A stretch of 64,000 bases of DNA, taken from assembly GCF_002278075.1 (NCBI RefSeq), contig NZ_CP022990.1, forward strand, positions 1,178,001 to 1,242,000, written 5' to 3'. A program made the position numbers and the translations under genes. Position 1 is the first letter of the stretch, and each line of letters starts with the position of its first letter. The notes beneath the pieces were generated by a model. It searched no databases, had not been told where the DNA came from, and saw nothing but the letters and a program-made list of their open reading frames with translations. This DNA is from Paraburkholderia aromaticivorans (GTDB taxonomy: Bacteria > Pseudomonadota > Gammaproteobacteria > Burkholderiales > Burkholderiaceae). Of this stretch, positions 1-64,000 are shown piece after piece.

Positions 1-1544
1 GCTTTCGCTGGCTCGGCGAATTCGCCGCCAAAGGCAAAGGCGCGAGCGACGACACCGGCACGTTCCAACGCGCGATCGACTACGTCCGCAATCTCGCATT
101 GCGCGCGCGCGATACGTCCTGTCTGCCATCGCTGCTGATTCCCGCCGGCCGGTACGTGCTCACGCAGACGCTCGACACTACGCCGTGGATCAAGTTGTGC
201 TCGGTGGGCGGCGTTTTGCTCGACTTCTCGCAAATGCCGGTGGGTTGGGACGGCCTGACATGCAGAAACGAAACCACGCTGCCTGCCACGGAGTTGCGTT
301 TCCCCGGTGACCGTTCGCCGTTCCTCGACGGCACCGGCGGCACGATCTCGATACTCGGTCCAGGCAAGGCGCGGGCCGAAGGATCGGGCATCGTGCTCGG
401 CAACCGTCAGGCCGGCTTTCCGGGCGCCGTGAGAGACGCCGGCGGCCGCAATGTCGTGGTCACCGGCTGGGGTAGCGCGCTACGCATCGATCCGCTCAAC
501 ACCTACCTCACCGCGTGGTTCTCCTCGCGCTTCGAACAGAACCGCGAGGCCGCCATCCGCGTGGCGCCCGGCGTCGGCAGAAGCGTCAACAGCGGCGAAC
601 GGATGACCTTCATCGATTGCACGTTTGCGGGGTCGGCACACGCGCTCGACATCGACTCGGACAGCATGGACTTCGTCTTCGACGCCTGCTCGTTCGATTT
701 CAATGGCGACGTGGTGTATTTCGGCAAGCACGCCCGTTTTGGCACGGTGGCGTTCAACCACTGCCACATCGAGGGGATCGACGGACTGCTGGTCGACGCG
801 ACCGACGCGGGCAAGCATCTGCGCACCGTGTTCCGCGACTCGATCGTGTTGCCGAGGCACTGGAAGCGCAAGGACCTCAACAATGCGCCTCGTCAACTGG
901 TCGCCGGTACGGCGAAGTTCTCGGCGTCAGGACTCGAGTGGCGTTTCGAGTCGCCGCAACAAGACGCGCTGACGCCCTTGATCGGCGACGAAGTGCCGGT
1001 TGAAGCGCTCAGCGCGATGAGCTTCCAGAAAGTTGCGGCACTGCCATGGCGGGGCGCCGTGATCAACGCCGACAGCCGCTTCACGCTGGATAGCCCCGGC
1101 ACGCCGGTGAGCGCGCTGACGCACTGGACCCTGTCGTCCACCGCCGCTGCGCGAGCCGCCGGCGAGCTCGTCACGCTCGACACCATCGCGGGAACCGGCG
1201 CACCGGCCCGGTCGCAACAGGCATTGCGGCTGGCGACGGCGGAGCGGGGCGACGAACCGCTCTCACTGACCACGCGAACTCCTTTCCCGGTCAACCCCGG
1301 TGAAACCGTGCTCGCTGCCTGCACGGCGACAGCGGCCGCAAAGGGGCGCACGGCATTCACCTTCCAGTTCTACGCGGCGGAGGGCGTTGCGCTCGGCATC
1401 AGCGAATCGCAAAGCCCGGCGAACGCGCTTGCGGGTGCACAAGCCACTGTTCCCGCTGGCGCCGTTCAGGCCACGCTCAAGACGAGTTTCATCGGCTGGA
1501 CGGGAAAGCTCGAGTTAAGCGAACTGGCGGTATGGCGCTCATGA
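1..1544 (+). CDS. Secreted right-handed beta-helix (pectate-lyase-3-like) protein, 5' truncated by window edge
   Basis: The reading frame is open from base 3, so the true start lies upstream; the first ATG in the window (99) is internal. The visible N-terminal stretch FAAKGKGASDDTGTFQRAID is the entry motif of pectate-lyase-3/phage-tailspike-type parallel beta-helix proteins (G-A-x-x-D-D-T-x-x-x-Q-x-A-I). The middle has the repeated short hydrophobic strands expected of a beta-helix. The last 130 residues or so look like a separate beta-sandwich module. No catalytic residues can be assigned by eye. It lies 62 bp before an exopolysaccharide operon on the same strand, so a polysaccharide lyase/hydrolase or polymer-binding role is likely. 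Family is fairly sure, activity is inferred. Confidence 0.7.
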   Translation, partial: FRWLGEFAAKGKGASDDTGTFQRAIDYVRNLALRARDTSCLPSLLIPAGRYVLTQTLDTTPWIKLCSVGGVLLDFSQMPVGWDGLTCRNETTLPATELRFPGDRSPFLDGTGGTISILGPGKARAEGSGIVLGNRQAGFPGAVRDAGGRNVVVTGWGSALRIDPLNTYLTAWFSSRFEQNREAAIRVAPGVGRSVNSGERMTFIDCTFAGSAHALDIDSDSMDFVFDACSFDFNGDVVYFGKHARFGTVAFNHCHIEGIDGLLVDATDAGKHLRTVFRDSIVLPRHWKRKDLNNAPRQLVAGTAKFSASGLEWRFESPQQDALTPLIGDEVPVEALSAMSFQKVAALPWRGAVINADSRFTLDSPGTPVSALTHWTLSSTAAARAAGELVTLDTIAGTGAPARSQQALRLATAERGDEPLSLTTRTPFPVNPGETVLAACTATAAAKGRTAFTFQFYAAEGVALGISESQSPANALAGAQATVPAGAVQATLKTSFIGWTGKLELSELAVWRS

Positions 1545-1606
1545 GGCCCGCTTTGCAGCGCCGGGTTCGAGTCCGCAACGTCTCAACACAAAGAAACCAG
1601 GACCAG

Positions 1607-2101
1607 ATGATTTCCAACGTTCTCATGGTTTGCCACGGAAACCTTTGCCGCAGCCCGATGGCGGCGGCTCTCCTTCAGCAGCGCAGCGACGGCCTGCGCG
1701 TCGGCTCGGCCGGTCTCGCCGCCGAGGTGGGGCAACCCGCCGCGAAAGAGGCCGTCGCGGCGCTTGCCGAAGTGGGCATCGACATCCGCGCGCACCGCGC
1801 CGTGCAGTTGACCCGCCAGCTCGCGAACGACGCGGATCTGATACTGACCATGACCGCCGCGCAGACCCGCAGCCTGCACTCGCTGTATCCGGTGATGCGC
1901 GGCCGCATCTTCCCGCTGCGCGAGTTCGACGACACGGATATCGACGACCCGATGGGCATGCCGCTCGCCGAGTTCCGCACCTGTCGCGCAGCCTTGCAGA
2001 CCGGCATCGATCACTGGGTCAGACGGTTGACGGACCTGAACGGACCAGCGGGCGGCCGTGCCCGTTCCGAAGCGCTCTGCGTCGACGGAGGTGTTCAATG
2101 A
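1607..2101 (+). CDS. Low-molecular-weight protein-tyrosine phosphatase (Wzb/BceD type)
   Basis: 164 aa. The active-site loop is near the N-terminus: VCHGNLCRS fits C-x5-R-S, the nucleophile signature of LMW protein-tyrosine phosphatases. The later D-D-P-M-G segment supplies the general-acid Asp-Pro. The ATG at 1607 is preferred to upstream in-frame starts because the fold begins directly with MISNVLMVCHG. Its stop overlaps the start of the next gene (ATGA at 2098), which encodes the tyrosine autokinase that such phosphatases dephosphorylate. Expected role is cycling Wzc phosphorylation during capsule/exopolysaccharide polymerisation and export; it is a cytoplasmic enzyme of normal length. Confidence 0.93.
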   Translation: MISNVLMVCHGNLCRSPMAAALLQQRSDGLRVGSAGLAAEVGQPAAKEAVAALAEVGIDIRAHRAVQLTRQLANDADLILTMTAAQTRSLHSLYPVMRGRIFPLREFDDTDIDDPMGMPLAEFRTCRAALQTGIDHWVRRLTDLNGPAGGRARSEALCVDGGVQ

Positions 2102-4359
2102 ACCCGCCGAATATGCCGTATGAAGCCGCCGCCGAGAAGGAGTTCAACCTCGCGGCCATGCTCGATGTATTCATGCTGTACCGGCACATGATGCTGTGGA
2201 TCTTCGGCACCGTATCGATTCTCGGGATCGCGGCGGTTCTGTTGTCGGACCCGCAGTATCAGGTCAACATCATCACGCAGGTCGACGAGGGCTCCGCCGC
2301 CACCACCGCGTCATCGCTGCTGGGTCAGGATCTGTCGTCCATGCTCGACGTCAAGTCGTCCGCGGATACGGAAATGCAGGTGCTGCAGTCGCGGCTCGTC
2401 GTGGCTTCGGCCGTCGACAATCTGCGCCTCGACATCGACGTGGAGCCGGCTCGCTTTCCGCTGATCGGCCGCGCTATCGCGCGCTCCAGCAAGGGGCTGT
2501 CCCGTCCCGGCTTTCTCGGCATGGGCGGCTATACGTGGGGCGACGAAAGCGCCCTCGTCGAGCGCTTCGACGTGCCCGTCGGCTTCGAGGGAGAGCAATA
2601 CCGCCTGACGGTTCTGGACGCCGGCACCTACCGGCTTTCCGGCACCGGCCTCGAACAGGGCGTCGTGGGACGGATCGGCAGGACCGAAACCTTCGTCAGC
2701 GACGACGGCCCCATCACGCTGCAGGTCGGCGCGATCCACGCGGCAACCGGCGCGCGCTTCAAGCTCACCCGGCAATCGCGTCTGGAAACGATCGACAGGC
2801 TGCAGCGCAGCCTGTCGATCAGCGAACTTGGCAAAGACTCCAACGTTCTGCAGGTCAAGCTGCGCGGCAGCGATCCGGTGCTGATCACCGCGATCCTCAA
2901 CGACATCGCGCGCCACTATGTCGGCCAGAACGAAGACCGTAAGGCGGAGCAGGCCGCGCGTTCGCTGACCTTTCTGCGCGGCCAGGTGCCCGATTTGCGC
3001 CAGAAGCTCGATACCGCGGAGAGCGCGTATGCCACAGTGCGCAGCAAGCTGGGATCGGTCGATCTCGACGGCGAGGCGCGCGCGCTGCTGCAACAGTCAG
3101 CCGACAACGAGACGCTGATCAGCACGCTGCTGCAAAAACGCGCGGAGGCCCTGACCCGCTTCGAGCCGACCAATCCGACGGTGGTCGCGCTCGATCACCA
3201 GATCAAGGTGCTGCAGTCGCAATCGGCCGGCTTCAACCAGCGCATCGATCGCCTGCCGGAGATCCAGCGTCAGGTGGTGACGGCGCAACGCGACGTGAAG
3301 ATCAGCAACGATCTGTATGTCGGCTTGCTGAACAACATCGAGCAGTTGCAGATTCTCGAAGTGGGCCGGATCGGCAACGTCCGCGTGCTCGATAACGCGT
3401 TGCTGCCCGACCAGCCAATCCGGTTGTGGCGCCCCGTGCTGTGTGTCGTCGTGGTCGTGCTCGCGCTGTTCGCGGCGGCCGCCGCCGCGTTCATCCGCGA
3501 TCTGCTGTTCCGCGGCATTTCGGATTCGCACGAGATCGAAGAACAGACCGACCTCAGCGTGTTCTCGGTCGTGCCGATGGCGAAGCGCCGCGGTTTCATG
3601 GGGCCCGGCTTTCTGCGGCGCAAAACGCCGGCGCGCCGCCCGCTCGCGTTCGTAGATCCGGCCGACCCGGCGATCGAAAGCTTGCGCAGTCTGCGCACGG
3701 CGTTGCAGTTCTCGCTGTCCGACTCCGGCAACAACGTCGTGATGTTCACCGGGCCGTCACCCAACATCGGCAAATCGTTCATTGCGTCGAACGTGGCCGC
3801 AGTGCTCGCGCGGACCGGCAAACGCGTGTTGTTGATCGACGGCGACCTGCGGCGCAGCGGACTGAGCCGTGCGTATGGCTGCCACTCGGCGGTGGGTCTC
3901 GCCGATGTGATCGCCGGCACCAGCGAGCTCGACGCGTCGGTCCGCAAGGTCGAGCGATCGACGCTCGACTTCCTGCCAAGCGGGTCGATGCCGCCCAACG
4001 CCGCCGACCATCTCGGCGGTGCGGGCGTGGCCGCACTCTTCAGGACGCTCGCCGCCCGTTACGACGTGGTGATCGTCGACACCGCGCCGCTGCTGCCCGT
4101 ACCCGACGCGGCGATTCTCGCGCCCTACTCCAGCGGCAATGTGTTCCTCGTGGCGCGCGCCTCCATCACGAAGCCGGCGGAGCTCGAAGAGTGCGCGCGC
4201 CGCCTGCGCCAGGTCGGCGTCGACGTGAAAGGCGTGGTGCTCAACGGAATCGACCGGCACGCCGGACGTTTCCGCTACGGCACGACCTACGGCAGCTATC
4301 GCTATACGCGCTCGCGAAGCGAAGAGTCCCGCCCTGTGATGGACGAGGTGGCGCCATGA
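2098..4359 (+). CDS. Exopolysaccharide co-polymerase / tyrosine autokinase (Wzc/BceF type)
   Basis: 753 aa. Order: N-terminal Wzz-type chain-length domain with TM1 at about residues 36-56, a long periplasmic helical section, TM2 near 440-465, then a cytoplasmic BY-kinase. The kinase shows Walker A (GPSPNIGKS), Walker A' (VLLIDGDLRR) and Walker B (VVIVDTAPLL). It ends in a tyrosine cluster (RYGTTYGSYRYT) that is autophosphorylated in this family. The ATG at 2098 is chosen because it overlaps the phosphatase stop; the frame stays open far upstream but overlaps that gene. With the phosphatase it controls polymer length and export; the outer-membrane channel (Wza) is presumably upstream of the window. 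Confidence 0.95.
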   Translation: MNPPNMPYEAAAEKEFNLAAMLDVFMLYRHMMLWIFGTVSILGIAAVLLSDPQYQVNIITQVDEGSAATTASSLLGQDLSSMLDVKSSADTEMQVLQSRLVVASAVDNLRLDIDVEPARFPLIGRAIARSSKGLSRPGFLGMGGYTWGDESALVERFDVPVGFEGEQYRLTVLDAGTYRLSGTGLEQGVVGRIGRTETFVSDDGPITLQVGAIHAATGARFKLTRQSRLETIDRLQRSLSISELGKDSNVLQVKLRGSDPVLITAILNDIARHYVGQNEDRKAEQAARSLTFLRGQVPDLRQKLDTAESAYATVRSKLGSVDLDGEARALLQQSADNETLISTLLQKRAEALTRFEPTNPTVVALDHQIKVLQSQSAGFNQRIDRLPEIQRQVVTAQRDVKISNDLYVGLLNNIEQLQILEVGRIGNVRVLDNALLPDQPIRLWRPVLCVVVVVLALFAAAAAAFIRDLLFRGISDSHEIEEQTDLSVFSVVPMAKRRGFMGPGFLRRKTPARRPLAFVDPADPAIESLRSLRTALQFSLSDSGNNVVMFTGPSPNIGKSFIASNVAAVLARTGKRVLLIDGDLRRSGLSRAYGCHSAVGLADVIAGTSELDASVRKVERSTLDFLPSGSMPPNAADHLGGAGVAALFRTLAARYDVVIVDTAPLLPVPDAAILAPYSSGNVFLVARASITKPAELEECARRLRQVGVDVKGVVLNGIDRHAGRFRYGTTYGSYRYTRSRSEESRPVMDEVAP

Positions 4360-6509
4360 CGCAGCGAAGCCGCGACGCCTGGGCGGCGTCCCTGCTGTCC
4401 GTCAGCGCATTGGGTTCAGCCGGGCTGGCCTTTGCCGTGCAGGCGAGCCTCGCGCGGTCCCTCGCGCCGGCGGAATATGGACAGTTCGCCGCCGCGCTCG
4501 CCGTCGTGACGATCATCGCGCCGGCGGTCGGCTTCGGCGTGCCGTCGTTCTGGCTCAAAGCCTACGGCACCGAAGGCTGGGCGGCACGGCGCTGGATGGA
4601 GGCGTCGGTGCGGTTCATCGCACGCAGCGCGGCGCTGTGCATCGTCGCCGCCGTGCTGTGGGCCTGGCTCGGCACAGCCGACATGCGCACCCGCCAGTTG
4701 CTGCTGTCGATGCTGCCGGTGATCCTGACACAGGGCGCGATCGAAATGGCCTCGGCGAAACTGCAGCTCGAAGAGCGGTTCGGTCGGGTTGCGCTGTGGC
4801 AGGCATTGCAGCATGCCGCCCGTCTCGCGTTGGTGCTGGCCTGCTGGAAGCTCGCGGCGACCAGCGACGCGATCGCGCTCGGTTTCGGTTGCATCGGCGC
4901 GATCGTGACGCTCGGCGCCTGGCGGTCGGTCTCCGCGCTGCGGCGCGGCGCGGTGGAACTGGTCGGCCACGGCCCGCAATCCGCCGCGCGCGCCGCCCAC
5001 GCCAGACTGCCGACGCCGTCGACGCATGAACTCTGGCGCAATGCGTTGCCGTTCGGCATGTCGAGCCTGCTCTTCTACGCATACGGACAAAGCGGGCTGG
5101 TGATCGTCGCGCACCTCGGCACGCCGCAGGACGTCGCCGTGTATAGCGTCGCGATAACCATGCTGACGGCGCTCTATCTGTTGCCGACCGTGCTGTTCCA
5201 GAAACTGCTGATGCCGCGTCTGCATCGCTGGGCCGCTTCGGGCGACGAGCGTCTCGAACGCATGTACCGCGACGGCAGCAAATGGATGTTCGCCTCGGGC
5301 ACCGTATTGGCGCTCGTCGCGGCAGTGCTCGCGCCGTTCGCGATCCCCGTGGTGTTCGGCCGCCAATACGAGCAATCGGTCAGCGTAGTCGTCCTCATGA
5401 CATTGAGCACGCCCTTCAGGTTTCTGACGGTCAGCGCTTCCTCGGTGATGACCACCAGCAATCTGATTCGCGTGCGCAACCGCTGCGCGTTCGCCGCCCT
5501 GCTGGTCAGCGTGATTGCAGGTGTGATCGGCGTATCGGTGGCGGGTATCGTCGGCGCCGCGCTTGCTTCAGTTGCGGGCGAAGTCGTGTGGGCCGCGCTG
5601 TCCGTGCTGTGCGCGCGTCACTTTCTCGCCGGCGCGCGGCATCAAGCGGCGCCCGCTGCCGCGATTCAGCCGACCGTCGACGTTTCCTCGTCCAGCGTCG
5701 CCAGAATGATTCCGGTCTGCGCGATCGTTCCGTGCTTCAACTGCCGCGATACGATCGGGCGCGCGGTCCAGTCCGTGTTCCTGCAAACGTGGCGCCCCAA
5801 AGAGTTGATCCTCGTCGACGATTGCAGCACGGACGGCACCCGCGAACTGCTCGACGAACTGGCCCGGACCTATCCGGCCGGCTGGATTCGCGTCCTGCTG
5901 CAGCCCCGCAATGCGGGACCCGGCGCCGCGCGCAATGCCGCATGGGCCGCGGCGGGACAGCCCTACATTGCCTTTCTCGACTCGGACGACTGCTGGCATC
6001 CCGCGAAGATGGAGATCCAGTACGGATGGATGCGCGCCTGTCCCGAGGCGACGATCACCGGCCACCCGGTCGCGCAACTCGACGCCGGCGAACCGGCCCA
6101 ATCGCAACCATTGCCGCCCGTCGGCGTGCCACGCCGCGTGTCGCGCCGGCACGTGCTGTTCTCGAATCGCTTCACGCCCTCCAGCATTCTGATGCGCGCG
6201 GACGTCGGCGCCCGCTTCGACGAAACCAAACGTCATGCCGAGGACTACTTCATGTTGCTCGAAGTCGTGCTGGTAGATCGCGGCCGCGCCTATTTGTTTC
6301 CGACGCCGCTTTCGTACATCTACAAGGCGCAATTCGGCGCGCGCTCCGGCCTGAGCGCTCAACTCTGGAAAATCCAGAAAGGCGAGCAGGACAACTATCT
6401 GCAGTTGCGCAGACGCAAAGTCATCAGCCCTGTCGAATGGCTGTGTTTTTCGCTGCTGAGCGCAATGAAATATTTTCGACGCTGCGTGGTGTCGCGGAGA
6501 TTTGCGTGA
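4356..6509 (+). CDS. Fused oligosaccharide flippase (Wzx-like) and family 2 glycosyltransferase
   Basis: 717 aa in one uninterrupted frame. Residues 1 to about 430 are a polytopic membrane protein of the MATE/MOP polysaccharide-flippase type: many hydrophobic segments, starting LLSVSALGSAGLAFAVQ and the typical 'LARSLAPAEYGQF' near the N-terminus. From about residue 450 there is a GT2 domain: PVCAIVPCFNCRDTI (N-terminal beta strand), LVDDCSTDGT (nucleotide-binding Asp) and FLDSDDCW (DXD-type motif). An internal ATG at 5706 could start a free GT2, but no ribosome binding site precedes it. ATG 4356 overlaps the wzc stop (ATGA). These two steps are normally separate genes. Sugar specificity unknown. 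Confidence 0.88.
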   Translation: MTQRSRDAWAASLLSVSALGSAGLAFAVQASLARSLAPAEYGQFAAALAVVTIIAPAVGFGVPSFWLKAYGTEGWAARRWMEASVRFIARSAALCIVAAVLWAWLGTADMRTRQLLLSMLPVILTQGAIEMASAKLQLEERFGRVALWQALQHAARLALVLACWKLAATSDAIALGFGCIGAIVTLGAWRSVSALRRGAVELVGHGPQSAARAAHARLPTPSTHELWRNALPFGMSSLLFYAYGQSGLVIVAHLGTPQDVAVYSVAITMLTALYLLPTVLFQKLLMPRLHRWAASGDERLERMYRDGSKWMFASGTVLALVAAVLAPFAIPVVFGRQYEQSVSVVVLMTLSTPFRFLTVSASSVMTTSNLIRVRNRCAFAALLVSVIAGVIGVSVAGIVGAALASVAGEVVWAALSVLCARHFLAGARHQAAPAAAIQPTVDVSSSSVARMIPVCAIVPCFNCRDTIGRAVQSVFLQTWRPKELILVDDCSTDGTRELLDELARTYPAGWIRVLLQPRNAGPGAARNAAWAAAGQPYIAFLDSDDCWHPAKMEIQYGWMRACPEATITGHPVAQLDAGEPAQSQPLPPVGVPRRVSRRHVLFSNRFTPSSILMRADVGARFDETKRHAEDYFMLLEVVLVDRGRAYLFPTPLSYIYKAQFGARSGLSAQLWKIQKGEQDNYLQLRRRKVISPVEWLCFSLLSAMKYFRRCVVSRRFA

Positions 6510-6558
6510 GCGACGTCCTCGCCTCCACCGCGACGCCGCAAACGGCCGGGCGTGCGAC

Positions 6559-7599
6559 ATGACTTACTACCTCGTCCCCCTCGTGGTCTTCTATTTCGGC
6601 GTGGCGCTGTGCATCGCCTATGGCGGGACCAACCCCGCGGTCGTTCTGACCTGCGCGCTGCCGATGGTCGCGCTGGCCGTCTTGCGCGGCCATAGCGGGA
6701 CCGACACCGCCGCGTATTACCAGGCGTTCACGGATCTCGGCCAGGGCAACGGCTATGGCGCAGAGCCGCTGTTCAATGCGTATGCGCGGCTCCTCTGGTC
6801 GATCGACCCCGATCCGCGGTTCGTCGTCAACAGCATTTCGATGACGACCGCGCTGTTGTTGCTGTGGTCCATTTCCCGCAGCCGCTTCGGTATCTGGTTC
6901 GGCGGACTGATCCTCGTGCCGGGTATGTTCTACGAGCTGACCATGAACGTGATGCGCTTCGGCCTCGCGTCGGCGATCTTTCTGCTCGCCACGCGTGTCG
7001 CTCCGCACAGGAAGCCGCTCCGCTACTTCATCTACGCGTTGCTCGGCACCTGCGTGCACTTTTCTTCTGCGCTGTTGTTCCTGCTCTTCATCGCGACCAC
7101 CCGGCGCGGTCACACGCTGATGTTCGTCGGCGTCGCGGTTGCCGTCATCGGCGGTTCGCTCGTCATGCCGGACTACTTCGCCGACAAGACCAGCCTCTAC
7201 ACCGGCATCGCGGCGCCGAACGCGTCGTCGGGACTCCTCTTCCTGATGATCCAGATGCTGATGCTGGGCGTGATGATCGTCTACCGGCGGCAATTCGCCA
7301 TTCCGCCGATCGGCTGGCTGATCTGCGCCGTGCTGGCGGCGGTGCTGTACGGGATGACCCAGGTGACGTATGCGGGCATCCGCTTTCAGCTGATTCTCGT
7401 GAATCTGATGCTGGTCGTGCTGTGGCGTCAGTTCGCGCCGCCGACCGGCCGCATGCGGACCAATCTGGCGAGCTGCCTGTTTGTCATCGGACTGATCGCG
7501 CTGGCCGGACGCATCCACAACATGACCGATGAAGAAGGACACGGACAGTCGCCGTTTCTGCCTTATCAGGCGGCTCCATCAATTCAGGAACTGGGGTGA
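6559..7599 (+). CDS. EpsG-family polysaccharide polymerase (Wzy-like) membrane protein
   Basis: 346 aa, almost wholly hydrophobic with about 9-10 predicted membrane spans. The segment GHSGTDTAAYYQAF after the second span is the characteristic extracytoplasmic motif of EpsG/Wzy-like polymerases (R/H-G-x-x-x-D-x-x-x-Y). The ATG at 6559 (MTYYLVPLVVF) is preferred over an in-frame TTG at 6502 that overlaps the previous stop. Placed after the flippase in the same operon, it is the best candidate for the repeat-unit polymerase of the locus. Assignment rests on topology, motif and context since Wzy sequences are poorly conserved. Confidence 0.75.
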   Translation: MTYYLVPLVVFYFGVALCIAYGGTNPAVVLTCALPMVALAVLRGHSGTDTAAYYQAFTDLGQGNGYGAEPLFNAYARLLWSIDPDPRFVVNSISMTTALLLLWSISRSRFGIWFGGLILVPGMFYELTMNVMRFGLASAIFLLATRVAPHRKPLRYFIYALLGTCVHFSSALLFLLFIATTRRGHTLMFVGVAVAVIGGSLVMPDYFADKTSLYTGIAAPNASSGLLFLMIQMLMLGVMIVYRRQFAIPPIGWLICAVLAAVLYGMTQVTYAGIRFQLILVNLMLVVLWRQFAPPTGRMRTNLASCLFVIGLIALAGRIHNMTDEEGHGQSPFLPYQAAPSIQELG

Positions 7600-7605
7600 G
7601 CGATC

Positions 7606-8769
7606 ATGCGACAGAAAATCGTACACGTAACGGAAGCACTGGGTGGCGGCGTACTGCACTGCGTCGCGCTGCTGGCCAACCGTCAGGCGGCCGCCGGCGA
7701 CGAGGTCCTCGTGCTGCATTCGATGCGGCAAGACACGCCGCCGGCCGCGAAGCTGAACGAGCTGTTCGACCCGCGGGTGCGCCGCGAGGTCGTCGACATG
7801 CGCACCAGCATCGGCGTTCACGACATCGTCAGCGTGTTCCGGCTGCTCATCGCGCTACTGCGCGAGCGCCCGGACATCGTCCATCTGCATTCGTCGAAAG
7901 CCGCGGCGGTGGGCCGGATCGCGGCGCGCCTGCTCGGCATCACCGCGCGCACGATCTATTCGCCGCACGGCTTCGCCTTTCTCAAAGAAGATATCTCGCC
8001 GCGCAAGATCAGGCTGTTCCTGCTGGTGGAGCGGATGCTGCACGCCACGGGCGGCCATATCGTCGCCTGTTCGAAGAGCGAATTGCGTTACGCACGCATG
8101 CTGCTGTTGCGCGCCGAGCGCACCAGTCTGGTCGAGAACGCCGTGAAGCTCGACGAATTCCGCAGCGGCGCTCATAGAACGGCCGGCGAACGGGTCGTCG
8201 TATGCACGTCGGCACGCGTCACGTATCAGAAGGCGCCCTGGCGCTTCACCCGGCTCGCGCAACAACTTTCGTCCAGCCCGGCCGCCCGCTTCGTATGGTT
8301 CGGCGACGGCGAATCCGAGGCGATCGAGCGTTGGATCGATCGCGACACGGTTCAGGTAAGCGGCTGGATTCCGGCTGCGGAGCTTCGCCGGCGGCTTTCG
8401 CAGTGCGACATCTTCGTTTTGCCTTCGCTCTGGGAAGGCATGCCGATCGCGCTGATCGAAGCGCAAGCGGCCGGACTGCCCGCGGTGGCCAGCCGCATCG
8501 TGGGCAACCGCGACGTGATCGTTCACGGCGTGACCGGCTTTCTCGCCAACGACGACGAAGAGCTCGAACGCTACACCCGCCAGTTGATCGACGACGCGGC
8601 GCTACGGCAGCGCATGGGGGCCGCCGCGAGCGCGCATGCGCGCAGCCGCTTCGGCGACACGCAACTGTTCCGTTCTTATGTGGGGGTCTACCGGCGTTTG
8701 CTGACGCCGATGCAAGACCGCCGTCTGCCGGCCGTCACGCACGCGCTTTCCCATGAGGTCCTGAAATGA
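7606..8769 (+). CDS. Family 4 glycosyltransferase (GT-B)
   Basis: 387 aa. The N-terminal half has MRQKIVHVTEALGGGV, a typical GT4 glycine-rich acceptor loop. The C-terminal half carries CDIFVLPSLWEGMPIALIEA, matching the E-x7-E nucleotide-sugar-binding motif of GT4 enzymes, followed by AAGLPAVAS. A middle LHSSKAAAVGRIAARLLG is common in exopolysaccharide transferases of the EpsD/WcaL type. It starts 6 nt after the polymerase stop and overlaps the next gene (ATGA at 8766). It adds one sugar of the lipid-linked repeat unit at the cytoplasmic face of the inner membrane; donor and linkage cannot be read. Confidence 0.9.
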   Translation: MRQKIVHVTEALGGGVLHCVALLANRQAAAGDEVLVLHSMRQDTPPAAKLNELFDPRVRREVVDMRTSIGVHDIVSVFRLLIALLRERPDIVHLHSSKAAAVGRIAARLLGITARTIYSPHGFAFLKEDISPRKIRLFLLVERMLHATGGHIVACSKSELRYARMLLLRAERTSLVENAVKLDEFRSGAHRTAGERVVVCTSARVTYQKAPWRFTRLAQQLSSSPAARFVWFGDGESEAIERWIDRDTVQVSGWIPAAELRRRLSQCDIFVLPSLWEGMPIALIEAQAAGLPAVASRIVGNRDVIVHGVTGFLANDDEELERYTRQLIDDAALRQRMGAAASAHARSRFGDTQLFRSYVGVYRRLLTPMQDRRLPAVTHALSHEVLK

Positions 8770-9956
8770 ATACATCTGAAACCGACGCCCCTGCACGCGT
8801 CGCACCCAGTTCGCCGGCACGCCGTGCCGAGGTCCGCGACCATGCGCGCAGAAACGCCGCCCCGAGACGTGAAACGCGCATCGCGTTCTTCGGTTTCTAT
8901 GGACGGCACAATTTCGGCGACGATCTGTTCGGCTACCTACTGCAGTCGATGTCGATCAGGACACCGGGGATTCTCCCGCTGATCGTCGGCGCATCGCCCG
9001 CGCAGGAATTGACGCATCTGTTCCATTTGCCGGTTGCAAGAGCGTTGTGGACGCGGCCAGGGATAATGGGCGCGGCGGCCCGCTCCGTGACCTATGTGGC
9101 CGCTCTGTTGCGCGCGAGAGCTGCGGTGTTCGGCGGCGGCTCGTTATTCGGCGCCAATGCTTCGCTGTCGTTCGCGAAGCTGATCGTCAACGCGGGGCGG
9201 CGGTTCAACAGGCCCGTCGCCGCAGTCGGCGTGTCGGTCGGGCCGTTCGCGACAGCTGAGCGGCGCCACGCGTTTACCGGCGTGCTCAGGGCGTTGCCCT
9301 GCATAGCGGTTCGCGATGAAGCATCGGTTCGCGCGGTTGCGGACGCGACAGGCTCGGCGCCCGCCAACCTCAAGGATCTGGCTTTCGCACTGCCGGCACT
9401 CTACACGCCGAAGCGCAGGGCGCACGATCGGCGCACGCTGGTGGTGTCCATTCATCTGCGGCAATACATGGACGCGGTGCTGGCCGTGCTGGCCGACGTC
9501 GACAGCCGGCGCCTCGTCGACGAAGTGCTGTTCGTCTCGCTGGACGACGAGAGCGTTGCGGTCACGGGCGACATTGCCCGCCTGTTCTCGCCATCGAACG
9601 TCGCGGTGAGCCGCTTTCAATACGGCGATTCGATTACCGAGGTGGTCGATCTGCTGGCGGCCGCGGCGTGCGTCGTCACCTCGAAGCTGCACGGTGCGAT
9701 CGTCAGTTTCGTGTACGACGTCCCGGTCCTGCTGTTCTGCTATCAACGCAAGTGCGCGGAATTCCTGCTGGACAACGGACTGCCTGGGCCCAAAGAGCCA
9801 CAGCCGTCCGACGAGGTCTGCATCGCGCACGTCAGCGCGCTTCTCTCGCCTACCGCTCGCGAGAGAAGCTATTCGAACGCCGCCTGGCACCTCGATCAAT
9901 TCACGCGGTTCATTGCCGGCATTGGCGGGGTTGAAACACCATCTGGCGCGCGTTGA
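8766..9956 (+). CDS. Polysaccharide pyruvyl transferase family protein
   Basis: 396 aa. After a basic, low-complexity N-terminal extension of about 35 residues, the core begins RIAFFGFYGRHNFGDDLFG, the N-x-G-D signature of the CsaB/WcaK-like pyruvyl-transferase family. Further hallmarks are VFGGGSLFG and, near the C-terminus, TSKLHGAIVSFVYDVPVL (S-x-R/K-L-H). Such enzymes transfer pyruvate from phosphoenolpyruvate to make ketal groups on repeat-unit sugars. ATG 8766 overlaps the GT4 stop. It is the last gene of the operon and implies an acidic, pyruvylated polymer. A mannosyl-type acceptor cannot be confirmed from sequence. Confidence 0.87.
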   Translation: MNTSETDAPARVAPSSPARRAEVRDHARRNAAPRRETRIAFFGFYGRHNFGDDLFGYLLQSMSIRTPGILPLIVGASPAQELTHLFHLPVARALWTRPGIMGAAARSVTYVAALLRARAAVFGGGSLFGANASLSFAKLIVNAGRRFNRPVAAVGVSVGPFATAERRHAFTGVLRALPCIAVRDEASVRAVADATGSAPANLKDLAFALPALYTPKRRAHDRRTLVVSIHLRQYMDAVLAVLADVDSRRLVDEVLFVSLDDESVAVTGDIARLFSPSNVAVSRFQYGDSITEVVDLLAAAACVVTSKLHGAIVSFVYDVPVLLFCYQRKCAEFLLDNGLPGPKEPQPSDEVCIAHVSALLSPTARERSYSNAAWHLDQFTRFIAGIGGVETPSGAR

Positions 9957-10072
9957 GCGCGCACGCAACGCAGTGAGGTCGCGAACGCGGCCCGCACTGC
10001 GCGGCCGACGTTGCCGGAAGCCACGGCGGCCTGCCACGTTGCCACGTCGACAGGCCTCCCACGCGGAGTCGA

Positions 10073-10954
10073 TTAAATCTGCAGTTCCGGCATGCGACTC
10101 GCGAGATATTCGCTGAAGTCCGACGACACTTCGGGATGGCGCAGCGCGAACTCCACCGTCGCCTTCAGGTAGCCGAGCTTGCTTCCGCAATCGAAACGCG
10201 TGCCGCTATACCGATAGGCCAGCACCTGTTCGTCGGCGAGTAGCGACTGGATCGCATCGGTGAGTTGCAGCTCGCCGCCGCTGCCCGGCCGCAATGCGCG
10301 CAGATGCTTGAAGATCCTCGGCTTGAGGACATAGCGGCCGACCACGCCGAAACGGGACGGCGCGTCCGCGGGCGCCGGCTTCTCGACGATGCCCGACAAT
10401 TTGAAAATATCCTCTTCCCATTGTTTGCCGTCGATCACGCCATAAGACTTCGACTCGTCCGGCGCGATCTCTTCGACACCGAGCACCGAGGTATGGTAAT
10501 GATCGAACACGTCGATCATCTGCCGCAGCACAGGCGGCCGCCCGTCCAATAGGTCATCGGCCAGCACGACGGCAAACGGACTGTCGCCGACGAGCTTTTC
10601 CGCGCACAACACCGCATGGCCCAAGCCCAGCGCTTCGGCCTGGCGAACATAGAAACAGTCCACATGGCTCGGCTTGATGCTGCGTACCAGCGAAAGTAGC
10701 TTCTCCTTTCCTCGTGCTTCGAGTTCGGCCTCGATCTCGTACGACTTGTCGAAATGATCCTCGATGGCCCGTTTGCTGCGTCCCGTCACGAAGATCATTT
10801 CAGTGATGCCGGCCGCGATCGCTTCTTCGACCGCGTACTGGATCAGCGGCTTATCGACAATCGGCAGCATTTCTTTCGGACTTGCTTTGGTCGCCGGAAG
10901 AAAGCGGGTACCGAGCCCCGCAACCGGAAAGACGGCTTTCGTTACATTAAGCAT
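10073..10954 (-). CDS. galU: UTP--glucose-1-phosphate uridylyltransferase
   Basis: 293 aa, normal for GalU. N-terminal KAVFPVAGLGTRFLPATKAS with following PKEMLPIVDKP is the nucleotide-binding and catalytic signature; ADDLLDG and GVVGRYVLKP are further GalU blocks. It makes UDP-glucose from UTP and glucose-1-phosphate, the precursor of UDP-galactose and UDP-glucuronate for exopolysaccharide. It is convergent with the exopolysaccharide operon (116 bp apart), so separately transcribed but functionally linked. No clear intrinsic terminator was seen between the two. Confidence 0.96.
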   Translation of the reverse strand: MLNVTKAVFPVAGLGTRFLPATKASPKEMLPIVDKPLIQYAVEEAIAAGITEMIFVTGRSKRAIEDHFDKSYEIEAELEARGKEKLLSLVRSIKPSHVDCFYVRQAEALGLGHAVLCAEKLVGDSPFAVVLADDLLDGRPPVLRQMIDVFDHYHTSVLGVEEIAPDESKSYGVIDGKQWEEDIFKLSGIVEKPAPADAPSRFGVVGRYVLKPRIFKHLRALRPGSGGELQLTDAIQSLLADEQVLAYRYSGTRFDCGSKLGYLKATVEFALRHPEVSSDFSEYLASRMPELQI

Positions 10955-11380
10955 AGGACTTGAATCTCGCGCGTGGAATGACCGGGTATTTATATGGCAT
11001 TACCGGTGTCTGAATCGCAAAAAGAACCTGCCCGCCCAAATCCACCGACGAGCAGGTTTAACCGAGGTTGAAAGGGTTCACCGAGAGCAGAGAAGCCCGA
11101 AACAAGTATCGTCTTCCAATAGTCGATCCGGCTAACCGTTTGTCTGATCAGGCTTATCAAATGACGGAACGCTACAGCAATGTGATTGACCGGCGTGACC
11201 CCGTCGCTATTCCCGCGCGATCACTTACAAAAAAATACGACGGATCGTCCCTATAGGCGGATTGAATCAAGGTTTTGTCAGAATTGGGAAAACCGCAATC
11301 AGTAAACTGATAAACGGAATCTGTCGCGTGATGAATAAGCGGCGGCGGACCCTTTCAACTCTCCCGGACGAAAAACCCAA
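10955..11380. other. Intergenic region between galU and the FlhD-like gene
   Basis: About 425 bp that must hold the divergent promoters of galU (leftward) and the FlhD-like gene (rightward). A weak inverted repeat (GAACCTGC at 11025 and GCAGGTT at 11053) lies near the galU side. The base composition drops somewhat towards 11150-11340. No ORF in it looks coding and no recognisable riboswitch or operator was found. Confidence 0.5.
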
Positions 11381-11614
11381 TTGGCCAAGAATTCAGACAG
11401 CCTGCAGGCAATCGCCGCATTCAACCAATCGTATCTGCTGCTCGCGCAGCGGATGCTTAAGGAAAACAGAGAGCAGGCAAAACGCGCGCTCGGCGTCTCA
11501 GACTCGATGGCAACCCGGATCAGTTCGCTGACACCGGCCGAAATCGAGGTCCTCTCCGATAGCTCGGAACTGATCTGTCAATTCAGATTCGACGCGGCGC
11601 CGAGCCGGGCGTGA
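11381..11614 (+). CDS. Short FlhD-like transcriptional regulator paralogue
   Basis: 77 aa with a TTG start; a stop codon lies upstream in frame at 11336 and there is no ATG or GTG between, so TTG 11381 is the only reasonable start. Residues 12-70 (FNQSYLLLAQRML ... SDSMATRISSLTPAEI ... LICQFRFDA) line up with the flagellar master regulator FlhD (NLSYLLLAQR, MA.....LT, L.C.FRFD). FlhD normally needs FlhC to bind DNA and is about 100-115 aa; this copy is shorter and no flhC or flagellar gene is near. It is probably a diverged paralogue acting alone or modulating the real FlhDC. Homology is clear by eye; function is inferred. Confidence 0.7.
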   Translation: MAKNSDSLQAIAAFNQSYLLLAQRMLKENREQAKRALGVSDSMATRISSLTPAEIEVLSDSSELICQFRFDAAPSRA

Positions 11615-11853
11615 CGCCTGCGCGCGCTTCAAACGCGCGGTGAGGTGGTTTCCGAACCCTCACAGGCGCCGAAGCTACCCCTATCACCGCTTCTCCGGGC
11701 AGCAGTCGCCCTGCCAGGGACAGCCGGTGAGTAAGGATTCCCTGACCCAGAGTTCAGCATCTACCGCTCACATTTTCTTGATCCCCTGACTGCACGGCGA
11801 AAACTGGCCGCATACGATGAACGCACATCGATTGCTTTCATCCAGGTGTTGCC

Positions 11854-12162
11854 ATGGTTCCGTATCTGTCCGAGAGAGAAAATTCAATCGAGCACATCAA
11901 CGCGATGTGCTTACGCCTCTTCGACCAGTGGTGCGAATCCCGCAGCATCGCGCCGCTGACGTATCTATTGCGAGGCTGGCCGATCCTCGACAGCGAGCCT
12001 GACACCCTGCGTCGTCTTAACACTGCTCTACGCGAGTTCAGACGGCAACATCCGCACGATTCCAGCGATGCCTCATTTCAGGAGGTGTGCGAGCTATCCG
12101 ATTGTGTCGAGGACCTGCTGATCCTCTCGTCGCTGCCAACGTGGCTGACGAGCGGCCTGTAG
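11854..12162 (+). CDS. Small conserved protein of a 'WCESRS' family, copy 1
   Basis: 102 aa, no signal peptide or membrane span; likely a soluble cytoplasmic protein. It is clearly related to the protein at 18370-18711: both share L-F-D-x-W-C-E-S-R-S-x-x-P-L-x-Y-L-L-x-x-W-P followed by R-L-x-x-x-L-R-E-x-R. I know no function for this family. It lies 240 bp after the FlhD-like gene and 61 bp before a transposase-derived gene on the same strand. The ATG at 11854 precedes the conserved block by about 18 residues. Confidence 0.6.
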   Translation: MVPYLSERENSIEHINAMCLRLFDQWCESRSIAPLTYLLRGWPILDSEPDTLRRLNTALREFRRQHPHDSSDASFQEVCELSDCVEDLLILSSLPTWLTSGL

Positions 12163-12223
12163 CGGCACCGGCGGCACCGGCGACACCCGGGCTCGCCCGA
12201 AGCAATGGGTAGGGGAGGACAGC

Positions 12224-13075
12224 GTGCATTTCGACGAAATCAGTGACGAAGAGTGGCTGCTGCTCGCGCCCATCCTCGCGGACCCGCCCATCCATCACCG
12301 GCAGCGCGGCCGGCCTCGCGCGCAGGTTCGCGTCGTGGCGAACGCCGTGCTGTGGGTGCTGACGACCGGCGAATCCTGGTCGATGTTGCCGAACCACTAT
12401 CCGTCGGCGCCGACCTGCCGCCACCGTTTCGAGGCCTGGCGTTCGAGCGGTGCCCTGGCGCAGATGTACCGGATTCTTTCGAACGGTGGCCGCAGGTTCC
12501 AGTGCGGTCCGCAATTTACCCTTGAGCGCCGCGCGGCCCCGGCGTACCGCGTCGATCGCCAGACTCGCGATGACGGTCTTCGCCGGGTGCTGTGGAGCGA
12601 ACAGGCGGCATGGCAGACACCGCGCGAGACATGGCAGTCGTCCCACACTGCCGATACGTTCAGGCATATCGCGCGGCAACTCCCGAATTCCGCGAATGCC
12701 GGGGAACCCGTTCCTGAGCGCGTCGAATCCCGCGCGCCGGTGACAACCCTGCGCTGCGTTCAACTGCCGCCCTCACCATGGAGCGGCCTCGCGTCGAAAG
12801 GCCCGGTCGAATCCGACCCGCGTGGCTATGTCATCCACGTGTGCGCCGATCCGCTGGCAAACGCCCGTTTCCGCGGGCGGGCCGAGATCGTGCGTGATGG
12901 AAGGCGAGTCGCTCGTTCCGGGCTGATCGGTCCGGGCTTCGAAGACCACGAGACGGCACGGCAATACGCGCTCGAATGGGCGCGGCGATGGATCGATGAG
13001 GAAAACGGCGAAAATGGGGACGACGCTGCCGAAGCGACTAACGGAGTTCAGCAACCCAAGAAGCGCTCCGGGTAA
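12224..13075 (+). CDS. Transposase N-domain (DUF4096-like) protein with a Burkholderia-type C-terminal domain
   Basis: 283 aa, GTG start with a strong ribosome binding site (GGGGAGG 9 nt upstream). Residues 1-95 match the IS5/IS4-type transposase N-terminal DNA-binding region: SDEEWLLLAPIL, RGRPRAQVRVVANAVLWVL, SWSMLPNHYPSAPTCRHRF. After that there is no DDE catalytic domain. Instead a linker leads to a C-terminal block (about 200-265) with YVIHVCADPLANARFRGRAE and RQYALEWARRWID, which resembles a short domain frequent in Burkholderia hypothetical proteins. So this is not an active transposase; it looks like an exapted DNA-binding protein. No IS ends were found around it. Confidence 0.65.
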   Translation: MHFDEISDEEWLLLAPILADPPIHHRQRGRPRAQVRVVANAVLWVLTTGESWSMLPNHYPSAPTCRHRFEAWRSSGALAQMYRILSNGGRRFQCGPQFTLERRAAPAYRVDRQTRDDGLRRVLWSEQAAWQTPRETWQSSHTADTFRHIARQLPNSANAGEPVPERVESRAPVTTLRCVQLPPSPWSGLASKGPVESDPRGYVIHVCADPLANARFRGRAEIVRDGRRVARSGLIGPGFEDHETARQYALEWARRWIDEENGENGDDAAEATNGVQQPKKRSG

Positions 13076-13079
13076 GCCC

Positions 13080-13116
13080 CTCATCGACACGCCGGATGCC
13101 CCGGCGCGTCGATGAG
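13080..13116. terminator. Hairpin between convergent genes
   Basis: A 16-bp inverted repeat with one mismatch: arm 13080-13095 (begins CTCATCGAC), 5-nt loop, arm 13101-13116 (ends GTCGATGAG). It sits exactly between the stop of the rightward gene at 13075 and the stop of the leftward gene at 13117. There is no T-run, so it may be a weak bidirectional terminator or 3'-end stabiliser. Confidence 0.55.
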
Positions 13117-13326
13117 TCAATGCACCACGCCGAAAATCGCCTTGACACCCTCCGCGGGCGTCAATCCCACGTCGAAATAACCTTCCAGCCTCAAGGCGGT
13201 CGCGTCGTCGAGGATGAATGGCGGCCGGATGAAACCGGTCGCGAAGGCGTGGTCGTACCATTCGCTCAACCACGCGCGCAACGCTGCTTCATGCGCCGAC
13301 AGTGTCCCCAGGTTGTCTCTGTTCAT
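13117..13326 (-). CDS. Small hypothetical protein (69 aa)
   Basis: 69 aa, preceded by a good AAGGAG ribosome binding site (8-9 nt before ATG 13326). Sequence is compact and acidic to neutral, with AWLSEWYDHAFATGF and a C-terminal LTPAEGVKAIFGVVH; no membrane span. I do not recognise a family. It lies 30 bp downstream of another small gene (13357-13605) on the same strand, so the pair is likely one transcript. The codon use and Shine-Dalgarno sequence make it a believable gene. Confidence 0.55.
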   Translation of the reverse strand: MNRDNLGTLSAHEAALRAWLSEWYDHAFATGFIRPPFILDDATALRLEGYFDVGLTPAEGVKAIFGVVH

Positions 13327-13356
13327 CGACGACTCCTTTGTCCGGCCCCGTTCGTA

Positions 13357-13605
13357 TCATCCCGCGAGCGGCTCGAAGCTCATTCTGCACAGGTTCTCCG
13401 CCGGCGGAAATACGTGCCACGTACCGTCGACGTGCCGATAAAAGAACAGCAGGATCGGTCCATCCGGCCGCCTGATTTCGACACAGACCCGGCAAGTCAG
13501 ACCGTCCGTCGAACCGTGCAGCGCGAGCACGCGCACCGGAAGCGCGCCCGCCGTCGCCCATAATTTCGCGCGCAGTCCGCGTAGTGAGCTTTTCGTCGCA
13601 TCCAC
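13357..13605 (-). CDS. Small hypothetical protein (82 aa)
   Basis: 82 aa, basic N-terminus (MDATKSSLRGLRAKLW) followed by a likely beta-rich body with CRVCVEIRRPDGPILLFFYRHVDGTWHVFPPAENLC. The spacing of aromatic and polar residues suggests a small folded domain. No family recognised. First of two small leftward genes; a GGGGGC stretch lies about 10 nt before the ATG. Moderately confident that it is expressed, no function proposed. Confidence 0.5.
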   Translation of the reverse strand: MDATKSSLRGLRAKLWATAGALPVRVLALHGSTDGLTCRVCVEIRRPDGPILLFFYRHVDGTWHVFPPAENLCRMSFEPLAG

Positions 13606-13742
13606 ATCTGCCCCCGCACATCAGGTTCCCATTTGACAATCGTGGGACAACAGCGGGGATTCATCAGTCAGCGGCACCGGATTGTTGATTCGGGAAGCGC
13701 TGCTTCGCGCCTCAGGATTTCCCTACCGGCACCGGAACTCCG

Positions 13743-14375
13743 TCACTCCGTCACCAGACCGTGCCTGATCGCATAGCGGATCAGCTCGGCGTTGTTGTTG
13801 AGACCGAGCTTCTGCATGAGGCGCATCTTGTGGGTGCTGATCGTCTTGGCGCTGAGCGAACACGACTCGGCGATCTCGTTGATGCTTTGACCGGCTGCCA
13901 GCATCCGCAACACCTGGAATTCACGGTCGGACAACACTTCATGCGGCGGCGCGTCGCCGGAATGGGTTTCGAAGACCATGGCATCGACCAGTTTCGGGTC
14001 GATGAACCGCCCGCCTCCCGCCAGCTTGCGGATCGCCGCAAGCAGCACGTCCAGATCGCTGTCTTTCGTCACATAGCCCGTCGCGCCCGCGCGCAGCGCG
14101 CGTGATACGACCTGAGCCTCGTTGTGGATGCTCAGCACGAGAATAGGCAAGGACGGCTGTTCGGCGCGCACGCGCCGGATCAGATCGACTCCGCTGATGC
14201 CGGGCATGGTCATGTCCAGCAGCACGAGATCGAAGCGCCGCGCGCGCAGCCGATCGAGCACTTCCGACCCTTGCGCGGCCTCGGCGGCGACCACGATATC
14301 CGTGGTCGTCGCGAGAATCTGTTTCAGGCCGCCACGCACCACGGCGTGATCATCAGCAATGAGGACGTCGATCAT
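13743..14375 (-). CDS. NarL/FixJ-family response regulator (REC-LuxR HTH)
   Basis: 210 aa from ATG 14375 (MIDVLIADDHAVVRGG), which has a GGGG-type ribosome binding site; the frame is open to 14435 but those residues are not part of the fold. The receiver has the acidic pocket (ADDH), phospho-acceptor Asp in LVLLDMTMPG and the conserved Lys in VTKDSD. The C-terminal LuxR HTH is intact (LSDREFQVLRMLAAGQS ... IAESCSLSAKTISTHKMRLMQKL). It overlaps the 3' end of the kinase gene by 23 nt, so it is translationally coupled and is the likely output of that kinase pair. Confidence 0.92.
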   Translation of the reverse strand: MIDVLIADDHAVVRGGLKQILATTTDIVVAAEAAQGSEVLDRLRARRFDLVLLDMTMPGISGVDLIRRVRAEQPSLPILVLSIHNEAQVVSRALRAGATGYVTKDSDLDVLLAAIRKLAGGGRFIDPKLVDAMVFETHSGDAPPHEVLSDREFQVLRMLAAGQSINEIAESCSLSAKTISTHKMRLMQKLGLNNNAELIRYAIRHGLVTE

Positions 14376-16002
14376 TTTCTGCCCCGCCTGTGAGCGGAAT
14401 GTGAATGGAAATAGCGGTGCCCATGCCTTGTGCACTGTCGATAGTCATCGCGCCGCCGATCAGGCGGGCGCGCTCCTGCATGCCGAGCAGTCCGTAGGAA
14501 TAACCCGTACGCGCCACGGCTGGATCGAAACCGCAGCCGTCGTCGCTCACGTGGAGATCGAGCGCGCTCGCCGTTCTAGTCAGAGTCACGTCGGCGCGCG
14601 TCGCTTGCGCGTGGCGCCCGACGTTGGTGAGCGAGGCCTGCACGATACGGAACACGGCTGTGGCGCTAGCCTCCGGCAGCACCGGCTCGCCCCCGTTGAT
14701 ATGCAACTGGCAAGGAATGCCATGGCGCCGCATGAAGTCTTCGACCAGCCATTCCAGTGCCGACACGACCCCATAGTTCAGCGCTACCGGCCGCAAATGG
14801 TTCGCGACGTTGCGGACCATCCAGATCGTCCTTTCAACGAGTTCGCGCATGTCGTCGGCTTTGCGCATTGCGTCCGGATCCGTGCCGAGACGCATTTTCA
14901 GCAGGGAGACGTCCATTTTCAGCGCGGTCAGCAATTGGCCGAGTTCATCGTGAATCTCCATGGCGATGCGCTTGCGCTCTTCCTCGCGAATCGCCTCCAT
15001 ATACGCGGACAACTCGCGCAACTGATTGCGCGATTCGAACAACTCCTGCTCGATACGCTTGCGCGACGTGATGTCGCTCAGACCGACGTAGATCGCCGGG
15101 GCGTCGGCGAAGGTCGCCACGCGTGCGGTCGCCATGGCCCAGAACCGCGAGCCGTCGGCTCGCCGCATATGGACTTCGCTGTTGTTGAAACTGCCCTCGG
15201 TGCACAGATGCGACACGAGCCGGTCACGGTCGGCGGCATCCACATAGAAATCGACGATATTGGACAACGTGCCCACGCCCGCATCGAGACCGACCAGTTT
15301 TCGCAACGGTTCGTTCGCATACAGGATGACGCCATCGGGCATCGACGTGATGCACAGCGCAATCGGGCTGGTTTCGACGATCGAGCGAAAGCGCCCTTCG
15401 CTCGCCAGCAGCTTCGCTTCCGCCCGGCGCCGCTCGTCGACCTGGGCGGACAGCCTCGCATTGGACTCCTCGAGTTGCCGCGTGCGTTGCTCGACCTTTG
15501 CCTCGAGTGCGTCGCGCGCGCGCGACAATTCGGCCTCGGCCTGGAGGCGCACCGCCACCTCGTTCAGAAGCTGGCGGTTCTGCGCGACCAGTTGCCGGTG
15601 CATCACCCGCAAGGCGAGATGAGTCTCGATGCGCGCCATCATTTCGTTGACACGGACGGGCTTGGCCACGTAGTCGACGCCCCCGGCCGAGAAACCCTCG
15701 ACCATGTCTTCCGCGCCCGTCAAAGACGTCATGAAGATGACCGCGATATCGCGGGTACGCGGGTCCGCCTTGAGTCGGCGGCAAGTCTCGAAGCCGTCGA
15801 TACCCGGCATCTTCACATCGAGCAGGATCAGGTCGGGCGCGGAAAACAGCGCGCGCTCCAGCGCCTCTTCGCCGTCGAGCGCGATGAGCACCCGATAGCC
15901 CCGGTCCGTCAGGGTTTCGACGACCACGCCGAAATTCGCCGGCGTGTCGTCGGCGATGAGGATGGTCGGGCGTTCGCGGGAGTCCGGGTTGGGCTCGTTC
16001 AT
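14353..16002 (-). CDS. REC-PAS-HisKA_3 sensor histidine kinase
   Basis: 549 aa, soluble. Order: receiver at about 12-130 (LIADDTPANFGVV, phospho-acceptor in DLILLDVKMPG), coiled coil 140-200, PAS 205-320 (FRSIVETSPIALCITSMPDG), then a NarX/DegS-type HisKA_3 domain with H-box RKRIAMEIHDELGQLLTALK and HATPase_c (LHVSDDGCGFD, YGLLGMQERARLIGG). It has no membrane span, so its receiver probably takes phosphate from the neighbouring membrane hybrid kinase. It overlaps that gene (ATGA at 15999) and the response regulator at its 3' end. Together they read as a multi-step phosphorelay. Confidence 0.92.
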   Translation of the reverse strand: MNEPNPDSRERPTILIADDTPANFGVVVETLTDRGYRVLIALDGEEALERALFSAPDLILLDVKMPGIDGFETCRRLKADPRTRDIAVIFMTSLTGAEDMVEGFSAGGVDYVAKPVRVNEMMARIETHLALRVMHRQLVAQNRQLLNEVAVRLQAEAELSRARDALEAKVEQRTRQLEESNARLSAQVDERRRAEAKLLASEGRFRSIVETSPIALCITSMPDGVILYANEPLRKLVGLDAGVGTLSNIVDFYVDAADRDRLVSHLCTEGSFNNSEVHMRRADGSRFWAMATARVATFADAPAIYVGLSDITSRKRIEQELFESRNQLRELSAYMEAIREEERKRIAMEIHDELGQLLTALKMDVSLLKMRLGTDPDAMRKADDMRELVERTIWMVRNVANHLRPVALNYGVVSALEWLVEDFMRRHGIPCQLHINGGEPVLPEASATAVFRIVQASLTNVGRHAQATRADVTLTRTASALDLHVSDDGCGFDPAVARTGYSYGLLGMQERARLIGGAMTIDSAQGMGTAISIHIPLTGGAENDRRPHC

Positions 16003-18158
16003 GACCTGCTCTCGAGATTCAACTGTCGTTCGACCAGATGAAGTATGGATTTCGATTGATAGTTGCGAGCCAGCGCGCAGAGCTGCCCCGTGAAAGCGCG
16101 ATAACGCGAATCGTGCGCCGCCAGATTCTCGGCCCAGGCGATGATTTCATGCATGTCGCCAAGGCGGGCAAGATGATGCAATTCTTCCATCTGTCGCCGA
16201 GGCACGACGGCTAGGCCGACCTCGGGCGCCACGTCACGCTCGGACGGTAACGCACGGGTCCATTTCAGCCCGAGCAGCGTGCCGATCTGTACCAGCAGCG
16301 CTTCCAGGTCGACCGGTTTGGGCAGGAATGCGTTCACCCCCGCTTCGATGCTCATTGCCTGGTTGATTCGGGAAGGGCTGGCGGACATGGCGACGATCGG
16401 AACCTGAGCGAACGCCTGCGATTGGCGCAAACGACGCGTCAGTTCAAGGCCGTTCATCTCGGGCATCACGATGTCCGTGAGAATGAGTGCCGGCCGCTCG
16501 CGTTGCGCCGTCTCGACCCCGTCGCGACCGTTCTGCGCCTCGACGGTATCAAAGCCGAGACGGCCGAGCAGATCTACAACGATCGCGCGATTGACCTCGA
16601 TATCGTCGACGACCAGCACCTTCCTGCGCGGGCCCTCGTAACCCGTCGCCGTGGCCGGGAGCGGCGCGGCGTTCGCCGTGTTGCGCAACACCGGCGCCAC
16701 GCTCGCGGACGGCAGCTCGAAGCGGAAAGTGCTGCCTTGCCCGAGGCGGCTTTCCACCTCGATCTCGCCGCCCATCGCACGCACGAACTCGCGGCTGATG
16801 GCGAGGCCGAGACCAGTCCCGCCGACTCGCCGCTCGGCCGCGCCCAGTTGTTCGAATGGTTCGAAGATCGTATTCAACTGGTCGTGACCAATGCCCACTC
16901 CCGTGTCGCGCACTTCGAAACGGACGCGGTTTGCCTCGGCCCCGGAGATATGCAGGCTCACGCAACCGGAGTCGGTGAATTTGACGGCGTTGGCAAGCAG
17001 ATTGAGCATGACCTGCCGTAAGCGTCGCTCATCGGCGCGCACGCCGTCGGGCGCATCGGCCGCGAATTCGCAGATGAAGTCGAGCTGCTTCTGCTCGGCT
17101 TTCACGTCGATGATGTCCCGAATCACATCGACAAACCCCGCCAGCGGCACGTCGCCTATCTCGACTCGCAGCTTACCCGCTTCGATCCTCGCGAAGTCGA
17201 GCGTGTCTTCGATCAAGGTCAGCAGATGCTCGCCACTATGGCGGATGGACGCCACGCGTTCTCGCTGCCGCTCGCTCAGCGTGGCATCGCACTCGAGAAT
17301 CTGCGCATAGCCGAGAATCCCGTTCAACGGCGTGCGCAGCTCGTGACTCATGTTCGCCAGGAACTCGCCTTTGGCCCGGTTGGCCGCTTCCGCCAGATTG
17401 CGTGCTTCGCGCTCGGCCGCCGTGTCCTGCTCGTCGCGATACGCGCAGTAGAGCCGCGCGCCCATCGCATTGAATGCGGCGGCCACGCGGTCGAGTTCGT
17501 CCGGCTCACGCCGTTTGCGGCGCTGGAGACTGAACGGCTGGGGCGGTTCGCGGAAATCGTAGCTTTCCACCGTGCGCGCGATGGCCGCGACGTGCCGCAT
17601 CACCAGACGGGACAGGATGTAGACGATGAACAGTGAGACGAGAAAGGTGTTGGCGGCCTGGGTGATCAGAATCGTCGCGGCGGTGCGCTTCAGTTCACCG
17701 TAGAGGTCGAGCAGCGTCGCCTCGACATAGAGCTTGCCGATCTCGCGCTCCTTGTCCTGCACCCTGTACAGCAGCGGAAACTCGCGGGCAATCACGGGCC
17801 CGGCTGAGCGCTGACCCGCGCTCAGGTAGGCGGATTGGCTGCCTCGTCCCGTCTCGCGGATTTCCACGGCGCGGATGTCGGCGAGACGCAGAATGCCGTT
17901 CAACTCCAGTTGCAGCTGGGCATCGTCGAGGCGCCAGAGGGCTTCCGCGAGACTGTCGCGATTGCTGCGGTCAATATCGACCAGCCTGTTTTCAATCTGC
18001 TCCACGCCCTGATGGTAGTCGCGGTAAAGCTGCAGCCCGGTCAACAACACCGTGACCGCGCCGCTGACGAGCAGCACTGTCACGAGTAGCCGCGACACGA
18101 GGCTACTCCTGAAGCGGCTGATCAAACTCCACCAAGCATCGAACAGGTTGTGCTTCAT
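15999..18158 (-). CDS. Membrane hybrid sensor histidine kinase (HisKA-HATPase-REC)
   Basis: 719 aa. TM1 at about 20-42 and TM2 at about 168-192 frame a periplasmic sensor of about 125 residues (LWRLDDAQLQLELNGIL). Then a HAMP-like linker, HisKA with LANMSHELRTPLNGILGY, HATPase_c (RVRFEVRDTGVGIG, GGTGLGLAISRE), and a receiver (KVLVVDDIEVNRAIV, phospho-acceptor in ILTDIVMPEMNG). A C-terminal helical segment of about 85 residues follows, of a kind seen in other hybrid kinases after the receiver. First gene of the kinase-kinase-regulator operon. The periplasmic binding protein at 18980 is divergent and could be its ligand sensor (inference). Confidence 0.92.
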   Translation of the reverse strand: MKHNLFDAWWSLISRFRSSLVSRLLVTVLLVSGAVTVLLTGLQLYRDYHQGVEQIENRLVDIDRSNRDSLAEALWRLDDAQLQLELNGILRLADIRAVEIRETGRGSQSAYLSAGQRSAGPVIAREFPLLYRVQDKEREIGKLYVEATLLDLYGELKRTAATILITQAANTFLVSLFIVYILSRLVMRHVAAIARTVESYDFREPPQPFSLQRRKRREPDELDRVAAAFNAMGARLYCAYRDEQDTAAEREARNLAEAANRAKGEFLANMSHELRTPLNGILGYAQILECDATLSERQRERVASIRHSGEHLLTLIEDTLDFARIEAGKLRVEIGDVPLAGFVDVIRDIIDVKAEQKQLDFICEFAADAPDGVRADERRLRQVMLNLLANAVKFTDSGCVSLHISGAEANRVRFEVRDTGVGIGHDQLNTIFEPFEQLGAAERRVGGTGLGLAISREFVRAMGGEIEVESRLGQGSTFRFELPSASVAPVLRNTANAAPLPATATGYEGPRRKVLVVDDIEVNRAIVVDLLGRLGFDTVEAQNGRDGVETAQRERPALILTDIVMPEMNGLELTRRLRQSQAFAQVPIVAMSASPSRINQAMSIEAGVNAFLPKPVDLEALLVQIGTLLGLKWTRALPSERDVAPEVGLAVVPRRQMEELHHLARLGDMHEIIAWAENLAAHDSRYRAFTGQLCALARNYQSKSILHLVERQLNLESRS

Positions 18159-18369
18159 ACTTCCCCGCGAGTGCTACGGTTCTAGTTTCGTCTATTCTGC
18201 ACTCGTTGCCGCTACGCGGGCCATGAGTCGCTGGCCGCCGCGTCCGCGGGGTGGCGATTGAACGGGCGATTGAACGTTTCCGGCCCCGGCCAACCAGTCA
18301 CGCTCATTTCCTGGTCCTCCCCGGCGCGCATGCCGGATGAACCGCGCCCTGATTGATCAGACGTGAGGC

Positions 18370-18711
18370 CTACATGACGTACATGACCGTCTCGACAGGC
18401 GGCGCGTCGCCGACCGCCCGCGGCAAGCAGATCCTCGGATACAGCATGATCTCATCGATGCATGACGTCAGCTCGGCGAGAATCGGCCGGATGCGCCCAC
18501 CGAGGGCATCGGGGTTCGAGATCCTCAGCTCGCGCAACCCGTCCGACAGGCGCTTCACGGACGCGTATCCCCAATCCGGCAATGGCCAGCAGTGCAGCAA
18601 ATAGCTGAGCGGTATGACGCTTCTGCTTTCGCACCAGATGTCGAACAGCCGTTCGCACTTGGTGTTGAGGAATTCGACCGCGACTTCGCGGCTTTCTGAA
18701 TGACCGTTCAT
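18370..18711 (-). CDS. Small conserved protein of the 'WCESRS' family, copy 2
   Basis: 113 aa from ATG 18711; the frame is open to 18852 but the extra 47 residues are proline-rich and not shared with the paralogue. The conserved block (ERLFDIWCESRSVIPLSYLL, then W-P and KRLSDGLRELR) matches the protein at 11854-12162. It lies about 210 bp upstream of the hybrid kinase operon on the same strand. No known domain; soluble. The two copies, in opposite orientation, flank the regulatory block 13.7-18.2 kb. Confidence 0.6.
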   Translation of the reverse strand: MNGHSESREVAVEFLNTKCERLFDIWCESRSVIPLSYLLHCWPLPDWGYASVKRLSDGLRELRISNPDALGGRIRPILAELTSCIDEIMLYPRICLPRAVGDAPPVETVMYVM

Positions 18712-18979
18712 AACGGGGCCGTTGATATAGACGTTTGCGATAAACCATCCTAGAGAGGGCGGCGGCGGCACACAGTCAGGAAGCCCGGAATATTGCACTT
18801 CGGATCTGCTGAAGATGCCGTCAGGAAATCCTGAATGCGCGCCGTGCCCCAACAGCGGGATTACACGAATAGGTCAGCAACGACAGGACGTGGCACGATG
18901 AATGACAGAGCAGGCGAGAATCTGTGCGGACAAGCGGCCATCTGAGCGCAACACTCCTGTTTCGAGAAACCGACCATCC

Positions 18980-19861
18980 ATGCATCGCAGGCGCTTTGTA
19001 CTGGCAGCGCTGAGTGCAGCGGGCATCGCGCTTCGTGCGCGTGCCGTGCCTGCCGCCCCTCCCGTCCACTTCGAGATCGTCTATCCCCGCATTCGGCCTG
19101 CCCGCGACGTGCACGCCGCGTTTGCGCTCGCCGTGCTCGATCTGGCCATGACCATGGCAAACGCTTCGTACACGCTGCGGACTGCCGACATCGAGATGGA
19201 GCGCGGTCGCGCGCTGGCCGAACTGGCTGCCGGCAACAACATGATCAATCTGCACTGGACCAGTATGGAGGCACATGCCGAGCGCGGCAGGAATGTCGTG
19301 CGGATTCCAATACATCGTGGATTGATTGGCCACCGGGTTTTCATCATCCGGAAGGATCGGCAGGCTGATTTCGACCTGGTCGAGCGCTTCTCCGATCTGA
19401 AAGCATTCATGTGCGGGCAGGGCTTGGGGTGGATCGACACGGAGATCCTGAAGGCAGCCGGCCTGAAGGTCCAGACCTCGACCTATGACACGATGTTCGA
19501 GATGACCCAGGGCGGACGGGTCGACTATTTCCCGCGCGGCGTGGTCGAGGCATTTACCGAGCTCGATGGACGCCGGCAGCAGGAGCCGGATCTCGTGGTC
19601 GAAAACCGGCTCCTGCTGAAGTACCGGTCGGATTTCATTTTCTATGTCGCCAAAGGCCACGAAGCATTGGCGCAGGCGATCGAAAGCGGGCTCGTCGCTG
19701 CGTATCGCAATGGCGCCTATATGAGGCTGTTCAATTCCCATCATTACATTCAGGATGCACTGACCCGCGCACAGCTCGCGAGCCGACTGACCTTCACGCT
19801 CGACAACTCATTCCTCTCCGAAGCCGACCACAGAATTCCGGACAGGTACTGGATGAGCTAA
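18980..19861 (+). CDS. Periplasmic solute-binding-like protein with Tat-type signal
   Basis: 293 aa from ATG 18980 (MHRRRFVLAALSAAGIALRARA), an R-R-x-F-V-L Tat-like signal with an A-x-A cleavage site. The mature part resembles extracellular solute-binding family 3 proteins: an early VHFEIVYPR strand, LAELAAGNNMINLHWTS, LKAFMCGQGLGWIDTEILKAAGL and GRVDYFPRGVVEA. No permease or ATPase gene is next to it. Its divergent placement to a membrane hybrid kinase with a periplasmic sensor suggests ligand presentation to the kinase rather than transport; that is inference. The ligand cannot be predicted. Confidence 0.75.
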   Translation: MHRRRFVLAALSAAGIALRARAVPAAPPVHFEIVYPRIRPARDVHAAFALAVLDLAMTMANASYTLRTADIEMERGRALAELAAGNNMINLHWTSMEAHAERGRNVVRIPIHRGLIGHRVFIIRKDRQADFDLVERFSDLKAFMCGQGLGWIDTEILKAAGLKVQTSTYDTMFEMTQGGRVDYFPRGVVEAFTELDGRRQQEPDLVVENRLLLKYRSDFIFYVAKGHEALAQAIESGLVAAYRNGAYMRLFNSHHYIQDALTRAQLASRLTFTLDNSFLSEADHRIPDRYWMS

Positions 19862-20198
19862 GGTCGTGACGCCCTTCCCTCCATCAGCGCTCTCATCGCA
19901 ATTCCATTAAAGTAGCCTCGCTGAAACGCCGTTATCGGAGTCACGTATCGTCATCTTGCCGGGCGTGCTTTCGCCGTCGCGGCAAATACGCATGTGATCC
20001 GCAAACGCACTGGCGCGCCGGTTTATTTCGGCGGGGCAAGATCGGCAACAAGCCGTCATACTCTGTCTTTTTTTGCGGCAGACGGTCCCGAAAAAGCAAT
20101 CGGAAGACTCCCGATCGAGGTTTGACCGTCCGTCCCGTCTTCTGGACGGTAATTTCCGCGTAGCGCCACGCGCGGATTATGTGGAGCATATTTTTGTA
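19862..20198. other. Intergenic region upstream of the sigma-54 activator gene
   Basis: 337 bp with no convincing ORF. Contains an inverted repeat CCGTCC (about 20127) and GGACGG (about 20145), the second running into GGACGGTAATTTCC, which is similar to the GGAC-AATT-GTCC sites near 24640. It may be an autoregulatory site of the activator. A T-run at 20068-20074 follows no obvious stem. Confidence 0.35.
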
Positions 20199-22469
20199 AT
20201 GAGTCCCCCCCCTGTCGTTCCGTTCGTCCACGACAAAGCTGATTCCGGCGCCTTCGTGGGCGCCGCGCCAGCGTTTCGCCAACTGGTCAGGATGATCGAT
20301 CGGGTCGCGCCGACCGATCACCCGCTGCTTGTTTTCGGGCCGACCGGCTCGGGCAAGGAGTTGGTCGCTCGTCGCGTGCATGCGCATAGCCAGCGCCAGG
20401 ATCAGCCGTTCGTCGACGTCAACTGCGGCGCGATTCCAGAAAACCTCGTCGAAGCCGAACTGTTCGGCCACGTCAAAGGCGCATTCACCGGCGCGGGCGA
20501 AACCCGCCAGGGACTATTCCAGCAGGTCGGCAAGGGGACGCTGCTGCTCGACGAAATCGGCGAACTGCCGCTCACGCTGCAGCCCAAACTGCTGCGCGTA
20601 CTCGAAACGCGAACCTTCCGTCCGGTGGGATCGTCGACCAACCTGCATTTCGCCGGGCGCATCGTCGCCGCGACTCACCGCGACCTGCGCGAGCTCGCGC
20701 GCGAAGGCCAGTTCCGCGAAGACCTGTTTTACCGGCTGGCGGTTTTCGTGCTCGCCGTTCCCGGCCTCGAGCAGCGCGTCGAAGACATCCCGGCTCTTGT
20801 CACTCACTTCGCCGCGCAGCACTCGCGGCGCCTTGAATTTTCGCCGGCGGCGGTCCGGCGGCTTTGCCAGCACGCGTGGCCGGGTCATATCCGGCAATTG
20901 CGCAACCTGATCAGCCAGTTGAGCGTACTCGCCGAGAACACGCTCATCGACGTCGATTCGCTCGAGCCGTTTCTTGCCAATGAAGCGGCCGGGCCGGTGT
21001 CGCGCGCGAGCCTCGCCGACATGCTGCTGCAACTCGAAGGCCGCGACAAGCTCGCCGCCGCCGAAGACCTGCTGATCGACCGCGCGCTCGAACGCACCGG
21101 CGGCAACAAGAGCGCGGCCGCCGCCGTGCTGGGCGTGGGCCGCAAGACCATCGAGCGGCGCCTGAAGTCACGCGAGGAACATCACCAGGAAGCGCGCAAG
21201 TGTCTCGAGCATGCCAGCGCGCTGATCGAAGAATCGAAGTTCGCCGACGCCATTCCACTGTTGCGCCGCTGCCTCGACGTGCTGCAAACGCCTCACGAAC
21301 AGGAGGCCGTGCGCCGTCTTCAGTTCGACGCCTACCGGCTGCTCGGCATGAGCTTGCGTAGCGTGCACGGCTGGTTGTACGCGGAAGCCACCGCCTGCTA
21401 CGCCGCCGCGCTCGCCATCGGCGAAGGCGTCTGCGCGCCTGCCGAACTCGCCGCGATCCAGTTCGGCATCTGGACCACGCAACTGACGACGCTCGAGCTC
21501 AAGCAGGCGCGCGCCACCGCGCAGAACATGCTGGAGCGCGCCCAGAACGGCGGCGACCGGGTTTCACTCGACGAAGCCCACGTCGCGATGACCAATACGC
21601 TCTTCTGGCTCGGCGACAGCGAGGAAGCGCTGGCCTGTCTCGCGCGGGGCAATCTGCTCGGGGTCGCGCGCGAAGACGCCCGGACCGGCTCGCAGGGAAT
21701 CGACCTCGCCAGTCTCGCACTGACGTTGGAGGGCCTCGCCGCGTATCAGATCGGCGCCTTCGGGCAAGCGCGGCGCGCAATGGACATGCTGATCCTGCGC
21801 GCCTCAGAACCCGGCGCGCACGCATTGGCTCATGCCGTCGACCTGCAGGGCGCGGCCTGGCTTGCCTGCCTGTTCGACGACCAGCACCGGCTGGGGCATC
21901 TCGCGAGCGAACTCGAATCGGTGTCGATCGCCAACGGTTTCGCGTTCTATCGGGGCGTCGGCCAGGTGCTCCGCGGCTGCCACCTCAGTTCGCTCGGCCA
22001 GTCCGACGAAGCCGAAACCGTCATGCTCGACGGCTACGATAACCACATGCTCTGCAACGGCGGCGCGCTGTTCTATTCCTTCAAGACGTGGCAACACGGC
22101 GAGCTGCTGCTGCGCGCCGGCCGCGCGAAGGCCTGCGAGGCGATTCTCGCCACCGCGATCGACGAAACGCTCGCCCGTCAGGAGCGCGTCTATCTGGGCG
22201 AACTGCTCGTCACCCGAGCCCGCGCGCAATGGGCGCTCGGCGATGTCAATGCCGCGGAGCTGGGGCTGCGCACCGCCCTGTCCACGGCCCTCGCCTTCGG
22301 TTCGGTGCCTGCCCGGGTGGACGCCGCGCGCTATCTCGCCGATCTGCTGCGCGCCACCGGCCGCGGCGCCGAAGCCATCGACACACTCGAGCGCGGGTTG
22401 CGCTCGTTGACGGCGGATCCGACCGCTCGCGTCGTCAGCGCCATGGATTTGCTTGCCGAACTCCGGTAG
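20199..22469 (+). CDS. Sigma-54-dependent enhancer-binding activator with C-terminal TPR-like half
   Basis: 756 aa from ATG 20199 (an in-frame GTG at 20181 is possible). No N-terminal receiver or PAS; the AAA+ domain begins almost at once. Visible: Walker A GPTGSGKE, the sigma-54-contacting GAFTGA loop, Walker B TLLLDEIGELP, and the sensor and Arg-finger region AATHRDLRELAREGQFREDLFYRL. A Fis-type helix-turn-helix follows (GGNKSAAAAVLGVGRKTIERRLK, about residues 305-330). The last 420 residues or so are alpha-helical repeats of TPR type, probably the ligand or partner sensor. It sits just upstream of DUF917 and racemase genes on the same strand and is their presumed regulator. Confidence 0.9.
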   Translation: MSPPPVVPFVHDKADSGAFVGAAPAFRQLVRMIDRVAPTDHPLLVFGPTGSGKELVARRVHAHSQRQDQPFVDVNCGAIPENLVEAELFGHVKGAFTGAGETRQGLFQQVGKGTLLLDEIGELPLTLQPKLLRVLETRTFRPVGSSTNLHFAGRIVAATHRDLRELAREGQFREDLFYRLAVFVLAVPGLEQRVEDIPALVTHFAAQHSRRLEFSPAAVRRLCQHAWPGHIRQLRNLISQLSVLAENTLIDVDSLEPFLANEAAGPVSRASLADMLLQLEGRDKLAAAEDLLIDRALERTGGNKSAAAAVLGVGRKTIERRLKSREEHHQEARKCLEHASALIEESKFADAIPLLRRCLDVLQTPHEQEAVRRLQFDAYRLLGMSLRSVHGWLYAEATACYAAALAIGEGVCAPAELAAIQFGIWTTQLTTLELKQARATAQNMLERAQNGGDRVSLDEAHVAMTNTLFWLGDSEEALACLARGNLLGVAREDARTGSQGIDLASLALTLEGLAAYQIGAFGQARRAMDMLILRASEPGAHALAHAVDLQGAAWLACLFDDQHRLGHLASELESVSIANGFAFYRGVGQVLRGCHLSSLGQSDEAETVMLDGYDNHMLCNGGALFYSFKTWQHGELLLRAGRAKACEAILATAIDETLARQERVYLGELLVTRARAQWALGDVNAAELGLRTALSTALAFGSVPARVDAARYLADLLRATGRGAEAIDTLERGLRSLTADPTARVVSAMDLLAELR

Positions 22470-22505
22470 GCGTTTTTCTGACCTCGACAATAAAAAGGAT
22501 CTCGA

Positions 22506-23723
22506 ATGGCCTATGAATTAAAACGGGAAGATCTGGAACCGCTGCTGCTGGGCGCGGCGTTCTTTGGCAGCGGCGGCGGTGGCACGATTGAATCCGCGCG
22601 GCACCTGGCCGAGCATTTCGTCACGGGCGACTATTACCCGACCGACACCGTCAAGGTGGTGTCGGTGGACGAGGCCACCGAAGGCGCGGCAGTCATGGTC
22701 GCCTATCTCGGGGCGCCCGAAGCCATCAATTCAGCCACCTATCCGATCGGACCGGTGACGGCCGTGGAGAATGTGCAGAAGCGGCTTGCCTCGCAATCCG
22801 TGAAGCTCGCCTATGTGATGCCGCCGGAAAGCGGCGCTCTCGGCTTCACGGTCGCGGCGCTCGTGGCGGCTAAGCTCGGGCTTGCCGTGATCGACGCCGA
22901 CGGCGCCGGCCGCGCCGTGCCGTCGTTGCCGATGCTGACCTTCGCGGCCGCCGAGATCGATCCGCGCCCGGCGTTTCTGGTGAGCCAGGGCGGCCTGTGC
23001 GTGGAGCTCGACGTGACGCCGCGCAGCGGCGGCAACGGCGGATCGACCCATCAGCGCGACGTCTCGGCGATCGTCGAACAGATGATGCGCCCGGTCGTCG
23101 CCGATCCCGAATTCGGTCAGTTCGGCGGCCTCGCCATGTGGGTCATGACGCCGGCCGACCTCGGCCGCGCCACGCCGATTCGCGGCACCTTGACGCGTGC
23201 GCTGGAGCTTGGCCGCGCGGTGCGGGCCGGGCAGATCGGCAGCGCCCAGCAGATGATCGGCTATCTTACCGAGCGTTGCGGACTCGCCGCGCGGGCCATC
23301 TCGACGGCCGGCGAACTGGTGTCGGCCGAAGTGGATACGAGCGGCGGCTTCGATGTCGGCAAGATTCGCATTCGGGCCGGGCAGCGCACCTACACGGTGA
23401 TCTACCAGAACGAGTCGCTGCTCGCGTGGGACAGCGCGTGTTCGCATCCGATCGTGCTGGCGCCGGACAGCGTCGCGTATTTCGTCGGCGGCGAAGGCCA
23501 GTCGATCTTCAGCAATGGCGACCTCGTGAAAGACGACGGTTCGCTGAACCCGGCAATCGGCAAGCGGCCCGTGACGCTGATCGCCTGGCGTGCCGAAGCG
23601 GAACTGGGCAAACCCGGCCTGATTCTCGACAGCTTCATGCAACTGCTGAACTCGCTCGGCTATCTCGGGCCGTACGTGCCGCTCGAATCGCTCCAGTCCG
23701 CACGCAAGGGGGAAGCATCGTGA
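22506..23723 (+). CDS. DUF917 family protein
   Basis: 405 aa. N-terminus LEPLLLGAAFFGSGGGGTIE is the glycine-rich hallmark of the DUF917 family (hydantoinase/acetone-carboxylase-associated proteins of unknown exact reaction). AAKLGLAVIDADGAGRAVPSLP and the C-terminal IVLAPDSVAYF are other family blocks. Starts 36 nt after the sigma-54 activator stop with an AAAAGGA ribosome binding site, and overlaps the racemase start (GTGA at 23720). The pairing with a hydantoin racemase suggests catabolism of a cyclic or amidated nitrogen compound. Substrate unknown. Confidence 0.88.
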   Translation: MAYELKREDLEPLLLGAAFFGSGGGGTIESARHLAEHFVTGDYYPTDTVKVVSVDEATEGAAVMVAYLGAPEAINSATYPIGPVTAVENVQKRLASQSVKLAYVMPPESGALGFTVAALVAAKLGLAVIDADGAGRAVPSLPMLTFAAAEIDPRPAFLVSQGGLCVELDVTPRSGGNGGSTHQRDVSAIVEQMMRPVVADPEFGQFGGLAMWVMTPADLGRATPIRGTLTRALELGRAVRAGQIGSAQQMIGYLTERCGLAARAISTAGELVSAEVDTSGGFDVGKIRIRAGQRTYTVIYQNESLLAWDSACSHPIVLAPDSVAYFVGGEGQSIFSNGDLVKDDGSLNPAIGKRPVTLIAWRAEAELGKPGLILDSFMQLLNSLGYLGPYVPLESLQSARKGEAS

Positions 23724-24445
23724 ACGCCCCACTTCGCATCTGCGTGCTCGTGCCCGTCGCCACGTCGCAATATAACGACCGCATCATGAAAGCCATCGCG
23801 CCGGTCTTGCCGCCGGACGTGCAGGTCGAGATCCGCAACATCACGCAAGGGCATCCCGATATCGAGAACCGGACCAACTGGCTGCAGAACGGCATGCCGG
23901 TGGTCGAACTCGCGCAGTCGATCGCGAATGACGGCTTCGACGGCATCTGGCTGACCGACTTCGATATGTGCGGCGTCGAAGCGGCGCGCGAGGTGATCGA
24001 CATTCCGATCATCGGTGGTTTTCCGGCTTCGGCTTTTACCGCGCTCGCGCTCAGCCAGCGGTTCTCCATCGTCACGATCCTGCAAAGCACGCTCGCCATG
24101 CAGCGCGCTCACCCGCAGACTTATGGCATCCAGGACACGTTCGCCTCGATCCGGGCGATCGACTGCCCGGTCGCGCAACTCGAAAACATCGACGTCGTGG
24201 TGGTACGCACCTTCGAAGCGGCCATGGCCGCGATCAAGGAAGACGGCGCGCAGGCCATTCTGCTCGGCTGCACGGGTTTCGTGGACGTGGCGAGCCGCGT
24301 GTCCACGCTGCTCAGCGAGGCCCTGGGTGTCTATGTGCCGGTGATCGATCCAAACCAGGCCGGTTTCAGCTTCCTCGTGTCGCTCGTGCGAATGAAAGTG
24401 CGCCCCAGCCGCCTGACCTACAGCAAGGTCAACCTCCAGTCGTAA
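23720..24445 (+). CDS. Asp/Glu/hydantoin racemase family protein
   Basis: 241 aa with a GTG start overlapping the DUF917 stop. LRICVLVPVATSQYN begins the family's first strand. The first catalytic Cys is in WLTDFDMCGVEAAREV and the second in AILLGCTGFVDVASRV, the paired-cysteine arrangement of two-base racemases; PVIDPNQAGFSFL closes the fold. It probably racemises an amino acid or hydantoin derivative within the pathway controlled by the upstream activator. The reaction is inferred from family and context. Confidence 0.88.
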   Translation: MNAPLRICVLVPVATSQYNDRIMKAIAPVLPPDVQVEIRNITQGHPDIENRTNWLQNGMPVVELAQSIANDGFDGIWLTDFDMCGVEAAREVIDIPIIGGFPASAFTALALSQRFSIVTILQSTLAMQRAHPQTYGIQDTFASIRAIDCPVAQLENIDVVVVRTFEAAMAAIKEDGAQAILLGCTGFVDVASRVSTLLSEALGVYVPVIDPNQAGFSFLVSLVRMKVRPSRLTYSKVNLQS

Positions 24446-24555
24446 CCGGCGGGCGCGGCAATTCCATGAACGGATCATTGACGCCTTTATGTGATTGCCG
24501 CGCCGACCCACGCGCGCCTTGAGCGCGCCCTCCCACTTCCCTTGGCGCCGGTCGT

Positions 24556-24652
24556 TTTCGTCCATGCGGACGAAATCGCCCTTTCATTCGCCACAAACAC
24601 CCAATTGGACGAAATCGTCCAATTTCGCCGAAATTGCCGGACGGAATTGTCC
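24556..24652 (+). promoter_or_regulatory. Cluster of palindromic upstream activator sites
   Basis: Three related palindromes on a GGACGAAAT theme. Site 1: TTTCGTCC (24556-24563), 4-nt spacer, GGACGAAA (24568-24575). Site 2: arm AATTGGACGA (24603-24612), spacer AA, arm TCGTCCAATT (24615-24624), a perfect 10-bp inverted repeat. Site 3: GGACGGAATTGTCC (24639-24652). Their position 55-150 bp upstream of the -24 element is usual for enhancer-binding proteins such as the activator at 20199, but binding is inferred. Confidence 0.7.
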
Positions 24653-24703
24653 AGTCCCGCCCGACCCACATACCCATGGGCCCGCTCCTATGCGGATTCC
24701 AGC

Positions 24704-24720
24704 TTGGCACGATCATTGCT
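24704..24720 (+). promoter_or_regulatory. Near-consensus sigma-54 (-24/-12) promoter
   Basis: TTGGCACGATCATTGCT matches the RpoN consensus TGGCAC-N5-TTGCW exactly, with GG at 24706-24707 and GC at 24718-24719. Transcription would begin near 24731, rightward. The upstream palindromes support it as a real promoter. No clear gene follows at normal distance. Confidence 0.85.
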
Positions 24721-25312
24721 AAAGTAGTTCCGATTCAGCTGTCGCCTGGCGTCCAATCCCGACCGGCGATAGCAGTGCGACGCAACCAGAAACGCGTTCC
24801 ACCCGCATCGCGCGGAACGCGCAATGAAATGTCCGAGTAGCCGGGGAGCCTGAGAGACCAGAAAGATCGCGCGCTGCAACATGTTCGACACATCGAACCC
24901 AGAATTGCTGACGCGACGATCGACTCCAACGACACCAGTCGTTGGACGCGAATTAACAGAGGGTCGTGCCGTTGTTGTAGTGGTGTCTGTCGTGTGTCCA
25001 CGCATGGCAACCGAACGCTTCCACAGAGAAGCGCGCCCCCACGCGGGACACCGGGATAACGGATTCGTCTGGCCATGCACTGGACGAACCGCTGCGGGGT
25101 TCGGCCGTCGTTGCCCCTTCGGGGATAAGCAGCGGCGGCTCGTACTTTCGGTCAACTGCGGCAAGCGCAGAAGATCAATCCATGATTCGCCGTGCGCTCA
25201 GACGGTTCTGACCGCGGCACCCGCATTGCAGTTTTACCAGCCCTACGCGGCGTCAGATTGTTAGCGACGTCGCGAGCGGAATACATTGGCCATTCCACGG
25301 GGAATTCATTGC

Positions 25313-25501
25313 ATGCATCACCACCTGTTCGAAAGAGAACTCGTTCATCTGGAACGCGTCGTCGCTTGCTCGCCGAAAGAGCCCTTCCCACCGACCTACT
25401 GGCGCGATCGCGTCGAGCATCTGAAAAACTGTCCACACGAGCCGTTGTATAGCTACCGGATTGCGCGCCTGTCGCAACTCGTCGCTCAACTGAGCGGTTG
25501 A
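25313..25501 (+). CDS. Small hypothetical protein (62 aa)
   Basis: 62 aa from ATG 25313, preceded by GGGGAA. An in-frame TTG at 25286 would add nine residues. Sequence: MHHHLFERELVHLERVVAC, then SPKEPFPPTYWRDRVEHL and SYRIARLSQLV; amphipathic helices, soluble, no known domain. It is the first plausible gene downstream of the sigma-54 promoter (about 580 bp away). Could be an independent small Burkholderia-type protein. Moderate confidence that it is coding. Confidence 0.5.
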   Translation: MHHHLFERELVHLERVVACSPKEPFPPTYWRDRVEHLKNCPHEPLYSYRIARLSQLVAQLSG

Positions 25502-25534
25502 GCGCAACCTACTAGAAGCTCGCGTCCCGATAGT

Positions 25535-25806
25535 TCACGCCGGCTCCATGCCGTGCGCAAGCTTCGCGGCCGCCGCACGGGGTGAGGCCAGAAACGAAAC
25601 GAATGCTTGCGCGGACGCGGCGCAGACCGCGGCGGAACAAACAGTAACGAGCTGAATATCAGGCGGAAGGGTTCCCACGACATCGACGCCGGGCAAGTGC
25701 ATCAGTTCGCTCAATTGCTGGAAACCGAGTTCCGCCTCACCCCTCACCGCAAGTGAGCCGACCGGCACGCCCGGCGGAGCCTGCGCAACGCGCGGCGCCC
25801 AGTCGG
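25535..25806 (-). pseudogene. 3' remnant of an ABC-type (ModA-like) substrate-binding protein
   Basis: About 90 C-terminal residues of a binding protein remain: PPGVPVGSLAVRGEAELGFQ, then QLSELMHLPGVDVVGTLP, then FVSFLASPRAAAAKLAHG. This is the typical end of ModA-like periplasmic substrate-binding proteins. There is no signal peptide or N-terminal lobe; the homology stops near 25806, where a broken LysR gene begins on the other strand. So a deletion removed the 5' halves of two divergent genes. Not functional. Confidence 0.7.
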
Positions 25807-25817
25807 CCATCACATGT

Positions 25818-26915
25818 TCTGCCCAGGAACTCGAGTCGGCGCTCGGCGAGCCGCCTTTTGTCCGCGGTGCCTCGGGCATGCTTCCGACACCGGTTGGCCG
25901 GGCCATTCTGAAACGTTGCGAGCGGATCTTTGCCGAGTTGGAAGAACTCGCGCAGTGGTGCTCGGCGAGGCAGGCACGCCGGCCGCCCGCGGCGGAAGGC
26001 GCGTTGCCGGCCTATCTGCTCAACACGCGGCGGCTGCAACTGTTTGCCGCGCTCGCCCGCCATCGGCACATGCCTAGCGCAGCCAGGACCTTCGGCATCA
26101 GCCAGCCGGCCGTGAGCACGGCGATTCGCGTGCTGGAAAGCGGCTCCGGCCTGACTTTGTTTCGTCGCGGCCTGCGCGGCATCCTTCTCACCACAGAAGA
26201 TGAAACGTTTCTGCTGCGCGTGCGTCGCGCGCTGAACGAATTGAGGCATGTGCCCGACGACATCGCGTGCAACGCATGACCAGATCCCGGACACCGTGAC
26301 AGTTGGTGCATTGCCGCCAGGACGCACGCTGATCCTGCCGAAAGCCATCGCACGGATGATGAGGGAGAATCCAGGCGTGCGCACCATCGCGAACGAAAGC
26401 GCTTAGGAGCGCTCGTCGCGAACCTGCGCGCCGACGACATGGACTTCATTCTTGGCGCGCTACGGGAGAAAGACGCTGCGAGCGGCCCGAAAAACGAGCG
26501 ACTGATGTCGTCCGACATGGCACTGCTCGCGATCATCCGCTCGCTCACGCGCGCGATCTGAGCATCATGGACCTGCGCGACGCACAGTGGATCCTGCCGC
26601 GCAGCAACGCACCGGCTCTTGCGCTCTTCGAAACGCAATTCAGGCGAATGAAAGTCAAGCCACCCGAACCAAGTGTCGAAACGGCGGACCTGGCGGCGAT
26701 TCGCGGGCTGCCGTTCGATACGGACATGATCGCCGCGCTGTCGGCGCACCACTTGCAACTGGACATTCAGTCCGGCCAACTGGCGATTCTCGATGTCAAG
26801 CTACCCAACACGCGACGCGACATCGGCTTGACCACGTGCTCGACCGGCAGCCCGTCTCCAGCCGCGCGAGCTTTGATCGATGCGATCCGTCTCCGCTACC
26901 GTCGCGGGGCGAAAA
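25818..26915 (+). pseudogene. Decayed LysR-family regulator
   Basis: LysR homology runs through three frames. First part to 26279: LESALGEPPFVRGASGMLPTPVGR (end of an HTH region), then a second HTH-like block ARHRHMPSAARTFGISQPAVS. After a stop at 26277-26279 the ligand-binding domain continues in another frame (VTVGALPPGRTLILPKAIAR), a stop follows at 26404, then ALVANLRADDMDFILGALR, and finally DLRDAQWILPRSNAP to the C-terminal ARALIDAIR. The 5' end is missing. Multiple frameshifts and stops mean it cannot make a regulator. Similar intact proteins belong to the GbpR-like LysR group. Confidence 0.75.
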
Positions 26916-26992
26916 TTCCGAAACCCATGGCAACCCGCGAACGGGACGGCGGGCGTTTTCATGTTGACCAAGCGGTGACGCGCGATGGCGCG

Positions 26993-27046
26993 ATGAAGAA
27001 CGCTCACTCGCTCTACTACGGATATCGGTTCCCGCCTGCGGACATC
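26993..27046 (+). mobile_element. Possible N-terminal scrap of an IS6-family transposase
   Basis: The frame reads MKNAHSLYYGYRFPPADI and then loses similarity. IS6-family transposases of this group start with a short leader and G-x-R-F-P-x-x-I. Only about 18 codons are left, without inverted repeats, so this is a tentative call for an IS remnant at the edge of the decayed region. Confidence 0.35.
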
Positions 27047-27270
27047 ACTCAACCGCCAGGCGAATATATAAGCGGAGAAACCGAAAGACTCGCTTTCCCG
27101 CTAGAGAACTCTCTCGGGAATCAGCGAGTCATCGATCAGATACTGGCCGGCTCAGCAGCAACCGAAACGTCGCCAGTACGCCAGTCGTCGTGATCGCCAT
27201 GTGCCGGCAGCCAATCTGGTCGGCTGCCTCACACGCGGATGCCGCGAGCTATGACGTACTCACGCCGCGA

Positions 27271-27600
27271 TCAGTTGTGGCTGTAGTTGACGACAGGAGC
27301 CGAGTAGGAGCTGTGGGTCGTTTCGGAACGGCTGCCAGCCTGCGACGAACCGTTCGTGGCCGAACCGTAACCGCTGGTTTGAGCGGCGCCATTCTGTGCA
27401 GCGACGCGTGCCTCGGCAGCCTGAATATCGGCCGGGTATTGGGGATCGCTTGCGGTGGCGGGGTTATAGCCGGCCTTTTCCAGCTGGATCAGTTCGGCGC
27501 GCACTTGAGCGCGGGTAACCGGCTGATTCGATTGAGCAAAAGCGGCGAGCGGTGCGGAAATGAGTGCGGCGATGACAGCAGCTTCGATCAGGGATTTCAT
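27271..27600 (-). CDS. DUF4148 family secreted small protein
   Basis: 109 aa. Clear Sec signal peptide (MKSLIEAAVIAALISAPLAAFA, cleavage after A-F-A). The mature protein has the DUF4148 core: VTRAQVRAELIQLEKAGYNP, then YPADIQAAEARVAAQ. A Ser/Gly/Asn-rich tail follows. DUF4148 proteins are abundant in Burkholderiaceae, periplasmic and of unknown function. A ribosome binding site (GGAGG) lies before ATG 27600. It resembles the protein at 48593-48913. Confidence 0.9.
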   Translation of the reverse strand: MKSLIEAAVIAALISAPLAAFAQSNQPVTRAQVRAELIQLEKAGYNPATASDPQYPADIQAAEARVAAQNGAAQTSGYGSATNGSSQAGSRSETTHSSYSAPVVNYSHN

Positions 27601-27710
27601 GATAAGGACCTCCAGAGATTGTTTTTGCCACGCTGCAAACCTGTTTGTCTGCAGCGGATGGACACAGTCTAGGAGTCAGGGTATCTAGGGTAAACCCCCA
27701 ATCAACCAAT

Positions 27711-28736
27711 TCACTGTTGCGCCAAACGGCACAATTGCGTCGCCGCGGCAGGATTTCTTGCCTGCGACGGCGCCAGTTCGGCGGCGTTCCTTCCGCCCGT
27801 TCCCTGCCGGTCGCTCCTCGGGCTCGCGCCGAAGCGCGCGCGATAGGTCCGCGAAAAATGCGAGGGCGACTCGAATCCGCACGCCACGCAAATCGACGTA
27901 ATCGACATATCGGTCTGTTGCAGCAGCTCGCGCGCGCGCGTGAGGCGCAACTGCAGATAGAAATGCGTCGGCGTGTCCTTCAGCGAAGCGCAGAACAACC
28001 GCTCGAGCTGCCGCCGCGTCACGCCGATCTCCTGCGCGAGCCGATCCGGCGCGAGCGGCTCTTCCATATGCTGTTCCATTACGCCGATCACCTGGATCAG
28101 CTTGCGGTTGTGCACGCCATAGCGCGCGGCGATCTCCATGCGCTGATGATCCGAGCGCTGGCGGATCCGGCTCACCACGAATTGCTCAGAGACCGCCGAG
28201 GCCAGAGTGGCGCCATGCTCGCGGCCGATCAGGTCGAGCATCATGTCGATCGACGCGGTGCCGCCCGCACAGGTAATGCGTCGCGGGCCGATTTCGAACA
28301 GTTCCTGGCTCGCGGCGAGCGACGCATAGCGTTCGCGGAACGCCGACAGCGCTTCCCAGTGCACGGTCACGCTGTCCGTGCTGCCCAGCAGTCCGGCTTC
28401 CGCCAGCACGAAGCTGCCGGTGTCGATTCCTCCGAGCGTCGTTCCCGCGCGGTCGAAACGCTTCAGACAATCACCCAGCGCGCGCGTATAGCAGGCGAGC
28501 GGCTCGAAGCCCGCGACGACGAAGAGCGTTCGCGGCGGGTCCATGTCGGCGACGGCGGCATCGGCGTTGATGGAAATGCCGTTGCTGGCGGCCACCGGCT
28601 CGCCGTCGACACTCAGAATGCGCCAGCGGTACAGATCGCCCTGAAAGCGGTTGGCCACGCGCAACGGCTCCACCGCCGACATGAAGCCGATAGCCGAAAA
28701 GCCCGGCAGCAAGAGGAACGACATATCTTCGGGCAT
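27711..28736 (-). CDS. cdhR: GlxA/AraC-family regulator, likely carnitine regulator CdhR
   Basis: 341 aa. N-terminal DJ-1/PfpI-like amidase domain (SFLLLPGFSAIGFMSAVEPLRVAN) and two C-terminal AraC helix-turn-helix motifs (LAQEIGVTRRQLERLFCAS; ITSICVACGFESPSHFSRTYRARFG). It is divergent from a carnitine uptake and degradation operon with the same gene order as Pseudomonas cdhR-caiX-cdhCAB, where CdhR activates the operon in response to carnitine. The name is given by context plus family; sequence alone only supports GlxA family. Confidence 0.82.
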   Translation of the reverse strand: MPEDMSFLLLPGFSAIGFMSAVEPLRVANRFQGDLYRWRILSVDGEPVAASNGISINADAAVADMDPPRTLFVVAGFEPLACYTRALGDCLKRFDRAGTTLGGIDTGSFVLAEAGLLGSTDSVTVHWEALSAFRERYASLAASQELFEIGPRRITCAGGTASIDMMLDLIGREHGATLASAVSEQFVVSRIRQRSDHQRMEIAARYGVHNRKLIQVIGVMEQHMEEPLAPDRLAQEIGVTRRQLERLFCASLKDTPTHFYLQLRLTRARELLQQTDMSITSICVACGFESPSHFSRTYRARFGASPRSDRQGTGGRNAAELAPSQARNPAAATQLCRLAQQ

Positions 28737-29083
28737 CGTGCAAAGACTCGATCAGGAGACGGAAAACGCGGGCGGACGCGGGCTTGCGGCGAGCGTAGCA
28801 AGCAGCACGCGAGCCGGCAAGGCACGCCAAAAATGCCGCATCCACCGCTGTTGCACCGCAAGAAGAGGCAACCGAGGTTTTCCCTCATAGTCGCGTGGAA
28901 GCAAGAACGGGTCGCTGGCGGTCGCTTTGGCCGGAATATGGGGCATTAACGTTACGTCATCGTGCAGTTCAGGCATCACCCAGGCCGTATCGCATGTCCG
29001 GGGGGCCGCTTCGCCTGGTTTCATCCACCCGGGCGCGGCCCGGTTCGAAACACGCTGTTGAACGTGTCAGAAGAGGGAACATC
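28737..29083. promoter_or_regulatory. Divergent control region of the carnitine genes
   Basis: 347 bp between the CdhR-type regulator and caiX; must contain both promoters and the regulator's operator. No single strong palindrome or -35/-10 pair stood out by eye. The caiX ribosome binding site is AAGAGGGAA, 8 nt before ATG 29084. Confidence 0.5.
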
Positions 29084-30049
29084 ATGAAGTTACGCATTAA
29101 AGGCGCGCTTGCCCATCTTGCCTGTCTCGCGGCCACCGTCGCCGCCGCCGTTACCGCGCAGCCGGCCTTCGCCCAGGATTCGGCTGCCTGCCGCACGGTG
29201 CATTTCGCCGATATCGGCTGGACCGATATCACTTCGACGACCGCGCTCGCGTCGACCGTGTTCGAAGGGCTCGGCTATCAGCCGGTGACGACCGTCGCCT
29301 CCGTGCCCATCTCGTTTGCGGGCCTGAAGAGCAAGCAGCTGGACGTGTCGCTCGGCTACTGGTGGCCGGTGCAGGAAAAGGCGATCGCACCGTTCGTCGA
29401 CTCCAGATCGATCCAGGTGCTGCAACCGCCCAACCTGACCGGCGCCAAAGCCACGTTCGCCGTGCCGAGCTACGAATACGACGCGGGCCTGAAGACCTTC
29501 GCCGACATCGCCAAACACCGCGACCAGCTCGACGGCAAGATCTACGGCATCGAGCCCGGCAGCAGCGCGAACGCGGCGATCCAGAAGATGATCGCCAACA
29601 ATCAGTTCGGCCTCGGCGGCTTCAAGCTGATCGAATCGAGTGAAGCGGGCATGCTCGTCTCGGTGGATCGCGCGATCCGCGAGAAGAAGTGGGTGGTCTT
29701 TCTGGGCTGGGAACCGCATCCGATGAACATCCAGATCGATATGAAGTACCTCACCGGCAGCGACGGCGTATTCGGTCCCAACGACGGCGAAGCACGGGTG
29801 TACACGCTGACGTCCCCCGACTATCTGACGCGCTGCCCGAACGCGGGCAAGCTCGTGAGCAATCTGCGCTTTTCGACGCAGCTCGAAAACGTGGTCATGC
29901 AATCGGTCATGAACAAGGAAAAGCCCGCCGACGCCGCCAAGGCGTATCTGAAGAAGAACCCGCAAGTCCTCGGCGCATGGCTTGCCGGCGTGAAGACCTA
30001 CGACGGCAAGGACGGCTTGCCCGCGGTGAAGGCTTATCTGGGTCTTTGA
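29084..30049 (+). CDS. caiX: Carnitine/choline ABC transporter substrate-binding protein (CaiX-like)
   Basis: 321 aa. Signal peptide at 1-30 (ends QPAFA). Mature N-terminus [22 protein letters not shown] and later SLGYWWPVQ and [20 protein letters not shown] are typical of the OpuAC/ChoX group, whose aromatic residues form a cage for quaternary ammonium. Start ATG 29084; the frame extends upstream to 28895 without homology. First gene of the operon. As in Pseudomonas, it has no permease beside it and probably feeds a choline/betaine/carnitine transporter encoded elsewhere. Confidence 0.88.
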
Positions 30050-30090
30050 CCCGGCCAGTCGCGCATTTCAATCCACAGGAATTAGCACGC

Positions 30091-31020
30091 ATGAATCATG
30101 AAGTCATCGTGACCTGCGCGGTCACCGGCGCAGGCGATACCGTCGGCAAGCATCCCGCCATTCCCGTCACGCCGAAACAGATCGCCGAGGCCGCCATCGA
30201 AGCCGCCAAGGCCGGCGCCACCGTCGCGCATTGCCACGTGCGCGATCCGAAAACCGGCCGCGGCAGCCGCGATCCGCAGCTGTATCGCGAGGTGGTCGAC
30301 CGCATTCGCTCGTCGGGCACGGACGTGATCATCAACCTGACGGCCGGCATGGGCGGCGATCTGGAGATCGGCCCCGGCGAAGACCCCATGCGCTTTGGCG
30401 CTGGCACCGATCTGGTCGGCGGCTTGACGCGCCTCGCGCATGTCGAGGAGTTGCTGCCGGAAATCTGCACGCTCGATTGCGGCACGCTCAATTTCGGCGA
30501 CGGCGACTACATCTATGTATCGACGCCCGCGCAATTGCGGGCCGGCGCGCAGCGCATTCAGGATCTCGGCGTCAAGCCGGAACTGGAGATCTTCGATACC
30601 GGCCATTTGTGGTTCGCGAAGCAACTGCTCAAGGAAGGTTTGCTCGACGCGCCGCCGCTCTTTCAGATTTGTCTCGGCATTCCCTGGGGGGCGCCCGCCG
30701 ACACCACGACCATGAAAGCAATGGCCGACAACCTGCCCCCCGGCGCGCAATGGGCGGGCTTCGGCATCGGCCGCATGCAGATGCCGATGGTCGCGCAGGC
30801 GATGCTGCTCGGCGGCCACGTGCGCGTCGGCCTCGAAGACAACATCTGGCTCGACAAAGGTGTGCCCGCAACCAACGGCACGCTGGTGCAACGCGCGGTG
30901 GAAATCATCGAACGGCTCGGCGCACGCGCGCTGACGCCCGCCGAAGGACGCGGCAAGCTGGGCCTGCCCGCGCGCGGCGAGCGTCAATTGGAGCGGCGCG
31001 CGGCCGGACAGTACGCGTGA
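30091..31020 (+). CDS. cdhC: BKACE (DUF849) dehydrocarnitine cleavage enzyme CdhC
   Basis: 309 aa, family length. [24 protein letters not shown] is the N-terminal BKACE block; the metal-binding [16 protein letters not shown] and later [17 protein letters not shown] complete the active site. BKACE enzymes condense a beta-keto acid with acetyl-CoA; with carnitine dehydrogenase beside it the expected reaction is 3-dehydrocarnitine plus acetyl-CoA to betainyl-CoA and acetoacetate. 41 nt after caiX, same strand. High confidence for family, good for specific role because the whole operon order matches Pseudomonas. Confidence 0.9.
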
Positions 31021-31096
31021 TCGTGCGACAGGCGCGTTGCATGGATGGCAACGCGCATCGGAACCCGACAACACACAGGCAAAGGAAACGTCAGCA

Positions 31097-32062
31097 ATGG
31101 CAATGATCGTCGATATCAAAACATTCGCGGCAATCGGCGTGGGCGTGATCGGCAGCGGCTGGGTGGCGCGCGCGCTCGCCCACGGGCTCGATGTCGTCGC
31201 GTGGGATCCGGCGCCGGGCGCCGAGAAGCAATTGCGCGAGAACATCGCCAACGCCTGGCCGGCGCTGCAGCGCGTGGGCCTCGCCGCGGGCGCGTCGCCC
31301 GAACGCTTGCGCTTCGTCGACACGATCGAAGCCTGCGTCGGGAAGGCGGACTTCATTCAGGAAAGCGCGCCGGAACGCGAGGAATTGAAGCTCGCGTTGC
31401 ACGAACAGATCAGCCGCGCCGCGAAGCCGGATGCGATCATCGCTTCGTCGACGTCGGGGCTCTTGCCAAGCGACTTTTACGCGCGAGCGGTGAACCCGGA
31501 GCGCTGCATTGTCGGCCATCCGTTCAATCCGGTGTACCTGCTGCCGCTCGTCGAAGTGGTGGGCGGCGCAAGCACCGCCCCGGAAACGCTCGACGCCGCG
31601 CAACAGGTATATCGTGCTCTGTCGATGCGGCCGCTGCGCGTGCGCAAGGAAGTGCCGGGTTTCATCGCCGACCGCCTGCTCGAAGCGCTATGGCGCGAGG
31701 CCTTGCATCTGGTCAACGAAGGCGTGGCGACCACCGGCGAAATCGACGACGCGATCCGCTTCGGCGCGGGCATCCGCTGGTCGTTCATGGGCACCTTCCT
31801 CACCTACACGCTGGCTGGCGGCGATGCCGGCATGCGCCACTTCATGCAACAGTTCGGACCGGCGCTGGAGCTGCCCTGGACTAAACTGGTCGCGCCGAAG
31901 TTGACGGATGAACTGATCGACCGGGTCGTGGACGGCACGGCGGAACAGGTCGGCCCGCGGTCGATCAAGCAGCTGGAGCGTTACCGCGACGATTGCATTA
32001 CGAGCGTGCAGGCGGCGATCGCGGAGGCGAAGGCGCGGCATGGGTTGCTGCCCGCGGAGTGA
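31097..32062 (+). CDS. cdhA: L-carnitine 3-dehydrogenase CdhA
   Basis: 321 aa, 3-hydroxyacyl-CoA dehydrogenase fold. NAD-binding Rossmann motif GVGVIGSGW at about residues 14-22; catalytic-region blocks [20 protein letters not shown] and [16 protein letters not shown]-terminal [13 protein letters not shown] is typical of carnitine dehydrogenases. It oxidises L-carnitine to 3-dehydrocarnitine with NAD. Start ATG 31097 has AAAGGAA upstream. The stop is followed within 7 nt by a heptamer tandem repeat that separates it from cdhB. Confidence 0.9.
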
Positions 32063-32068
32063 TGCCGA

Positions 32069-32159
32069 GAGCTGTGAGCTGTGAGCTGTGAGCTGTGAGT
32101 TGTGAGCTGTGAGCTGTGAGCTGTGAGCTGTGAGCTGTGAGCTGTGAGCTGTGAGCTGT
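32069..32159. repeat. Heptanucleotide tandem repeat, (GAGCTGT)x13
   Basis: Thirteen head-to-tail copies of GAGCTGT over 91 bp; all identical except the fifth (GAGTTGT at 32097-32103). It begins 7 bp after the cdhA stop and ends 83 bp before the cdhB start. Because 7 is not a multiple of 3 the tract is clearly non-coding. Such arrays change copy number by slippage and could alter cdhA-cdhB transcript spacing. Confidence 0.97.
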
Positions 32160-32242
32160 AAGACACGCTACTGCGCCGAAGCGCTGGCGGCACATTCGCC
32201 GCCGGCGAACGCCTTTGATACGAATGTTCGAGAGGATTGCCG

Positions 32243-32752
32243 ATGCCGCAACCTGCTGCCCTGCCTTGCTATCGCGATACGGTGCGGGCCGAATGGGTCG
32301 ATTACAACGGCCACTTGCGCGACGCGTTCTATATGCTGATCTTCAGCTTCGCGACCGACGCGCTGATCGACCTGATCGGTTTGCCGGACGCAGTACGCAA
32401 AGAACGCCAGCGCTCTATCTACACGCTCGAAGCGCACGTCAACTATCTGCATGAAATCAAGGATGGCGCGCAGGTGCGCGTCGACATGCGCTTGCTCGGG
32501 CACGATGCAAAGCGGCTGCATCTATACCTCGAGATGTTTGCCGGCGACAGCGGAGAGCCGGTGGCCGCAGGCGAGCAGATGCTGCTGCATGTGGATACCG
32601 GCGGCCCGCGCGCCGCCGCGTTCGATCCGGATGTCGCCGCGCACGTGCAGGCATTGGCCGACGCGCATGCCGCCCTGCCACCGGCCAGATTTGCCGGCCG
32701 CGTGATCGGCTTGCCCGCCGGAACAAAGCCGGGTGGGCCCGAGCATGCTTGA
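32243..32752 (+). CDS. cdhB: Thioesterase CdhB (hotdog fold, betainyl-CoA thioesterase)
   Basis: 169 aa. Hotdog-fold acyl-CoA thioesterase: RAEWVDYNGHLRDAFYMLIF carries the D-Y-N-G-H-x-x-D active-site pattern of the 4-HBT family. It should hydrolyse betainyl-CoA to glycine betaine and CoA, the third step after CdhA and CdhC. Start ATG 32243 follows AGAGGA; stop overlaps the next gene. It lies downstream of the heptamer tract. Confidence 0.87.
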   Translation: MPQPAALPCYRDTVRAEWVDYNGHLRDAFYMLIFSFATDALIDLIGLPDAVRKERQRSIYTLEAHVNYLHEIKDGAQVRVDMRLLGHDAKRLHLYLEMFAGDSGEPVAAGEQMLLHVDTGGPRAAAFDPDVAAHVQALADAHAALPPARFAGRVIGLPAGTKPGGPEHA

Positions 32753-33716
32753 GCCGGAAATTGCCGCGTTCATCGAAAGAACCGCCGCGATTTATCCGGG
32801 GCATTCGGCTTCGCTGTCACCACCCGAACAGCGCGAGATTTACGAACGGTACGCGGCGGCGTTCACGCCCGCGCTGCCCCAAGACGTCACGACACAGGAC
32901 GCGGCGTTCCAATCCGGCGCCGGCCATGCGATCGCGCTACGGCTGTACCGCAACCGTGCATGCGCTCACGAAGCGACGCGTGGCACCGTGCTGTACTTTC
33001 ACGGCGGCGGTTTCGTGCTCGGCTCGTTGGATAGCCATCAGATCGTAACCGCGCGCATTGCCGCGGACACCGGACTCGACGTGATCGCGGTCGACTACCG
33101 GCTCGCGCCCGAACACCGCGCCCCAGCCGCGCACGACGATTGCCTGGCAGTCACGCTCGCCGCGCTGAAGAGCCGCTTGCCGTTCGATTTGCGGGCCGGC
33201 GCCACGCTGCAACTGGCCGGCGACAGCGCCGGCGCCACGCTCGCGGCCAGTGTGGCGATGCGCCTGCGCGACGACGGCATTCAAGGCGTGCGCGGGCTCG
33301 CGCTGGTCTATCCGATGCTCGGCACCGAGCCTCAGCCGCCCGCGCGCGAAACCGAAGCGCACGCCCCCATGCTCAAGCTGGCGGATATTCATGCATTCCG
33401 CGATCAATATTGGGGCGCACACCGGCCCTACCCTGCATGGACGATCCCGCTGGAGGCGACGCGCTTCGACGGCTTGCCGCCGACCCTGGCAATCGCGGCC
33501 GAGCATGATCCGTTGCGAGACGACGCGCGCGTCTTTGCCGGGCGTATCAGCGCAGCCGGCGGAGAAGCGCAGTTGTGGATCGGCGCCGGCCTCGTGCATG
33601 GATGCTGGCGCGCTATGGAATCGAGCCCCGGCGTGCGGAGCTTGCACGGCGAGGTGTGCCGTTTTCTGTCCGCCCATGCGGTGCCGGCGCCTGCTGGCGG
33701 TGAGCGCCGACGCTAA
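32745..33716 (+). CDS. Alpha/beta hydrolase (HSL/lipase-esterase family)
   Basis: 323 aa. Oxyanion-hole motif FHGGGFVLGSLDSH and nucleophile elbow LAGDSAGATLAAS (G-D-S-A-G) identify the hormone-sensitive-lipase family; Asp in AAEHDPLRDDARVF and His in GLVHGCW complete the triad. It overlaps the cdhB stop by 8 nt. An esterase in the same place in Pseudomonas carnitine operons suggests hydrolysis of O-acylcarnitines to free carnitine (inferred). Its 3' end overlaps the convergent kinase gene by 4 nt. Confidence 0.85.
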   Translation: MLEPEIAAFIERTAAIYPGHSASLSPPEQREIYERYAAAFTPALPQDVTTQDAAFQSGAGHAIALRLYRNRACAHEATRGTVLYFHGGGFVLGSLDSHQIVTARIAADTGLDVIAVDYRLAPEHRAPAAHDDCLAVTLAALKSRLPFDLRAGATLQLAGDSAGATLAASVAMRLRDDGIQGVRGLALVYPMLGTEPQPPARETEAHAPMLKLADIHAFRDQYWGAHRPYPAWTIPLEATRFDGLPPTLAIAAEHDPLRDDARVFAGRISAAGGEAQLWIGAGLVHGCWRAMESSPGVRSLHGEVCRFLSAHAVPAPAGGERRR

Positions 33717-35146
33717 TGCGGCGCACGGGCCGGCGTCTTGCGCAGTGCGCGGTCGGCCGGTGAGTCGGGCACCGGCAACCGTACGGTGAAGGTCGTGTGC
33801 GCGCCTTGTATCGAACTGCAATCGATACTCCCGCCCAGAAGTTCCGTGGCGCGACGGCAAAACGCGAGCCCCATGCCCGCGCCGCTGCCGTGCCGCTTGG
33901 TCGTGAAGAAGGCGTCGAAGATGTAAGGCAGCACGTCGCGCGCGATACCCGGCCCGGTGTCACGGAATTGCAGCACGCAAAAGTCCCGGTCCTGCACGGC
34001 ACTGATCGTGATCTGACCATCGCCGCCCACGCTGATCGCATGCAGTGCGTTTTTCAGCAGGTTGAACAGCACGAAGACCACCACCGTGTCCGAACCTGAA
34101 AAGGCCAGGGCGGGGTCGATGGGCATCACCGTGACGCGCGCCCGCTCGTCGCTATTGAACGGATATCGCTCCAGCGCCGACGCCACGCATTGCCGCACGG
34201 AATGGCGGCTGAAGCGGCTGCGGTCCAGACGGTCGAGCGTGAAAGACGCGAGCGCCATCTCGACCATCGCGCTGGTGCCGGAAACTTCGCGCCGGATCGC
34301 GCTCGCCAGTTGGCTGATGCGTTCGGATTGGCCGGAATCGTCGTGATCGTCGTAAATCCCATGCGTGACGGCCATCCGGTACCCTTTGAACACGTGGTCC
34401 CAGACGCTGGCGATTTCGTCGGCGTGCATACCGATGGTCGCGAGCGGCGTCGATATCTCGTGCGCGATGGTCGCCGCGACGGCGTACGGGTGAATCAGGT
34501 GATAGCGGACGATGGTGATCGCCAGAAGCGCGAGACTCAGGCCGATGAACAGGACGCCCGGCGGATAGAACCGGGCACCGTAGTTGACCGCGTAGTCCGC
34601 CGCCGCGAACGAATACAGGCAAAGGCTCGCCAGACACAGATCGAGGCGTCTGCGCGCGTGCCCCTCCGCGTTGCGGCGCGCGGCGAGCAGAAGCTGCGCG
34701 CTGCGCCCGGCCAGCAACACGGTCTGCACCACATGCAAGGGATGCAGCGGCCCGGCCACGGGATAGTAGCCGAAGAAGAAGTGCCGATAGCCGGCCACCA
34801 CTTCGTTGCCGGGAAGCAATATCGCAAGAACAAAGCACAGACCGTACGACGCGATCAGCAACGGCCGCTCACGGCGCTGCGCCGCCACCTCCGTGACGAA
34901 GTGATAGAAGGTCGTCGGCAGAAAGAGAATGAACAGATAGCCGCATCTGACCAGCAGTTCCGCGGTCTGCGGGTTGTCGGTCTGGAACAGCAGCGTCCAT
35001 GTGCCTTGCCAGGCGAAGGTTGCCGCGCACATCAGGATGAATGGCGTGAATAGCCGCGTCGCCCCTTGCGTGATCAGTACGTACAGGCCGAACACTACGA
35101 ACATCGCGGACACGAAGGCAGTCGGAATAGCGTACATGTGGCTCAA
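33713..35146 (-). CDS. CqsS/LqsS-like multi-TM sensor histidine kinase
   Basis: 477 aa. Six to seven hydrophobic spans fill residues 1-220 with very short loops, so the signal is likely sensed in the membrane. H-box: VAATIAHEISTPLATIGMHA. It is followed by an unusual helix (HVFKGYRMAVTHGI) and a long second dimerisation helix, an arrangement I associate with CqsS/LqsS-type alpha-hydroxyketone receptors. HATPase_c is intact (NLLKNALHAI; RDTGPGIARDVLPYIFDAFF; GAGMGLAFC). No receiver at the C-terminus. It follows the response regulator by 14 nt in one operon. Kinase certain; ligand class tentative. Confidence 0.82.
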   Translation of the reverse strand: MSHMYAIPTAFVSAMFVVFGLYVLITQGATRLFTPFILMCAATFAWQGTWTLLFQTDNPQTAELLVRCGYLFILFLPTTFYHFVTEVAAQRRERPLLIASYGLCFVLAILLPGNEVVAGYRHFFFGYYPVAGPLHPLHVVQTVLLAGRSAQLLLAARRNAEGHARRRLDLCLASLCLYSFAAADYAVNYGARFYPPGVLFIGLSLALLAITIVRYHLIHPYAVAATIAHEISTPLATIGMHADEIASVWDHVFKGYRMAVTHGIYDDHDDSGQSERISQLASAIRREVSGTSAMVEMALASFTLDRLDRSRFSRHSVRQCVASALERYPFNSDERARVTVMPIDPALAFSGSDTVVVFVLFNLLKNALHAISVGGDGQITISAVQDRDFCVLQFRDTGPGIARDVLPYIFDAFFTTKRHGSGAGMGLAFCRRATELLGGSIDCSSIQGAHTTFTVRLPVPDSPADRALRKTPARAPH

Positions 35147-35160
35147 CGTATCGGCCAGCT

Positions 35161-36123
35161 TTAGCGATTCCGCTCATTGCGCCATTGCGCGAATGTTACG
35201 AGGTCCATGCCCACTTCGGCGGCATCGATCGGGGTCCAGCTATAGAACACGTCTTCCCAGCCCGGAATGGTCTGCGGCGTCAGCGTCCTGAAGTTCATGC
35301 CGGAGCGGTAGGCCAGATTCGGCCAGAATACCGGCATCACCTCGCGCACCGCCATCTGCTTCAACAGGTCGGCCGGGCCGTCCTCGTCCGCGACGATTTC
35401 GCCTTGGGAGATCCAGTCGTTCTCGGCCCAGGCAACGAAAACGCTCGGGTTTCCGGCACGGTCGAACATCAGAATGGCGTCCTGTTCCGGGCGCCAGTAG
35501 TATTCGACGATACCGTGCGCGGCCACCAGCTCGTCGATGACCTTGCGCGTTCTCGGATCGCAATACACCGTGCCGCTATCGCCCAACGCCAGCCAGCCGC
35601 CTTCCGAGCAATGCCTGTTTTTGGCATCTTTCAGGAAATGGGCCAGCCGGTTTGCGGAATCGATATCCGTTTTTCTCAGGTATAGATCGACGATCCCGGC
35701 ATTGAACGCTTTGACCGCGACGGTCTCGTCCGCCACGCCGGTCAACAGCACTTTCGCGCAGCGCAGATTGGAGATGGAGGAGAGGAACTCGACGCCGCTC
35801 ATGCCCGGCATGTCGAAATCCACCACTACCGCCGCCACTTCCGCGAAGCGGGAACCGCGGGCCAGAATATCCCGCTCCGCCGAGCTTTCCACGTAGCGCT
35901 CGAAGCCCGTCTCGCTCACGCAGGCCGACGCCGGGGCAAACTCCAGTGAATTCTCGCGAGCATGCTGACGGATGAAGGCCAGCGCGGTTTGAGGCCGCGT
36001 GAAGAACAGATTGGTCGCGGCATCCGGAAAGAAACGCCGCAGGGCGTCCAGGTAGCCGTCGTTGTCATCCACGAAAACAACCGATGACGGGTACAGAACA
36101 GGTGGTCGGATAAAGTTGTTCAT
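35161..36123 (-). CDS. Response regulator with an unassigned C-terminal domain
   Basis: 320 aa from ATG 36123; the frame is open further upstream but that part is arginine-rich and lacks the fold. Receiver: SVVFVDDNDGYLDALRRFF, phospho-acceptor in AAVVVDFDMPGMSG, Lys in LYLRKTDID. Residues 1-205 contain an insertion relative to a standard receiver (about 60-90). The C-terminal 110 residues (YYWRPEQDAILMFDRAGNPSVFVAWAEND) are not a DNA-binding or enzymatic domain that I recognise. Cotranscribed with the sensor kinase; output is probably protein-protein interaction, as for LqsR-type regulators (inference). Confidence 0.8.
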   Translation of the reverse strand: MNNFIRPPVLYPSSVVFVDDNDGYLDALRRFFPDAATNLFFTRPQTALAFIRQHARENSLEFAPASACVSETGFERYVESSAERDILARGSRFAEVAAVVVDFDMPGMSGVEFLSSISNLRCAKVLLTGVADETVAVKAFNAGIVDLYLRKTDIDSANRLAHFLKDAKNRHCSEGGWLALGDSGTVYCDPRTRKVIDELVAAHGIVEYYWRPEQDAILMFDRAGNPSVFVAWAENDWISQGEIVADEDGPADLLKQMAVREVMPVFWPNLAYRSGMNFRTLTPQTIPGWEDVFYSWTPIDAAEVGMDLVTFAQWRNERNR

Positions 36124-36449
36124 ATATTCACGTGGTTGGTCGCACCGCCGCCGGAGGTTGGCCGCAGCAGGCCACCAGCCGGAAGAACAGGCGAGTCCGT
36201 AAGCCCTGCCGCGGGGTGGCGCCCCCTGATACGAGAGGCCGCCGACGCCCCGGCCATTGCCTGCCCGCCCCCGCTTTGCCGCATCAGGCTTTTCCGTGTG
36301 TTCGTGCAAGGAACACATCCGCGTGCCGCTTACCCGCTCATAGGGCGGATTCTCTCACGCTGGTTCCCAACTCGGTATTCCCCTGAACTATATAGTATCA
36401 ACGACAGCGCTAAAGCGTGACGGGAAAATCCGCGAGATGGAGCCGGCCC
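36124..36449. other. Intergenic region upstream of the regulator-kinase operon
   Basis: 326 bp between two leftward genes; it should contain the promoter of the response regulator. Several G+C-rich short ORFs are shadows. A locally AT-rich patch (AACTATATAGTATCAAC, 36386-36402) is the likeliest promoter zone. No terminator for the upstream HAD gene was found. Confidence 0.35.
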
Positions 36450-37124
36450 TTAGGGCCGCGACGCAACCTCGTCCAGATGCTCCAGCAGATCGGCGGGGTC
36501 GTCGTAGACCCGCAGCGCGCCGGCGCGTTCGAGCTCTTCCGTGCCGTATCCGCCCGACAGCAAACCCACGCCCAGCGCGCGACAGCGTCGCGCCGCGAGC
36601 ATGTCCCAGATGCTGTCGCCGACCACCACCGTATTTTCGACCGGCACGCCGAGCCGTTCGGCTGCGGCGATGAACAGATCCGGATCCGGTTTTGCATATT
36701 TGACGTCGTCGCGCGTGACGACGACCGCCTTCGCGGGATCCATACCTAGCGCCGCCAGATTGAGCGCCGCCGTTTCCATGCGGCCGCTGGTCGCCACCGC
36801 CCACGGCGTTCCGGCTTGCGTCAGCGCGTCGAGCAAGGCCCGGGCGCCCGGCAGCGGGCACACCTGCGCGCGCAGTCGCTGATAGGCCGCGGCGTGGGCC
36901 TGACGCAGGCGCTCGACCCGCTCGGCACTGATTTCGCCGTGCGTTTCCCGCAGAAGCTGATGGGTGAAAAGCCCGCCGCTCATGCCGATCTTGCGGTGAA
37001 TCCGCCATACCGACAAGGGAATCCCCTCGCTGTCGAGCGCTTCTTTCCAGGCTAGAACGTGCTGGTAGACGCTGTCGACCAGGGTGCCGTCGAGATCGAA
37101 GAGGAAAGACGTCTGGATGCGCAT
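36450..37124 (-). CDS. HAD-superfamily phosphatase (phosphoglycolate-phosphatase-like)
   Basis: 224 aa. HAD motif I FLFDLDGTLVDS (nucleophile D and acid D), motif II AVATSGR, motif III Lys in DVKYAKPDP, motif IV VVVGDSIWDMLAA. The helical cap between motifs I and II (about 20-85) places it in subfamily IA with beta-phosphoglucomutases and phosphoglycolate phosphatases. Single gene; no hint of substrate from the neighbours. Confidence 0.88.
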   Translation of the reverse strand: MRIQTSFLFDLDGTLVDSVYQHVLAWKEALDSEGIPLSVWRIHRKIGMSGGLFTHQLLRETHGEISAERVERLRQAHAAAYQRLRAQVCPLPGARALLDALTQAGTPWAVATSGRMETAALNLAALGMDPAKAVVVTRDDVKYAKPDPDLFIAAAERLGVPVENTVVVGDSIWDMLAARRCRALGVGLLSGGYGTEELERAGALRVYDDPADLLEHLDEVASRP

Positions 37125-37275
37125 GGCGAGCTCCTGTTGATGACTATGGCCACCAATATGCCATGCCCCGGGTTTCGCGGGTCGCCCGGAGCCGGCCTTT
37201 GTTCCCTTTGTCCCCCTTGACCCTCACGTCGCGTAAGGTTCTACGCTCCAACCCGCACACTGACCGGAGGCTCGA

Positions 37276-37447
37276 ATGCTGTTGAAAGTGGGAGAACTTG
37301 CGAGGTTTCGACTCAGTCGCGCGACTATGTGTTGACCGCCTTCAGCGAAACAAAACTGCTGATCTACGAAAAGTATCTGTCGCCCGACGAGAGGCGGATG
37401 AGTCTGTGCTCGCGTTCATCCGCGAGGCGATGGCGAGCGTCGCGTAG
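37276..37447 (+). pseudogene. Remnant of a MerR-family regulator
   Basis: Starts with a good GGAGG site and MLLKVGELAR, the canonical MerR N-terminus, then quickly runs to a stop at 37333. Downstream, another frame reads SETKLLIYEKYLSPDE and a third frame ends ADESVLAFIREAMASVA-stop at 37447, like the C-terminal helices of TipA-type MerR proteins. Most of the middle is deleted and frames disagree, so the gene is dead. Confidence 0.6.
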
Positions 37448-37609
37448 CCGCGTTGATCGTGCAGGCCGGCTTTTGGCCGGCTTTTGGCCCGCTTCTGACC
37501 TTGCTTCTGACCTGCTTTGGGCGAGCAGGAGCGCGGTGGCCCGCACCGAGGCGATCCTTCAGCGCTGCCGTTCATGCTAGCCTCGTGACTCCCGCTAACA
37601 GGACGTTGC

Positions 37610-38401
37610 ATGAACACACTTCGATTGCGCCTTCGTGGCCTGACGCGGCGACGCACGATCGCAACCGTTGCCACCCTCTTGACGATTTCGACAGGCCTGA
37701 ATCACCCCGCCTTCGCGGACGCTGAACACGCAACCAGAGTGGAGTACGCCGGCACGGTGGGCGAAGCGAAGATCGGCATGACGCTTGTTCTGCGAGGAAA
37801 AAACCTCGGCAAAGGACATTACTTCTACTACCGCTACCTGAAGGACATTGCACTGACCGGCTGACAATCCGGCGCCCAACTGACATTGCAGGAAGCGAAT
37901 GGGGCGTTCGATCTGCACTTCGTGGGCAATGGATCGAACGGCGACCAGCCGCTGGATTTTGCCAATAGCGTGGGCCTCGCCGGCACCTGGCGCGGCGGCG
38001 TAAAGACTTGGCCGGTCAGGCTATCCCTCGAAACCATGTCGTCCGCGGATGCGAATGCGGAACACCTGTACGGCATGATCACCGACGAATCCGACCAAGC
38101 ATTCGAGGCGCGGGCCCAGGGCTTTTATTTCGCCGCGCTGAAGGGCGACCCGAAGCAGGCCGCGCGTTTCGTTCACTTTCCGCTGCGGGTGAATTGGGGT
38201 GCCTCGCATCACGAGACGATAGGTTCGGCGAATCAGCTTGCCGCCAACTGGCATCGCATATTCACGCCCAACTATCTTGCGGCGCTACGTGAAGCGGCTC
38301 CGCACGATATGCCGGTGATCAGGAGCCAGTACGCCATGCTCGGCGCAGGGCTTGCGTTCTTTACGGATAAGGGTGTCGAAGTTCTGAACGCGCAGCAATA
38401 A
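37610..38401 (+). pseudogene. Secreted protein gene interrupted by one in-frame TGA
   Basis: From ATG 37610 there is a signal peptide (basic MNTLRLRLRGLTRRRT, hydrophobic core, cleavage near FADA) and a mature start RVEYAGTVGEAKIGMTLVLRG. A TGA at 37862-37864 stops it after 84 residues, but the same frame continues without interruption as GAQLTLQEANGAFDLHFVG to a TAA at 38399. Read through it would be 263 aa, probably a lipocalin-like or beta-rich periplasmic protein; I do not recognise the family. The TGA could derive from CGA (Arg). The context TGA-C is known to be leaky, so a low level of full-length product is possible. Confidence 0.7.
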
Positions 38402-38498
38402 GCGCCGCTCGCGAAGCTGGAGGGAGTACGATCGGATGTGATCGGCTTGAGCAAATGCGTCAGCGCGACACCGGGTGTTTCTGCATTGCAAATGCGCA

Positions 38499-38541
38499 AT
38501 CGACGCGCCGCCATTCACATCAGCGGCGCGTCGATCGTTTT
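38499..38541 (+). terminator. Rho-independent terminator between convergent genes
   Basis: Perfect 13-bp stem: arm 38499-38511 (starts ATCGACGCG), 11-nt loop, arm 38523-38535 (ends GCGTCGAT), followed by CGTTTTCT. Lies 100 bp after the interrupted secreted-protein gene and just before the 3' end of the leftward glycosidase gene. Confidence 0.8.
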
Positions 38542-38582
38542 CTGCGCTTATTGAACTGCTACCGGACTGCTTATCGCGCCAT

Positions 38583-40862
<2,280 letters not shown>

Positions 40863-42001
40863 TGTCCGTATGTTCGCTAAAAGCAGGTTTTCCCCGAGAA
40901 TTCAGCAAGATCGATCAGTCGTCCCGCTTTGGCGTTATTGAGTACAGAGAGAGGTGAACCTGAGAACGCGATGACCGCGTTCATTGCTGATGAAGCTCAA
41001 GCCTTGATGTGCCGCTATGCGATGGCGAACCTGCCAGCCATCCGCTCGCCTGGAAACTGCCGCTGAACAGCGGAGCAATCGGCACCGCCACCAGGTTTCC
41101 GGCCGACATCTATTTATTACGTTATGCTTACTATTTAGCCGATAGCAATCCTGCGATACATCGCTACCAACTACCCCATATGGAACTTCGACACGGTCGA
41201 TCGAGCGCGGCGCGCACCAAAATCAAACCGCATGCACCGATTGCGTGACAAAGTCAGTCGACTTCCCGACCGTCGTAAAAGACGCCCCACCGATCACCCA
41301 ACAGGGAAAGCACCACGAGGGGTTCATGCATGCCGCCGACGCGACTGGAACATCTACCGACTACCGAGGCTCGCCCTGAAAGTCCGGCGCACCTGGTATT
41401 TGCCAAACAAGGTTCGTACCAGCACGCGCAATCCCATAAATCAGGATGACGAATAATCAACCCGACTTATTTTCGGTCGCCGTTGACAGTCCATTATTGA
41501 TGTGAACCCGTCGGCTCGACAGCGATCGAGGTACGCCCTCGCCTTGCAAGTCGGGTTCGGAACCCAAAGAACGAATGATCGGCGCGAATCTGCCTCACCC
41601 GCTCCAGTTGCAGCGCGAGGTAGGGTGCGTCGAATTTGAAGCGCGCCGCGGTCCGCCAACACGCTTCGCTACCGGAAAAGCGGTTTACAGGTGCGCGGCT
41701 GCCATCGGCGTAACTGTTACAGGAAAAACGGTGCTCGACCGCATGCCCGGTATTAGTTACAGAAGTTTTTGGCAGACGAATTATAAACGTTTCATCCGCG
41801 TAACGTGCCGGGGTTCAGGGGCGATAAGTGATATGTGCAAGAAACTTCGCGAGGATGCGGCGAGAGATTTTCCAAACATAGGGGAATGCAAAAACTCCGC
41901 CTCGCGGCGCTGCGGAAAAGGTAAATATTTGATTCGTCAGTTGATTGTTGTCGCGCTTTTTCAGTCATCCAATATTTGTGAAATTTTTATATTAGTAATA
42001 C
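40863..42001. other. 1.1-kb gene-poor region
   Basis: Short ORFs here (for example 41009-41248 +, 41254-41460 -, 41575-42051 +) have no ribosome binding site, no recognisable domain and atypical composition. The GC content falls markedly after about 41750. It includes the promoter of the leftward glycosidase gene near 40870-41000. No IS ends, tRNA or repeats were identified; it may be remnant or horizontally acquired DNA. Confidence 0.5.
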
Positions 42002-42031
42002 AAAAGGCTCGCATCCGCTGCGAGCCCAAAA
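42002..42031 (-). terminator. Terminator downstream of msrA
   Basis: Stem GGCTCGCA (42006-42013), 5-nt loop, TGCGAGCC (42019-42026), with an A-run at 42002-42005 on the plus strand, i.e. a T-run after the stem for leftward transcripts. It lies about 50 bp past the msrA stop. Confidence 0.85.
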
Positions 42032-42075
42032 ACGACCAGATGTTTTACTAAGCAGTCCATGCTGGACCATAGATG

Positions 42076-42816
42076 CTATGGAGCCTTCGTAGCGAGCAAT
42101 ACAGGATCGTTGCGATACAGATCCGGGAACATCCGTTTCAGGTCAGCCACCTTCGGCAGGTCGTTGATCGCGATGTACGGGTGGTCCGGATGCAGCGCGA
42201 GGAAGTTCTGGTGATAGCTTTCCGCCGGATAGAAGCCCTTGAAGTTCTCCACGCGAGTTACGAGCGGCGCCGAAAACACATGTGCATTGTCCAGTTGTGC
42301 GATATACGACTGCGCAATATCGCGCTGCGCTGCATTCACAGGGAAAATCGCCGATCGATATTGAGTCCCGTGGTCAGGGCCTTGATAGTTCAACTCGGTG
42401 GGATTGTGCGCGACCGAGAAGAATATCTGCAGCAACCGCCCGTACGTGATCTGCGTCGGATCGTAAGTGATCTGCACGGACTCGGCGTGCCCCGTATCGC
42501 CTTCGCTGACGGTTTCGTATTGCGCCGTGGACGCCGCGCCGCCGCTATAACCCGAGGCGACCTGCTTCACGCCGCGCACGTGTTCGAACACACCTTGCAC
42601 GCCCCAGAAGCAGCCGCCCGCCAACACTGCCGTTTCGCTATGCGTCGCGGCGGCTTTTTCGTCCTGCACGGGGGCGGGGATCTTCGTCGCGGCTTCGGCC
42701 GAATGTGCGACGTGCTGCGCGGCCACGACGCCCAAAACAACCACGACGAGACCTGCGAGTCGGCTGACGGAAAAACGCTTCCGCAGCGACGCGGCTCTAG
42801 TGAATATCGTGTACAT
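42076..42816 (-). CDS. msrA: Exported peptide-methionine (S)-S-oxide reductase MsrA, single-cysteine form
   Basis: 246 aa. N-terminal 42 residues form a signal or membrane anchor (basic start, VVVVLGVVAAQ core, possible cleavage at HSAEA). The MsrA core has the catalytic GGCFWG at about residues 68-73, YSGG, and GDTGHAESVQITYDP. The C-terminal part contains no resolving cysteine; the catalytic Cys is the only one in the protein. It lies 51 bp downstream of dipZ in the same orientation. DipZ brings electrons and a thioredoxin domain to the periplasm, so the enzyme is expected to repair oxidised methionine in exported proteins. Confidence 0.93.
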   Translation of the reverse strand: MYTIFTRAASLRKRFSVSRLAGLVVVVLGVVAAQHVAHSAEAATKIPAPVQDEKAAATHSETAVLAGGCFWGVQGVFEHVRGVKQVASGYSGGAASTAQYETVSEGDTGHAESVQITYDPTQITYGRLLQIFFSVAHNPTELNYQGPDHGTQYRSAIFPVNAAQRDIAQSYIAQLDNAHVFSAPLVTRVENFKGFYPAESYHQNFLALHPDHPYIAINDLPKVADLKRMFPDLYRNDPVLLATKAP

Positions 42817-42867
42817 GATGGTCTTTCCTTTAGATCAGCTTGAAGTTGAGTCAGGCCGCTCGCCGGC

Positions 42868-44733
42868 TTACCCGAACGTGAAGGCAAACGCCTGCACACC
42901 AGGGTCGAGAAACTCGATGGAGAACGTATGGTCCGCGACTTCGCCGGATTGCCGCACCAGTTGATAGAGACGCTGCCCGGTTACGCTGCCGCTGCCGTCG
43001 GCGGCGACGTCGGTACCGTGCGACGCGCCGGGCGCGCCACCGTCGACACTGACGCGAAACCGCACGGGCTTGCCGTCCTTACCCGGACCGAGCACCAAGT
43101 GCAGGTCGCGAGCATGAAAGCGATACACGATACGGCCCGACGCGGCGACGAGCGTGGCGTGCTCGGCACCCACATTCCATGAACCGGCGAGACCCCAGTC
43201 GTTGACGGCGAGCTGCGACGGCGTTGCATACGCGTGCGCCTTGTCCTCCACTTCCCCGCCCGGCGACGCGAAGTTCTCCGCCCGCTGATAGCCGACGTAG
43301 GTTTCCGGCGATTGCATATCGGCGTTGTCCGCTGCGGCCTGCACGCCTTGGACGCCGGCATCCGCAATGCCGATCGCCATGTTCGACGCGTTTGCATGGC
43401 CCGCTTCGGCCAACAGTTGCTGAATCACCTTCTCGGACTCCGCATAGTCGCCTTCGCCGAAGTGGTGATAGCGGATCTGCCCTTTCGCGTCGACGAAATA
43501 GTGCGCGGGCCAGTACTGGTTATTCAACGCGCGCCAGATCGCATAGTTGTTGTCGATCGCGACCGGGTAGTCCACGCCCAGGTCATGCGTCGCCTTCCTC
43601 ACGTTGTCGATATTACGCTCGAAGGCGAATTCCGGCGCATGCACACCGATCACGACGAGCCCCTGATCCTTGTACTTCTGCGCCCACGCTTTGACATACG
43701 GCAGCGAACGCAGACAATTGATGCACGAGTAAGTCCAGAAATCGATCAGCACGACCTTGCCGCGCAAATCCTGCAGGGTAAGCGGCGGCGAATTGAGCCA
43801 TTGGACCGCGCCGTTCAGTGGAGGCAACACGCCTTCCACCGGCAGCGGCGCCGCATTGGCGGCGGTGCGCATCATCGCGCCGCCGGAGGTTGCGGCGGAG
43901 ACCGGTTCGACGTTGGCGCCCCGCTGCGCCTCAGGGTTGGCGCCCTTCATTGCGCCGCCGGATGCGTCCGCCGGATTGCCGGCGACGGGCGACTTGCCCG
44001 GCGCCGCGTTCGGCGAGAACCTGTCGACGAGTTTCTGTTCGAGACCGCCGGTAGCGAGCGTCGAGACACGGGCGAGCACGCCGGTGTCGATACCCAACGC
44101 GATCGCGACGACGCCAGACAGCATCGCGACACCGATCCCGCGGCGGATCCATTCGCCCGCACCTAATGACCGCTTCATTGCCGCGAACACCTTGCCGCCG
44201 ATCAGGAGCGCCACTGCCAGCGACGTCGCCGCGCCCGCCGCATAAGCAGCCAATAGCAACGTGGTGCCGACGCTCGCGCCGCGCAGTGCCGCGCCGGTCA
44301 GCACGAGGCCGAGAATCGGACCGGCGCACGGCGCCCACAGCAGACCGGTCGCGACGCCCAGCAAAAACGACGAACCGGCGCGAATCTGCTGTCCATCGGC
44401 CTGCGCGAAACTGGACAGGCGATTGCCCGCGCTGACGAGCGGCCGCATCAGATGATCGGCGAAGCGCGGGAACAGCAACGTCAGACCGAAGATCGCGAGC
44501 AGCGCGATTGCCAGCCAGCGGCCATACTGGTTGGCCTGCGTGACCCAGCCGCCGCCCACCGCGGCAAGCGTCGCGACGAGGGCGAACGTCAGTGCCATGC
44601 CGGCGAGCAAGGGCAAGCCGCTGCGCACGAACGGCTGATCGGCGCGCGCGAAAACAAACGGCAGCACCGGCAGGATGCACGGGCTGAGAATCGTGAGAGC
44701 GCCGCCGAGATAGGCAAGAACGATGAGTAGCAT
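42868..44733 (-). CDS. dipZ: DipZ-type thiol:disulfide protein (CcdA + thioredoxin + C-terminal binding domain)
   Basis: 621 aa. Residues 1-240: CcdA/DsbD-beta-like membrane domain with paired cysteines in LSPCILPVLPF and LLWAPCAGPILG. A flexible periplasmic linker rich in Ala/Gly/Asn follows (about 250-300), then a TlpA-like thioredoxin domain (WTYSCINCLRSLPYV, active C-x-x-C; VIGVHAPEFAFERN), and a C-terminal jelly-roll domain from about 470 (WNVGAEHATL, YRFHARDLHLVLG) seen in mycobacterial DipZ. It moves reducing equivalents from cytoplasmic thioredoxin to the periplasm. First gene of the dipZ-msrA operon, divergent from a two-component pair. Confidence 0.93.
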   Translation of the reverse strand: MLLIVLAYLGGALTILSPCILPVLPFVFARADQPFVRSGLPLLAGMALTFALVATLAAVGGGWVTQANQYGRWLAIALLAIFGLTLLFPRFADHLMRPLVSAGNRLSSFAQADGQQIRAGSSFLLGVATGLLWAPCAGPILGLVLTGAALRGASVGTTLLLAAYAAGAATSLAVALLIGGKVFAAMKRSLGAGEWIRRGIGVAMLSGVVAIALGIDTGVLARVSTLATGGLEQKLVDRFSPNAAPGKSPVAGNPADASGGAMKGANPEAQRGANVEPVSAATSGGAMMRTAANAAPLPVEGVLPPLNGAVQWLNSPPLTLQDLRGKVVLIDFWTYSCINCLRSLPYVKAWAQKYKDQGLVVIGVHAPEFAFERNIDNVRKATHDLGVDYPVAIDNNYAIWRALNNQYWPAHYFVDAKGQIRYHHFGEGDYAESEKVIQQLLAEAGHANASNMAIGIADAGVQGVQAAADNADMQSPETYVGYQRAENFASPGGEVEDKAHAYATPSQLAVNDWGLAGSWNVGAEHATLVAASGRIVYRFHARDLHLVLGPGKDGKPVRFRVSVDGGAPGASHGTDVAADGSGSVTGQRLYQLVRQSGEVADHTFSIEFLDPGVQAFAFTFG

Positions 44734-44999
44734 GTCGGTTCCGAACGTTCGTGTAGGTCAGTTAAAGTGGGCACGCGGGCAGAAGCGGCAGCCGGCGTAC
44801 AGTTCATCCAGGGCCTGATACTGCGGAAAGTGCCCACATGCTAGAGCGCCACCGATGTCGAAGTCCTCACGAAAAGTTAAATTAAATGTGATAACTCGCA
44901 GGCCGGAAATTTTGCACAATGGCGCAATGGCCGCCTTTCCCGGCGGCCGTGCCCGGCCCTGCTCCTCAACCGCGCCCTGAACCGTCGCCCACACCCACC
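44734..44999. promoter_or_regulatory. Divergent control region between dipZ and the two-component pair
   Basis: 266 bp. Contains GTGGGCAC (44767-44774) and its inverse GTGCCCAC (44830-44837), each preceded by AAA-type sequence, a possible pair of regulator half-sites. An AT-rich stretch at 44872-44890 (AAGTTAAATTAAATGTGAT) is the likely promoter zone. A minus-strand ORF through it with several cysteines has no usable start near its conserved-looking part and is not called. Confidence 0.4.
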
Positions 45000-45746
45000 A
45001 TGGACAATCCGAAGCGCATCCTGATCGTCGAAGACGACGTCGACATCGCCAACGTGCTGAGTCTTCATTTGCGTGACGAGCGCTATGAGGTCGTACACAG
45101 CGCCGACGGCAATGAAGGCCTGCGCCTGCTCGAACAAGGCGGCTGGGATGCGCTGATTCTCGATCTGATGCTGCCCGGCGTCGACGGACTGGAAATCTGC
45201 CGGCGCGCCCGCGCGATGACGCGCTACACGCCGATCATCATCACCAGTGCGCGCTCGAGCGAAGTGCACCGGATTCTCGGCCTCGAACTGGGCGCGGACG
45301 ACTATCTCGCCAAGCCGTTCTCCGTGCTCGAACTGGTGGCGCGCGTCAAAGCGCTGCTGCGCCGCGTCGACGCGCTCGCGAAAGATGCGCGGATCGAAGG
45401 CGGCAGCCTGCGGATCGCCGGGCTCCTGATCGATCCGCTGACGCGCGAAGCGGCCGTCGACGGCAAGCCCATAGAACTCACGCCGCGCGAATTCGATCTG
45501 CTGTATTACTTCGCCCAGCATCCCGGCAAAGTGTTCTCGCGAATGGACCTGCTCAATGCGGTCTGGGGCTACCAGCACGAGGGGTATGAGCACACCGTCA
45601 ACACCCATATCAACCGGCTGCGCGCGAAGATCGAGGCCGATCCAGCTCAACCCGAGCGCATCCTGACCGTCTGGGGGCGCGGCTACAAGCTCGCCGTGCC
45701 TGGCGAGACACCCGCGCCCGCCGGCGCGCAGAAGGACGCATCGTGA
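45000..45746 (+). CDS. OmpR/PhoB-family response regulator
   Basis: 248 aa from ATG 45000; upstream in-frame residues are proline-rich and discarded. Receiver: RILIVEDDVDIANVL, phospho-acceptor in ALILDLMLPGVDG, Lys in DYLAKPFSVLELV. Winged-helix effector: LTPREFDLLYYFAQHPGKVFSR, HTVNTHINRLRAKIE, RILTVWGRGYKL. Overlaps the kinase start (GTGA at 45743). Divergent from dipZ-msrA, so probably a redox or chlorine-type envelope-stress regulator of that operon (inference from placement). Confidence 0.93.
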   Translation: MDNPKRILIVEDDVDIANVLSLHLRDERYEVVHSADGNEGLRLLEQGGWDALILDLMLPGVDGLEICRRARAMTRYTPIIITSARSSEVHRILGLELGADDYLAKPFSVLELVARVKALLRRVDALAKDARIEGGSLRIAGLLIDPLTREAAVDGKPIELTPREFDLLYYFAQHPGKVFSRMDLLNAVWGYQHEGYEHTVNTHINRLRAKIEADPAQPERILTVWGRGYKLAVPGETPAPAGAQKDAS

Positions 45747-47236
45747 ATCTGACGCTGACCCAGCGGCTTTCGCTCGTTTTCTCCGTGCTGTTGCTGGCAT
45801 GCTGCGGCGCGTCCGCCTTTTTGCAAATCCGTTCGAGCGATCTGCACGAAAAGGAAGTCATCCAGAGCCTGTCGCGCAATCTCGCCGACCATATCGCGCA
45901 CCGCACCACGCTGATGGACGCCAACGGCTTGCGGCCCGATGCGGTCCGGCAACTGTTCGGGCAACTGATGATGGTGAACCCGAGCGTCGAGGTGTATCTG
46001 CTCGACAATCAAGGGCGCATTAAAGGCGACGACGCGCCCGCCGGGCACGTGAAACGCGCGCAGGTGGATCTGGCGCCGGTCCGGCGCTTCATCGCGGGCG
46101 AGGCGCTGCCGATTCTCGACGACGACCCGCGCAGCGTCGACGGTAAAAAGGTGTTCAGCGCCGCGCCGCTGCAACTGAGCGGGCAGGCGCCGTCCGGGTA
46201 TATCTACGTGGTGCTGCTAGGCGAAGAACACGACGCGCTCGCCGCGCAGGTGGCGGCCAGTTCCGTGTTGCGCACGACGTTGTGGTCGATGGCGCTGGTC
46301 GCCCTGTTGGGATTGCTCGCCGGGTTGACCGCATTCGGCCTGATCACGCGCCCGCTGCGCCGCCTGACCGACGCCATGCGCCGCTTCGACGCGGAAGGCG
46401 AGCCCGACACTCAGCCGAGCGTGCCGCGCTCGTCGGCTGGACGGCGCGACGAAATCGCCGTGCTCGAAGCCACGTTCGCGCAGATGGCGAACCGCATCGG
46501 CGATCAATGGCGCGCGCTCACCCGGCAGGATCAGCAGCGCCGCGAGTTGATCGCCAATATTTCACACGACCTGCGCACGCCGTTGACCTCCCTGCACGGC
46601 TACCTCGAGACACTGTCGCTGAAGACCGACACGCTCGGCGAAACGGAGCGCAAGCGCTATCTGGCAATCGCGCTCGCACAAAGCGTCAAGGTGGGCCGGC
46701 TTGCGCAGGCCTTGTTCGAACTGGCGAGGCTCGAACAAGGCAACGTGCAACCGGCGCTCGAGCCATTCTCGCTGATGGATCTGGTGCAGGACGTCTTTCA
46801 GAAGTTCGAATTGCCGGCCGAGGCGCGGCACATTCAGTTGCGCGCGGCTATTCCGCCACGTCTGCCGAATGTTTGCGCCGATCTGGGCATGATCGAGCGC
46901 GTCCTGACGAACCTGCTCGACAACGCGATTCGCCACACACCCGCGGGAGGATCGATCGACATCGATCTCGCGCACAAGGACGGCAAGGTGTCGGTCACGC
47001 TCAGCGACACGGGGCCCGGCATTCCACCCGAACAACGCGCCGGTCTGTTCGAACGGCCATTCAGCGCCGGCGGCGCGCATCGCGGCGGCGGACTCGGGTT
47101 GCTGATCGTCCAGCGCATGCTGCAACTGCACCATAGCCAGATACGGCTGGTCGAAACGGCGGGAACGGGCACGACGTTTTGCTTTGAATTGCCGACGGCT
47201 GCCCTCAAACCAGGTACCGCCGGCATCCTTCTATGA
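45743..47236 (+). CDS. Membrane sensor histidine kinase (EnvZ/BaeS-like)
   Basis: 497 aa, GTG start. TM1 about 7-28, periplasmic sensor about 29-175, TM2 about 178-200, then HAMP (FGLITRPLRRLTDAMRRFD), HisKA with IANISHDLRTPLTSLHGYLE, and HATPase_c (NLLDNAIRHTPAGG, LSDTGPGIPPEQRAGLFE, GGGLGLLIVQRML). The periplasmic domain is rich in charged residues with no family I can name. It contains Met residues at the pair LMM around 74-76, which could be oxidation-sensitive but this is speculation. Cotranscribed with the regulator. Confidence 0.93.
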   Translation: MNLTLTQRLSLVFSVLLLACCGASAFLQIRSSDLHEKEVIQSLSRNLADHIAHRTTLMDANGLRPDAVRQLFGQLMMVNPSVEVYLLDNQGRIKGDDAPAGHVKRAQVDLAPVRRFIAGEALPILDDDPRSVDGKKVFSAAPLQLSGQAPSGYIYVVLLGEEHDALAAQVAASSVLRTTLWSMALVALLGLLAGLTAFGLITRPLRRLTDAMRRFDAEGEPDTQPSVPRSSAGRRDEIAVLEATFAQMANRIGDQWRALTRQDQQRRELIANISHDLRTPLTSLHGYLETLSLKTDTLGETERKRYLAIALAQSVKVGRLAQALFELARLEQGNVQPALEPFSLMDLVQDVFQKFELPAEARHIQLRAAIPPRLPNVCADLGMIERVLTNLLDNAIRHTPAGGSIDIDLAHKDGKVSVTLSDTGPGIPPEQRAGLFERPFSAGGAHRGGGLGLLIVQRMLQLHHSQIRLVETAGTGTTFCFELPTAALKPGTAGILL

Positions 47237-47331
47237 CGAATCGCGCCGGCAGGCGCGGCCACCAACGCGCAGCTAACTGACTGCAAGTCGGCATTGTCGT
47301 AGCGGCAACAGTCTTTCACGCCGGCCGGGAA

Positions 47332-48213
47332 TCAGACGTTGACCGCTGCCTTCCTAATCCGCCGACGCTCCAGCCAGTTGCGTATCTGACCTGCGGCGAA
47401 CGCGCTCATCAGCAACGACAGATACAGCATGAGGATATCGTGGCGCCATACGTCGAGCGCCACCTGATGCGCGACCAGTTTCGGATCGGGCCGCAACGGC
47501 ACGGCACTGATTGCCACGACTGCCTGCTTCATCCGGATAAAGCCCGCCGCGGACAGCACCGGCAACAGAACCAGCAGCGCGACCAGAACTGGCTTCGCGC
47601 GGCGCGCCATCGCATGATGACGCAAACGCAGCCACAGCCCGAGGCAACCGTGCAACCAGCCCGGCGCGAGCAATGCAAGCTGCAATCCCTGCGTGCCGCT
47701 GGTGATGAGCGATATCACAATGCGCTCGTAGTTCGGTTCAAAGCCGTAGAGCGACGAGGCAAGCCGGGTGGACACGGCATGGCGGATCAGCAGCAGCGGC
47801 AGACTCAACCCCGCCCATAGCCGGACCCATTCAGTGAGCGGAAGCGTCCAGTAGCGGCGCCCGTAGATGGTTCGCAGTGCCAGTGAAAAATGCAGTAACG
47901 CCGCGCCATAGAGCAGCACCGTTCCAGGCACGCTACGCCATAGCCGCAGCGCCAATACGAGAGCGCGCCCGGCAAGATCCAGCGACCAGATCCCTAGTGC
48001 GTGATTGACCAGATGCAGAAAAAGGTAAATCAGCAGCACCACACCGGACACGAACTGAAAACGGCGCAGTAGCGTATGCACTGTCGATTCCCGGAGATTG
48101 TGCGCAGACCGGCTCCGCGGCCGCCGGAGCAGCGATTTCGCCTCGCGTCCGGTGGCCCGCAAGAAGTCAGCCGGGGACGGCGTCCGCCCAGCCCGGTTAC
48201 GTGTTCGAGTCAT
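47332..48213 (-). CDS. Membrane protein equal to the N-terminal domain of ferredoxin-type adenylate cyclases
   Basis: 293 aa from ATG 48213. After a basic 50-residue start come about seven hydrophobic spans with conserved histidines: LIYLFLHLVNHALGIWSL, LYGAALLHFSLALRTIYGRR, LLIRHAVSTRLA, LAPGWLHGCLGLWLRLR. This is the haem-binding-like membrane domain found ahead of 2Fe-2S and class III cyclase domains in many proteobacterial adenylate cyclases. Here the protein ends right after the last span (no Fe-S or cyclase part, and only 95 bp before the next gene). It is either a natural stand-alone version or a truncation. Coupled to a 63-aa ORF upstream. Confidence 0.65.
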   Translation of the reverse strand: MTRTRNRAGRTPSPADFLRATGREAKSLLRRPRSRSAHNLRESTVHTLLRRFQFVSGVVLLIYLFLHLVNHALGIWSLDLAGRALVLALRLWRSVPGTVLLYGAALLHFSLALRTIYGRRYWTLPLTEWVRLWAGLSLPLLLIRHAVSTRLASSLYGFEPNYERIVISLITSGTQGLQLALLAPGWLHGCLGLWLRLRHHAMARRAKPVLVALLVLLPVLSAAGFIRMKQAVVAISAVPLRPDPKLVAHQVALDVWRHDILMLYLSLLMSAFAAGQIRNWLERRRIRKAAVNV

Positions 48214-48214
48214 G

Positions 48215-48406
48215 TCAGGCCCTACCTGCGGGCCGTTCCTGCCGGTCGCCGCCCGTTTTAGGGTTCACCGTCGTATGGCGAACGGCATCGGCGAATTTCT
48301 GCAACGCGGACAGCGAACCGCAAACGCTGTGGTACTCCTCCCGCCCTATCCTGGCGTCGAGAATAACCGCCATCCCCGATTGACGGGCCATGTCGATGAT
48401 GTCCAT
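48215..48406 (-). CDS. Small hypothetical protein (63 aa) coupled to the membrane protein
   Basis: 63 aa, MDIIDMARQSGMAVILDARI, then GREEYHSVCGSLSALQKFAD. A GGGGGTGA ribosome binding site lies 6-7 nt before ATG 48406. Its TGA (48217-48215) is one base from the ATG of the membrane protein, typical of translational coupling. No known domain, soluble. The coupling and good start favour a real gene. Confidence 0.6.
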   Translation of the reverse strand: MDIIDMARQSGMAVILDARIGREEYHSVCGSLSALQKFADAVRHTTVNPKTGGDRQERPAGRA

Positions 48407-48592
48407 TTGATCACCCCCATTCGTGTCTTCACGACTGTAAGACGGCGCATTTCACGTCGTTATTCCCGCGCCTCCAATGAACGCGCCACCCGGAATAAAA
48501 AATCCATCCGGATGGTTTACCGGTTCAGAGCGTGCTGATGCCGACTCACGTCGAGTTCGAGCATTTGCGCTCGCACATTAAGGAGTATCGAC

Positions 48593-48913
48593 ATGAGACT
48601 GATCCCGCTTAACCGGCTCGCTGTGCGGGCCCTGTCCGGGGCACTCGCCGTGAGCGCGGCCCTTCTGCTGACATCAAACGGTGTCTACGCGCAAACGTCG
48701 CCCTCGCCCGGCACGCACCCGCTCACGCGCGCCGAAGTGCGCCAGGAACTCGTGGAGCTGGAAGCCGCCGGATATGACCCGTCCCGAGGCGATGACAGCA
48801 ACTATCCCGCCGACATTCAGGAAGCGGAAAGAAAAGTCGCCGCCATGCACGCGGCCCAAACGAATGCGCTCAATGACAATCAGTCGGCCATGCAGACCAT
48901 GCCCATGCATTGA
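48593..48913 (+). CDS. DUF4148 family secreted small protein
   Basis: 106 aa. Long signal peptide (to about residue 34, ending VYA), then the DUF4148 core HPLTRAEVRQELVELEAAGYDP ... NYPADIQEAERKVAAMHA. Paralogous to 27271-27600 with the same spacing of R-A-E-V-R-x-E-L and Y-P-A-D-I-Q. Ribosome binding site AAGGAG before ATG 48593. Periplasmic, function unknown. Confidence 0.9.
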   Translation: MRLIPLNRLAVRALSGALAVSAALLLTSNGVYAQTSPSPGTHPLTRAEVRQELVELEAAGYDPSRGDDSNYPADIQEAERKVAAMHAAQTNALNDNQSAMQTMPMH

Positions 48914-48931
48914 CGGCGACGCCGTACCGGA

Positions 48932-48952
48932 GAACCGGCGGACCGCCGGTTC
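48932..48952 (+). terminator. Hairpin after the DUF4148 gene
   Basis: AACCGGCGG (48933-48941) and CCGCCGGTT (48943-48951) form a tight inverted repeat, followed by CCCCGTTTG. It is 19 bp after the stop; likely a transcription terminator. Confidence 0.6.
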
Positions 48953-49299
48953 CCCGTTTGACTGACGCCGCAGCCGACAAAACGGGGATCGCGAAGGGGC
49001 TGCAAGCAGAGCGGCGAGCGATCCGCTTCGAAACGCCGACCGGAGGCTTGGCTTCACCGCTTTAATGAAGCCGCGTCGGCGTAGAAACTGTTGCCGTTCA
49101 ACAGACAGCATGGCCATTCGACTGTCGGGTTTGCTGCACCAACCGGCTTCCTTGCCGCGTGCTCCTCATGGCGGGCATCTCCTTTGTTATCAGCGGTTTG
49201 GCGGTCTAAAGCCGCGACTGGCACGTCCTGTGCACGACGGTCATCCGAGCACGCACAACCGTGCTCGCCCCCCAAAGCCACTATCCCAAGGAGCACGTC
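48953..49299. other. Intergenic region upstream of the double-glycine peptide gene
   Basis: 347 bp with only shadow ORFs. It should carry the promoter of the peptide gene; no strong -35/-10 or operator could be singled out. Ribosome binding site AAGGAG at 49288-49293. Confidence 0.4.
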
Positions 49300-49494
49300 A
49301 TGAAAGAACTGAAGATCGACGAGTTGCATCGCAACGAAGAAATGTCCTCTTCCGACATGGCCCGTATTGTCGGAGGAACACCGAAGGAGCCTGTCGGCAA
49401 ACCGACGCATATCGACGCCATGAACGGCGTCCTGACATTCGGCGACGGCTCGAAGTGGTCGATGGACCTCAACGGCAAGCTCCATCCGCTTTAA
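49300..49494 (+). CDS. Small peptide with double-glycine-type leader
   Basis: 64 aa from ATG 49300 (AAGGAG 7 nt upstream). Residues 1-26 (MKELKIDELHRNEEMSSSDM, then ARIVGG) look like a double-glycine leader: amphipathic, acidic, with conserved-type E-L...L...E-(E/L) and G-G at 25-26. The remaining 38 residues would be the exported or modified part (TPKEPVGKPTHIDAMNG then VLTFGDGSKWSMDLNGKLHPL); no cysteine. Peptidase-containing ABC transporters cut after such G-G. None is encoded in the window. Alternatively an ordinary small cytosolic protein. The leader reading is inference. Confidence 0.6.
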   Translation: MKELKIDELHRNEEMSSSDMARIVGGTPKEPVGKPTHIDAMNGVLTFGDGSKWSMDLNGKLHPL

Positions 49495-49707
49495 ATCGAC
49501 AAAGCTCATCTGGTTCTCCGGTGAGAACGCAGGAAAACTCCACTTCTCACCGGTAACCCGTCGATCACCTCTAGCGTAAATGGCTCACTGGAAAGCTTCG
49601 GTTTTTCCGAACCTTCCCTTCGCAATTAACAGGTTTATCCGATCCCGGGCATGCCGCAGACTGGGGCTCATCTTCACTACGGACATTGTCCGCGAAAGGA
49701 CCCGATC

Positions 49708-50169
49708 ATGCGCACCTATCCCCGTAACAGCCCCCAAGCCGCGGCACGCATCGTCGCGTTGGCCCTCACCTCCGACGGCCATGTCAGCAGCGCGGAAGAG
49801 CGTGTGCTGGACCGATTGAACATTGCTGGCGAACTCGGACTCGCGCCGGCGCAGTTCGAGCAGATCGTGCAGACGCTGTGTGAGGACCACTCGGTCGCCC
49901 AGCCCTCGTTCGCGCCGCCGGTGGGCCATCTCGATCCGGCCATGCTCACGAGCCTGATCGACGAGATCGACGATCCCGCGCTGCGTCGCAAGGTGATTCG
50001 CCTGTGTGTGGCCGTGGCGGTCGCCGACGACCATCTGGCGGACAGCGAAATCGCCTTGCTTGCCGCCGTATTGAACGCGTGGGGCCCCAATCTGACGCCG
50101 GCGGCGAGACGGCAGGGTCTCCCCTCGCACGTGCTGCGCGGTTATCAGCGCGCGGCGGCCACCACCTGA
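49708..50169 (+). CDS. TerB-like tellurite-resistance family protein
   Basis: 153 aa from ATG 49708 (GAAAGGA upstream). Helical protein with two acidic EF-loop-like segments: ALALTSDGHVSSAEERVLDRL and AVAVADDHLADSEIALL, the TerB fold's metal-binding Asp pairs. Cytoplasmic. Function in this genome unknown; TerB proteins are often linked to TerC-type membrane proteins, and a terC-like gene lies 1 kb downstream. Its 3' end overlaps the convergent LysR gene by 25 bp. Confidence 0.8.
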   Translation: MRTYPRNSPQAAARIVALALTSDGHVSSAEERVLDRLNIAGELGLAPAQFEQIVQTLCEDHSVAQPSFAPPVGHLDPAMLTSLIDEIDDPALRRKVIRLCVAVAVADDHLADSEIALLAAVLNAWGPNLTPAARRQGLPSHVLRGYQRAAATT

Positions 50170-51023
50170 GACGCGAGCCCGTGATGCTGGCCGCGACGCG
50201 AGCGGATGGCATGGATCTCTTCGATCACGCCGTCCGCGCGGCCGAGCCAGCGCAGCCCCCGCAGCAGCGACAGGTCTTCCGCGCCCAGTTCCGCGAGCGG
50301 AAACACGCCGAGGCCACGCGCGGCGAACACCGCCATCAACGCGCTGTCCTCGAATTCGCCGACGATGCGTGGCCGGATGCCCTGCGATTCGAACCAGCGG
50401 TCGAGCCTCGCGCGCAAGGCGGCGTGCCGGGTGGGCAGCAGCAGAGGCACCTCCGCGAGGCATTGTGGAAAGCCCGCGCGCGCGGATTTGCGGACGATCT
50501 CGGTCGGCCCGTACCAATCCACCGGCGAGCCGGCGAGGCGCTGGCTCAACACGCGCAAGTCGGCATTGTGCGGCGCCGGCTGGCAAGCGAGCACGAGATC
50601 GAGCCGGTGCAAGGCGAGCTCCGACATCAACTCCGCGTGCTCGCCCTCGTGACACAACAACCTGAGCGACGGCGTGCCGAGCACCGGCGCCAGCAGCGCG
50701 TGCGCCGCGAGCTTTGAAATGCCGTCGGAAAGCCCGACGGCGAGCCGCGCCACGCCTTCGCCGCCCGCCTCGCGCATGTCGTCGAGCAGCGCTTCGCCGA
50801 GCTGAAAAATCTGCTCCGCGCGATTGAACGCCGTTTCGCCGGCTTCCGTCATCGTGACGCCGCGCCCCGCCGGCTTCAGCAATTGCCGACCGATCGATTT
50901 TTCCAGCTCACGCACTTGCGCGCTGATGGTCTGAACCGCCATGTCGAGCCGCTCGGCCGCGCGCGCAAAGCCGCCCTCCTTCACGACGATCCAGAAATAG
51001 TACAGGTGGCGGTAGTTGAGCAT
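50145..51023 (-). CDS. LysR-family regulator, NhaR-like
   Basis: 292 aa. N-terminal HTH starts MLNYRHLYYFWIVVKEGGFARAAERL, with TISAQVRELEKSIGRQLL, the hallmark of the NhaR subgroup (LNYxHLYYF). NhaR proteins respond to Na+ and regulate antiporter or stress genes. The ligand-binding domain follows (VARLAVGLSDGISKLAAHAL). Divergent from the terC-like gene (120 bp between starts), which is its likely target. No nhaA is visible here. Confidence 0.88.
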   Translation of the reverse strand: MLNYRHLYYFWIVVKEGGFARAAERLDMAVQTISAQVRELEKSIGRQLLKPAGRGVTMTEAGETAFNRAEQIFQLGEALLDDMREAGGEGVARLAVGLSDGISKLAAHALLAPVLGTPSLRLLCHEGEHAELMSELALHRLDLVLACQPAPHNADLRVLSQRLAGSPVDWYGPTEIVRKSARAGFPQCLAEVPLLLPTRHAALRARLDRWFESQGIRPRIVGEFEDSALMAVFAARGLGVFPLAELGAEDLSLLRGLRWLGRADGVIEEIHAIRSRRGQHHGLASQVVAAAR

Positions 51024-51143
51024 GGTTGAACACTTCGAAAAAACCGATATGTCGATCAGCGTATCACTGATTTATCCGAAATGCCGAGAGGACGATCATG
51101 ACGCTATTCCAACGTTACCCGCCTCTATTCACCTACCGACACC

Positions 51144-51896
51144 ATGGACTTCCTGCTCACACTCGTTACCGACCCCGCCGCATGGGCAGCGCTCCTCACA
51201 CTGGTCGTGATGGAAATCGTGCTCGGCATCGACAACCTGATCTTCATCTCGATCCTCAGCAACAAGCTGCCGCAAGCGCAACGCGCACGCACGCAGCGCC
51301 TCGGCATCATGCTCGCGCTCGTGCTGCGGTTGGGTCTGCTCGGCACGGTCGCATGGATCGCGCAGTTGACCGCTCCCGCCGTCACCCTATTCGGCCACGC
51401 GTTTTCGTGGCGCGATCTGATTCTGCTGGCCGGCGGCCTGTTCCTTGTCTGGAAGGCCACACGTGAGATTCACCACCACGTGGTCCATGCCGAAGAAGAA
51501 CGCGACAACCCGAGCAGCACCGTGCAGTTGACCGTGGCAGGCGCGATCGGCCAGATCCTGTTGCTCGATATCGTGTTTTCGGTCGACAGCATCATCACGG
51601 CGGTCGGCATGACGGACCATATGCCGATCATGTTCATCGCGGTGATTAGCGCTGTGCTGGTCATGCTGTTCGCAGCGAGCCCGCTGTCGCGCTTCATCGA
51701 TCGCAATCCTACCATCGTCACGCTTGCACTGAGCTTCCTGCTCGTGATCGGCATGACGCTGATCGCGGAAGGTTTCGGCTCACACGTGCCGAAGACTTAC
51801 ATCTACGTGGCGATGGCGTTCTCCGCGTTCGTCGAGGCGATGAACATGCTGGTGCGCCGCGCGAAATCGAAGCGCGCGCTCGGCACCGGGCAATGA
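51144..51896 (+). CDS. TerC-family integral membrane protein
   Basis: 250 aa, about seven spans. Family motifs: [20 protein letters not shown] and [18 protein letters not shown], with paired acidic residues inside the membrane, as in TerC/Alx/MntX-type metal exporters. The family is linked to tellurite resistance and Mn2+ homeostasis. No yybP-ykoY-type riboswitch could be recognised in the 120-bp upstream region. Probably controlled by the divergent NhaR-like regulator. Confidence 0.92.
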
Positions 51897-51981
51897 CCGG
51901 TAGCGCCAGAAGGTTTTTTCCGGATCGGGCGGCTCGCCGGATCGAGCGTTCGATGCCTTTGTACTCTTGAGGAGCGACACC

Positions 51982-52275
51982 ATGAAATGCCCTGTATGCA
52001 AGACCACCGACCTGCTGATGACCGAACGCCGCTCGATCGAAGTCGACTACTGCCCGGATTGCCGCGGCGTGTGGCTCGATCGCGGCGAGCTCGACAAGCT
52101 GATCGCACAGGACGCGGCGAGCCACGAGGTGCCGGCCGCCACGCGCGCGAGCCGTGAGGGCCACCGGGACTGGGGTCACTCGCACGACAGCCAGCGCGGG
52201 TACGACGACCGTCGAACGGACTATCGGACGCAGAAGAAAAAGCGCTCAATTTTCGACGTGTTCGATTTCGACTGA
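51982..52275 (+). CDS. Zinc-ribbon (zf-TFIIB) small protein
   Basis: 97 aa. MKCPVCKTTDLLMTERRSIE then DYCPDCRGVWLDRGELDKL gives C-x2-C...C-x2-C of the zf-TFIIB family. The C-terminal half is charged and disordered (HDSQRGYDDRR, KKKRSIFDVFDFD). ATG 51982 with GAGGAG upstream. Frequently found near TerC-like or membrane genes; role unknown. 85 bp after terC, so possibly cotranscribed. Confidence 0.88.
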   Translation: MKCPVCKTTDLLMTERRSIEVDYCPDCRGVWLDRGELDKLIAQDAASHEVPAATRASREGHRDWGHSHDSQRGYDDRRTDYRTQKKKRSIFDVFDFD

Positions 52276-52327
52276 GCGCCGCCAGCCAGGATGAAGGAAG
52301 CGCCGGCGTATCCCGGCGCAAATAGCG

Positions 52328-52993
52328 TCAGCGCGCTTTGCCGCGGGCGCTCTTGCCGGCGTTGCCGGCGCGAGGCGCATCTTTACCCGCCGGCGCCGCG
52401 CCACCACTGATCTGTTCCATCCACGACAAGGCGTCGACATAGGAGAGGAACTGCTTCAGATAGCCCGGCGACACTTCGCGCATCAGCGAGAGCGCCCGGT
52501 GTACGAGACTGCTCGAGTTGAGCGGACCGGCGTTGCCGGGCACCTGCTCCAGCGATTGCCGCATCTGCTTCTCGGTGCGGACTTTGGACCAGACTTCCCT
52601 GAAGTAATCGAGTTCCGCGAGTTCCGGGTACGTGGCGGATCGCGGCGAGCCGAGCGTCGCGAGGACATGTTGACGCGCGATGGCGTCGACCAGGCTCTTC
52701 AGTGTTTCTTGAGCGGGCTCGTCTGCTAACGCCGAGCTGTCTGGGCGGGCACCGGCGTCGCCGCTGTCAGCCGGAGGTGTCGCGCCCTCGATCTGCCCGG
52801 CATAGGCCTCCAGCAGACCGGCCAGCCGGTCATCCAGAATCCGTCGCGCCTCGCCGCTGTGCCCGGCCGCGCGCCGCGCCAGCGCCTCGATGAAATGGAA
52901 GCGCACCGGATCCACCCGGTCGGCGCCGCGCTCGCGCCACGCGTCGAGCGTCGCACGGGCTGCGCTTGCCGGATCGCTATCACCATTACTCAC
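52328..52993 (-). CDS. DUF2894 family protein, last gene of the MotAB-like operon
   Basis: 221 aa with a GTG start at 52993 overlapping the OmpA-like stop by 8 nt. N-terminal ATLDAWRERGADRVDPVRFHFIEALARRAAGHSGEAR is the DUF2894 hallmark. C-terminal part LAELDYFREVWSKVRTEKQMRQS, VHRALSLMREVSPGYLKQFL; soluble and basic at the end. Function unknown. In this family the gene almost always follows an OmpA-like and a MotA/TolQ-like gene, so it probably belongs to the same membrane complex on the cytoplasmic side. Confidence 0.82.
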   Translation of the reverse strand: MSNGDSDPASAARATLDAWRERGADRVDPVRFHFIEALARRAAGHSGEARRILDDRLAGLLEAYAGQIEGATPPADSGDAGARPDSSALADEPAQETLKSLVDAIARQHVLATLGSPRSATYPELAELDYFREVWSKVRTEKQMRQSLEQVPGNAGPLNSSSLVHRALSLMREVSPGYLKQFLSYVDALSWMEQISGGAAPAGKDAPRAGNAGKSARGKAR

Positions 52994-53633
52994 GAGGCTT
53001 CCCCGGCGAGGTCGACGGCCGTGGAACCGGCGCGATTTCCACGCGCCGGTTTTTGGCGCGTCCCTGCTCGTCCGCATTCGAACTCACGGGTTGCCCGGAA
53101 CCGAACGCGGCGGCAAAGAGCGACGAGGCGGGCACGCCGTCGTCGATCAATGCGCGCGTGACCGTCAATGCGCGCTGCGCCGACAGCTCCCAGTTGTCGG
53201 CAAAGCGACGGTTGCCTTCGCGCAAGCGCTGGTCGTCGGTAAAGCCGCTCACCATCAGGATTTCGTCATTGGCGCCGAGATACGCGGACAGCGGCCCGGC
53301 CAGACTCTTGAGCAGATCCCGGCCTTGCGGCTGCAATTGCGCGGAGTTCAGCGCGAACAGCACATTGCCGCTGATGCCGATGCGGCCATTCACCAGCGTC
53401 ACGCGCCCGGCTGCCAGCGGGCCGGCGAGCGCCTGCTCCAGCGTCTTGCGGCGCTGCGTTTCGAGCTGACGCTGCTTGACCTCCTGCTCCAGCTTGTTCG
53501 ACAGCTCCAGTTGCACGCCTATGACGCCCACCAGTATCAACACGAAGGCGCCGAGCAGCACCGACATCAGGTCGCCGAAAACCGGCCAGATCGGCGCGAC
53601 CTGCTCCACGCCGCCGTCGATGTCCTCGCTCAT
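52986..53633 (-). CDS. MotB/OmpA-like peptidoglycan-anchored stator protein
   Basis: 215 aa. One N-terminal span with an Asp at its start (IWPVFGDLMSVLLGAFVLIL, D21), the position of the proton-carrying Asp of MotB/ExbD/ZorB. A coiled coil (about 48-75) follows, then an OmpA-C peptidoglycan-binding domain: LMVSGFTDDQRLREGNRRFA, LSAQRALTVTRALID, RAKNRRVEI. No plug-like extended linker. ATG overlaps the stop of the MotA-like gene (ATGA, 53630). With that partner it should form a proton-driven, cell-wall-fixed complex. Confidence 0.85.
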   Translation of the reverse strand: MSEDIDGGVEQVAPIWPVFGDLMSVLLGAFVLILVGVIGVQLELSNKLEQEVKQRQLETQRRKTLEQALAGPLAAGRVTLVNGRIGISGNVLFALNSAQLQPQGRDLLKSLAGPLSAYLGANDEILMVSGFTDDQRLREGNRRFADNWELSAQRALTVTRALIDDGVPASSLFAAAFGSGQPVSSNADEQGRAKNRRVEIAPVPRPSTSPGKPRE

Positions 53634-55987
53634 GCCGCTTCAGCTCCGGCTGGCGCGCGCCGGCCGGCGAGCTGCTGCAGGTCTTCGACGATCTGCTTCT
53701 GCGACATCACGCTCAGGTCGATGACTTCCCGCGCTTGCGCCACGTAATACGCAAGCTGTTCGTCGCTGCGCGCGAGGGATTTGTCGAGCGCGGTTTCGAT
53801 ACGCTGCAGATGCGTGACGAGCTTGTCGTTCGACTCGCCGAACACTTGCACGGCGGCGCCGAACGCTTCGCCGAGGCTCGCCACTTCGACGGCGCTGCCG
53901 GTGACTTGCGCGGCCACCGAGCCCAGCTTGCCGGTTTCGAGTTCGAGCCTGTCGGTAAAGCGCGTCCCCACGCGCTCCAGCAAATCCGCCGAAGTGGCGA
54001 CGAGCGCGTCGACGGCCGTGCGCTGCTCGGTCGACGCATGGTTGACGGCATCCAGCAGGGTTTCCAGCGTTGCCAGCAAGCGGCTGCGCTCCTCCAGCAT
54101 CGCGGTGTCGCGCACCATGCTGTCGGAGAGCTTCTGGCGCAGTTCGGCGACGACCTCGGCGGCGGCCTTGGGTGCTTCCGAAGCCGCCTGCACGAGTTGG
54201 CCGATCTCGGCAATCGTGCCGCTCGCGTGCGCCTGTGTCTGGGCCGAAATATCGCGCGCGGTTTGCGCCAGCGTCTCGCAGATTTCCTGCTGGCGGCTCG
54301 CGGTGCGCGCGCCCGCCTGCTCCCACTCCTTGCTCAACGTCGCGGCCATCGCGCCGAGCGCCTCGGTCCAGGCTGCCAGCCTCTGCTGATCCCGCGAGAC
54401 CAACTCGGCCTGCAGGTTCGCCGCGGCCTTCGGCGCTTCCGCTGCGGCCTGAACGAGCCGCTCGATCTCGGCAATCGTGTTGCTCGCATGCGCCTGCGTC
54501 TGAGCCGAGATGTCGCGCGCCGTTTGCGCCAGCGTCTCGCAGATTTGCTGCTGACGGTCCGCGGTGCGCGCGCCCGACTGTTCCCATTCCTTGCTCAACG
54601 TCGCCGCCATCGCGCCGAGCGCCTCGGTCCAGACGGCGAGCCGCTGTTCGTCCTTCGAGGCCAATCCGGTCTGCAAGTCCGCGTGCGACTGTCCCACGCC
54701 GCGCAGCAGCGACGCCGCGTGCTGCTCGAAGGTCGCGGCGGCCGCCGCCAAGGCTTGCTGGTTGCTGGCCGCGAGCTTCTCGCCGACGTTTTCCTGGCGC
54801 GACAGCGCCTCGTTCCAGGCCTGCGATACGCCGCCCGCGGCGCTTTCCAGCCGTGCGGCCACGCCGTCGAGCAAACCGGCCGAGCGTTGCTCGAAAGTCT
54901 CGGTGAAGCGATCCAGCGAGGCGCGCAGGCGCTGCGCCAGTTCTTCGCTCGAACGCTGATGTCCCGCCAATGCCTTGTTCCAGAGCTCCGCGACGGTCGC
55001 GGTGCTCGCCTCGAAGCCGCTCGACAGGCCGTCCAGTTGCCGCTGCACGGCGTGCGTGACGGTCTCGTGCAACGCGGCCGTTTCGCGCGCGAGGCCGGCC
55101 ATCGTGGCTTCCATGACCGGCTGCAACGCCGCGCCGGCGGCGCGCGTGCTGTCCGCCACGCTGGCCTTCAACGACTGCTCGACCGAGCCGGCGAGGCGCG
55201 TGTAAGTGGCCTCGGCCCTCGCGTGGAAAGCCTCCTGGCTGCCGAGCTGCCGCTCGTTCAAGGCGAGGCTCTGCTGCTCGATGGCCGTCATCATCGTCTG
55301 CAGGCGGTCGACCAGCGTCGGCATCACCTCGGCCTGACGCTGCAGCAGCCTGAAGGCTTCTTCGCGCTGATGGGTCTGCGAGTAGATGCGCAGCGTCGTG
55401 GCGATCTTCACGTCGAGCATCTGCGCCGCCTGCAGGCGCTCGCGCCGGCACAACGCGGACAACAGTCCGAGCATGGCGGAGCTCGCCACGCCCGCAATCG
55501 AGGTGCCGAACGCAAAGCCCAGCCCCTTGACCGGCGCGGCCAGCGAGGCGCGGATCGCCTGCAGGTCGGTGGCGCTTTCCAGCGCCATGCCGGTGCCGCG
55601 CAGAGTGGCCACCATGCCGAGCAGCGTGCCCAGCATGCCCAGCAGCACCAGCAAGCCGACGAGATAAGGCGTCAGCGCCGGCCCCGGCAAAGCCACGCGC
55701 TCACCCTCGACGCGCAGGCGCACCGGATTACGCAGGCTGGGATGCAAGGGTTCGAGCCAGGCGCCGAGGCCCAGCGGCGGCGCGGACAGCCCCGCGACGG
55801 CGCGCGTCAGCGTGCCGGTAGCCTCGCGGTAGCGGTGCAGCTCGAGCGCGCCCGCCACGTAGCAAGCGCCGATCAATAAGGTGACGGCCAGCGCCAGCGG
55901 GTTCGAACCAAGGTAGCCGGCGGCGATCCAGCACACAGCGGCCAGACCTGCCAGAAACACAACGAGATCAATACGATATCTGGACAT
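53630..55987 (-). CDS. DUF802 MotA/TolQ/ZorA-like membrane protein with long helical tail
   Basis: 785 aa from ATG 55987. Spans at about 6-27, 30-50, 105-128 and 158-180; the last two carry LLGMLGTLLGMVATLRGTG and GFAFGTSIAGVASSAMLGLL, the MotA/TolQ/ExbB signature. Residues 185-785 are an alanine- and glutamine-rich coiled-coil tail projecting into the cytoplasm. It includes two near-identical 87-residue modules (QRLA-WTEALGAMAATLSKEWEQ ... CETLAQTARDISAQTQAHAS), coded at 54403-54663 and 54142-54402. The tail length resembles ZorA of Zorya defence systems more than flagellar MotA. Function unknown. Confidence 0.85.
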   Translation of the reverse strand: MSRYRIDLVVFLAGLAAVCWIAAGYLGSNPLALAVTLLIGACYVAGALELHRYREATGTLTRAVAGLSAPPLGLGAWLEPLHPSLRNPVRLRVEGERVALPGPALTPYLVGLLVLLGMLGTLLGMVATLRGTGMALESATDLQAIRASLAAPVKGLGFAFGTSIAGVASSAMLGLLSALCRRERLQAAQMLDVKIATTLRIYSQTHQREEAFRLLQRQAEVMPTLVDRLQTMMTAIEQQSLALNERQLGSQEAFHARAEATYTRLAGSVEQSLKASVADSTRAAGAALQPVMEATMAGLARETAALHETVTHAVQRQLDGLSSGFEASTATVAELWNKALAGHQRSSEELAQRLRASLDRFTETFEQRSAGLLDGVAARLESAAGGVSQAWNEALSRQENVGEKLAASNQQALAAAAATFEQHAASLLRGVGQSHADLQTGLASKDEQRLAVWTEALGAMAATLSKEWEQSGARTADRQQQICETLAQTARDISAQTQAHASNTIAEIERLVQAAAEAPKAAANLQAELVSRDQQRLAAWTEALGAMAATLSKEWEQAGARTASRQQEICETLAQTARDISAQTQAHASGTIAEIGQLVQAASEAPKAAAEVVAELRQKLSDSMVRDTAMLEERSRLLATLETLLDAVNHASTEQRTAVDALVATSADLLERVGTRFTDRLELETGKLGSVAAQVTGSAVEVASLGEAFGAAVQVFGESNDKLVTHLQRIETALDKSLARSDEQLAYYVAQAREVIDLSVMSQKQIVEDLQQLAGRRAPAGAEAA
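54142..54663 (-). repeat. 261-bp in-frame tandem duplication in the DUF802 gene
   Basis: Two adjacent 261-nt segments (54403-54663, then 54142-54402 in reading order) code 87-residue modules differing at only a few positions. The period is a multiple of three and 87 residues fits whole helical turns, so it lengthens the tail without a frame change. Confidence 0.85.
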
Positions 55988-55997
55988 AGTGTCCCAG

Positions 55998-56759
55998 TTA
56001 GCTGGCGCGAAGGGCGGCGAGCAACCCTTCGACCGGTTGTAAACGAATATCCAGTTCGGCAAGCAACACGCTCTGCATATCCTTGCGGAACAGGTTCAGC
56101 CATGCGCCCGGCGTGAGGGCCGCTGCGTTGCCGGAGGCGTCGCTGGCGGTGTCGCCCGCGGCCTCGGCGGCGGCCAGCGCCGCCTGCTCGGCCCCGCGCA
56201 AGCGCTCGAAATGTCCAGCGAGCAGCACGGGCACGGCAGCGAGCAGATTGCGCTCGCGCTCGCTCAACGCCCGCTCCATCACCGCGTCGACCACCGCGAG
56301 GCGCGCCATGGCAGGCGTTCTGGCCGCCAGCATGGCTCGCAGCCGGCCGCGCAGATTGCCGATGCCCGTTTCCATCGACTGCTGGATGGCAAGATAGCGC
56401 TGACGAAACACCGCGTAGTCGGCCGCGGGCTCCGTGGGCGCGCCGCCCGAGGACGCGTGCCCGTGCCGCCGCGCGGCGGCGAACACGCTATCGCCCGTGA
56501 TGGCCTTCGCCAGCGAGCTGCGCGCGCGGACGTAGTCGGCCTCTTCGGCGCTGCCGAAGGCTCGCGCGCCGGCGGCGACGGCGGGCGGATTGCCGTTCAG
56601 CGCCGAGGACAGCGCAATGGCGTCGGTCCAGCCGAGCCATTGGCTGAGCCGGTCCGAGAGCGATTGCCTAGATTCGGGGACGTCGGCATCCGCGAGGCGC
56701 GCCAGTAGGCGAACGAGCGCCGGGCCGCTGAGCGCGGTGCGCTGGGGGGCTTGCAACAT
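55998..56759 (-). CDS. DUF3348 family protein, first gene of the MotAB-like operon
   Basis: 253 aa. N-terminal GPALVRLLARLADADVPESRQSLSDRLSQWLGWTDAIALSSAL is the DUF3348 signature; C-terminal WLNLFRKDMQSVLLAELDIRLQPVEGLLAALRA. All-helical, cytoplasmic, function unknown. It stops 10 bp before the MotA-like gene. The set DUF3348-DUF802-OmpA-DUF2894 is conserved as a unit in beta- and gamma-proteobacteria to my knowledge, always uncharacterised. Confidence 0.85.
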   Translation of the reverse strand: MLQAPQRTALSGPALVRLLARLADADVPESRQSLSDRLSQWLGWTDAIALSSALNGNPPAVAAGARAFGSAEEADYVRARSSLAKAITGDSVFAAARRHGHASSGGAPTEPAADYAVFRQRYLAIQQSMETGIGNLRGRLRAMLAARTPAMARLAVVDAVMERALSERERNLLAAVPVLLAGHFERLRGAEQAALAAAEAAGDTASDASGNAAALTPGAWLNLFRKDMQSVLLAELDIRLQPVEGLLAALRAS

Positions 56760-57116
56760 ACCACCGGAGTCAAAAAAGTCAGCAGTTTACACGGTGACGG
56801 GACCGGGGAGGCGACCGGGCGATCCGTCGCCGCTGCATGAACGGTATTTCAACGTCGCGAACGCCCCTCCCAACGGCCTTTCCCCCGCGCCGCTGCGGCC
56901 GGTTGCGCACCTGCTGAAGCGACGCGCGCCCGCTCGCCGGAAGGTTCTCGCGCATCCCGTGTTCCATGCCGGCTTCGCCCTGCCATGCGGACGACTCCAT
57001 GTAAGATGAACGCGCGCTTTAACGCGCCTGTGGACGGCGCTGCGCGACCCGACTGCCGGTCGGCGGAGCGGGGACATCTTCGAACAAAGTGACTTCAGGC
57101 GAGGCACGTCAATAGA
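56760..57116. promoter_or_regulatory. Divergent intergenic region (MotAB-like operon / FAD oxidoreductase)
   Basis: 357 bp between two outward-facing genes; must hold both promoters. A plus-strand ORF through it is a shadow. No clear operator or known promoter element was recognised. Confidence 0.4.
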
Positions 57117-58349
57117 ATGAAATTCGATACCGTTGTGCTCGGGGCGGGCATTGTCGGCGTGTGCGTCGCCTTGCATCTGCAAAAGCGCGGCCGCCAGGTC
57201 GCGTTGGTCGATCGCAGGCTGCCCGGCAATGAGACCTCGTTCGGCAATGCCGGGCTGATCCAGCGCGAGGGCGTTTATCCCTATGCTTTTCCTCGCGGGT
57301 TCGGCACGTTGCTTCGCTATGCGCGCAATCAGTCGCCGGACGTTCGCTACCATGCCGACGCCATCTTCAAGGCAGCGCCGTTCCTGTGGCAATACTGGCG
57401 CAACTCTCACCCGGCGCGGCACGCGGAAATTGCGAAGTCGTACGCCACGCTGATCGAGCACTGCGTGAGCGAACATCGAGCGCTCGCCGCCGAGGCCGGC
57501 GCGAGCGCGTTACTGCGCCCGATCGGCTGGATGAAGGTGTTTCGCACCGAAGCGGTCCGGGACAAGGAGATGCGCGCTGCCGAACAGTGGCATCGGGAAT
57601 ACGACATCGAGTTCGAAACACTCGACGCCGGCCGCCTGCAGCAGATCGAGCCCGATCTCGACAAGACGCTGGTCGGCGGCGTGCGCTATCCGCAATCCGA
57701 TTCCGTGAGCGACCCGAACGCACTCGTCACCGCATACGCGAAATATTTCGAAGCGCTGGGCGGACGGTTCTTTATCGGCGATGCGGACACGCTACGCGAT
57801 GGCTGGCAGGTCGATACGGAGCAAGGAACGATCTCGGCATCCTCCGCGGTCGTGGCGCTCGGGCCGTGGTCGGAGCGTGCGAGCGCGCGGCTGGGTTACC
57901 ACCTGCCGCTGGCGGTCAAGCGCGGATACCACATGCACTACGCGCCGCAGGGGAGCGCCCGGCTGCATCACCCGGTGCTCGATGCGCAGAACGGCTACGT
58001 GCTGGCGCCGATGGCACGCGGCATCCGCTTGACGACGGGTGCGGAAATCGCCCACCTCGACGCGCCGAAAACACCGACCCAGCTTGCCGCCGTCGAGCCG
58101 GCCGCCCGCGCGCTATTTCCGTTGGGCCAGCGTCTCGACGACGAACCCTGGATGGGCCGGCGCCCGTGCACGCCGGACATGATGCCGATCATCGGGCCCG
58201 CGCGCAAACACGACGGCCTGTGGTTCGCGTTCGGCCATGCGCATCATGGGCTGACGCTAGGCCCGATCACCGGGCGCCTGATCGCCGAAATGATGACCGG
58301 CGAAGCCACCGTAGTGGACTCGCGGCCGTTCAGCGTGGAGCGCTTCTAA
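57117..58349 (+). CDS. FAD-dependent amino-acid dehydrogenase (DadA-like)
   Basis: 410 aa. Dinucleotide-binding GAGIVGVCVALHLQKRG at 9-25, then NETSFGNAGLIQ, the DadA-type FAD motif. C-terminal GRRPCTPDMMPIIGPARKHDGLWFAFGHAHHGLTLGPITGRLIAE is the DAO-family substrate and FAD block. Oxidative deamination of a D-amino acid or related amine is expected, electrons going to the respiratory chain. Single gene, convergent with a LysR gene (stop overlap 4 nt). Substrate unknown. Confidence 0.88.
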   Translation: MKFDTVVLGAGIVGVCVALHLQKRGRQVALVDRRLPGNETSFGNAGLIQREGVYPYAFPRGFGTLLRYARNQSPDVRYHADAIFKAAPFLWQYWRNSHPARHAEIAKSYATLIEHCVSEHRALAAEAGASALLRPIGWMKVFRTEAVRDKEMRAAEQWHREYDIEFETLDAGRLQQIEPDLDKTLVGGVRYPQSDSVSDPNALVTAYAKYFEALGGRFFIGDADTLRDGWQVDTEQGTISASSAVVALGPWSERASARLGYHLPLAVKRGYHMHYAPQGSARLHHPVLDAQNGYVLAPMARGIRLTTGAEIAHLDAPKTPTQLAAVEPAARALFPLGQRLDDEPWMGRRPCTPDMMPIIGPARKHDGLWFAFGHAHHGLTLGPITGRLIAEMMTGEATVVDSRPFSVERF

Positions 58350-59254
58350 CGGCACGCCTCGCCGCTCGCCCACTCCCGCACCGCCTGCGCGAACAGCCGC
58401 AGTGCGGTGGGTGGATGGCGATTGGCGGGGTAATACAGGCACAGCCCCGGAAACGAAGGACTCCATTCGGCCAGCAACTGCACGAGCCGGCCCGAAGCCA
58501 GATGGTCCGCGGCCAGCTGGTCCGTCACCCAGGCAATGCCGATGCCGGCCAGCGCCGCCTCGACCATCAGGTTCAGATTGCCCAGCGTCATCGGCCCGTC
58601 GACATCGAGGCTGGCGCTTTTGCCGCGATATTCGAGGTCCCATCGGTAGAGCGCGCCGCTATCGAAGCGGAAGCGGATACAGCGGTGCTGCGCGAGATCG
58701 TGCGGCGCTTGCGGTTCGCCGTGACGCGCGATGTAATCCGGCGAGGCCACGGCGATGAACCGCATGTCAGGGCCGAACCGGGTGGCGATCATGTCGCGCG
58801 GCACGTCCTGCAAGACACGAATGCCCGCGTCGAAACCATCGGCCACGATGTCCACCAGCCGCGTGTCCACCACGAATTCCACGTGAATGTCCGGGTATGT
58901 CGCGAGGAAACCAGGCAAGACCTGCTGAACCAGCGGCCGGGCCGCGGATTCGGACGCGCTGATCCGGATCGAGCCCGACGGACGATTGCGCGCGGAGGCC
59001 GCCTCGTTCACGGCGTCTTCGAGATCGGCGATGGCCGGCCCGACGCGCCGCAGGAGCTGTTCGCCCGCCTCGGTCAACGCCACCGAACGGGTCGTGCGGT
59101 TGAACAGCCGCACGTCGAGACGCGCCTCGAGCCCGCGCATGGCGTGGCTGAGCGCCGAGGGCGACACGCCCAGCGTGCGGGCCGCCGCGCTGAAGCTGCG
59201 CTGGTGAGCAATGGCGACGAAAGCAGTGAGTTCGGACAGACCGGCGCGCAACAT
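58346..59254 (-). CDS. LysR-family regulator
   Basis: 302 aa from ATG 59254 (MLRAGLSELTAFVAIAHQRS); an upstream in-frame GTG at 59308 adds residues without homology. HTH: FSAAARTLGVSPSALSHAMRGLEARLDVRLFNRTTRSVALTEAG, the AaeR/DsdC-like LysR group common in Burkholderiaceae. Substrate-binding domain intact (SGSIRISASESAARPLV). Divergent from the aldo/keto reductase gene (150 bp apart), its likely target. Confidence 0.9.
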   Translation of the reverse strand: MLRAGLSELTAFVAIAHQRSFSAAARTLGVSPSALSHAMRGLEARLDVRLFNRTTRSVALTEAGEQLLRRVGPAIADLEDAVNEAASARNRPSGSIRISASESAARPLVQQVLPGFLATYPDIHVEFVVDTRLVDIVADGFDAGIRVLQDVPRDMIATRFGPDMRFIAVASPDYIARHGEPQAPHDLAQHRCIRFRFDSGALYRWDLEYRGKSASLDVDGPMTLGNLNLMVEAALAGIGIAWVTDQLAADHLASGRLVQLLAEWSPSFPGLCLYYPANRHPPTALRLFAQAVREWASGEACR

Positions 59255-59335
59255 AAATGAATTCCCCTCATAACCCCTTGCGATTCTAGCCGGATTGTTG
59301 AGCGACACACATCTGCTTAAGCTTGAGGCCCATGA

Positions 59336-61842
<2,507 letters not shown>

Positions 61843-62148
61843 CTTTGCACTCCAGTTCTTATACTTCGCCCGGGAAAAACGGCCGGAAAGGGGTGGTCGA
61901 TCGTAGCTGCATCGACTCCTCGGGCCATCGTGCATGAGTGACTCTCGCCGATGCACATACCGAATTAACCTATAGAATCGGAGCCTGGAGACTTGGGTCG
62001 GCTGCTCGGCGTGAACGGCTCGGTGCTGGAAGTCGTGGCAGTGCCGCCACGATATCCCGGCATCGTCCGCGCGCAAACGGGTCGTCCGAGTGAACGCGTA
62101 AAGCAAAGGTGAACACCTTGCCGCACGCCGCACAAAACATACAATCAA
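61843..62148. promoter_or_regulatory. Divergent region between the EAL gene and a LysR gene
   Basis: 306 bp; must contain promoters for both. An AT-rich patch AATTAACCTATAGAAT at 61963-61978 is the most promoter-like sequence. No distinct LysR-type T-N11-A box could be assigned. Confidence 0.4.
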
Positions 62149-63099
62149 ATGAAAATTCACCAGTTACGTGCGCTTGTCGCCATTGCGGACGCGGGCAGCG
62201 TCCGCGGGGCCGCGAGGCTGCTCAATTCCTCGCCCGCTGCCGTCACTCAAAGTCTTCAGTACCTGGAAGAAAACCTACGGATGCAGCTCGTCGCCCGCAC
62301 TTCGTCGGGCGTGACACTGACAGAATGCGGGCAGACACTGCTCGCCCATGCGAGGCTCATCGTCGCGCAGATGACGCGCGCGCATCAGGCCGTCGACGCG
62401 CTGCGGGGCGATCTGCGCGGGCGCCTCTCGATCGCCGTGACGGCATGGGTTGCGATGACGTTTCTCCCCGAGGCGGTAGCACGTTTTCGCGAAAGAATGC
62501 CGGGCATCCAGCTGGAGGTCTTCGAAGGCTTGCTCGCAATCGCCAACCCGCGCTTGCGCGACGGCAGCCTTGACATCTACGTCGGCCGGCAAACGCCGGG
62601 GACGGCTAATGGCGAGTTCAGTTACCGGCCACTGTTTTCTTCGAGCCTCGCCATCGTCGCGCGGCAGGATCATCCGCGGGCGAACAGCCGGTCGCTTGCC
62701 GAGCTGCTCGATGTCGACTGGCTCGTCGCGCTGGACCCTGAAACAGACGGACAGGCGCCGTACAGGATGTTCTCGCGGCACGGCTTGCCCGCGCCGCGCA
62801 GCATTCACTTTCTTCACTCGCTGACGGTCGCGCTGCCGCTGCTCAACCGCATGGACATGGTCAGCATCTTTCCATGGCCGCTCATCGAATTGTGCGCCGC
62901 CCGCGACGGCTTATGCGCGATCCCCGTGCGGGAGCAGCTCGACGAGTCGACGGTGGGGATCATTACGCGCGCCGGCCAGCCATCCGACGCGGCGGCGAGG
63001 TGCTTTATCGACTGCCTGATCGATACGATCCGCGACGAGTCATGGGCACGCACGCCGGACACGCTCCGCGCGACGCATTCGGTGGAGATACTGGTTTAG
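62149..63099 (+). CDS. LysR-family regulator
   Basis: 316 aa. MKIHQLRALVAIADAGSVRGAARLLNSSPAAVTQSLQYLEENL is a classical LysR HTH; substrate-binding domain from about 90 (GRLSIAVTAWVAMTFLPEAVARFRERMPGI), close to the GstR/TsaR-like subgroup. Divergent from the EAL protein. Ligand unknown. Confidence 0.92.
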   Translation: MKIHQLRALVAIADAGSVRGAARLLNSSPAAVTQSLQYLEENLRMQLVARTSSGVTLTECGQTLLAHARLIVAQMTRAHQAVDALRGDLRGRLSIAVTAWVAMTFLPEAVARFRERMPGIQLEVFEGLLAIANPRLRDGSLDIYVGRQTPGTANGEFSYRPLFSSSLAIVARQDHPRANSRSLAELLDVDWLVALDPETDGQAPYRMFSRHGLPAPRSIHFLHSLTVALPLLNRMDMVSIFPWPLIELCAARDGLCAIPVREQLDESTVGIITRAGQPSDAAARCFIDCLIDTIRDESWARTPDTLRATHSVEILV

Positions 63100-63236
63100 C
63101 GGCTGACGCGCGGCTCGAGGTGCGCTCGTGCGCGGCGCAGAGCACCTGGCGTCAGAGCAAGGTCTGCGCTGCGTTTTTGCATGCTTGCGCCCGCGTCTGA
63201 CAAACATGGGCGCCTTGCTGGCCCACCAGCACACGC

Positions 63237-63268
63237 AAAAAAAAGCCGCGAACAGCAACGTTCGCGGC
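63237..63268 (-). terminator. Rho-independent terminator of the symporter gene
   Basis: On the minus strand: stem GCCGCGAAC / GTTCGCGGC (plus-strand 63245-63253 and 63260-63268) with a 6-nt loop, followed by eight T (plus-strand A-run 63237-63244). It lies 26 bp past the symporter stop; textbook intrinsic terminator. Confidence 0.93.
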
Positions 63269-63293
63269 GTTCTTTTACCTGGCCATCGATCCG

Positions 63294-64000
63294 TCAGGCA
63301 GTCACGGCCACTCTGCGCGGCGACAGCACCGACACGACGAAGCTCACGACGATGTTCGCCACCAGCGCGATCAAGCCGATATAGACCGGATATACCGCAT
63401 CGCCGACATGCAGCGCGAACACCGGCTTGAGGCCTTGGGAAATCGCCAGCCCGGTGCCGATCACAATCCCGAGCAGCCAGCCGAGGAACAGGCCCTGCGT
63501 ATTCAAACGACGCGTGTACAACGAGAACACGATCGCCGGGAAGATCTGCAGAATCCACACGCCGCCCAGCAGTTGCAGGTCGATCGCATACTGCGTCGGC
63601 AGGAACACGATGAACAGCAGCGCGCCGAACTTCACGACGAGCGAAACGATCTTCGCCGTGGAAGCCTCGCCCTCAGGCGAGATGTTCGGCGAAACCAGCG
63701 GACGCCACAAATTGCGCGTGAACAGATTGGCCGCGCCGATCGACATGATGGCCGCGGGCACCAGCGCGCTGATCGCAATCGCCGCCGCCGCGAAGCCGAC
63801 GAACCACGACGGGAACAGCGTATTGAAGAGCGCCGGCACCATGTCCGAAGCCGACTTCACATGCACGCCGGCCGCAATCGCCATATAGCCGAGCAACGCG
63901 ATCAGACCCAGCAGCAACGTGTACGCCGGCAGGAAGATCGCATTCTTGCGCACCGTATTCGCCGACGACGACGACAGCACCGCGGTCATCGTGTGCGGAT
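63294..64000 (-). CDS. Sodium:solute symporter family protein, 5' part outside the window
   Basis: The frame is open past the right edge; the Met at 63989 is internal, because the residues before it (PHT) fit the family motif PHTMTAVLSSSSANTVRKNA. About 235 C-terminal residues with six spans are visible: AIFLPAYTLLLGLIALLGYMA, WFVGFAAAAIAISALVPAAIMSIGAANL, and NLWRPLVSPNISPEGEA. This is the SSS family (MctP/ActP-like monocarboxylate or amino-acid symporters). Followed by a strong terminator. Substrate not assignable from this part. Confidence 0.88.
   Translation of the reverse strand, partial: PHTMTAVLSSSSANTVRKNAIFLPAYTLLLGLIALLGYMAIAAGVHVKSASDMVPALFNTLFPSWFVGFAAAAIAISALVPAAIMSIGAANLFTRNLWRPLVSPNISPEGEASTAKIVSLVVKFGALLFIVFLPTQYAIDLQLLGGVWILQIFPAIVFSLYTRRLNTQGLFLGWLLGIVIGTGLAISQGLKPVFALHVGDAVYPVYIGLIALVANIVVSFVVSVLSPRRVAVTA

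Follow-up and report, generated by a model that had tools for sequence, protein, structure and literature searches.

In Zorya systems of types I and II, ZorA consists of a MotA-like core with a long tail, and ZorB carries an aspartate (D24/D21) and a peptidoglycan-binding domain; ZorA5B2 structures have been solved for both types. The proposed working of these systems is that ZorB senses a disturbance of the wall by an incoming phage, whereupon an ion flow sets ZorA turning and the tail recruits the effectors. According to Mariano and colleagues, who compared the families of types I and II, the components of each family vary little in size. Zorya type III was defined in 2021 by Payne and colleagues from 6,401 instances (PMC8565338). 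The same paper reports that a type III system from Stenotrophomonas nitritireducens, placed in E. coli, lowered the plaquing of at least one phage, and its authors proposed that the two DUF proteins of this type regulate ZorAB.

We have analysed a locus of the same kind in a 64,000-nucleotide stretch of DNA (here called the window) from Paraburkholderia aromaticivorans, which has a genome of 8.9 Mb. The closest relatives of its proteins are mostly from Paraburkholderia, with P. xenovorans at the top.

Operon organization

The window sequence and an ORF check show a compact operon on the minus strand, running from 56759 to 52328 in the order DUF3348, zorA, zorB and DUF2894, and the tightly packed four-gene arrangement described in a first-pass annotation of the window was confirmed. 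The first gene (55998..56759) encodes a DUF3348 protein of 253 aa, matching PF11828 with 325 bits and PADLOC ZorG3 with 377 bits. It is followed by a type III zorA (53630..55987; PADLOC ZorA3, 1482 bits), encoding a MotA/TolQ-like motor subunit with a long tail, and a type III zorB (52986..53633; PADLOC ZorB3, 389 bits), whose 215-aa product has one membrane span and an OmpA peptidoglycan-binding domain. The last gene encodes the DUF2894 protein (52328..52993; PF11445, 223 bits). ZorA is 785 aa long counted from an ATG, a TTG start would give a longer frame, and the 768-aa database entry P0253 seems to be the window ZorA with a later start. The full open frame of DUF2894 covers 52328-53077 and has a candidate GTG start near 52993, which is the more likely one because the window protein's own database copy is 221 aa, the length given by the GTG.

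The gap between DUF3348 and zorA is 10 bp in the window, as in 77 out of 117 other loci, and zorA and zorB overlap by 4 bp, as they do in 89 out of 116. The overlap between zorB and DUF2894 is 8 bp, counted from the GTG. All Pfam matches of the operon proteins (DUF3348, two copies of DUF802, OmpA and DUF2894) are above cut-off. By tblastn the four genes were found together in 39/40 loci of one set and 78/80 of another, so the four-gene set is not due to chance, and the co-occurrence that the first-pass annotation had wanted to see checked was borne out. At the three loci without the full set, the operon reaches a contig end internally. One locus counted among the 39 (L068, at 10436-12341 in the 5.2-Mb genome G008) keeps DUF3348, zorB and DUF2894, but the zorA match, which follows DUF3348 directly, begins at residue 405 and so lacks the motor half; this copy has either decayed or been misassembled.

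Relation to Zorya and other membrane motors

All four proteins match the PADLOC models of Zorya type III, with best E-values from 0 to 9e-85, and zorA, zorB, DUF3348 and DUF2894 stand in one cluster, which is the gene set that defines the type. Judged from these model matches, the operon is a Zorya type III system, an already known kind of antiviral membrane motor. It has the same four genes, each scoring high against its model set, with no difference in kind; compared with the repeat-free ZorA form of 698 aa, the window tail has one extra module of 87 residues. The gene names are swapped between sources, PADLOC-DB calling DUF3348 ZorG and DUF2894 ZorF, and two Zorya papers, PMC8565338 among them, calling DUF3348 ZorF and DUF2894 ZorG.

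The likeness to type I is limited, as the window ZorA reaches 19.4 of 190 bits on the NCBIfam type I model (NF033914), below its cut-off. Neither ZorC/D (helicase and nuclease), which would make up a type I set, nor the HNH nickase ZorE of type II was found beside ZorAB among the Pfam and PADLOC matches of the operon and the scanned neighbours. The flagellar stator MotAB shares the motor logic, the aspartate in ZorB and an OmpA-type domain related to that of MotB, but ZorB scores far below the curated MotB cut-offs (25 of 41 families listed) and the ZorA tail is very long; no flagellar families were seen among the scanned neighbours. TolQR and ExbBD belong to the same superfamily of ion-driven membrane motors. 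The window differs from them in the OmpA domain on the B subunit and in the long cytoplasmic tail, and the Pfam matches of the operon proteins include no MotA/TolQ/ExbB or TolR/ExbD model.

The first-pass annotation had described a wall-anchored motor of the MotAB/ZorAB kind with two partner proteins, which was right, and had called its role unknown, which was wrong: the PADLOC models (four of four) and the literature rule that reading out. It had itself counted a published function of the gene set against its reading, and such a function is in part on record. Defence was among its guesses, and the published protection by the Stenotrophomonas homologue (PMC8565338) agrees with that.

The motor core

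The MotA-like membrane core of ZorA comprises residues 104-181 (55445..55678). The Pfam MotA/ExbB model gave no match on ZorA, and an N-terminal profile built from 20 homologues had a sole significant match in the PDB, 8vvn, which is ZorA of type I (E 2.2e-6). T121, T162 and S163 of this core are invariant in 20/20 homologues. In ZorB, the presumed ion-relay aspartate proposed by the first-pass annotation, D21 (codon at 53571..53573), is likewise invariant in all 20 aligned homologues. The peptidoglycan-binding domain of the OmpA type lies at residues 92-196 (53046..53360) and is recognised from sequence by Pfam (PF00691), MotB chains in the PDB and conserved residues; D133, D134, R154, R192, N195, R196 and R197 of ZorB are invariant in 20 homologues. 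The invariance of D21 and of the ZorA threonines and serine would agree with the aspartate and the ring of Thr/Ser residues that types I and II are described to have.

Distribution, descent and neighbourhood

Of 58 Paraburkholderia genomes, 55 contain both DUF3348 and DUF2894; the other three lack both and have only weaker OmpA-domain matches to ZorB (best E 3e-13). The operon is nearly always in single copy. A second, overlapping draw gave, among the genomes listed, DUF3348 in 34 Paraburkholderia and its absence from 5, so the operon is near-universal in the genus and not universal. Full-length type-I-like ZorA (NF033914, all below cut-off) occurs in 4/58 genomes of the genus, and in the other four of the eight genomes matching this model the matches are partial and lie at the type III operon itself. 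The family draw was positive in 207 of 299 genomes and 11 of 25 genera, and among 20 negatives listed (of 92), 12 were under 2.5 Mb. The operon was found in 25 of 399 genomes of the order (24 above cut-off) and in 8 of 369 of the class. DUF3348 had no match in phage records, and of 51 pattern matches to ZorA in viral contigs none was confirmed. On plasmids ZorA was found in 27 of 72,556 records at E 1e-30, and among the 20 listed the replicon size ranges from 366 kb to 3.5 Mb.

A distribution of this kind could be that of a housekeeping envelope machine of the Burkholderiaceae, a motor that would monitor or act on the cell wall during ordinary growth, the phage protection being a side effect of over-expression in E. 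coli. It is favoured by the near-fixation in the genus, the wide occurrence in the family and the single copy, and also by the descent of the operon. In 19 genomes of the genus the operon distances follow those of rpoB and gyrB together (Mantel 0.73) as well as the two markers follow each other (0.737), and the Zor tree shares 6/16 splits with the marker trees without any strongly supported conflict; the rpoB and gyrB trees share six splits with one conflict. Two genomes were left out of the trees, G008 (no intact zorA ORF, locus L068) and G033 (no rpoB found). Pure vertical descent is not fully supported, since the Zor alignment is not compatible with the exact topology of rpoB+gyrB (AU test, p 0.0006); among 28 genomes of the order there were 2 strong conflicts. 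Outside the family the occurrence is patchy, contrary to what housekeeping would give. Furthermore, the ZorA N-termini of Rhodanobacter, Dyella and Luteimonas, which we take to belong to another order than Variovorax and the window host, are 79-81% identical to that of the window, as compared to 72-77% for Variovorax, and a transfer between orders is therefore likely.

The neighbourhood also speaks against a housekeeping machine. By shared flanking DNA, 21 loci (the window included) fall into 12-13 neighbourhoods, which rules out a fixed syntenic locus. In 13 genomes the operon shares its flank in 7-8 of 78 pairs, as compared to 46-55 of 78 for a control gene, a single gene of the same window whose requirement of a long, close copy (13/21 genomes) biases the comparison toward a stable gene. 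The operon of the window is surrounded by genes for TerC, a TerB-like protein, LysR regulators, an FAD oxidoreductase, an aldo-keto reductase, a two-component pair and a GGDEF/EAL protein. The TerB-like and TerC genes lie at 49651-51896, just past DUF2894, and among the 21 loci only one other (L065, genome G022) shares this flank.

The distance to defence islands, which the first-pass annotation had proposed to look at, gave no support for defence. The neighbours are metabolic and regulatory, and two of the 119 ORFs that flank the operon in 20 relatives (called mechanically, up to three on each side) matched PADLOC defence models at 1e-20. With so few, and with a distribution that is not patchy (55/58 genomes), the operon does not behave as a member of a mobile defence island; the 25 commonest of 139 flanking Pfam families include no transposase or integrase. 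The scarcity of defence genes nearby and the lack of a match in phage records or of a confirmed one in viral contigs again fit a housekeeping role, as does a CRISPRi screen of predicted defence genes in Burkholderia cenocepacia K56-2, Zorya III included, for which unchanged fitness during Bcep176 infection is reported (PMC12584637); in that study one phage was used, and the first one or two of the Zorya III genes changed expression. Near-fixation together with absence from defence islands is unusual for a defence system. All the same, direct phage protection is published for a type III homologue (PMC8565338), and with the changing neighbourhood, the patchiness outside the family and the signs of transfer we consider a housekeeping role unlikely. 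The near-fixation with changing neighbours within the genus is a new part of the picture.

The DUF3348 and DUF2894 proteins

Searches of Pfam, of NCBIfam and of the PDB by profile gave no convincing enzyme match for either DUF protein, the NCBIfam comparison comprising 57 DUF2894 homologues but one DUF3348. The PDB profile search gave nothing for DUF3348 and six matches for DUF2894, all with E 0.9 or worse. A match of DUF2894 to the SctY chaperone (E 0.067) was taken as chance, because at 0.1 it was found in 1/57 homologues, the window's own, as was the case for nine other single-member families; one such chance-level family is a VapC ribonuclease model (E 0.087). The last 25 residues of DUF2894 (52331..52405) are basic, with a net charge that averages +5.8 in 81 homologues and is +4 or more in 96% of them, and by its charge this tail could bind DNA or membrane. 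A weak second match resembling DUF2894, in an open frame of 1450 residues, was seen at G033:C15:103209-103685 (E 7e-4, below cut-off). In the control genome of Corynebacterium glutamicum, a bacterium remote from the reported Zorya III hosts, the DUF2894 model matched above cut-off.

An operon in which no effector enzyme is recognised by Pfam, NCBIfam or PDB profiles might act by an ion leak through ZorAB, with the DUF proteins only gating the channel, and this would fit the regulatory role that Payne and colleagues suggested for them (PMC8565338). For a mere leak, however, the phase-locked tail with a conserved end described below would be superfluous, and in types I and II tail mutations are reported to abolish defence. 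We find such a leak improbable as the whole action of the system.

Length of the ZorA tail

The tail of ZorA is about 570 residues long, close to the 600 given in the first-pass annotation. It contains two DUF802 copies, at residues 321-373 and 376-428 (54704..55027), and a tandem module of 261 bp, or 87 residues, at 54162..54646, present in 1.9 copies that are 86% alike; the repeated stretch corresponds to residues 428-624. The remaining 161 residues past the repeat (625-785, at 53633..54115) form a conserved end.

In 118 ZorA proteins, of which 116 are distinct (the identical pairs L060/L112 and L070/L162 are the same contigs under two names), the length varies between 601 and 1229 aa; three more loci, L068, L089 and L101, have no usable zorA frame. 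Type III thus differs in size constancy from types I and II, where component sizes are conserved per family. The lengths climb in steps of 698, 785, 872 and 959 aa through tandem copies of the 87-residue module, the window being the 785 form, and the commonest are 698, 785 and 871 aa. On the ladder 698+87k, within 4 aa, are 67/118 proteins (66/116 distinct). Of the nearest database ZorA (the best 120 of 8000 scored candidates) 112 are on it within 1 aa, six of them by way of the alternative-start lengths 681/768.

The steps occur also within species. P. domus has ZorA of 697 and 784 aa, two of which are equal at 694/697 positions outside one gap of 87 residues, both P. aspalathi and P. madseniana have 784 and 871 aa, and P. 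bryophila has 785 and 872 aa. P. caffeinilytica and P. sediminicola each have 784 and 871 aa as well, but within each of these two species the proteins are about 10% different anyway. The seven P. nemoris entries are uniform in length, and so are the three of P. xenovorans. Fitch parsimony on one tree of ZorA N-termini counted 61 length changes over 33 classes, as compared to 83 on average for shuffled labels, a count that can be inflated by tree errors.

The repeats stay away from the end of the protein. In 82 repeat-bearing ZorA the repeat ends at least 97 residues from the C-terminus (median 172.5), and in those with the 87-residue unit only, the distance is 153-207. With the repeat-free ZorA of LB400 (698 aa) as reference, the mean fraction of the majority residue is 0.85 over the untouched end, residues 535-698, and lowest, 0.69, over residues 326-475. 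Part of the module is conserved as well (0.855 over residues 476-534), which implies that it is not a mere unconstrained spacer. The tails at three loci (L083, L090 and L091) have tandem arrays of 11 residues instead of the 87-residue module, with 25-30/40 residues identical at the offset. Tail repeats are also present outside type III, with an internal repeat at 2/10 loci with type-I-like ZorA, one of the ten being truncated.

Helical phase of the ZorA tail

Other lineages have repeat units of other lengths, and 18 different sizes between 11 and 204 residues were used (a unit of 176 was excluded from the list as a multiple of 11). With 3.64 residues to the turn, these sizes fit whole turns, the residual being 0.054 turn on average, as compared to 0.175 for the null, and none of 5000 null sets (nearby redrawn sizes, period refitted) came as low as 0.054. 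A stricter list of 13 sizes, from which the evident multiples 11, 33, 102, 153 and 204 were dropped, gave a residual of 0.053 at 3.634, again with 0/5000 null sets as low. The fit is much poorer at periods of 3.5, 3.6 and 3.667. In 28 repeat-free tails the hydrophobic residues recur with a period of 3.67 in the half near the membrane core and of 3.575 in the other, so that neither half is at exactly 3.64, with peak powers of 22.2 and 12.7 as compared to a shuffled maximum of 1.45. The unit sizes at whole turns and the hydrophobic periods together point to a tail that acts like a long amphipathic helix, and it seems that duplications survive only when the stripe of the helix stays in register. 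With the textbook helix rise of 1.5 Angstrom per residue, a module of 87 residues lengthens the tail by about 13 nm. As the length is free and the helix phase is not, a shaft that transmits rotation or register fits better than a ruler of fixed reach.

That the ladder is an assembly artefact, short reads misjudging the tandem copies, or neutral copy slippage with no effect is improbable, because differently sized units (18 sizes across lineages) share one helical period, and the 698 aa of LB400 lie on a complete chromosome and the 785/872 aa of P. bryophila on contigs of 8.1/6.6 Mb, although several of the compared assemblies are drafts and two entries, P0291 and P0349, are named partial and end at 501 and 498 aa.

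We found no report of a phase-locked tail polymorphic in length in the Zorya literature searched, to which Hu et al. 2025 did not belong, and this feature seems to be a new part of the system.

Proposed mechanism

The reading we prefer, with a probability of roughly 0.7, is that the operon is a Zorya III antiviral motor in which ZorA has a continuous helical tail with an adjustable repeat stretch and a working end that most likely docks the DUF proteins. Family membership, conserved ion-path residues, the four-gene set, the tail anatomy and the near-fixation in the genus are observations made here, and the motor steps follow the model of types I and II. By that analogy, five ZorA and two ZorB would form an ion-driven rotary motor. 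When a phage disturbs the wall, ZorB would sense it and grip the peptidoglycan, ions would flow, ZorA would turn, and the tail would carry the signal inward. From the repeat sizes and the conservation we infer that the tail is one continuous helical bundle whose length is set by the repeat-prone stretch, and that the conserved, repeat-free end is the working part, which most likely docks DUF3348 and DUF2894. These two proteins would then stand in for ZorC/D or ZorE. It is tentatively suggested by its conserved basic tail that DUF2894 may touch DNA, though we would not count on it.

The change in ZorA length may be neutral slippage. It is conceivable, and in our opinion rather unlikely, that the tail length is an adjustable setting, where recombination of the 261-bp module adds or removes phase-preserving segments of 13 nm, so that strains of one species carry different settings and differ in the phages that are stopped or in how easily the motor fires.

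The findings bear on how the Zorya tail leads from wall damage to defence, by rotation, reach or recruitment. There are natural type III alleles that differ almost only by one 87-residue module, and with these the effects of length and phase could be cleanly told apart. That the operon is nearly fixed in one genus while its neighbours change also questions whether Zorya III is an ordinary mobile defence system.
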